Assembly: GCA_021807595.1 (NCBI GenBank)
Contig: JAKBCS010000054.1
Span: 1 to 32,442, forward strand
DNA: 32,442 bases
From: Planctomycetota bacterium
GTDB lineage: Bacteria > Planctomycetota > Planctomycetia > Gemmatales > Gemmataceae
Direction: 5' to 3'
Position numbers and translations under genes: made by a program. Below the pieces are notes generated by a model that saw only the letters and a list, made by a program, of their open reading frames with translations, ran no database searches and was not told the origin of the DNA. This document shows, piece after piece, positions 1-32,442 of this stretch. Numbering within the stretch: the first letter of the stretch is position 1; every line of letters starts with the position of its first letter.

Positions 1-666
1 ACCGCGCGCTTGCTGCCTCCGTTGGACGAACAAGAGGTGTGGGCGGCAGGGGTGACATACAAGCGCAGCCGCGAAGCGCGCGAACGCGAATCGGCAGGCG
101 CGGCTCGATTCTACGATCTGGTTTACAACGCCGAGCGCCCCGAACTTTTTTTCAAAGCAACGCCGCGCCGCGTCGTGGGGCCAGGCGATGCCGTGCGCAT
201 CCGAAGCGATAGCCGATGGAACGTCCCCGAACCGGAGTTGGCGTTGATCGTTTCGCCGCGCCTGAGGATTGTCGGCTATACCATCGGCAACGACATGAGT
301 TCGCGCGACATCGAAGGTGAGAATCCTCTGTATTTGCCCCAGGCGAAAGTTTACACGGGGTCGTGTTCGTTAGGCCCGGTCGTCACCTTGGCGGGGGCGC
401 TGCCCTCGGCCGAGCAAGTCTCGATTCGATTGGTCATCGCGCGAGACGGCGTGGCGGTATTCGACGGATCGACGGATCTCTCCGCGATGAAACGCTCGTT
501 CGAGGATCTCGTGTCCTGGCTGGGGCGCGAAAATGATTTCCCCAACGGTGTAGTTTTGCTGACCGGCACGGGAATCGTGCCTCCAGACGATTTCACGCTC
601 CAAAAGGGCGATGAAATAGCCATCACCATATCGGGCATTGGGAGCCTGCGCAACCGCGTGGGATGA
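1..666 (+). CDS. Fumarylacetoacetate hydrolase (FAH) family protein, 5'-truncated by the window edge
   Basis: The frame is open from base 1 and the first residues are already inside the domain, so the start lies upstream of the window; the TTG at 10 is probably not the start. The product matches the FAH-fold C-terminal catalytic domain. The metal-binding acidic pair is in NVPEPELAL, followed by [17 protein letters not shown], and [11 protein letters not shown] is typical of the substrate pocket. FAH-fold enzymes are Mg2+-dependent and act on 2-keto acids: C-C bond hydrolases, isomerases, or sugar-acid dehydratases such as 2-keto-3-deoxy-arabinonate dehydratase. The long form of the [20 protein letters not shown] stretch is closer to the sugar-acid dehydratase branch, but I cannot fix the substrate. 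It is probably cytosolic. Its 3' end faces a minus-strand terminator only about 20 bases away. Confidence 0.85.
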
Positions 667-683
667 ATTGCAGAAGAGCTGTA

Positions 684-721
684 CCAAAAAATAATCCGGC
701 GCTCCCTTGCGGAAGCGCCGG
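684..721 (-). terminator. Intrinsic terminator of the GEMM-I riboswitch transcript
   Basis: On the minus strand, bases 721-696 form a perfect 11-bp stem (one G-U) closed by a GCAA tetraloop, followed at 695-684 by a T-rich run (ATTATTTTTTGG). The plus-strand reading of the same hairpin has no T tract behind it, so the signal is directed leftwards. It lies about 30 bases after the riboswitch aptamer and only about 20 bases beyond the stop codon of the convergent FAH gene. It could be the riboswitch expression platform or a plain transcript end. Confidence 0.85.
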
Positions 722-749
722 AAGACCAGACTTACTTACGGGTCCCGTC

Positions 750-850
750 CATCCCTTCGGCAGCCTGGCAGCCTTATCCGTCCCCCCTCGGACGGTTAAG
801 AGCCCATAGCTTTGCGTCCCCGTCTCGCGACGGGTTCGCCTTTTTCGGGA
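750..850 (-). promoter_or_regulatory. Cyclic-di-GMP-I (GEMM-I) riboswitch aptamer, orphan
   Basis: Read on the minus strand, the segment has the GEMM-I hallmarks in order: AAAAAGGCGAACC; a hairpin CCCGUC-GCGA-GACGGG with a GNRA tetraloop; the invariant GGACGCAAAGC; a second hairpin arm CUUAACCGUCC paired with GGACGGAUAAGG; and a closing GGCUGCCGAAGGG. Aligned by eye to the Vibrio Vc2 aptamer, the three ligand contacts are kept: G20 (complement of base 839), A47 (base 812) and C92 (base 760). G at position 20 favours c-di-GMP over c-GAMP. No same-strand gene follows: the terminator at 684-721 comes next, and then the FAH gene runs in the opposite direction. A promoter-like pair at 924-952 suggests an independent RNA of about 230 nt. 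Confidence 0.9.
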
Positions 851-923
851 ACGGCCAAAAGCGCCGCTCACTACTCTTATCGAACGAGGCCGACCGAGCC
901 CTCGCCCCATCGACCACATCAGA

Positions 924-952
924 ACTGTAGAGCGCATTTATCGAATGTGCAA
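924..952 (-). promoter_or_regulatory. Predicted sigma70-type promoter for the riboswitch RNA
   Basis: On the minus strand TTGCAC (952-947) and TACAGT (929-924) are separated by 17 bases, a good match to the -35/-10 consensus. Transcription would start near base 917, about 65 bases before the aptamer. This is pattern matching only. Confidence 0.45.
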
Positions 953-1215
953 ACGGGGTGGTTCTATTTTTTCCTGCCCGATCCATGCGGGGCGGAGTCC
1001 TCCTCTCCGTGTACTCATGGCACCAGAGCATCCAGCTACCGACCCGTCCGCTGAACTCAAGACGAAGAGGTCGGTGACAACCCAACTGACACCCGCGCAC
1101 GGCCTTCAAGCGGAGGGCCTCCAGGACATCGTTGACGAGTTCGCGGACATCGGGAGCGCTTCGAGGCGCGAGACACACTATTGCTGTCCAGTAACTCTCG
1201 TCTGCCGCCCCATTC
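953..1215. other. Intergenic stretch without a recognisable gene
   Basis: Together with the riboswitch segment this forms a non-coding region of about 700 bases. Short open frames occur on both strands (for example a minus frame across 774-1178 that runs through the riboswitch), but none has a ribosome-binding site or a recognisable product. No tRNA or transposon end was seen. Confidence 0.5.
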
Positions 1216-1314
1216 TTATTTAGCCGCGAGTTGGTTCACGAATTCGGCGCGTTCGGGCGTGGCCAAGCCCCGTTGCATTACTTCGCGGATGCGAAGGGCA
1301 TTGAGCCGCAGCAT
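1216..1314 (-). CDS. Possible 32-residue ORF or remnant of a gene's 3' end
   Basis: ATG at 1314 opens a 32-codon frame (MLRLNALRIREV...VNQLAAK) ending at TAA 1216. Codon use is like that of real genes here (GC-rich third positions, helix-like heptad pattern), yet there is no good Shine-Dalgarno sequence and an in-frame TAA lies about ten codons upstream. It looks more like the preserved C-terminus of a lost gene than an expressed small protein. I do not recognise the family. Confidence 0.25.
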   Translation of the reverse strand: MLRLNALRIREVMQRGLATPERAEFVNQLAAK

Positions 1315-1368
1315 CTGCGTCGAACGATCGATCCTCGCCCCACCTTATTTGGCTGTGATTTCTCGTGT

Positions 1369-3330
1369 CTACCCTGTTTTCTTCGTGCTTTTGTCGATAT
1401 CGGCGGGTTTGTCCTTGTCCTTGGTGATGCCGAGGAGAGTGCGCCACGTTTCGCTGGAATCGCCGCCATCCTTGCCGCTGAGGCCGCGTAAGGCGTAGCG
1501 CAAGGCGTCGCGCTGGGGGTAATCGCCGTTGGACTTGGCGGCGATTTGCGTTACTTCCTCCGGTTTGAGGCGGCGGACGCGGGTTACGAAATCGAAGCGC
1601 TGTTCGTCGGGCCAGGGAGTGGCAGCCTTGACGGGCAGATTGACCGAAAAATCTTGACGGAGAAACGTGGTGTCAGCGCGAACGAAATTGCCAGCCTGTC
1701 CGGCATAGTACAGGCGCGGCAACGGCTGACCCGGTGTGGGAACCAAACCTCGAACCAGGCCGTCTTTGTCGTTGGCCGAGGGTGCGTGGCACAGCAAACA
1801 GTTGCGCATGTGATTGAGACGCACCAACTCGCGCACGGTCCCCACGTTGCGCTTCGAGTCCATCACCGGCACGGAAGGATCGCTTCGATCGAGCAGATCG
1901 ACGAGTCGAGGCAGCGCGCCCTCCGGCTTGAGCTTTCGGATGGCCAGCGCGGAGCGGTCGGCAACAGGCGGCCAAGGATAACGCAATCCTTGCAGCAGCA
2001 CCGGCAGGTATTGGCCGCTCGGACGTTTCGCCAATTCGGCCAAGGCGGCGTCGCGCACCTCCGGCGACAGATCGACCAGCGCCCGTTTGGCCAACGCCGC
2101 CGATCCACTCACCCCTTTCACCTTGGCCAACTCGCGCACGAGAACCAGGCGCGTCGGTACATCTTCTACTTGCAACATCTGCAAAAGCGTCGGCAGTGCG
2201 CCGCGAAATGTCTCGACTCGGTTCTCATCGCACCACGATTTGAAGGCTTCCATCTTATCTTCGGCTGTGGCGTTTTCGATGACGCCAGCACCGCCCAAGC
2301 CTGCGGAGGCCACTTTCCCCGTTCGGGGATCGATCCTTCGCCTCAGACCCGGACGGATCACGCGCGCCCCCGCCCCCGGCACCGAGACGAAGCCCAGATC
2401 GCGCAGATTCTTTGACAGGATTTGCACGATGGAGGCCGTAGGCATATCCATCAGCGCGGACGCACCCAATTGAAGGGGCAAGCCCTCTCTGGTTCCGGCC
2501 TTGAGCATCTCCCTACTCAAATGCACATTGAAGGCGTACTCGACCGAGTTCGCGCCGAATCTCGCTCCTCCTCCCGTTCGCGCTGTCTTCTCTTGGTCGC
2601 GGAATGCCTCAACTTCCAGATCGCTAAAGAGACGTAATTCGGGGACGGTGAGAAGTTGGTTTCGTCCCTCCTCGTCCTCGGTTCGCACCCGTTTCTCAAA
2701 GGCGGCATCCAAGTCGGCAATGGTTGGCTTAGTCGTCGGCGGGGGTTTGTCCGGCTCATTCTTCGTCGGCGGGGGTTTGTCCGGCTCATTCTTCGTCGGC
2801 GGGGGTTTGTCCGGCTCATTCTTCGTCGGCGGGGGTGGCAGGGGGGAGGGGTCGTTCAGCGGAGGCGGTGAGGTAGCGTTGGGCAGAGGCGGAGCGAAAC
2901 CGCTGCCGAGAATGCGATGCGTCTCGGCCTCCTGAACGAGATGATCGCCGCTCATCGAACGATCGTCCGCGTGAGTCGGCGCACGGTCGGGTTTATCCCT
3001 CGGCAAAGGTTCCTCTCGATTCTCGGCTACCGTCGGCGGATTCCCGTCTCGATTGCGCGAACGGTAAACCTTCAGGAACATCGTGACGGCGGCGAAGGCG
3101 CACAGCAACAAGAAGCTCGTGCCCACCAGGAACCATCCCAAACGGACCAAGCGCTCGCCGCGCGAACGTGTGCCATCGTCGACCGCTCGATGTTTGTGCG
3201 TTTCGGAATGGGATACGGCGGTTGGCTTCCGACCTCTGGGATGGCCGCCTTCGTGAGGCCGTGAAGCGTCCGAGGATGAGCCGAGCATGGAGTTCTCCCG
3301 AAACTGGGTGAGGAATTTTCCTTGCCCCAT
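1369..3330 (-). CDS. Membrane-anchored Pro-rich/HEAT-repeat protein with a single c-type haem motif
   Basis: The longest frame encodes 653 residues. ATG at 3288 (codon 15) has a better ribosome-binding site (GGGAG, 6 bases ahead) and may be the true start. Domain order: a basic cytoplasmic N-terminus; one transmembrane helix at about 64-87 (WFLVGTSFLLLCAFAAVTMF); a Pro-rich linker at about 150-200 with 10-residue repeats (KNEPDKPPPT); an uncharacterised region; HEAT-like helical repeats at about 375-490; then NCLLCH at 510-515, a CxxCH covalent haem-c site; and a C-terminal tail. The topology puts the haem domain outside the cytoplasm, where c-type cytochromes mature. Planctomycetes carry many HEAT/cytochrome combinations; the role of this one is unknown. 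It lies downstream of trxB on the same strand, separated by a palindromic element. Confidence 0.8.
   Translation of the reverse strand: MGQGKFLTQFRENSMLGSSSDASRPHEGGHPRGRKPTAVSHSETHKHRAVDDGTRSRGERLVRLGWFLVGTSFLLLCAFAAVTMFLKVYRSRNRDGNPPTVAENREEPLPRDKPDRAPTHADDRSMSGDHLVQEAETHRILGSGFAPPLPNATSPPPLNDPSPLPPPPTKNEPDKPPPTKNEPDKPPPTKNEPDKPPPTTKPTIADLDAAFEKRVRTEDEEGRNQLLTVPELRLFSDLEVEAFRDQEKTARTGGGARFGANSVEYAFNVHLSREMLKAGTREGLPLQLGASALMDMPTASIVQILSKNLRDLGFVSVPGAGARVIRPGLRRRIDPRTGKVASAGLGGAGVIENATAEDKMEAFKSWCDENRVETFRGALPTLLQMLQVEDVPTRLVLVRELAKVKGVSGSAALAKRALVDLSPEVRDAALAELAKRPSGQYLPVLLQGLRYPWPPVADRSALAIRKLKPEGALPRLVDLLDRSDPSVPVMDSKRNVGTVRELVRLNHMRNCLLCHAPSANDKDGLVRGLVPTPGQPLPRLYYAGQAGNFVRADTTFLRQDFSVNLPVKAATPWPDEQRFDFVTRVRRLKPEEVTQIAAKSNGDYPQRDALRYALRGLSGKDGGDSSETWRTLLGITKDKDKPADIDKSTKKTG
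2735..2836 (-). repeat. 30-bp perfect tandem repeat, 3.4 copies, inside the HEAT/haem protein gene
   Basis: Three identical 30-base units (2735-2764, 2765-2794, 2795-2824) plus a 12-base partial copy encode the 10-residue Pro/Lys/Asp/Glu-rich repeat KNEPDKPPPT. A 30-base period keeps the frame whatever the copy number. Identity at synonymous positions points to recent slippage or homogenisation. Confidence 0.95.
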
Positions 3331-3386
3331 TCTATCCCCGCTGAGGACCGAATCTCAAGGCCATCGCCAACGACTTTCCACTCAAT

Positions 3387-3445
3387 CGGTTAGCCGCGGA
3401 GCGGAGCGCGTCCCGTCGCGCTCCGCTCCGCGTCGCAGCTAACCG
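3387..3445. repeat. Palindromic element, copy A (GGTTAGCCGC family)
   Basis: The termini are CGGTTAGC and GCTAACCG and the inner arms GCGGAGCGGAGCGCG and CGCGCTCCGCTCCGC, around a short loop. It lies between trxB and the downstream HEAT/haem gene. Copies B, C and half-copy D share the termini and the GAGCGCG...CGCGCTC core. It could act as a transcript-end or processing hairpin, but no T tract follows. Confidence 0.9.
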
Positions 3446-3464
3446 AAAGCGGATGCGGAGGCTC

Positions 3465-4526
3465 TCATAAATGGCCGTGTTCGGCGAGCCAGCGTTCGGC
3501 ATCAAGGGCGGACATGCAGCCGGTTCCGGCGGCGGTGACGGCTTGGCGATAATAGCTATCCGCAACGTCGCCGGCTGCGAAGACGCCTTCCACGCTCGTC
3601 CACGTCCGCGCCGGTTTCGTCCAGACGATGTAGCCCTTGTCGTCGAGTTGCAATTGCCCGGCGAGGAACTTGGTGTTCGGCGTGTGACCGATGGCCAGGA
3701 AGACGCCGCTGGCATCCAGCGTTTCGGTTTGCTTGTCCACCGTGCTTTTCAGACGCACGCCGGTCACGCCGTCCTTGTCGGTGCCGAGAACCTCGTCGAG
3801 ACCGCGATTCCATTGGATCTTGATTTTCGGATTTTCCAGAGCGCGTTGCTGCATAATCTTACTGGCGCGCAGCCGATCGCGGCGATGCACCAGATGCACG
3901 GTACCAGCGAATTTGCTGAGGTAGGTGGCCTCTTCGACGGCCGAATCGCCGCCGCCGATGACGATGACGGGCTTATTGCGGAAGCGAGGCAAAGCGCCAT
4001 CGCACACGGCGCAGGCCGAGACTCCGTTGTTCTTGTACTTGTCCTCCGAGGGCAGGCCGAGATAATTGGCCCGCGCGCCGGTGGCCACGATGACCGCCAA
4101 CGCCTCGACCGTTTGTCCCTCGCGCGCCGTCAATACAAACGGTTGACGGGAGAAATCGACCTTCACAATATCGTCCGTCACGATGCGCGTGCCGAAGTTG
4201 ACGGCTTGTTGGCGCATCAACTCCATCAATTCGGGACCGTTGACACCGTGGCTGGGTTGATCCTTGTTATCTTGAACCCAGTAGGGTTGGCGCTCCTCCG
4301 GCAGCGCGGATTTCAGGAACTCGCGCGATTTTCCAGACGGGAAGCCGGGATAATTCTCCACCTCGGTGGTCAGGGCGAGTTGTCCCAACGGCAATGTGCC
4401 TTGCAGGCGGTTCTCTTCGATGATCGCGCCTTCGTAGACGAGCGGTTGTAGGTTGGCTCGCGCCGCGTAAATCGCCGCCGTCCATCCCGCCGGCCCCGAT
4501 CCGATGATGACAACCTTCTCCGCCAT
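3465..4526 (-). CDS. trxB: Thioredoxin-disulfide reductase
   Basis: A 353-residue flavoprotein that transfers electrons from NADPH through FAD to a redox-active disulfide and on to thioredoxin in the cytosol. Visible motifs: FAD dinucleotide fold [10 protein letters not shown] at 9-18; the ATG motif near 148-150; catalytic CAVC at 172-175; NADPH fold [10 protein letters not shown] at 191-200 with the 2'-phosphate-binding HRRDRLRAS; and the C-terminal FAD contact [16 protein letters not shown]. Compared with E. coli TrxB (about 320 residues) it has an extra segment of about 25 residues at 69-95 before [16 protein letters not shown] sits 5-6 bases ahead of the ATG. The gene is bracketed by two copies of one palindromic element, the upstream one ending 16 bases from the start codon. 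Confidence 0.96.
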
Positions 4527-4541
4527 AATGTCTCCTTTTCC

Positions 4542-4607
4542 CGGTTAGCCGCAACCCGAAGGGGAGCGCGGACAGCCCCGCGCTCCCCTTCGGGTCGCGG
4601 CTAACCG
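4542..4607. repeat. Palindromic element, copy B, directly upstream of trxB
   Basis: The 66-base segment is almost a perfect inverted repeat: CGGTTAGCCGC... and ...GCGGCTAACCG termini, then ACCCGAAGGGGAGCGCG paired with CGCGCTCCCCTTCGGGT. Its loop core is close to the reverse complement of the core of copy C, so elements can sit in either orientation. It would form a strong hairpin in the trxB 5' leader, just ahead of the ribosome-binding site. Confidence 0.93.
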
Positions 4608-4676
4608 AACCGGCATGTTTCCCTCCCCATCAGCGACGATGAGCGGTACACTCATTGTAAGTAGGTAATAGGCAGA

Positions 4677-4761
4677 AAGCAGTGGGCAGTAGGCAGTAAA
4701 TCATTATCGTTTGCAGTCTCTCGCTCGCCATCTGCTGTCTACTGCCTAGTGCCCACAGCTT
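4677..4761. repeat. Inverted repeat upstream of argA (GTGGGCAGTAGGCAGT type)
   Basis: The 22-base arms at 4677-4698 and 4740-4761 match at 20 of 22 positions around a 41-base spacer. The right arm ends about 7 bases before the argA Shine-Dalgarno sequence. The arms are themselves built of near-repeats (GGGCAGT/AGGCAGT). It looks like a dispersed intergenic repeat and is unrelated in sequence to copies A-D. Confidence 0.8.
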
Positions 4762-4777
4762 ACTTTTGGAGAGACGA

Positions 4778-6133
4778 ATGCTTCGCTTGACGGATTTACG
4801 CGAGATTTTGCGCTATGTGCCGCGCTTCCGCGACAAGGTGTTCGTCATTGCCGTGGACGGGGCCATTGTCGAACACGACAACTTTCGCAACCTGCTGCTC
4901 GATGTGGCGCTGTTGCGCAGTTTGAGCATCGGCGTGGCCTTGGTGCATGGGGCGGGACATCAGATTCGCCGGTTGGCCGAGCAGACGAGACAATCGGCGT
5001 CCAACTACGACGGGACCGGCATCACCGACGAGGTCACGTTGCAACTCGCCCTGACCGCCGCCAATCGCGTGACGCACGAAACGCTCGAAGGTTTGTCGGC
5101 CAACGATCTGCGCGGCGCGTGCGGCAACGCCGTGGTGGCGCATCCGGCGGGCATCCTCAACGGCGTCGATCATCGGCACACCGGACGGGTGGAGCGCGTC
5201 GATACCGTGTTGTTGCAGGCGTTGCTCGGGCAAGACATTGTGCCGGTCATTCCGCCGTTGGGCGTCGATGGCGAAGGGCGCTCGTATCGGCTCAACTCCG
5301 ATAGCGTGGCCGTCGAAGTCGCCCGCGCCTTGCAAGCGGTCAAGCTGATTTATTTGACGACGTTCGAGGGGGTTCAAGCTCCCCCCCTCAGTCCAACCCC
5401 TCTCCCCTCAGAGGGGGGAGAGGGACAAGGGGTGAAGGGGGAACGATCCACAACCCCGCAACTGCTCCGGCAGCTAACCGTGGAAGAGGCCGAGGCGATT
5501 CTCAAGAAGCAGCGCAGTGAGATACCGCCGGCGCAGTTGTCGAAACTCGAACATGCAGTGCGCGCGGGACGGGGCGGAGTGCCGCGCGTCCACATCATTG
5601 ACGGCCGCGTTCAAGAGGGGTTGCTGGCCGAGGTGTTTTCCAACGAGGGCATCGGCACGCTCATCCACGCCAACGAATATCAGGCCATTCGCCGGGCGCA
5701 GCGGCGCGATGCTCGCCTCCTCTACGCACTCATTCAAGACAGCATCGAAAGCGACGAACTGATGCGGCGAACCTATGCCGAAATCGAGCGAACCATCGAC
5801 GACTTTTTCGTCTTCGAGGTGGATCGGAATCTCGTCGGCTGCGCCGCGCTCCATCTGTATCCGCAACAGAAGCAAGCCGAGTTGGCGTGCGTGTGCGTCA
5901 ATGTCCGCTACGAGAATCAGGGCATCGGCGCGAAGCTGATGCAATACGCCGAGGCGCAAGCTCGCGCCGCTGAGGTCGCTCAGTTGTTTTGTCTCTCCAC
6001 GCAGGCGTTCAACTATTTTCAACAAAAGGGCGGCTTTATTCCGGGATCGCCGGACGACTTGCCTCCCAGTCGCCGCGATCGCTACGACCGCAGCGGCCGG
6101 CATTCGTTGGTGTTGTTCAAGAAGCTATCGTAG
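4778..6133 (+). CDS. argA: Amino-acid N-acetyltransferase (N-acetylglutamate synthase)
   Basis: Catalyses acetyl-CoA + L-glutamate to N-acetylglutamate, the first step of arginine synthesis. I start at ATG 4778 (451 residues) because GGAG lies 6 bases ahead; the in-frame TTG at 4766 overlaps that site. Residues 1 to about 290 form the amino-acid-kinase-like domain (VALVHGAGHQIRRL; LNSDSVAVEVARALQAVKLI), which in this family binds the arginine feedback inhibitor. Residues about 305-450 form the GNAT domain with the acetyl-CoA loop QGIGA at 381-385. The usual loop between LIYLTTFEGV and LLRQLTVEEAEAI is enlarged by about 25 Pro/Gly-rich residues that coincide with a palindromic repeat (5381-5441). 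The gene stands alone, with no other arginine gene nearby. Confidence 0.93.
   Translation: MLRLTDLREILRYVPRFRDKVFVIAVDGAIVEHDNFRNLLLDVALLRSLSIGVALVHGAGHQIRRLAEQTRQSASNYDGTGITDEVTLQLALTAANRVTHETLEGLSANDLRGACGNAVVAHPAGILNGVDHRHTGRVERVDTVLLQALLGQDIVPVIPPLGVDGEGRSYRLNSDSVAVEVARALQAVKLIYLTTFEGVQAPPLSPTPLPSEGGEGQGVKGERSTTPQLLRQLTVEEAEAILKKQRSEIPPAQLSKLEHAVRAGRGGVPRVHIIDGRVQEGLLAEVFSNEGIGTLIHANEYQAIRRAQRRDARLLYALIQDSIESDELMRRTYAEIERTIDDFFVFEVDRNLVGCAALHLYPQQKQAELACVCVNVRYENQGIGAKLMQYAEAQARAAEVAQLFCLSTQAFNYFQQKGGFIPGSPDDLPPSRRDRYDRSGRHSLVLFKKLS
5381..5441. repeat. C-tract/G-tract palindromic repeat inserted in frame in argA
   Basis: The core stem at 5397-5424 (CCCCTCTCCCCTC opposite GAGGGGGGAGAGGG) is flanked by C-rich and G-rich outer arms. 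Repeats of this look are common in intergenic DNA of many bacteria; here it is translated as a low-complexity Pro/Ser/Gly/Glu segment inside ArgA without a stop codon. Confidence 0.85.
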
Positions 6134-6198
6134 GGAACGGTTGGAGGATTCCCGCCTCAAAGGGAAGTTGTCGGCCCCCATTCCGAGAATGAGTACGG

Positions 6199-6204
6199 TA
6201 TAAT
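6199..6204 (+). promoter_or_regulatory. Consensus -10 box upstream of the TIGR03000 gene
   Basis: A perfect TATAAT lies 80 bases before the GTG start at 6284. No good -35 box stands at the expected distance (TTGTCG is about 25 bases upstream), so this promoter assignment is tentative. Confidence 0.4.
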
Positions 6205-6283
6205 AGGATGGGAGGACGAAGGCTTTTGGGAGAGAGAGCTACCGACATTTTCTCTCGCGCCCTGTAGCCAAAGGAGGGCCGTC

Positions 6284-6865
6284 GTGAGACCTCACATTTC
6301 GATGGCGGCCAGAGCGGCCTTGGTGCTGGCCGGATCCGCGGTTCTTGCCGGCGCGGCGCAGGCCCAAGGCACGAATCCGAGTGGAACGCGCTATCCTTAT
6401 TGGGATACCGCGCCGCAAGGGTATCGCGGTTCGTGGACGATCGTGCCGGTTCCGGGCATGTCGCCCAATACCATATCCAACGCCGCGCGCTCGCCGGGCG
6501 TGTCGGGCGGCTCGGATTTCGGATTGGGCGGAACTTACGCGCCGCCCTTCGTCACGTCGGCGGACATTGTGCTGGGGCGACAGAGCCTTGCCTCGAAGAA
6601 ACCAGACAACAAGGCTCATATCTTGATGCGCGTGCCGGCGGACGCCGAAATCTGGGTGGAGGGCGTCAAAACCAAACAGACCGGCGAAGATCGCTATTTC
6701 TTCTCGCCGCCGTTGACGCCGGGCAAGAAATATATTTATCAAATGCGCATCCATTGGACGAAGGACGGCAAGCCGATGGACTTGACCGAGCGGCTTCTCG
6801 TTCAAGCCAACGAGTCCCTCCGTCGGGATTTCACTCGGCCCGCCCCAGCAACCCGACCGCGTTAG
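6284..6865 (+). CDS. Exported TIGR03000-domain protein
   Basis: A 193-residue product with a GTG start, supported by a strong AGGAGG six bases ahead. Residues 1-27 form a signal peptide (basic start, hydrophobic AALVLAGSAVLAGAA, AQA-Q cleavage-like end). A Gly/Ser/Pro-rich spacer follows to about 100, then a TIGR03000 domain at about 108-185 (ILMRVPADAEIWVEGVKT, FFSPPLTPGKKYIYQM, WTKDGKPM). TIGR03000 is a short planctomycete-specific beta-rich domain of unknown function, usually on exported proteins. The same domain recurs in the methyltransferase fusion at 10085, in the same orientation. It is followed by two HtrA-like genes, the first with its own promoter. Confidence 0.85.
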   Translation: MRPHISMAARAALVLAGSAVLAGAAQAQGTNPSGTRYPYWDTAPQGYRGSWTIVPVPGMSPNTISNAARSPGVSGGSDFGLGGTYAPPFVTSADIVLGRQSLASKKPDNKAHILMRVPADAEIWVEGVKTKQTGEDRYFFSPPLTPGKKYIYQMRIHWTKDGKPMDLTERLLVQANESLRRDFTRPAPATRPR

Positions 6866-6883
6866 CCGTCCGCGTGCCTTCTC

Positions 6884-6912
6884 TTGAGTGTCGGAACGAT
6901 TCCGGGTACACT
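6884..6912 (+). promoter_or_regulatory. Predicted promoter of the HtrA-like protease
   Basis: TTGAGT (6884-6889) and TACACT (6907-6912) are 17 bases apart, about 100 bases before the ATG at 7011. It lies just after the TIGR03000 stop codon, so the protease can be transcribed separately. Confidence 0.5.
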
Positions 6913-7010
6913 CGAGTGGTCGAGAAATGCGATACCTTCGCCCTCCAGACGGGTTTACTCCTTCAAAGGCGATCTCCTTCGCCGGGCCTGGTAAATTCGA
7001 GAGAATATCC

Positions 7011-8021
7011 ATGAGGAACCATCCGCGCTTTTCCTTGACCGCATCGAGCTTGCCGCGCATAGCCTTGGCGCTGCTGCTCGGTATGGCGGTGCTGACACCG
7101 CTCCTCGCCGAGACGCGGCCTCCGGCACTCGACAAAGCCGTTCCAGAAAACATTCAAGATTTGCGCATCATTCAGGAACGGGTCAAGAAAGTCACGGCGA
7201 AAGTCTCGCTGGCCACCGTCGGCATTCGCATCGGCGACGCGGCGGGCAGCGGCGTCATCGTGAGCAAAGACGGCTACGTTTTGACCGCGGGCCACGTCAG
7301 CGGCAAACCGGATCGCAGCGCCACCATCATTATGCCGGACGGCAAACGGCTCAAAGGCAAGACACTCGGCAGCAACGTCGGCATCGATAGCGGACTGATC
7401 CGCATTACTGATAAGGGTGAATGGCCGTTCGTCGAAATGGGGGAGGCTTCCAGATTGAAAACCGGTGCCTGGTGCCTGGCACTGGGACATCCCGAAGGCT
7501 ATCGGCCGGGACGCGCTCCCGTGCTGCGTCTGGGCCGCGTCTTGGAGCGAAAAGACAAACTGCTCCGTACCGATTGCGCTCTCGTCGGCGGCGACTCCGG
7601 CGGGCCGCTCTTCGACCTCGACGGAAAAATCATCGGCATTCACAGTCGCATCGGCGATCGTCTCACCATCAATATTCATGTCCCCATCGACACCTATCGC
7701 GCCACCTGGGATCGTCTGGTCGACGGCGAAGTGTGGGGCGACGGCCGCAAGCGAGGCCCCTACATCGGCGTAGAGTTCGATGAAGAGTCGACGGAATGCA
7801 AGATCGCCAAGGTCGAAAAGGATTCCCCAGCGGAAAAGGCCGGCTTGCGCGCCAACGATGTAGTCTTGGCTTTTGACAAAGATAAGGTTGAAGACTTAGC
7901 GGATTTCCTCGCTTTCATCAAGAAACGAAAACCCGGAGAGGAAGTGCCGCTCCAAGTTCGACGCGGCGCGGAAATCTTGAAAATCAAGGTCGTCGTTGGG
8001 AGACATCCCGCGAATCGGTAG
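7011..8021 (+). CDS. HtrA/DegP-like trypsin-fold serine protease with C-terminal PDZ domain
   Basis: A 336-residue exported protein. I use ATG 7011 because a signal peptide follows directly (ALALLLGMAVLTPLLA, cleavage near 33); the frame is open further upstream to 6888. The S1C protease domain at about 55-240 has the triad His95 (LTAGHV), Asp126 (GIDSGLI) and Ser196 (VGGDSGGPLF). A PDZ domain follows at about 248-330 (GPYIGVEF; DSPAEKAGLRANDVVLAF). It is shorter than DegP, with one PDZ like DegS. Proteins of this family degrade or sense misfolded envelope proteins. It lies 55 bases ahead of a related gene with an inactivated catalytic site, so the two may form an active/inactive pair. Confidence 0.9.
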   Translation: MRNHPRFSLTASSLPRIALALLLGMAVLTPLLAETRPPALDKAVPENIQDLRIIQERVKKVTAKVSLATVGIRIGDAAGSGVIVSKDGYVLTAGHVSGKPDRSATIIMPDGKRLKGKTLGSNVGIDSGLIRITDKGEWPFVEMGEASRLKTGAWCLALGHPEGYRPGRAPVLRLGRVLERKDKLLRTDCALVGGDSGGPLFDLDGKIIGIHSRIGDRLTINIHVPIDTYRATWDRLVDGEVWGDGRKRGPYIGVEFDEESTECKIAKVEKDSPAEKAGLRANDVVLAFDKDKVEDLADFLAFIKKRKPGEEVPLQVRRGAEILKIKVVVGRHPANR

Positions 8022-8076
8022 TGAATCGAGCCTTCCCGCTCGACGGAACCGTTCGCTCCTTGAGGAGTAGCATACC

Positions 8077-9135
8077 ATGAGTTGCCGAGCCAATTCACGT
8101 TCGTTCTGGACGGTTTACGGTCTGCCGTTGGTTATTGCCGGAGCGCTGCTGAGCAGCCCGCTGACGGCTTATGGGCAGCGGACGCGGCGCGACGGCGGCG
8201 ATGGCGTCGTCACCCGAACGAGTAAGGATTTCTTGAAGGCGTTCCGCGAGGTGGTGGCCAAACCGGTTCGCTCCACGGTGCGCATCCGCTGCGACGACGA
8301 ATTGGCAGCGTTTGGCGTTATCGTCGGCGCGGACGGCTGGGTTTTGACCAAGGCCAGCGAGCTAAAAGGCAAAATTGTCTGCGAACTACACGACGGCAAG
8401 GAACTTGCGGCCAAGATCACCGGCGTTTCCGAAGCCTACGATCTGGCCATGCTCAAGCTCGATGTCAAGGCTCTCTCACCGGTCGAGTGGCGCGACAGCA
8501 AGGAAGACGCGGTCGGCAGTTGGGTGGCCACGCCGGGGATGAACGAAGCCCCGGTGGCGGTCGGAGTCATCAGCGTTGCCGCGCGCGGTATCTCCGGCAA
8601 CGAGTTGGGGCGACGCGGGGCCAGCGGTGGCTTTCTCGGCGTCCGCGTGGAAGCCGCGAAGGTCGGTGTCAAGATTGTCCAAGTCATCTCCGGGAGAGCT
8701 GCGGCTCGCGCCGGTTTCGAGGAAGACGACCTCATCCTCGCCATTAACGACAAAAAAATAGCCAATCCCGAAGCCCTCTTCAAGACGCTGGGTAAAACCA
8801 AGCCCGGCGAACGCATCAGGGTGCGCCTCAAACGCGGCGAAGAAGAGATCGAACTGACCGCGAGACTGGGTGGAAGGCCGTTGGAGCGCGGCGAATTTCA
8901 AAATCAGCTCGGTGGCAAACTCAGCGATCACCGTACCGGATTCCCCATGGTGTTGCAGCACGACACCGTGTTGCGACCCGTCGATTGCGGCGGGCCGCTC
9001 GTCGACCTCGACGGTAAGGTTATCGGCGTCAACATCGCCCGCTCCGGACGCACCGAAACGCTTGCCATCCCCGCCGAGACGATTAAAACACTCCTGGACG
9101 ATCTGAAATCGGGAAAACTCGCGCCGCCGAAGTGA
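8077..9135 (+). CDS. HtrA-like pseudoprotease with a PDZ domain nested in the protease fold
   Basis: A 352-residue protein with an N-terminal signal peptide (LPLVIAGALLSSPLTAYG). The protease N-lobe (about 50-170) keeps Asp122 (YDLAML), but the His position reads TKAS (91-94) instead of TAGH. The PDZ domain (about 184-265: GFLGVRVEAAKVGVKIVQVI, AGFEEDDLILAINDKKI) comes before the Ser-containing part of the fold. The remaining protease strand at about 295-345 has VDCGGPLVDLDGKVIGVN, with Cys304 where the catalytic Ser should be. In ordinary HtrA proteins the PDZ follows a complete protease. With His lost and Ser replaced it is probably not a protease; it could be a scaffold, an inhibitor or a regulatory subunit. 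AGGAG stands 9 bases ahead of the ATG. Confidence 0.85.
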   Translation: MSCRANSRSFWTVYGLPLVIAGALLSSPLTAYGQRTRRDGGDGVVTRTSKDFLKAFREVVAKPVRSTVRIRCDDELAAFGVIVGADGWVLTKASELKGKIVCELHDGKELAAKITGVSEAYDLAMLKLDVKALSPVEWRDSKEDAVGSWVATPGMNEAPVAVGVISVAARGISGNELGRRGASGGFLGVRVEAAKVGVKIVQVISGRAAARAGFEEDDLILAINDKKIANPEALFKTLGKTKPGERIRVRLKRGEEEIELTARLGGRPLERGEFQNQLGGKLSDHRTGFPMVLQHDTVLRPVDCGGPLVDLDGKVIGVNIARSGRTETLAIPAETIKTLLDDLKSGKLAPPK

Positions 9136-9218
9136 ACTTTCGCTTGCATCCGTTGGCTGCCAGGCGAAGATGAGCGAGTTGGCTCCGTCGCTCGCTTCGC
9201 ATCGCGGCCAAGCCCCAG

Positions 9219-10079
9219 ATGGCGAGGCGCGGCATGTCCGATTGGCCGACTCTGCTTCGCGCGCCTGAAAACGCCGACCTTCTCGACGATTGGTTCGCCT
9301 CGCTCGCAGCACGGCTACTACTCGGCTCCAAGCTCCTCGTCGCCGGCCGCGACCATCGTCTGGTCGAGGTCGAGTTGTATTATTGGTCGACAGCCCACGC
9401 CGACCCCTTCGCTCACCGCGATCCCCTTCAATCTCAGACTGGGCAGTGGTACTTCCACCGCGCTCACGGCGTCTATCGCGGCGGCAGTTTCAAGGGACTC
9501 GATTTAACTTTCGGACAGGGCGAAAGCTCCGGCGGGATTCTTCTTCGCGGTCTGGAAACGCCGGCGGGATCGCTCATCGACGGCCCGTCGTTGTGCGTCG
9601 ATTATTTGCTTGGGGCGACGGGGACAACGGCGGTCGCGGAACTCGACCGAGCCATCGACAAACGGTGCGCCTGGATCGAGGGGAACCCTCTGATTCTGGA
9701 AGCGCGTGATGCGAGCGACATGCGGTCCATCTTCCGGTCTCCGCGCGTCGGCTTGTCGCTGAAGCGCGCAGCTGGAAGCCCTGAAGCGACGCGATTCCTT
9801 ATGCGCCCCTACCGCTTTCTGACCGAACCGCGACGGACGAAAAAGGGCAAGACGCACCTGGTTCTCTCGCTCCACGTTCGGGGGGACGGCGTCGAGACCA
9901 TTCAGACAATCACGAATTGCCCGCGCCGGTCGATCGAACGCTATCTCGCCGACTTTGAGCGCGGGCGAAACGAGGGGGAGTTCTCGCCGTATATCGGAGT
10001 CGATCTCGGACGGTCGGAATTGTGTAAACTGTACGGTGTGTGGTTTACCCATTGGGGATTTCCCCGTGAATCGAGGTGA
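9219..10079 (+). CDS. Divergent DNA-3-methyladenine glycosylase-like (AAG/MPG fold) protein
   Basis: A 286-residue cytosolic-type protein; ATG 9234, with GAGG six bases ahead, is an alternative start. The segment LVEVELYYW...DPFAHRD...GGILLRGLE parallels VETEAY...AAHS...LLRALEP of human AAG. By this alignment Glu52 matches the general base (Glu125), Tyr54 matches Tyr127, His66 matches His136 and Arg110 matches Arg182. FHRAHGVYRGGSFKGLDL takes the place of the usual YVYIIYGM stretch. AAG enzymes excise alkylated purines. The sequence between and after these motifs is quite different from bacterial Mpg, and the C-terminal ~80 residues are not from the standard fold. I infer a related base-excision enzyme, but the substrate is open. 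Its stop overlaps a possible GTG start of the next gene (GTGA). Confidence 0.6.
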   Translation: MARRGMSDWPTLLRAPENADLLDDWFASLAARLLLGSKLLVAGRDHRLVEVELYYWSTAHADPFAHRDPLQSQTGQWYFHRAHGVYRGGSFKGLDLTFGQGESSGGILLRGLETPAGSLIDGPSLCVDYLLGATGTTAVAELDRAIDKRCAWIEGNPLILEARDASDMRSIFRSPRVGLSLKRAAGSPEATRFLMRPYRFLTEPRRTKKGKTHLVLSLHVRGDGVETIQTITNCPRRSIERYLADFERGRNEGEFSPYIGVDLGRSELCKLYGVWFTHWGFPRESR

Positions 10080-10084
10080 CAACG

Positions 10085-10963
10085 ATGATCGGATTCTCGC
10101 TCTTGCGCCGCGCCGCGTTGGCGTTGATTCTCGCGCTGACCGCGATGTCGTTCGTCCGCGGACAAGCTGTTGATTCTCAACATCTCTCTGCCACTGTCGT
10201 CTTGCGCGTTCATCCCGACGCCAAGGTGACGGTGGACGGCCGCGCCACGAAATCGATGGGAGCGACGCGCCGCTTCGTGTCTCCGCCGTTGGAGCTGGGT
10301 AAGAAATACCATTACACCATCGTCGCCGAGTGGAAGCCGAACACCTACGAGACATTCACGGTGGTGCGGACGGTCCATGTCGAGGCCGGCAAAATCGCCG
10401 AGGAAGATATGAGCAAAGCGGATGCGAAAAGAGGGGATAAGCTCGTCATCATCTATGTCCCCACGCCGCCGGAAATCGTCGAGGCGATGCTGAAGTTGGC
10501 CAAAGTCGGCAAGGACGATGTGGTCTACGACCTCGGTTGCGGAGATGGACGCATCGTAGTTTCCGCCGTGGAGAACTTTCACGCCAAGCACGGTGTTGGC
10601 ATCGATCTCGATCCGGTACGACTCAAGGAGGCCATGAACAACGCCAAGAAGGTGGGCGTCGAAGAGAAAGTCGAGTTTCGTCGGCAGGACGTTCTGAAGA
10701 TCGACGATCTGTCCCAAGCCAGCGTGGTGACGTTGTATCTGTCCGACGACCTCAACGAGATGCTCCAGCCGATCTTGCTGAAACAGCTCAAGCCGGGCGC
10801 GCGGATCGTCTCGCATCGCTTTCGCATGGGCGATTGGAAACCCGAAAAGACCGAGAAGGTTCCCATCGAGCATCCGATCGCCGACGAGAAGCTGATCCAC
10901 TTATGGACCCTCCCGAAAAAAGGCGGCGAGAAGAAAGGGGACAAAAAGCCCGGTGGTAAGTAG
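10085..10963 (+). CDS. Exported TIGR03000 - class I SAM-methyltransferase fusion
   Basis: A 292-residue product. I prefer ATG 10085, with GAGGTG six bases ahead; GTG 10076 is possible and would overlap the previous stop. Residues 1-26 form a signal peptide (RRAALALILALTAMSFVRG). A TIGR03000 domain lies at about 36-105 (ATVVLRVHPDAKVTVDGRAT, RRFVSPPLELGKKYHYTI). A class I methyltransferase follows at about 126-260: VYDLGCGDGRIVV (motif I, 149-155), GVGIDLDPVRL (motif II) and PGARIVSHRF. The methyltransferase half resembles a family of Sec-exported or membrane-anchored methyltransferases with no defined substrate. An exported SAM enzyme is unexpected because SAM is cytosolic. The tail is Lys/Gly-rich. 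Confidence 0.82.
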   Translation: MIGFSLLRRAALALILALTAMSFVRGQAVDSQHLSATVVLRVHPDAKVTVDGRATKSMGATRRFVSPPLELGKKYHYTIVAEWKPNTYETFTVVRTVHVEAGKIAEEDMSKADAKRGDKLVIIYVPTPPEIVEAMLKLAKVGKDDVVYDLGCGDGRIVVSAVENFHAKHGVGIDLDPVRLKEAMNNAKKVGVEEKVEFRRQDVLKIDDLSQASVVTLYLSDDLNEMLQPILLKQLKPGARIVSHRFRMGDWKPEKTEKVPIEHPIADEKLIHLWTLPKKGGEKKGDKKPGGK

Positions 10964-11008
10964 CAATTTTTTCACACGCGGAGATATGGCTTTCCGAGAT
11001 TCGAGTGG

Positions 11009-11060
11009 AGGCGTGAGGCGTCCACGCGGGAATCGCCCCCCGCGCGGACGCTTTACGCTT
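11009..11060. repeat. Intergenic palindrome between the methyltransferase and hem genes
   Basis: The 22-base arms (11009-11030 and 11039-11060) face each other across an 8-base loop. The four non-identical positions are A/G, so one transcript strand can still pair through G-U. This looks like selection for RNA structure or recent decay of a palindromic element. No T tract follows. Confidence 0.8.
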
Positions 11061-11129
11061 CTCTCCGTCCAACGAAAAAGGGAGTTTCTCCACGGTCGGG
11101 AAGTCGTTGCGTCGAGACGCTCCTCATTC

Positions 11130-11158
11130 TTGGCTATTCTCTCGCCATCGCGTACATT
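11130..11158 (+). promoter_or_regulatory. Predicted promoter of the hemX-hemA operon
   Basis: TTGGCT (11130-11135) and TACATT (11153-11158) are separated by 17 bases, 60 bases before the ATG at 11220. Confidence 0.5.
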
Positions 11159-11219
11159 GGAGTGAGACACGCGAAAGCCACTTGTTTACCCTCCCGCGAC
11201 CGAGGAGGGCGGGACTGTC

Positions 11220-12026
11220 ATGGATCGAATCACCATCCTTTGCTTCCTCGCCTCGTATACCGTCGCACTCGGTCTGGAATTGCTCTATCAACTGCGGCCC
11301 CTGGTGTGGTCGCGCTGGTTGGCGCTGCTGTTCGGCGCGGCGGGGCTGACGGCGCAGACCATCTTCTTGGCGGTGCAACGGCCGCCTCTCATCTGGCAAT
11401 TCGGCTGGATGATGATACTCGCTTGGGTCTTGGCGATCTTTTATCTGATCGGCTCCTTGCATCATCGCCGTTTATCGTGGGGTCTGTTCGTTCTGCCGTT
11501 AGTTCTCGCCCTGGTCGGTTTGGGCGCGGCCTTTGGACTCCCTCCGGAAAGCGAGCGCTCTGCCGACAAATTGCTCTCGTTTCCCTCGGCGTGGAAAACC
11601 GTTCACGAAGGCTTGCTGTTGCTCGCATCCATCGGTCTGTGCGTTGGCTTTCTGGCCAGCTCGATGTATCTCGTACAAGCCCATCGCCTTCGCGCCAAGA
11701 CGCTGCCGGGTCAGGGTTTGCGCTTGTGGAGTTTGGAACGCATCGAGGCGATGAATCGCCGCGCCATCGTCCTCGCCTTCCCGCTGTTAACGGCGGGGAT
11801 TCTCGTGGGCATGGTGTTGATGTGGCACGACGGCCTTTCCGGCTGGACCGATCCGCGGGTGTTGGCCACCGGCGTCTTGTGGCTGGCTTTCGCTGCGGTG
11901 GTATACCTGCGCTACGGCTATCATCTGCGCGGTCGGCCGGTCGCGCTGTTGACCATTGCGACGTTCGTGCTGCTCGTCGGCTGCCTCGTACTCGCGCATC
12001 CCGTGGGCCAAGGAGGTGGGCGATGA
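11220..12026 (+). CDS. HemX/CcsA-like integral membrane protein
   Basis: A 268-residue polytopic membrane protein with about eight hydrophobic helices and a His in a helix start (FPSAWKTVHEGLLLLAS). It belongs to the CcsA/HemX cytochrome c assembly family but lacks the WWD haem-handling motif of true CcsA/CcmF proteins, which fits HemX. In Bacillus, hemX stands next to hemA and HemX lowers HemA levels. Here the gene precedes hemA, and their ATGA overlap means translational coupling. It may help set haem output, relevant in a genome with c-type cytochrome proteins such as those at 1369 and 28792. GGAGGG lies about 10 bases before the start. Confidence 0.85.
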   Translation: MDRITILCFLASYTVALGLELLYQLRPLVWSRWLALLFGAAGLTAQTIFLAVQRPPLIWQFGWMMILAWVLAIFYLIGSLHHRRLSWGLFVLPLVLALVGLGAAFGLPPESERSADKLLSFPSAWKTVHEGLLLLASIGLCVGFLASSMYLVQAHRLRAKTLPGQGLRLWSLERIEAMNRRAIVLAFPLLTAGILVGMVLMWHDGLSGWTDPRVLATGVLWLAFAAVVYLRYGYHLRGRPVALLTIATFVLLVGCLVLAHPVGQGGGR

Positions 12027-13315
12027 ACCTCTTGGCCATCGGATGCAGCTATAAAACAACTCCCGTCGAAGTCCGCGAACGCCTCAACTTCAAAGACGAA
12101 CAGTTGCCCCGCGCCCATACCGAACTGAGCGCCGGTTTCGACTGTGAGGCCGTCATTCTCAGCACTTGCAATCGCGTCGAATTGTACGTCGGCTGCACCG
12201 CCGATGCGCAGTCGCCAAGCCGCGCGACCGGAAGTCTCGACGCCGAATGCATCTCTGAGTTTCTCGCCGATTTTCACCATCTGCCCGTCTCGGCCGTGCG
12301 CCCTCATCTATACATTCATCGCCAGGAGGAGGCGGTGCGGCATCTCTTCCGTGTCGCCGCCAGCCTCGACAGTATGATCGTCGGGGAAGGGCAGATTGCC
12401 GGGCAGGTGAAAAAAGCTTACGAATATGCGGTGCGCGACGACAGCGTCGGTCCTTTGCTCCACGCGCTCTTTCGCCGCGCGAGGCAAGTGGCTCGGCGGG
12501 TACGCACCGAAACCGGCATTTCGCACGGCCACGTCTCCGTCTCCAGCGCCGCCGTCGATTATGTCAAGCAAGTGTTCGACCATTTCGGCGACAAGACGAT
12601 TCTCGTTATCGGCGCGGGCAAGATGGGCGAGTTGACGCTTAAGCATCTGCGCCAATTGAAACCGCGGCGGATTTGGGTGACCAATCGCAGTCCCGAAAAG
12701 GCGGAGAGTGTGGCGCGCGGCTGCGGCGGCGAAGCGATGCCCTGGGAGAAACTCGACGACTTGCTCGCCCGCGCCGACATCGTGCTGAGTACGACGGGCG
12801 CGCCCGAACCGATTGTGACGCGGAAGCGTTACGAACCCATCGCGGCGCGGCGCGCCGGCGGACCTTTGGTCGTTCTCGATATTGCCGTGCCGCGCGACTT
12901 CGATCCGTCTATCCACGACGGCGACCGGACTTGTTTATTCAACATCGACGATCTAAAACGTATCCGCGAGGCGACGCTGGAGGATCGGCTCAAACACATC
13001 GAGCCGGCCGAGTCCATCGTGCAACAAGAAACCAAGGCGTTTCTTAAAGATTGGTCCAGGCGGCGCAACGGGCCGGTGATCGCACGACTCACCCAAGACT
13101 TCGACTCGAAGCGCCGCGAGGTACTCCGCGAACTATTGGGCAGGCTGAACGGCAAACTTAGCGACGAAGACCGACGGCACATCGAAGGCGCGTTCCGACT
13201 GCTCACCAATCGCCTGTTGCACGGTCCCATCTCGGCGCTCACGGAGGAAACGCACGGTGGCGGCGGATATGCCCTGCTCGACGCGCTGCGCAAGCTCTTC
13301 CGCCTGCAAGAATGA
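12023..13315 (+). CDS. hemA: Glutamyl-tRNA reductase
   Basis: Reduces glutamyl-tRNA(Glu) with NADPH to glutamate-1-semialdehyde, the committed step of C5-pathway tetrapyrrole synthesis in the cytosol. It has 430 residues, the usual length. The nucleophile Cys49 lies in ILSTCNRVELY; the NADPH-binding site is VIGAGKMGEL; MIVGEGQIAGQVKKAYEYA is the family signature; the C-terminal helix is the dimerisation domain. ATG 12023 is supported by AGGAGG 12 bases upstream and by overlap with the hemX stop (ATGA). The same frame stays open for about 860 bases further upstream over hemX, but that part is only a shadow. The gene ends 4 bases from the stop of a convergent gene. Confidence 0.97.
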   Translation: MNLLAIGCSYKTTPVEVRERLNFKDEQLPRAHTELSAGFDCEAVILSTCNRVELYVGCTADAQSPSRATGSLDAECISEFLADFHHLPVSAVRPHLYIHRQEEAVRHLFRVAASLDSMIVGEGQIAGQVKKAYEYAVRDDSVGPLLHALFRRARQVARRVRTETGISHGHVSVSSAAVDYVKQVFDHFGDKTILVIGAGKMGELTLKHLRQLKPRRIWVTNRSPEKAESVARGCGGEAMPWEKLDDLLARADIVLSTTGAPEPIVTRKRYEPIAARRAGGPLVVLDIAVPRDFDPSIHDGDRTCLFNIDDLKRIREATLEDRLKHIEPAESIVQQETKAFLKDWSRRRNGPVIARLTQDFDSKRREVLRELLGRLNGKLSDEDRRHIEGAFRLLTNRLLHGPISALTEETHGGGGYALLDALRKLFRLQE

Positions 13316-13319
13316 TTCC

Positions 13320-13712
13320 TCACTCGTTCGGCGGCGTCTCGAACAACGACTCGATCTCCACATCGTTCGGCAGGCGAAATAAACCTTCTGAAACGCGCTC
13401 AAGGATGCCCTTGGCGATGAGTCCGCGCGTGCCATAAAGGATATAGTGGACCTTATGATTGTCCGGATAGGGATAGCCGCGCATGCCGAAAAACTCCGGA
13501 CACGCGCGCCAAACCGCGACGGAAATATCGTTGAGGGTGAACGGCTGGGGAATGGAGCGCGCCGCGCGCAACAGCGTTAGCCAATGGCCGCTGGCGCGCA
13601 GCTTCTTGAAGTTGCGCCGCCGCGTTTCCTCGCGGTCGGCGCGTTGATGTTCTCGTTCGAGATCGGGAACTTGTTGCTCCTCGGCGTATTCCCACAGGCT
13701 GCGCTGGCTCAT
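13320..13712 (-). CDS. Hypothetical protein with a possible winged-helix domain
   Basis: A 130-residue protein I do not recognise by name. The N-terminus is highly charged and helical (EEQQVPDLEREHQRADREETRRRNFKK is one charged run). The C-terminal ~80 residues (FTLNDISVAVWRACPEFFG, YILYGTRGLIAKGILERV, EGLFRL) look like a winged helix with a final wing strand, so DNA or protein binding is possible. There is no signal peptide or membrane helix. GGAGGAG seven bases before the ATG makes the start secure. It is tail-to-tail with hemA, 4 bases apart, leaving no room for terminators, so transcripts must overlap. Confidence 0.75.
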   Translation of the reverse strand: MSQRSLWEYAEEQQVPDLEREHQRADREETRRRNFKKLRASGHWLTLLRAARSIPQPFTLNDISVAVWRACPEFFGMRGYPYPDNHKVHYILYGTRGLIAKGILERVSEGLFRLPNDVEIESLFETPPNE

Positions 13713-13826
13713 GATGCTCCTCCGCTTCGCGTGTCCCCGATGTAGAGGGTAACGAGAGTTAGCGGATAAAGCAAGGAGCGTAGGTGGGCGAACCGCAAAC
13801 GTCAGCTGCCGGGTAACATTCCGAGA

Positions 13827-15210
<1,384 letters not shown>

Positions 15211-15292
15211 TTTTCTTAGGTGATTGCCTGGTCCGTTTCCAGTCCGGGGAGAGCAATGACCACCTCGCCCGCACAGCGGTACAGTAGTCGCC

Positions 15293-15595
15293 TCATACCG
15301 TCTGCATCTCCGTTGACTGCGCTTGCTTGAGGGCGCGGATACCGGCGGGAGTGATGCGATAACAGTTCGCCGCTGCTCCCAGACGCAACACGGGAGTGAT
15401 GCCGGTATTCTGTTCCAGCCAGCCATAAGCCAAAAGCTCGCCGTGCAACTTCACCAGTTGGCGCGGTTCCACACCCTCGAACTCGCCGACGCGATCTTGC
15501 CACGCTTGGCGATCCGCCTCGCCGACTCCTCGATAATGTTGGAGTAACGCGTGCAATTCCTTCCCTTCGCGCAATCGTTCCATCTCGTCGAACAT
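15293..15595 (-). CDS. Small conserved hypothetical protein
   Basis: A 100-residue soluble protein starting MFDEMERLREGKELHALL. I use ATG 15595 because GGAGG lies 5 bases ahead; the frame is open to 15697. The product is mostly helical (LLQHYRGVGEADRQAWQDRV, EPRQLVKLHGELLAYGWLEQ) and ends in a short segment, ANCYRITPAGIRALKQ, that resembles the wing and last helix of a winged-helix domain. I recall similar short proteins in other planctomycetes but know no function. It lies upstream of eno on the same strand. Confidence 0.75.
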   Translation of the reverse strand: MFDEMERLREGKELHALLQHYRGVGEADRQAWQDRVGEFEGVEPRQLVKLHGELLAYGWLEQNTGITPVLRLGAAANCYRITPAGIRALKQAQSTEMQTV

Positions 15596-15797
15596 ACCTT
15601 CCTCCGGGTGAAAACAAGGTGTGAAACCGCGAGGATAGATCGGACACGCGAGGCCGCCGACTGAACTCGGAGGGTGTCGGAGTGCGCGGCCGGACACGCA
15701 AACACTCTCATTGTATTCGGAAGGGGGATTGATGGAGATGGAAGGGTTGGAGAGCGCGAGGCTTGACGGAGATTCTCTCTCGACAAGCCCAGCGCTA

Positions 15798-16604
15798 TTA
15801 AGCGGCTTCGCGTTCGAGGCGCAGGATGATGCCGCGCGACGAGGCGCGGATGAAGGCGATCATCTCGGCAACTTCGGCAACCTGCCCCAAATCGCGCTGC
15901 ATGTGTTCCAGCGCCGCCGGCACGAGCATACTGCTACGATAGAGGATGTGAAACGCCCGGCGAACGGCGTCGATGTTCGCGGACGGAATGCCGACGCGGC
16001 GCATGCCGACGACATTGACGCCGACGACGCAGTTCATGCGTTGCTGAATGATGAACGGCGGAATGTCCTTGGTCGAGGCGGAGGTTCCACTGAGCAGGGC
16101 CAACCGTCCGACGCGGCAAAACTGGTGAATGGCCGCGTTTCCGGAGATGTAGACGTTGTCTTCCAGCACGCAGTGGCCCGCCAACAACGCTCCATTGGCC
16201 AAGATGCAATGGTTGGCGACGCGGCAATCGTGGGCGACGTGGCTATGAGCCATCAGAAAGTTATGGTCGCCGATCCGCGTCTCCCACGAGTGGGTCGTAC
16301 CGCGGTGGATGGTAACGTGTTCGCGGATGATGTTGTGGTCGCCGATGAGGACGCGCGTTTCTTCTCCTGCGTACTTGACGTGCTGCGGTTGTTCGCCGAG
16401 GACCGCGCCGCCGAAAACGACATTGTGGCAGCCCATTGTCAGCGGGCCGATCAGATGCGCTCCTGGTCGAACGACGCAATGCGCGCCGATGCGAACCGCC
16501 CCTTCAATGACGACATAAGGCCCGATTTGAACGTCCTCGCCGATGTCGGCTTCCGGCGCGACGAGGGCGGTTGGATGAACGCGAGCGGACTGTGCAATAG
16601 GCAT
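15798..16604 (-). CDS. lpxA: Acyl-[ACP]--UDP-N-acetylglucosamine O-acyltransferase
   Basis: Transfers a 3-hydroxyacyl chain from ACP to UDP-GlcNAc, the first step of lipid A synthesis. From ATG 16604 (268 residues, E. coli 262) the protein starts MPIAQSARVHPTALV like its relatives; a GTG at 16640 is an alternative. The left-handed beta-helix hexapeptide repeats are clear (IGEDVQIGPYVVIEG, VRIGAHCVV). The catalytic His125 sits in HSHVAHDC. The C-terminal helical part follows NVVGMRRVGIPS. It indicates lipopolysaccharide and hence a Gram-negative envelope. The other lpx and fab genes are not adjacent. The 5' end faces the BFD-like gene across 257 bases. Confidence 0.95.
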   Translation of the reverse strand: MPIAQSARVHPTALVAPEADIGEDVQIGPYVVIEGAVRIGAHCVVRPGAHLIGPLTMGCHNVVFGGAVLGEQPQHVKYAGEETRVLIGDHNIIREHVTIHRGTTHSWETRIGDHNFLMAHSHVAHDCRVANHCILANGALLAGHCVLEDNVYISGNAAIHQFCRVGRLALLSGTSASTKDIPPFIIQQRMNCVVGVNVVGMRRVGIPSANIDAVRRAFHILYRSSMLVPAALEHMQRDLGQVAEVAEMIAFIRASSRGIILRLEREAA

Positions 16605-16861
16605 GACGGCACCCGGACTCGATACGGCAACGAACCCCACTCGACCAGGCCGGCGGATGCGTCGGTGTTTCCAACCCGTGCCCGACTCTCTGTTCCGGCG
16701 TCATTCACTTCAGCCTGGGACAGACCTTCTATAAGCGTTCGGGCCGCTCGATGCCAGAGCAATTTCTTCCTCTCTTCATCGAGCCTGCGCCCCGGCAATT
16801 TAGCGAAAAATGGCAAGCGAATGGATGCGCTATGCGGTAGAATAAATAAAAGGAGGCCGAT

Positions 16862-17137
16862 GTGGAACACGATGCCAAGGTTTGTTATTGCTTTCATGTC
16901 ACGCGGCGCAAATTGCTCAATTTCTTGCGAGTCGAGAAGCCGCGCGTGGCCAGCCAACTCTCGGCGTGCGGCGGCGCTGGCTCCGGTTGCGGCTGGTGCG
17001 TCCCCTTCTTGAAACAGCTGTTCGAGCAAGCCACCACTGGCGAAACAACCGAGTTAGATCGCCTGACTCTGGAGGAATACGAACGCCGGAGAGCCGCGTA
17101 CATCCAATCGGGCAAGGGTAAGCCGCCTGCCGATTAG
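16862..17137 (+). CDS. BFD-like [2Fe-2S] protein
   Basis: A 91-residue protein with a GTG start, placed by AGGAGG five bases ahead. The BFD-type cluster ligands are visible: CYC (Cys8, Cys10) and, after a helical segment, GCGWC (Cys43, Cys46); Cys36 is extra. In Bfd the cluster protein reduces bacterioferritin to release iron; BFD domains are also modules of NirB/NasA-type enzymes. The tail after residue 55 (Glu/Arg-rich, ending GKGKPPAD) is not part of the fold. No ferritin gene is adjacent, so the partner is unknown. It converges with the YdjM-type gene, 5 bases away. Confidence 0.85.
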   Translation: MEHDAKVCYCFHVTRRKLLNFLRVEKPRVASQLSACGGAGSGCGWCVPFLKQLFEQATTGETTELDRLTLEEYERRRAAYIQSGKGKPPAD

Positions 17138-17142
17138 TTCGA

Positions 17143-17769
17143 CTACGTCTGCCAAACGCACCACAGAAGATAGACCAACAGAAGGTAGGTCGCCACCGTC
17201 GCCGGCCACGATTTCGAGTACAGCTTCACGGCGCTTCCGGCGTACTTATTCAATCGCAGGCGAACTCCCATGAAATCGACGCTGTACAGTTCATCGAGTA
17301 TTAGGTGCGACAGGAATCCGAGCATGATGCCAACGGCCAGGAACGTGCGCAGTCGGATGTTGGGACTGGGATACACCAAATAGGTCGTCAACCCGGCGAT
17401 CACCATGGCAGGAAGACTGTGAAACATGCCGCGATGCACGGTGAAGCGATTGAAGAAATGCGACAACAGATAGCGAATGAAGAGATAAACGACGCCAAGA
17501 ACGACGATGGTTTGTTCGGTGGACTGCCGAAAGTGAGCATAGACGCGAGGAAAGAGCAGAAACGGGGTCACGGCGGCGGATATGCCGAACAATTCGCGCA
17601 CCGGCACGCCGCTATCGCTGTCGAGATCGGGTAAAAGCCCCCCGAGCGTCGTCAGCCCGGTTGCCACGATTGCTGGTCCCCAATCCCAATTCCATTCGAG
17701 TAAGGCCAAACTGCCATAGCCAGTGCCAAGCAGTCCCGCGAATGTCAGATGTCCGCGATAACTGGCCAT
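17143..17769 (-). CDS. YdjM-family membrane-bound metal-dependent hydrolase
   Basis: A 208-residue multi-spanning membrane protein of the YdjM/LexA-binding family (PF04307). It starts MASYRGHLTFAGLLGTG, as usual for the family. Candidate metal ligands are LLPDLDSDSG (Asp cluster), HRGMFHSLP (His-x5-His) and GFLSHLILDEL (His, Asp). The biochemical role is poorly known. The start at 17769 rests on homology: no Shine-Dalgarno sequence precedes it (the leader is pyrimidine-rich), and a strong terminator hairpin with seven Ts ends only about 10 bases upstream. The frame stays open upstream to 17943, but that part reads through the hairpin and is not typical of the family. Confidence 0.82.
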   Translation of the reverse strand: MASYRGHLTFAGLLGTGYGSLALLEWNWDWGPAIVATGLTTLGGLLPDLDSDSGVPVRELFGISAAVTPFLLFPRVYAHFRQSTEQTIVVLGVVYLFIRYLLSHFFNRFTVHRGMFHSLPAMVIAGLTTYLVYPSPNIRLRTFLAVGIMLGFLSHLILDELYSVDFMGVRLRLNKYAGSAVKLYSKSWPATVATYLLLVYLLWCVWQT

Positions 17770-17778
17770 AGGGAGGAG

Positions 17779-17845
17779 AAAAAAATGTCCTGTCGGAGTT
17801 ATTCTCGGCGTCGCCCAGTCACCGAGAACCCCTGCCGACAGGACA
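17779..17845 (-). terminator. Intrinsic terminator immediately upstream of the YdjM-type gene
   Basis: On the minus strand TGTCCTGTCGG (17845-17835) pairs with CCGACAGGACA (17796-17786); inside it TTCTCGG pairs with CCGAGAA. Seven Ts follow (17785-17779). The kinase-PilZ stop codon is 128 bases upstream, so this is likely its terminator. Because the next start codon is about 10 bases downstream, it could also be an attenuator. The plus-strand reading has only four Ts. Confidence 0.85.
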
Positions 17846-17972
17846 CTTTTATAGTAGACGGGTGATTCTTGAGAGTCAAGAGGAGAATCGGCGAAATTTT
17901 GTCGGAGACTTGGGACGCATGGACCTCTCATCTTGGAGGACACGAAAGAGGCGTGCCTGGCAGAGAATCTCT

Positions 17973-19727
17973 CTAAAAGAGCATGCCCGTTTCAAATTGC
18001 CCGTCGTCGCAGCGTTGAACGCGGACGCAGCTACCCAACAGCGCGATGGTTTTGCGGCTGGAAGGCGAGTCGAGTTCGAGTTGAACGCGCGACCCGGCGA
18101 GTGCGCGGGGCAAATACAATCCCATTCCCCCCAACGAGATGTCCTTGCCTTTGCCTTCAACACTTTCGATGACTGAGTTGTCTTCGCGATAGAAAGTGAC
18201 GCGAACCGGATGGGGCCACGGCACGCGCGTTTCCGTGCGGCGTTCGGGAAAAGCCTGCAAGTGCGCGCGCAAACTCTCCACAATGAGCGGGCCGATCTCT
18301 TGGACCAATGGTTCCTCGACGGGATTGCTTTTGGGAGAACAACGGATGCGCGCCAACAATTCGGATGCCATGGTTTCGGTGGTCGGCGGCTTCAACGTAT
18401 GCAATTCGACGAGGAGACCGCGCTGTTGTCCCAGCCAACGCCTCCAGAAACTACCCGGTAGGGGAACCTCGAAGACCGCGACCTCGTTCGTGGTGCGTAG
18501 AATGCGAGCGTTCCACTGAAGACGAAACGTCTCAAAACGAGCGCTGGCCGTCCGGGGTGAAAAGCGAGCCGAAAACCGATCCTCCAGGATTCCTCCCGAC
18601 ACGGGCTTCGTCTCGCGATCCGTTTGCGATGAAGGAAGTGCCGATCGAGCCTCTAAGATCAGTTCGGCGAGCAGAACGCTCGCTCCGGCACCGACTTCAG
18701 GAGGCGGCGCGGCCTGATTTTCGACCGCTCGCTTTCGTTCGCCTTTCGCCGCCTGGTCTTTCGCGCGCGCTCTTGTGGTTCGATGGGGCGCAGTGGCCTT
18801 AATGGCAGCGAAACGAACGGTATCGTGCAAGGGCGCGGCTTCCGCCGACAGCTTCTGGCGCGAGGCGAGCGCTTGCACAAACTCGGTGCAGCTGGGATAG
18901 CGCTGAGCCGGATTCTTGGACAAAGCGCGCGCGATTGCTGTCCGATCTTGGGCCGGCAATCCGGACAGATCAGGCTCCACCGTGGTGTGTTGGAGTGCTA
19001 ACTGGCGCGCATTTTTGCCTCGAAACGGCAGGGTGCCTGTCATCAACTCGTGATAGACGATAGCCAAGCTATACTGATCGCTCGACGAACTAATCGCATT
19101 GCGAAAGAGTTCGGGAGCGGCGTAGGGAGCCGTCAATCCCCCCGATAGGAGTTCGCCTCCATGATTTGTTTCGTAGTCGGCCAATGAGCGGACCAAACCG
19201 AAGTCGGCCACTTTGATGTGATTGCCCACCAACAACAAATTGCCGGGCTTGACATCCAAATGCTGCAACCCGTGCCGCAGGTTCATCACGTCGAGCGCGT
19301 CCGCCGCTTCGCCGAGATAGCGCATCAGCTGACGGCGCGGGATGCCGATTGCCCCGCGCGCGCGGTGTTCCTTTAGCAAATCGCACAAGCTCGCGTCCGC
19401 CAACTCCATGACGATGACGAGTTCTCCGTCGATGGATTCGACGCGCTCCATCGACAGGATAAAGGGATGTCGCAGCGATTTAATATGTTGAATGGCTCTC
19501 AATTCCTCGACGGCTGCTCCCGCTCCGCCGCCGGGAATGGAGCGTTCGCCTTCGACGAACTTGATGGCTTTGCACAGTCCACCGGGAGCCTCGCACTTCC
19601 ACACTTCTCCGCAACCGCCGCGTCCCAACCGTTCGAGGAGACGATAACCCGGTATCGGCTCGCGATTGCGCTTTTTGATCGCCGTCACAGCATCTACTCC
19701 ACGCCGAACCCACGCCGCGCACTCCAC
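17973..19727 (-). CDS. Hanks-type Ser/Thr protein kinase with C-terminal PilZ domain
   Basis: 584 residues from GTG 19727; GTG 19688, with GGAG eight bases ahead, is a good alternative. Kinase domain at about 28-288: Gly loop GRGGCGEV (35-42), Lys56 in KAIKF, catalytic HLDVKPGN (156-163, Asp158, a non-RD kinase), DFG 175-177 and APELF for the activation-segment end. A region of about 200 residues without a recognised domain follows (Ala/Lys/Arg-rich linker, then an ordered segment with LRTTNEVAVFEVPLPGSFW). The PilZ domain occupies about 493-584, with RRTETR (RxxxR, 497-501) and DISLGG (DxSxxG, 529-534), the two motifs that bind c-di-GMP. No transmembrane helix is evident. I infer a kinase whose activity or location responds to c-di-GMP. 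Confidence 0.88.
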   Translation of the reverse strand: MECAAWVRRGVDAVTAIKKRNREPIPGYRLLERLGRGGCGEVWKCEAPGGLCKAIKFVEGERSIPGGGAGAAVEELRAIQHIKSLRHPFILSMERVESIDGELVIVMELADASLCDLLKEHRARGAIGIPRRQLMRYLGEAADALDVMNLRHGLQHLDVKPGNLLLVGNHIKVADFGLVRSLADYETNHGGELLSGGLTAPYAAPELFRNAISSSSDQYSLAIVYHELMTGTLPFRGKNARQLALQHTTVEPDLSGLPAQDRTAIARALSKNPAQRYPSCTEFVQALASRQKLSAEAAPLHDTVRFAAIKATAPHRTTRARAKDQAAKGERKRAVENQAAPPPEVGAGASVLLAELILEARSALPSSQTDRETKPVSGGILEDRFSARFSPRTASARFETFRLQWNARILRTTNEVAVFEVPLPGSFWRRWLGQQRGLLVELHTLKPPTTETMASELLARIRCSPKSNPVEEPLVQEIGPLIVESLRAHLQAFPERRTETRVPWPHPVRVTFYREDNSVIESVEGKGKDISLGGMGLYLPRALAGSRVQLELDSPSSRKTIALLGSCVRVQRCDDGQFETGMLF

Positions 19728-20108
19728 GCCACCTAAATCTAGGTCCGAGATCGACGAGAAGCAAACGGCACGTTGGTTCGTTCCGATGGCTCGCCGTGGG
19801 ATCGAGTCGCCGAGGTTTTGCGTCTACTCCAACGGAGCGGTTGCGGGAGGTAATCCGCGTGTGACAGCGGGGCAGGTATGGCGAGCGTTCAACCAGTAGT
19901 GCGCGGGGGTGTTGCGTCGTCGTCGTCGGATTTCCCCGGTGCGGCATGTCAGCGAGGTCATTTCCTATCACCAATGGCGGAACGAGCAAGCAAGTCCCAC
20001 AAGAAACGGTATTCGCGGACTTCGCGTCTTCGTCCGCAATGGCCCTCTTGCGCCGCGCGCGCGGTCGAAGGGCACTCGATTGCACCCCAACACATCACAG
20101 CGCACTTA
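19728..20108. other. Intergenic stretch between the kinase and DUF58 genes
   Basis: About 380 bases without a convincing gene. Open frames run through it on the minus strand into the kinase gene, but none has a recognisable product or ribosome-binding site. No clear hairpin, repeat or RNA motif was seen. Confidence 0.5.
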
Positions 20109-20978
20109 TTAGGTCACGCGCAGGAAGTCGGCGGCGATCAATTCGTCGAGTCGCCAATCGGCCACCAGCGATTCGGCGACGACGGTGGCGAACAGAGCGC
20201 CGCAGCCTCGGCAAGCTCGATGCCAATTCTGTTGGTGTTGCCGAAGCGTCTCGCGGTAGCGTTGGGCGATGATCGCATCGACGTGGATCTCGCGGACTTG
20301 CTCGGTCTCGGAGTCGATGAGTCGGAGCGCGCCGTCTTCGGGTGGATTGGCGTCGGTGTCGGCGAGCAACTGAATGACGGCGACTGCGGCCGCTCCTTCG
20401 GCGAACGTCCGCAGCGCGAGCATCGGCTCGCCGATCCACAAGAGATCGCTGATGAAAACGCGCGCGGCGCGCGGCCGCCAAGCCGGACAACCTCTTGCCA
20501 TTCGATCCGCCGGACTTCCGCGATGATTCAACTCGATGTCGTCCCAGAGCGAAGGCGCAAGGCTACCGTTGGCCAGCGGTCGAATCTCATCGCTCATCAG
20601 CCAAACAGCTCGACTGAATCCGGCGTTGGCCGCCGCCGTCGCCAGCAGAGCGGTCAGCCCCAGCGTCGCTCGCTCCTTGGCCGTGTCTTCCAACGCCATA
20701 GACCGCGACACGTCCACCACGAGATCGAGATGCGGCGCAATCTCCTCGCGGTACAACTTGACGGTTAATTGATCGCTGCGGGCGAAGGCATTCCAGTCGA
20801 TGTGGCGAAGGTCGTCGCCGACTTGATAGTCGCGGTGATCCTTGAATTCCAGCGAACTACCGGCTCGCTGCCCAAGGACCAACCCCGTCGCGCCGCGCGG
20901 CGTCTGCCGTGGTGGACGCAAGGCATACCGCTGCCCCACACGCTCGCCTTCGCTCAGATACGCTCGCCGTGTATTCAT
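20109..20978 (-). CDS. DUF58 (von Willebrand A-like) domain protein
   Basis: A 289-residue protein from ATG 20978 (a TTG at 21005 would extend it). The DUF58 hallmark is HRDYQVGDDLRHIDWNAFAR at about 48-67. It is followed by a vWA-like domain with the metal-site motif DVSRS (89-93, DxSxS). In many bacteria DUF58 proteins work with a MoxR-type AAA+ ATPase and membrane vWA proteins. The MoxR gene is not in this stretch, so the protein may partner with a distant one. No transmembrane helix is seen. The 3' end has no obvious terminator before the kinase gene 380 bases further on. Confidence 0.9.
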   Translation of the reverse strand: MNTRRAYLSEGERVGQRYALRPPRQTPRGATGLVLGQRAGSSLEFKDHRDYQVGDDLRHIDWNAFARSDQLTVKLYREEIAPHLDLVVDVSRSMALEDTAKERATLGLTALLATAAANAGFSRAVWLMSDEIRPLANGSLAPSLWDDIELNHRGSPADRMARGCPAWRPRAARVFISDLLWIGEPMLALRTFAEGAAAVAVIQLLADTDANPPEDGALRLIDSETEQVREIHVDAIIAQRYRETLRQHQQNWHRACRGCGALFATVVAESLVADWRLDELIAADFLRVT

Positions 20979-21338
20979 GCGATCTCTGAAATTGTAATGT
21001 CTCAAGCTGAAACGGATGATCGCGGAGTTTGGGTCAGGGAGTAGAGGACAACCTCACTTGGAACTACAGGAGATTGTACGGGTCGTTCAATCCGTGGCTA
21101 CAGGCTCCTTTTCTGTGTTGCCAGGGATGGGTCGCCCTAAGGGAAAGGGATCACCGTACTGGGGCGCGAAGGGACAGGGCTTCATCCCTCCTCTCGCCGA
21201 GTGGAATGGTGCGGGTATAGGGCCTTCCGCGCAAGGACAACCGATTTTGAGGTCGATCGAACTCTCCAGTCTTCTTGACACGCTCGCATAACCCTGCTTC
21301 CATTCATGCGGATACCAGAAACCGTGCGAAGTAGGATT
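20979..21338. other. Divergent intergenic region between DUF58 and miaB
   Basis: About 360 bases holding the divergent control regions. TTGACA at 21275-21280 is a good -35 box for miaB, but the -10 at the right distance (TTCCAT) is poor. Short frames here have no recognisable product. Confidence 0.4.
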
Positions 21339-22838
21339 ATGACGAAAAAATTGTACATCGAAACCGTCGGCTGCCAGATGAACGTACTCGACAGCGAATT
21401 GGTGGTCGGTTCTCTGAGGCGTCAGGGCTACGAACTGACGCACGAGGCGACCGACGCCGACGTGATTCTGTTCAATACTTGCAGCGTTCGCCAGCACGCC
21501 GAGGACAAGATCTACAGCGCCCTCGGTCGGCTCCGCGGGCACAAGCAACGGCATCCCGATAAGGTCGTCGGCGTTCTCGGCTGCATGGCGCAGAAGGATC
21601 AAGACTCGATCCTGCGCCGCGCTCCGCATGTGGACATCGTGTGCGGCACCGGCCAACTGGCGCAGCTGCCGGAGTTGATCGCAGCCGTCAAGGACACGCG
21701 AACTCCGCAAATCGCCCTCAGTCTCGAGCGCAACGAAGCCTCGCGCCACGAGGTCGAACGCAGTTTCGAGAGCTACGATCCGCTGCGCGATCCGTCGATG
21801 CGTCCGTCGCCGTTTCAGGCATACGTCCGGATTATGATCGGCTGCGATAAGTTTTGCACCTACTGCATCGTGCCGAGCGTGCGCGGGCCGGAGCAGAGCC
21901 GACCGCCGGAACACATTGCCGCCGAAGTGCGTCAACTCGCCGCCGAGGGCTGCAAAGAAGTGACGCTGCTCGGCCAAACCGTCAACAGTTACGAATATAA
22001 ATATGGCGATGGACGGCGCGAACGTTTGAGCGATCTGCTGGCCCGCCTTCACGATACGCCGGGCATCGAGCGGCTCAAGTTTATCACCAACTTTCCGCGC
22101 GACATGAGCGACGATCTGCTCGACGCAGTGCGAGAACTGCCGAAAGTATGCGAATATCTGCACGTCCCAGCACAATCGGGCTGCAACGAGATGCTCAAGC
22201 GCATGAAACGGCTGTACACGGTCGAGTTCTACCGCGACATGCTCCAGCGCTGCCGCGAGCGCGTGCCGGAGGTGGCGATTAGCAGCGATTTCATCGTCGG
22301 CTTCTGCGGCGAGACCGAAGAGTCGTTCCAGCAAACGTGCGACCTCGTGCGCGAGGGCGGGTTCAAGAACAGTTTCATTTTCAAATATAGCCCGCGTCCG
22401 GGAACGAAGGCCGACGAACTGTTCGCCGACGACGTGCCGGAGGAAGTCAAGAAGCGCCGCAATAACGATCTTTTAGCGATCCAAAATAGCGTCAGTCTCG
22501 CCGATCATCGCCGTCGCATCGGGCAGACCGTCGAAGTGCTGGTCGAAGGGCCGAGTAAGAACGAATTGAAGGCGAGCGGGGGGCGTCAGCCCTCCGATTC
22601 ATCGGGACCGAAACAGTTGACCGGACGCACGACGACGGATCACATCGTCGTTTTCGAGGGCAACGAACGGCTGATCGGACAGACCGTCTCGATCCGCGTT
22701 GAGGAAGCGACGGCGTTCACGCTGTTCGGCACGGTGGTTACGGATGAGCGGGTGGGCGTGGAGTCGGAGCGTCTTGTGGAGCCGACGATTTCTTCGCTGC
22801 AAGAAAAGAATAGCCGCGTCAGCCTTCCTCTACTCTAA
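21339..22838 (+). CDS. miaB: tRNA-2-methylthio-N6-dimethylallyladenosine synthase
   Basis: A radical-SAM methylthiotransferase that modifies A37 of tRNAs reading UNN codons. 499 residues from ATG 21339 (the frame is open to 21306). The N-terminal UPF0004 domain begins KLYIETVGCQMNVLDSE (Cys12) with further cluster ligands in FNTCSVRQ and LGCMAQKD. The radical-SAM CxxxCxxC is at Cys169, Cys173 and Cys176 (CDKFCTYC). A C-terminal TRAM domain follows (QTVEVLVEGPSK, LTGRTTTDHIVVFEG). Between these TRAM strands about 15 extra residues (about 408-424) correspond to a small hairpin repeat at 22577-22596. The C-terminal ~50 residues are longer than usual. Confidence 0.95.
   Translation: MTKKLYIETVGCQMNVLDSELVVGSLRRQGYELTHEATDADVILFNTCSVRQHAEDKIYSALGRLRGHKQRHPDKVVGVLGCMAQKDQDSILRRAPHVDIVCGTGQLAQLPELIAAVKDTRTPQIALSLERNEASRHEVERSFESYDPLRDPSMRPSPFQAYVRIMIGCDKFCTYCIVPSVRGPEQSRPPEHIAAEVRQLAAEGCKEVTLLGQTVNSYEYKYGDGRRERLSDLLARLHDTPGIERLKFITNFPRDMSDDLLDAVRELPKVCEYLHVPAQSGCNEMLKRMKRLYTVEFYRDMLQRCRERVPEVAISSDFIVGFCGETEESFQQTCDLVREGGFKNSFIFKYSPRPGTKADELFADDVPEEVKKRRNNDLLAIQNSVSLADHRRRIGQTVEVLVEGPSKNELKASGGRQPSDSSGPKQLTGRTTTDHIVVFEGNERLIGQTVSIRVEEATAFTLFGTVVTDERVGVESERLVEPTISSLQEKNSRVSLPLL
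22577..22596. repeat. Small hairpin repeat within miaB
   Basis: CGGGGGGC-GTCA-GCCCTCCG (one G-U pair) is located exactly at the extra loop in the TRAM domain of MiaB. It resembles the short GGGGGC/GCCCCC hairpins dispersed in many planctomycete genomes; no second copy is seen in this window. Confidence 0.55.
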
Positions 22839-22870
22839 TCTGAAATAGGGACGAATTGAGGAGAATTATC

Positions 22871-23332
22871 GTGGAACAAACTCTCATGGGTCGAGTGCGA
22901 ACCGAAGTGATGGTCGAAAGTATGGAAGATCTCTGGGCCGCGAAAAAGAACCTATGTGAAGCGGACCAGGTGCGGCGCATCGTCGTGAAAGACGCGCTGG
23001 TCGATACCGGCGCGACCACGTTGGCTCTCCCGACGCGGTTGATTCACCAACTCGGGCTGAAGCAAGTTTCCGAGAAGAGAGTAGTTGGAAGCAACGGTTC
23101 CCATCGAGTCGCCATCTACGACGCCGTCCGTATCACTATCCAGGATCGCTTTTGTACGGTGGACGTGATGGAAGTGCCGGATGAGGTACCGGTCCTCGTC
23201 GGTCAAATCCCGCTGGAAATGCTGGATCTGGTCGTCGATCTTCAGGGTGGGCGGCTGATCGGCAACCCGGCACACGGCGGCGAACACGTTCTGGAGTTGT
23301 ACCTATTTCGTCTGGCATCGCCGCTCGTTTGA
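22871..23332 (+). CDS. Retropepsin-like (clan AA) aspartyl protease
   Basis: A 153-residue protein from GTG 22871, placed by GAGGAG seven bases ahead; ATG 22886 is a weaker option. The active-site motif is VDTGATTLALP (Asp45-Thr-Gly-Ala), followed by LIHQLGL and the flap-like stretch VGSNGSHRVAIYDAV, and VLVGQIPLEMLDLVVD near the end, the usual order for single-lobed bacterial retropepsin-like proteins, which dimerise to form the active site. No signal peptide is seen, so it is probably cytosolic. Such genes often lie near small unrelated genes and their substrates are unknown. The next frame, 42 bases downstream, is a broken antitoxin-like gene. Confidence 0.85.
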   Translation: MEQTLMGRVRTEVMVESMEDLWAAKKNLCEADQVRRIVVKDALVDTGATTLALPTRLIHQLGLKQVSEKRVVGSNGSHRVAIYDAVRITIQDRFCTVDVMEVPDEVPVLVGQIPLEMLDLVVDLQGGRLIGNPAHGGEHVLELYLFRLASPLV

Positions 23333-23374
23333 CCTTATGCTGAAAGAGGTCGTCCGGAATAGGAGGATGTCAGC

Positions 23375-23632
23375 GTGATCGATGTGAATGCGCCGCGCTT
23401 TCCGCTGACCGTGCATTTACCCGCAGAGTTAATCGAGGAGATCCGCATACTCGCGGGAGAGAAACAAGTATCGATGGACGACGTGGTTCTGGAAGCCTGT
23501 TCGGATTACACCGAGCCGTACTTCTGGGAACGCAGTTAGAAAGAGTGGCGGAAGGAAAATCCCAACGAACCGTTGCACGAGTTCGGCAGAGACGGTGAGG
23601 AGATGTTACCCTCTGACGCGGCCAAGGATTGA
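23375..23632 (+). pseudogene. Antitoxin-like gene interrupted by an in-frame TAG
   Basis: GTG 23375, preceded by AGGAGG 8 bases ahead, opens a frame MIDVNAPRFPLTVHLPAELI...YTEPYFWERS that stops at TAG 23537-23539. The same frame continues for 30 coding-like codons (KEWRKENPNEPLHEF...PSDAAKD) to TGA 23630. The two parts read as one 85-residue protein with a single nonsense codon. The position, ending 5 bases ahead of a MazF-like remnant, suggests the antitoxin of a toxin-antitoxin pair. The 54-residue front part could still be made. Confidence 0.65.
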
Positions 23633-23637
23633 CGAAA

Positions 23638-23854
23638 ATGAAACGCAGTTGCCTACTTGACTTCGACAATACGAAATCGTCCTGTGGAAGTCTTCTTAAC
23701 TCATGCGGATGGAGTTCACAAACCCTGCGTCGTCAATCTGGACTCGATCGACACAATACCCAAGCGTTATCTCAAATACTTCATGTGTACTCTTTCTGCT
23801 GCCAAAATGGATGATGTGAAAGAAGCCATTCTTGAGGCTTTCGACATGAAATAA
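23638..23854 (+). pseudogene. Degraded MazF/PemK-like toxin
   Basis: ATG 23638 starts MKRSCLLDFDNT, like the N-terminus of MazF proteins (MKRG-x-VYLVDFDPT). The frame is then lost. The next frame, from about 23657, carries RNRPVEVFLTHADGVHKPCV, then NLDSIDTIPKRYLKYFMCT and LSAAKMDDVKEAILEAFDM, which matches the C-terminal half of the family (VNLDSI-T-PK, TLS-KM--V--AI). About 35 residues of the middle, including the RPAVVVS strand, are missing. A frameshift plus an internal deletion makes an active RNase unlikely. Confidence 0.7.
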
Positions 23855-23882
23855 CCCTGGCTTCCTCTCCAACGATCGTGAC

Positions 23883-26800
23883 ATGCAACTGGAACAACTG
23901 CGAAGCTGCGTGGATTCTCTGACCGGCGCTCGGACCTTGATGCACAATTGGCGATTGCGCGATCCCGAAAGAGGATGGCGCAACTTGGCGGGACTCGCCG
24001 AGGTTCTGTCGCTCGATGGTCTGCGCGAAATCTGTACGCCATTGGGGCGCTTGCTGCCGCGCTGTCCCGATCCGGACATGGCGCTGAACAACCTCGAACG
24101 CTTTCTCGCCAACCCCGCCGCCGCCGCGCAGACGCCGATTCTCATGGAAAATCGCGCGCGTGTCCTGGAAATTCTCTTGCATCTGTTTAGCACCAGTCAA
24201 CTCTTCAGCGATCTTCTGAGTCTGAATCCCGATTACCTCGACATGCTCCGCGTGCCGCTGCGGCGCAGTCCGTGCAAGGACGAACTGCGGGCACAACTGC
24301 AAGACGAAGTCGAAGCCGCCTACGAAGACTCCGCCGTCATGCGGGCCTTCCGTCGCTTTCGCCAACGACAAATGCTCCGCATCGGCACGAACGACATTAT
24401 CCGCGACCGCCCTTTGGAAGAAATCACGCGCGACATTTCGCACGTCGCCGACGCGGCCATCGAAGTCGCTCTGACGGTCGCGCTGCGTCAAGTCGGCAAA
24501 CGCTTCGGCAAACCTTGCGGCGAGACGGGCGAGCCGGTCGGCTGCACGGTGTTGGCGTTCGGCAAGCACGGCGGCGAGGAACTCAACTATTCCAGCGACA
24601 TCGACTTGATGTTCGTCTACTCGGACGAAGGAGCGACGCGCGGCTCGCGCATCACCAGTCTGGGCAACGACGAATTTTTCGCCCGCGTCGTCGGCGAGGT
24701 GGTTCGCCTGTTGTCCTCGCACACCGATCGAGGCCATGCTTTCCGCGTCGATCTGCGCCTGCGCCCCGAGGGGCATCGCGGGCCGTTGGCGCGATCTCTG
24801 GCCAGCACGCTCTCCTACTACGACGCGATGGGTCGCACCTGGGAGCGGCAGGCGCTCATCAAAGTCCGTCCCGTAGCCGGCGATCTGGCGCTCGGCCAAC
24901 GCTTCCTGCAGAGTATCGAGCCTTTCGTCTACCGCAAATATCTGTCTTTTGCCGAGATTAACGAAATCAAAGCGATTAAACGGCGCATCGAACAGAAAAC
25001 CAACCAGGCGGGCGCGAGCAATTCCGAGGTCAAAACCGGACGCGGCGGCATCCGCGATATCGAATTCACCCTCCAGTTCTTGCAGCTGCTCAACGGTGGC
25101 GAGTTGCCCCAAGTCCGCCAGCGCAACACGCTCTTGGCCCTGTCCGCCCTCGAGCGCGTCGGCTGCCTGACCGATCAAGAGTACCGCGTACTCGACGACG
25201 CCTATCGCTTCCTGCGCCGGGTCGAACACCGCCTGCAATTGTTGTTCGATCTCCAAACGCATCGCCTGCCCGACGACGAAGAAGAGTTGCGCAAGCTCGC
25301 CCTCCGCATGAATCAGAGTCAAGACCATCGGGGCGCGGCGACGCCTCCGCACTCCGACGACCGCGGTTCCGATCCGCTCGCCGCCTTCCTTCGCGACTAT
25401 CAAGATAAAACGGAGCCGACGAGACGAATTCTCGATCACCTGCTCCATCAGACGTTTGCAGGCGAGGCGGAGGAATCGGAACCGGAGTCCGATCTGCTGC
25501 TCGACACGAATCCCGATCCGGAAACGATCCGTTCGGTCCTCGGTCGCTACCCCTTCCGCGACGTGCAAGAGGCGTACCACAATCTCGTGCAACTCGCTCA
25601 GGAATCGGTGCCGTTTCTGTCCGCGCGCCGCTGCCGTCATTTTCTCGCCAGCATCGCCCCCTCGCTGCTGCGCGCCGTCGCCGACACGCCCGATCCGGAC
25701 ATGGCGCTGGTCAACCTCGAAAAAGTCACCCACTCGCTCGGTGCGAAGACGGTGCTGTGGGAGCTGTTCAGTTTCAATCCGCCGAGCCTGAAACTGTACG
25801 TCGATCTGTGTGCCTGGAGCCAGTTTCTCTCCGAAATCCTCATCAACAATCCGGGCATGATCGACGAACTGCTCGACAGCCTCGTTCTCAATCAGCGCCG
25901 GGGCGGCGACGAATTGCGCAGAGAGTTGACCGATCTCTGCCGCGGCGCGGCGGACTTGGAGCCGATCCTGCACAGTTTCCAAGACAAGGAATTGCTCCGC
26001 ATCGGCGTGCGCGACATTTTGCATAAGGACTCGATTCAGGAGACGACGGCGGAGCTGAGCGACTTGGCCGAAGTGCTGTTCGAGCAGATTGCCGCCCGGC
26101 AGTATATGCCGTTGATGAAACGCTACGGCGTGCCCATTCTTACCGAGGGCGAGCGCGCCGGACAGACGAGCCGGTTCGCCGTTCTCGCCTTGGGGAAGCT
26201 CGGCGGGCGCGAGATGAACTACCATAGCGATCTCGATTTAATGATGGTCTACGAGGGTGATGGCCGAACCGAACCGCCCGCCAACTCCTCTCGCTTCGAC
26301 CGCTTCGACCTGACCGATAACTACCATTTCTTCACCGAATTGGCCCAACACATCATCAAAGGCACGAGCTATCAGGGGCCAATGGGACGGTTGTACGCCG
26401 TCGACATGCGCTTGAGGCCGACGGGAAAATCCGGCAGCCTTGTCATCCCCCTGTGTGAGTTTCGCCGCTATTTCATCACGCAACAAGACAGCACTTCGCA
26501 TCCCGAAGGCGGCGCGCAATTGTGGGAACGCCAAGCCCTGACGCGTGCCCGCATGGTCCACGGCGACGAATCGTTTGGCCGCGAGGTCATGGAAGCGGTG
26601 GCCGAGGGAGCCTACGGCTTGACCTGGCGACCGGAAATCGTCGACGAAATCCAAACGATGCGCGAACGCCTGCAAGCGAGCCGATCGGCGACGAATCTCA
26701 AACGCGGTCCCGGCGGACTGGCCGACATCGAGTTTCTCGTGCAGCTGTTGCAAATCAAGTATGGCCGCGAGCGGCCTTCGCTGCGTCTCTCCAATACTTG

Positions 26801-27080
26801 GCGGGCACTGGAAGCGTTGCGCCAGGCCGGATTGTTGAGCGATACCGAAAAGACCGATCTGACCGCCGCCTACAATTTTCTGCTGCGCGTGCAAAATCGC
26901 CTGCGCATCGTCCACAATCGCACGCTCGACGAATTGCCCGAAGCGGACGAAGAAATTGACAAACTGGCCCGACGACTCGGCTATGAAACCGGCGCGCGCT
27001 TTCTCGCCGAACTGGAACGCCACCGGACGCGCACGCGCGAACTGTTCTTGCAAAAGCTGGAACGCGAACGCCAGGGTTAG
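23883..27080 (+). CDS. glnE: Bifunctional glutamine synthetase adenylyltransferase/deadenylylase
   Basis: 1065 residues, slightly above E. coli GlnE (946). It adenylylates and deadenylylates glutamine synthetase in response to PII and glutamine. Two nucleotidyltransferase domains are clear. The first, near residues 220-330, has GKHGGEELNYSSDIDLMFVY (about 227-246, the DxD at SDIDLM). The second, near 770-880, has LGKLGGREMNYHSDLDLMMV. Each is followed by a PII-uridylyltransferase-like helical domain (GRGGIRDIEFTLQFLQLLNG and GPGGLADIEFLVQLLQIKYG). A loop near 480-505 (HRGAATPPHSDD) is an apparent expansion. The stop codon TAG lies inside a half-copy of the palindromic element. Confidence 0.96.
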   Translation: MQLEQLRSCVDSLTGARTLMHNWRLRDPERGWRNLAGLAEVLSLDGLREICTPLGRLLPRCPDPDMALNNLERFLANPAAAAQTPILMENRARVLEILLHLFSTSQLFSDLLSLNPDYLDMLRVPLRRSPCKDELRAQLQDEVEAAYEDSAVMRAFRRFRQRQMLRIGTNDIIRDRPLEEITRDISHVADAAIEVALTVALRQVGKRFGKPCGETGEPVGCTVLAFGKHGGEELNYSSDIDLMFVYSDEGATRGSRITSLGNDEFFARVVGEVVRLLSSHTDRGHAFRVDLRLRPEGHRGPLARSLASTLSYYDAMGRTWERQALIKVRPVAGDLALGQRFLQSIEPFVYRKYLSFAEINEIKAIKRRIEQKTNQAGASNSEVKTGRGGIRDIEFTLQFLQLLNGGELPQVRQRNTLLALSALERVGCLTDQEYRVLDDAYRFLRRVEHRLQLLFDLQTHRLPDDEEELRKLALRMNQSQDHRGAATPPHSDDRGSDPLAAFLRDYQDKTEPTRRILDHLLHQTFAGEAEESEPESDLLLDTNPDPETIRSVLGRYPFRDVQEAYHNLVQLAQESVPFLSARRCRHFLASIAPSLLRAVADTPDPDMALVNLEKVTHSLGAKTVLWELFSFNPPSLKLYVDLCAWSQFLSEILINNPGMIDELLDSLVLNQRRGGDELRRELTDLCRGAADLEPILHSFQDKELLRIGVRDILHKDSIQETTAELSDLAEVLFEQIAARQYMPLMKRYGVPILTEGERAGQTSRFAVLALGKLGGREMNYHSDLDLMMVYEGDGRTEPPANSSRFDRFDLTDNYHFFTELAQHIIKGTSYQGPMGRLYAVDMRLRPTGKSGSLVIPLCEFRRYFITQQDSTSHPEGGAQLWERQALTRARMVHGDESFGREVMEAVAEGAYGLTWRPEIVDEIQTMRERLQASRSATNLKRGPGGLADIEFLVQLLQIKYGRERPSLRLSNTWRALEALRQAGLLSDTEKTDLTAAYNFLLRVQNRLRIVHNRTLDELPEADEEIDKLARRLGYETGARFLAELERHRTRTRELFLQKLERERQG

Positions 27081-27116
27081 CCGCGGCTCGCAGCGGAGCG
27101 CGAGAGCGAAGCGCCG
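27075..27116. repeat. Palindromic element, half-copy D, overlapping the glnE stop
   Basis: GGTTAGCCGCGGCTCGCAGCGGAGCGCG matches the left half of copies A and C, but the right half (AGAGCGAAGCGCC) pairs only partly and the terminal GCTAACC is absent. The TAG of GGTTAG is the glnE stop codon. Confidence 0.7.
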
Positions 27117-27186
27117 TGTTCAAAGAGGCCGTTTCGCGTAAATTGTCCGTTGGTCGTTCGTCCCTCGGTTTCCCAGAGATGTCGTC

Positions 27187-28329
27187 ATGTCCTCTCTCCG
27201 CGATATTCTCGAAGCGGCCCTCGTCGAAAATCCCGACGATTTGGCGACCCACAACGCCTACGCCGATTACCTGCAAGAGCAGGGCGATCCGCGCGGAGAA
27301 TTCATCGCGTTGCAATTGGCATTGGAAGATCCGCAACGGAGTGAAGCCGATCGGCGACGATTGCAAGAGCGAATCGACGATTTGATGCAGACGAATCGGC
27401 GCGAGTGGGTGGGAGTCTTGGCCGACGAACTGTTCGGACCCAAAAGTGCCGCGAGGCAGCCGAGAGACAATGAAAGACAGACTTATGACATCCGCTTTGC
27501 GCGCGGCTGGCTCGATCGCATCGCTCGCCTGGAAGACACGGTCTGCTCCAGCGACTTGGGAGGGCTGATGTGCCGCGCGCCCGAAACGCGATTGCTCCGC
27601 ACGCTGATTCTCGAATACGACGAGGGTACGATTGCGGAACTCATCCACTCGTCCTATTTGGGCAATCTCCGCGTCCTCCAGATCGGTCCTCGCACTAACC
27701 TTCTGGGAGAGTTCGAGTTTCTATTGGAACCGGAGACGGAACTGGACAAACTCGTTGCCAATCTCTCCCGTCTCGAGGAACTGTATCTCTTTCAAAGCGT
27801 TTGCCTCAGCGATCGACTCTTTAGTTTGGAAAACTTAACGAACCTTCGCGTCCTTGAGGCTTCGGAATTAACCGATCGCAATTATCCGCTTTATTTGGCG
27901 TCCAATCCGGCCTTCGGACGCCTGAGGCATCTGTATCTGCGTTCGTGGCCATCGGGACCATGCCTCGACCTCTCCGGCGCGCGAGCCATTCTACATTCGA
28001 CGCACCTGCGAAACCTCACGCATTTGCACTTGCAGCGCTCCGATCTCGGCGACGTGGGTTGTACCGAAATCGTCACATCTGGCATCCTCAAAAGGCTCAA
28101 AGTCCTCGATCTCCGCTACGGCGAGATCGGTGACAGCGGCGCGCGGACCCTGGCCGACTGTCCCGATCTTCGCAACTTGGAATTATTGGATGTCGGTCGC
28201 AATGCCTTAACGCAGACGGGAGTGGACGCCTTGAGTCGCATTCTCGGTCCCGCCGTCCGCGTCGATAGCCAACAGACGGAGGAAGAACTCGAACGCCAGT
28301 CTTACCTGCGCGAGGCGGATTGTTTTTAG
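27187..28329 (+). CDS. TIGR02996 (repeat-companion) domain protein with leucine-rich repeats
   Basis: A 380-residue protein. Residues about 5-55 form the TIGR02996 domain (DILEAALVENPDDLATHNAY, ADYLQEQGDPRGEFIALQLA), a planctomycete-specific N-terminal module found almost only ahead of repeat domains. After about 75 residues of linker, LRR-like units occupy about 185-365 (LSRLEELYLFQS, LTNLRVLEASEL, LRNLTHLHLQRSDLGDVG, LKRLKVLDLRYGEIGDSG, LRNLELLDVGRNALTQTG). No signal peptide, so probably cytosolic. It is presumably a protein-binding scaffold; partners are unknown. It overlaps the convergent small membrane protein gene by 4 bases. Confidence 0.9.
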   Translation: MSSLRDILEAALVENPDDLATHNAYADYLQEQGDPRGEFIALQLALEDPQRSEADRRRLQERIDDLMQTNRREWVGVLADELFGPKSAARQPRDNERQTYDIRFARGWLDRIARLEDTVCSSDLGGLMCRAPETRLLRTLILEYDEGTIAELIHSSYLGNLRVLQIGPRTNLLGEFEFLLEPETELDKLVANLSRLEELYLFQSVCLSDRLFSLENLTNLRVLEASELTDRNYPLYLASNPAFGRLRHLYLRSWPSGPCLDLSGARAILHSTHLRNLTHLHLQRSDLGDVGCTEIVTSGILKRLKVLDLRYGEIGDSGARTLADCPDLRNLELLDVGRNALTQTGVDALSRILGPAVRVDSQQTEEELERQSYLREADCF

Positions 28330-28562
28330 CCGCGCCGTTCGTCCACGCCCAACCCCATGGCCAGAATGGCGACGAGAACGTGCTTGGCCGTCATCAGTGC
28401 CAGAATGGCGGGGATCGCGCCGAAGGTACAGAGCCAACCCGTGGCCAACGTCGTAACGATGGTGGCGGCGATCAGCGTCATCCGCAGGCGCAGACGCTTG
28501 ACGCCGTCGTTGTCGTCGAGGGCGATCCGTGGCGTGCGAGGCGGCGGCGCTAATACAGCCAT
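28326..28562 (-). CDS. Small hypothetical membrane protein
   Basis: A 78-residue product with two hydrophobic segments, at about 28-50 (MTLIAATIVTTLATGWL) and 50-72 (ILALMTAKHVLVAILAMGLG), and a charged N-terminus. No recognised family. The ribosome-binding site is weak (TCGGGT about 9 bases ahead), so the start could be one of the internal ATGs. Codon bias and the tight 4-base tail overlap with the LRR gene support a real gene. Confidence 0.6.
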   Translation of the reverse strand: MAVLAPPPRTPRIALDDNDGVKRLRLRMTLIAATIVTTLATGWLCTFGAIPAILALMTAKHVLVAILAMGLGVDERRG

Positions 28563-28701
28563 GCGCGTTTACCCGAAGGATAGAGAAGCGCGGAGGAGTC
28601 GCTTCAGGATCTGTGAACGAAGCCTTTTCCATTTTTAACGCAAAGGGCATTCGGAAGGCAAGAGAACAGTCGATGTCGGACGGCTTGAGGCGGGTTTTGA
28701 C

Positions 28702-28729
28702 TTGCTCTCGCGTAGGATTGCGGTATGGT
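28702..28729 (+). promoter_or_regulatory. Predicted promoter of the PSD1 cytochrome gene
   Basis: TTGCTC (28702-28707) and TATGGT (28724-28729) are 16 bases apart, about 60 bases before the ATG at 28792. The match is moderate. Confidence 0.35.
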
Positions 28730-28791
28730 GAAACCAAGAGAGGACTTTGCCCCGTCCCCCTTTTTCCCACCGGCTTTCGGCGAGCGCACAC

Positions 28792-31359
28792 ATGAAACGC
28801 TTTCTCCTTCCTTGTCTGGCTACGTTCCTTCCCGGCTCACTGCTGGCTGCGGGGCCGGTCGATTACAGTCGCGACGTTCGACCGATTCTGACCGAACACT
28901 GCAACGCTTGCCACGGGGCGAAGAAGCAACGGGGCAGCTTGCGGCTCGATAGCGCCCAGGCTCTTCGCCTCGGCGGTAATTCGGGTCCTGCCGTCGTTCC
29001 CGGCAAGAGCGGTGCCAGCCGTCTCATCCTCGCCGTATCCGGCGGCAACGACGACATAGCCGTCATGCCCCCGAAAGGAACGCGTCTCAGCACGAGCGAG
29101 ATCGACCTACTCCGGAAGTGGATCGACGAGGGCGCGAAGGTTCCAGCCGGCGAATCGGCCGCGTCCACTCCCAGGCAAAGCAATACCTCCGTCAACCATT
29201 GGGCATTTCAACCGATCCAACGTCCACCGTTGCCTGCCGTCCTCGCTGCGCACTGGTGCCGCAATGGTATCGACCGCTTCGTCGTTGCCCGCTTGGAGAA
29301 AGCGGGTATCGCGCCGTCCCCAGAGGCCGACCGAATCACCCTGCTGCGCCGCCTGTCGCTCGATCTGATCGGCTTGCCGCCATCGCCCAAGGACATCGAC
29401 GATTTTTCGCGCGACAAACGGCCCGATGCCTACGAGCGCGTCGTCGAGCGTTTGTTGGCCAGTCCTCACTACGGCGAACGCTGGGGGCGGCATTGGCTCG
29501 ACCTGGCCCGCTACGCCGACTCCAACGGCTACAGCATCGACTCGCCTCGCTCCATCTGGAAGTACCGCGATTGGGTTCTCGCCGCCCTGAACGACGACAA
29601 ACCGTTCGATCGCTTTGTCGTCGAACAATTGGCCGGCGATCTGCTGCCTCGCGCACGAGAAGGGGGGGCCGACCAGCGCATCGCAACCGGGTTTCACCGC
29701 AATACGCAGATCAACGAAGAAGGCGGCATCGACCAGGAACAGTTCCGCATCGAGGCGATTGTCGATCGCGCCAACACGACCGGCACCGTCTTCCTCGGTC
29801 TGACGGTTGGCTGTTGCCAATGCCACGATCATAAGTTCGATCCGCTGTCGCAGCGCGAGTATTATCGACTGTTCGCCTTCTTCAACAATTGCGACGAGCC
29901 GACTCTGGAATTGCCGACGCCGGAGCAAGAGCGCAAACGTCGAGAAATCCGCACGCGCCTCGCCGCCGTGGAGAAAGAGTTGCGCGCTCTGGACACGGCG
30001 ACGCCGGAGCGCGTGGCCAAATGGGAAGGCGGCCTCACGCCGGAAGTGCGCTCCACATTGCCCGCGAAGCTGCAAGCCATTTTGGCCATCGCGCCCAATG
30101 GCCGCAACGCCCGGCAAGAGCAAGCCGTAATCGCGGCCTATCGCAACGCCGAGCAGGTGCGCCATGTGGTCGGCGGCCTGGGTCAACCGCTGAATTACCT
30201 TGCCTCCGCTCATGTGGCCGCGATGCTGGGACGAAAAAAACTCGAAAAACAGATCGCCGAACTGCGCAAAGAGCTGCCGTTCGTGCCGACGACGCTGGTG
30301 CTGCAAGAACGCAAGACGCCTCGCCTCACGAACATTCTGCTGGGCGGCGACTTTCTGCGCAAGGGCGCGACGGTGACGCCGGACGTGCCACGCATCCTAC
30401 CGCCCTTGGCGAAGAAGGATCGCCCCACGCGCCTCGACCTCGCGCGCTGGCTGGTCGATGGCCGCAATCCGCTGACGGCGCGGGTGACGGTGAATCGCAT
30501 GTGGCAGCAGTATTTCGGTCTCGGCATCGTCGAGACGGAGAACGATTTCGGCACGCAAGGCACGCCGCCGTCGCATCCCGAATTACTCGATTGGTTGGCC
30601 AGCGAGTTTATGGCCCTCCCGGTTAGCCGCGACGCGCAGCGGAGCGCGGGGCTGTCCCGCGCTCCGCTGCGCGTCGCGGCTAACCGAGAAGGAATGTGGA
30701 GCATGAAAGCGATGCACCGCCTCATCGTCACCTCGGCGACGTATCGACAATCGTCGCGCCATCGCCCGGAATTGACGAGCATCGACGCGCGCAATCGCTT
30801 GTTGGCGCGACAAAATCGTCTGCGGCTCGATGCCGAGGTGGTGCGCGACGCGGCCTTGTCCGCCAGCGGTCTGCTCCATCGCGCCGTCGGTGGGCCGAGC
30901 GTGTATCCGCCCCAACCCAACGGCGTCTATGCCTTCACGCAAGTCCCGCGCAACTGGCAGGCCAACACCGGCGCAGACCGCTATCGTCGCGGTTTGTACA
31001 CCTATTTCTGGCGCTCCGCCCCGCATCCCGATCTGACCGTCTTCGACGCTCCCGAAGCGCTATCGACCTGCACGCGCCGCAATCGCTCCAATACCCCTCT
31101 GCAAGCTCTCACATTGCTCAACGACCAGGGCTTCTATGAGTTCGCGCAGGCGCTGGCGCAGCGCATCCAACGCGAATGCCCTGAGGACGACGGCGAACGC
31201 ATCGCTTTCGCCTTCCGTCTCTGTCTGGGCCGAACGCCGAGCGAACGCGAACGGCAAGCGCTCGCACGCCTGCTCCAGCGTCAAGCGAAACAGCAAGACG
31301 CCTGGGTCAGTATGGCCCGCGTCCTGCTGAATCTCGATGAGTTCATCACGCGAGAATAG
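28792..31359 (+). CDS. Planctomycete cytochrome C / DUF1549 / DUF1553 (PSD1) exported protein
   Basis: 855 residues from ATG 28792. Signal peptide at 1-20 ([17 protein letters not shown]). PSCyt1 domain at about 21-115, with the haem-binding CNACH (37-41) and the later MPPKGTRLS stretch carrying a Met that may be the axial ligand. DUF1549 (PSCyt2) at about 155-365 ([40 protein letters not shown]). DUF1553 (PSD1) at about 550-830 ([33 protein letters not shown] in its family form MHRL..., [32 protein letters not shown]). A DUF1501 gene usually follows but is absent here. Residues about 610-632 are encoded by palindromic element copy C. The catalytic role is unknown; carbohydrate or sulfatase-linked catabolism has been suggested for the family. 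Confidence 0.93.
30620..30686. repeat. Palindromic element, copy C, inserted in frame in the PSD1 gene
   Basis: CGGTTAGCCGCGACGCGCAG... and ...CTGCGCGTCGCGGCTAACCG form an almost perfect 67-base inverted repeat with the core GAGCGCGGGGCTGTCCCGCGCTC. It is translated as [20 protein letters not shown] between the conserved ASEF and WSMKAMHRL segments, which in relatives are only a few residues apart. Confidence 0.93.
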
Positions 31360-31365
31360 CAACTT

Positions 31366-31422
31366 ATCAGAGCCCGCAGCGTAAGCGAGGGAATGACCCT
31401 CGCTTACGCTACGGGCTCTGAT
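31366..31422. repeat. 26-bp near-perfect palindrome after the PSD1 gene
   Basis: The arms 31366-31391 and 31397-31422 differ at one position and enclose the 5-base loop AATGA. It lies 7 bases after the PSD1 stop and 45 bases before the end of the convergent HEAT gene, so it may end or stabilise transcripts from both sides, although neither side has a T tract. The arms (GAGCCCG-AGCGTAAGCGAGGG) differ from the GGTTAGCC family. Confidence 0.9.
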
Positions 31423-31467
31423 GGATTACCGCTTCGACACGGGCTTACGCAACCCCGCTCGCCGAAA

Positions 31468-32442
31468 TTAACGCTTGCCGTCGGGGTCGATAACCTTGAG
31501 CGCATCGATGGCTCTCGTTCGTAGATTCTCGTTCTCGCTTCGCAGCAAGTCGTTCAATGCCGGAATCGCTTCCTTAGCGGCAGGACCAATTTTTCGCAGA
31601 ATTTCTATGGCAATCCCCTGGTACGGGTCATCCTTTGCCTTCAATATGGCAAGGAGAGCCGGAACCGCTTCCTTTGCTTCTCCTGGTTTCAAACTCTGTA
31701 AATAGCCAAAGGCGTTTTTCCGAATGGCCTCATCCTCGTCTCGGAGCAAACGGCTGATGGCCGGCACGGCTTTTGCGCCCGCACCGACCTTCCGCAATGC
31801 CGTAATTGCATTATGCCGTACCACACTATTTTTCTCCTCCAGAGCTTTCAGGAGCGCCGGAATCGCCGGCTTGGCCGATTCACCGATATTACCTAATGCA
31901 TCCACGGCATTCGCACGCAGATCCTTGCTCTTATCGTTCAACGCCTCAATGAGCGCGTCGAGAACTTCCTTGGTCCCTCCATCGATATTCCCTACCGCAC
32001 GGATAGCAAGTTCGCGCGTCGCTGGATCGTCGCTCTTGAATGCCTGAAGCAGTGTGGGAATGGCGGATTGGACACCGCCCTTGAACTCTCTCAGGGAAAC
32101 GATGGCGAAGCGGCGTACATTGCGATTCCTACTCTTCACGGCCTCCGCGAGAACCGGAACCGCCTCCGCTCCAATTTCCCAGATGGCCTCGGAGCCGGCC
32201 ACCACAATAGCATTATTTCTGTTTATCGAATGAAATGCTCCCCCAGTGTTGCCCACAACAATCATCATCGTGTCGTAGCTGCGCATGATGTCCAGAATGG
32301 CCTCGGTAGCCTCAGCCGCGTAGCCGTTGGTGCCGAAGGCGGCGAATGCCTTCATACCATCGACGCGGATCGACTCTTTGAGTTCCGTCAGCAGATCGTG
32401 ACGCCATTGGTTGAAATCCTTGCCGCCGTAGCGCAGATCTTC
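31468..32442 (-). CDS. HEAT-repeat protein, 5'-truncated by the window edge
   Basis: The frame is open to the right edge (residues EDLRYGGKDFNQWRHDLL precede the first internal Met at 32355), so the N-terminus lies outside. The visible ~325 residues are almost entirely HEAT repeats of 35-40 residues (for example AVPVLAEAVKSRNRNVRRFA, AIPALLKALEEKNSVVRHNA, AVPAISRLLRDEDEAIRKNA, AIPALNDLLRSENENLRTRA), each with the Asp/Asn-x-x-Val-Arg turn. Such solenoids bind proteins and in planctomycetes often carry N-terminal export or cytochrome domains; what stands at this N-terminus is not visible. Codon use is less GC-biased than in neighbours such as glnE. Confidence 0.9.
   Translation of the reverse strand, partial: EDLRYGGKDFNQWRHDLLTELKESIRVDGMKAFAAFGTNGYAAEATEAILDIMRSYDTMMIVVGNTGGAFHSINRNNAIVVAGSEAIWEIGAEAVPVLAEAVKSRNRNVRRFAIVSLREFKGGVQSAIPTLLQAFKSDDPATRELAIRAVGNIDGGTKEVLDALIEALNDKSKDLRANAVDALGNIGESAKPAIPALLKALEEKNSVVRHNAITALRKVGAGAKAVPAISRLLRDEDEAIRKNAFGYLQSLKPGEAKEAVPALLAILKAKDDPYQGIAIEILRKIGPAAKEAIPALNDLLRSENENLRTRAIDALKVIDPDGKR

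Follow-up and report, generated by a model that had tools for sequence, protein, structure and literature searches.

The window analysed here, a stretch of 32,442 nucleotides from a Gemmataceae bacterium (Planctomycetota), carries on its minus strand one copy of a conserved unit, hereafter type A, composed of a c-di-GMP-I riboswitch aptamer, the nearly invariant tail GAAGGGAUGGACGGGACC, a linker, and a terminator. The unit is followed by no consistent gene, contains a pairing alternative to the aptamer fold, and in some relatives lacks the aptamer while its output part is retained. We consider it probable that type A is a self-contained gene of the Gemmata group encoding a c-di-GMP-responsive, two-state small RNA that acts in trans. 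A broader reading, namely, a widespread c-di-GMP-gated trans-acting sRNA with an invariant effector loop, whose effector half outlives the lost sensor, is in our judgment evenly balanced; it implies a modular sRNA whose second-messenger input can be detached, which might equally be right or wrong. Many genera preserve the tail, including those in which the sensor has disappeared, and type A therefore probably works as a regulator in its own right rather than as a switch preceding a gene.

Architecture of the RNA in the window

A cmscan search against Rfam identified RF03167 (c-di-GMP-I-GGC, clan CL00126) at 849–755 on the minus strand, with a score of 71.2 bits (E = 3.7e-15; the gathering cut-off is 59 bits), as the sole family above its gathering score within the window. 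The match covers positions 1–80 of the 80-position model, so that the aptamer is a full-length family member. In Rfam, RF03167 is a cis-regulatory riboswitch, whereas type A adds a conserved tail and a terminator and has no consistent target gene. The c-di-GMP-I-GGC variant was reportedly described by Weinberg in 2017. The initial annotation had proposed a GEMM-I aptamer, and the c-di-GMP-I class holds, but the match is to the GGC variant rather than to RF01051. The three ligand contacts, which we take to be G20, A47, and C92 in Vc2 numbering, are kept as proposed: the motifs GGC, GACGCAAAG, and CUGCCG are present in the window (mapped onto Vc2 by eye), and nearly all aptamer-bearing type A relatives retain GGC, GACGCAAAG, and CURCCG. 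The following features were assigned, all on the minus strand.

947–952 (−), −35 box TTGCAC, candidate (sequence and comparison with relatives)
924–929 (−), −10 box TACAGT, candidate, spacer of 17 (sequence and comparison with relatives)
885–917 (−), predicted 5' leader hairpin (putative, from the fold of 918–687)
755–849 (−), c-di-GMP-I-GGC aptamer, RF03167 (cmscan)
772–802 (−), distal P3 hairpin with a G-rich loop (in aptamer-bearing and most aptamer-less forms)
762–769 (−), switch strand GCCAGGCU, which can form the base of aptamer P3 or else the 5' side of the alternative hairpin (pairs with 732–725)
741–758 (−), nearly invariant tail GAAGGGAUGGACGGGACC, 3' strand of P1 and proposed output loop (alignments, pattern hits)
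725–732 (−), linker AGUCUGGU, 3' arm of the alternative hairpin (alignments, pairing tests)
695–722 (−), intrinsic terminator stem-loop (hairpin scan, relatives)
686–694 (−), U-rich tract of the terminator (sequence)

This arrangement bears out the earlier view of an RNA that stands alone, is about 230 nt long, and combines a c-di-GMP-I aptamer with a promoter of its own and a strong terminator, as far as can be judged from the sequence; the span originally delimited, 684–952, runs almost exactly from the promoter to the T-run. The predicted transcript would extend from approximately 917 to 688 (−), i.e., about 230 nt, and the single-strand fold of 918–687 has z = −4.75. Relatives also have hairpins at the position of the 5' leader, but of different sequence.

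The promoter-like pair noted at the outset, TTGCAC-17-TACAGT at 952–924 (−), was not reported by a strict sigma-70 scan of the window, and support for this putative promoter comes from comparison. The pattern TTG[AC]-N18/19-[CT]TA was found upstream of 21 of 25 aptamer-bearing relatives, vs. 3.8% of dinucleotide shuffles, and upstream of 30 of 36 aptamer-less ones (shuffles, 4–5%). The terminator hairpin at 722–695 (−) has 12 pairs, nine of them G-C, a loop of 4, and TTATTTTTTG behind it, and it deserves to be called strong, as proposed. A terminator lies no more than 70 nt from the tail in 23 of 27 aptamer-bearing type A loci and is present in all 37 aptamer-less loci (shuffles, 3–4% in both cases), with covarying double-sided changes in the stem. 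Promoter and terminator thus appear to be conserved as a unit, which is the arrangement expected of an autonomous small-RNA gene.

Distribution and genomic context

A search for the tail pattern, allowing up to three mismatches, yielded matches in 59 of 95 Gemmataceae genomes and 24 of 39 genera, usually one per genome; the few matches in plainly coding or otherwise unrelated sequence were left out of the locus counts. Carriers include Gemmata, Limnoglobus, Fimbriiglobus, and Planctomycetes bacterium Pan216; the RNA has its aptamer in Pan216 and is of the aptamer-less form in Limnoglobus roseus PX52 and Gemmata sp. IIL30. Outside Gemmataceae, a sister family contributes two genomes with the pattern and a third family three, and about 290 genomes in the other families of the class lack it. 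A reversed control pattern gave zero matches in a class-wide search, and the tail pattern was not found in the viral contigs searched. Fifteen exact matches outside planctomycetes were dismissed as chance, none having the P3 loop; most of them fall in one shared coding sequence, apparently phosphoketolase as judged by eye. A literature search, beyond whose reach most subscription papers lay, found no description of the type A RNA family.

In the window, the gene for a FAH protein (PF01557) lies on the opposite strand, converging on the RNA and ending at 666, and a HEAT-repeat gene is located upstream on the same strand (3330–1369). In the synteny check called for initially, one of three congeners, G003, shares both neighbors (82% and 94% identity for HEAT and FAH, respectively), whereas in G001, in G002, and throughout the other genera the RNA has different genes beside it. 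The similarity between the window and the G002 copy at its different locus spans 953 to 687, bounds that coincide with the promoter and the T-run. The unit has evidently moved within this genus, as judged from these alignments, and the RNA, carried in different surroundings, behaves like a gene in its own right, apparently without functional ties to FAH or HEAT. The suggestion that the RNA forms a 3' region of the HEAT gene is not supported, given its own putative promoter and the DUF2203-like gene found upstream elsewhere, and the "haem" in the name given to the HEAT gene found no confirmation in Pfam.

Three observations concern these loci. Contigs of G001 (C21/C339) and G002 (C143/C274) break inside the RNA and overlap by about 41 bases, as expected of repeated sequence, and an intact copy is also present in G002, on C372. 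In the syntenic G003 copy beside FAH (L105, 3989–4161), the aptamer core contains GACUCAAAG, which perhaps weakens ligand binding, and the score is 10 bits below that of the window's copy. The HEAT-repeat gene itself contains three tandem units of about 35 bases (CGGCGGGGGTTTGTCCGGCTCATTCTTCGT) at 2732–2840.

Across the family, 39 type A loci have a member of a single protein cluster as the gene directly upstream on the same strand; the cluster member tested is DUF2203 (PF09969), and the window's neighbor differs. Downstream genes vary, including a SecA-like gene in sense, the LOG family in convergent orientation (the first convergent gene in 11 loci), and others.

Two RF03167 matches were found in this genome, and 40 of the 59 genomes searched carry up to seven. 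The surroundings of all 96 matches were fetched, genes were called with a simple codon-usage caller, and the matches fell into three groups, i.e., a cis group, type A, and type B. In the cis group (n = 55), the called downstream gene is in sense in 51 of 51 cases, 47 of them within 300 nt, and never convergent (0/51), with a terminator in 4 of 54 loci. The genes behind these aptamers, e.g., at the planctomycete loci L036, L040, and L075, encode Flp pilins and HtrA-like proteases; an assignment as DUF1559 pilins was rejected.

Against this background, we regard it as unlikely that type A is a cis riboswitch with an attenuator, the unit having moved and lost its gene in the window's genus. Sense genes do lie within 300 nt in 6 of the 27 aptamer-bearing loci, and a Gemmata-like aptamer-less subgroup, in which the RNA may act in cis, has a sense SecA-like gene (by eye) in 12 loci. 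Yet the downstream gene is convergent in 20 of the 27, and the genes differ from locus to locus, in contrast to the uniformly sense genes of the cis members; moreover, the terminator lies outside both the aptamer fold and the alternative fold. In the window, as originally noted, no gene follows the RNA in sense, and hence there is no same-strand target behind the aptamer. A recent loss of such a gene was also considered at the start, but across the family no one gene consistently follows type A RNAs.

Type B comprises 23 of the 96 matches, with a shared upstream CAACGCCTTTCAT and the tail GGCGAAGAGCCCGUCCGUCCCC. Its downstream strands are mixed (7 antisense, 16 sense), and simple terminators are few. 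The second copy in the window's genome (L001, 1501–1587 (−); C37:19627–19713) is of this type, which is possibly a second stand-alone c-di-GMP RNA. Separately, G102 has a second type A copy (L206, near 942) with GACGCCAAG in the aptamer core and without the promoter match, probably a decayed paralogue.

Alternative hairpin and loss of the sensor half

RNAalifold predicted for the aptamer-less relatives a hairpin GCCAGGCUAC-[CGAAGGGAUGGACGGGACCC]-GUA(U)GCUUGGU just 5' of the terminator. In aptamer-bearing RNAs, the base of P3 is built from GCCAGGCU, to which the linker remains complementary, with eight contiguous pairs in the window (762–769 against 732–725). Over 40 distinct sequences, 94.2% of cells in the alternative hairpin are paired (92.5% in the long helix), vs. 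9–52% when the partner is slid by 1–3 columns. Double changes occur in three pairs. Relative to column shuffles, the hairpin has 16 pair types against 13.2 (6/500) and 94.2% against 93.5% paired (37/500), an excess that is modest because the aptamer constrains one of the strands as well. Taken singly, only 12 of 24 RNAs reach p < 0.05 for linker complementarity. Two of the three outgroups from the third family, G051 and G055, show a weak alternative pairing or none (3/6 helix pairs).

The predicted energies of the aptamer and alternative folds in the window are −55.3 and −54.4 kcal/mol, respectively, and across the 24 RNAs scored, G051 and G055 included, the two folds are predicted to lie at most 4.2 kcal/mol apart. 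Transcription attenuation by the alternative hairpin is not favored, as the hairpin ends 5' of the terminator stem. Two further candidates were rejected: a pairing of the linker with P2 (GACGGG with CCCGUC), as P2 varies in the outgroups and the linker does not; and a mini-ORF in the window, AUG GAC GGG ACC CGU AAG UAA, whose stop is not conserved and whose AUG is lost in G051 and G055.

The aptamer 5' half (GGCAAACC ... GACGCAAAGC) is missing from 37 type A loci. What these loci retain is the terminator, the alternative hairpin, the distal part of P3 with its G-rich loop and, in most of them, the promoter. The same aptamer-less form with the same retained parts is found in the two sister-family genomes. 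An Rfam search of six aptamer-less loci gave no family at the RNA and spurious microRNA matches elsewhere. Beside DUF2203, one and the same locus holds RNAs with the aptamer in some genomes and RNAs without it in others, and in the DUF2203 tree the aptamer-less ones form one clade (100/99); hence, a single sensor loss is enough to explain this locus, and the pattern in other lineages points to additional losses. The 3' end of the GGC aptamer, in cis members too, looks like the tail, so that the form with the sensor most likely came first.

Proposed mechanism and its place among riboswitch RNAs

We infer from sequence and conservation that type A RNAs are transcribed, bind c-di-GMP, switch between two folds in the direction given here, and act in trans. 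Transcription would start at the RNA's own promoter and end at the intrinsic terminator, yielding about 230 nt. With c-di-GMP bound, GCCAGGCU would lie in P3 and GGGAUGG in P1, the aptamer being stabilized and GGGAUGG hidden. In the ligand-free state, GCCAGGCU would pair with the linker (AGUCUGGU in the window), displaying the nearly invariant loop AUGGACGGGA between flanking GGG and CCC. The displayed loop may then act in trans, with an mRNA or a protein as its partner; an output in trans is most likely given that the terminator is part of neither fold and no consistent gene follows. Several lineages without the sensor still possess the output hairpin, which would presumably be fixed in its ligand-free form. 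GGDEF domains, which synthesize c-di-GMP, are present in all 12 genomes tested, with four matches in this one.

A more specific version, in which the output of the stand-alone sRNA is CsrA binding and P1 hides the ANGGA (AUGGA) of the loop when ligand is bound, seems improbable to us. AUGGA does lie within the invariant loop, and CsrA was found in 59 of 59 genomes tested, with 2–17 matches (a single match in one partial genome). However, CsrA is equally universal in relatives without type A RNA, so that its presence is uninformative as a discriminating test; there are only one or two GGA sites, and the stretch reads AAGGA in the outgroups G051 and G055.

We find it similarly improbable that the RNA is a sponge or reservoir that stores c-di-GMP without regulatory output. 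This role has been proposed for the stand-alone c-di-GMP riboswitch RNA of Bdellovibrio (PMC3627812), and the aptamer is well preserved in 25 loci. A store, though, would have no need of the tail, the alternative hairpin, the terminator, and the promoter, yet these parts (the promoter in most cases) are kept in the 37 aptamer-less loci and in the two aptamer-less sister-family genomes.

Antisense control of FAH by ligand-gated read-through, the initially proposed aim, comparable to the B12-controlled antisense RNA of Listeria, is very improbable: the convergent FAH gene does end 20 nt past the T-run, an arrangement common to G003, but FAH adjoins the RNA in two genomes only (G000 and G003), and while convergent orientation is common in type A, the opposite gene differs, leaving no conserved convergent target.

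To our knowledge, riboswitches are taught as cis switches, and free-standing ones are few and mostly known from one lineage. SreA, Rli55, and EutX of Listeria and Enterococcus are riboswitch-derived trans RNAs; type A is like them in bearing an aptamer and acting, as proposed, away from a sense downstream gene, although the ligands differ. The c-di-GMP-gated trans-acting sRNA proposed here is closest by description to merRNA of Bdellovibrio bacteriovorus, a 445-nt, massively expressed RNA and proposed c-di-GMP store (PMC3627812), in being a free-standing c-di-GMP riboswitch RNA with no conserved downstream gene. The two differ in that merRNA has been reported only from Bdellovibrio, whereas type A is about 230 nt long, occurs in dozens of genera, and has a conserved alternative hairpin and a tail outlasting the aptamer.

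In a survey of antisense-acting riboswitches, c-di-GMP riboswitches were the most prone to antisense orientation (PMC9943018), and some of those could be free-standing RNAs like type A. The proposed reading would thus call for caution wherever a c-di-GMP riboswitch has been scored as antisense-acting, since it may stand for an independent RNA. If the proposed reading is true, Gemmatales would possess a conserved, mostly single-copy family of c-di-GMP-sensing sRNAs, whose natural sensor-minus orthologues would separate input from output, and type A would offer a way into c-di-GMP action in planctomycetes.
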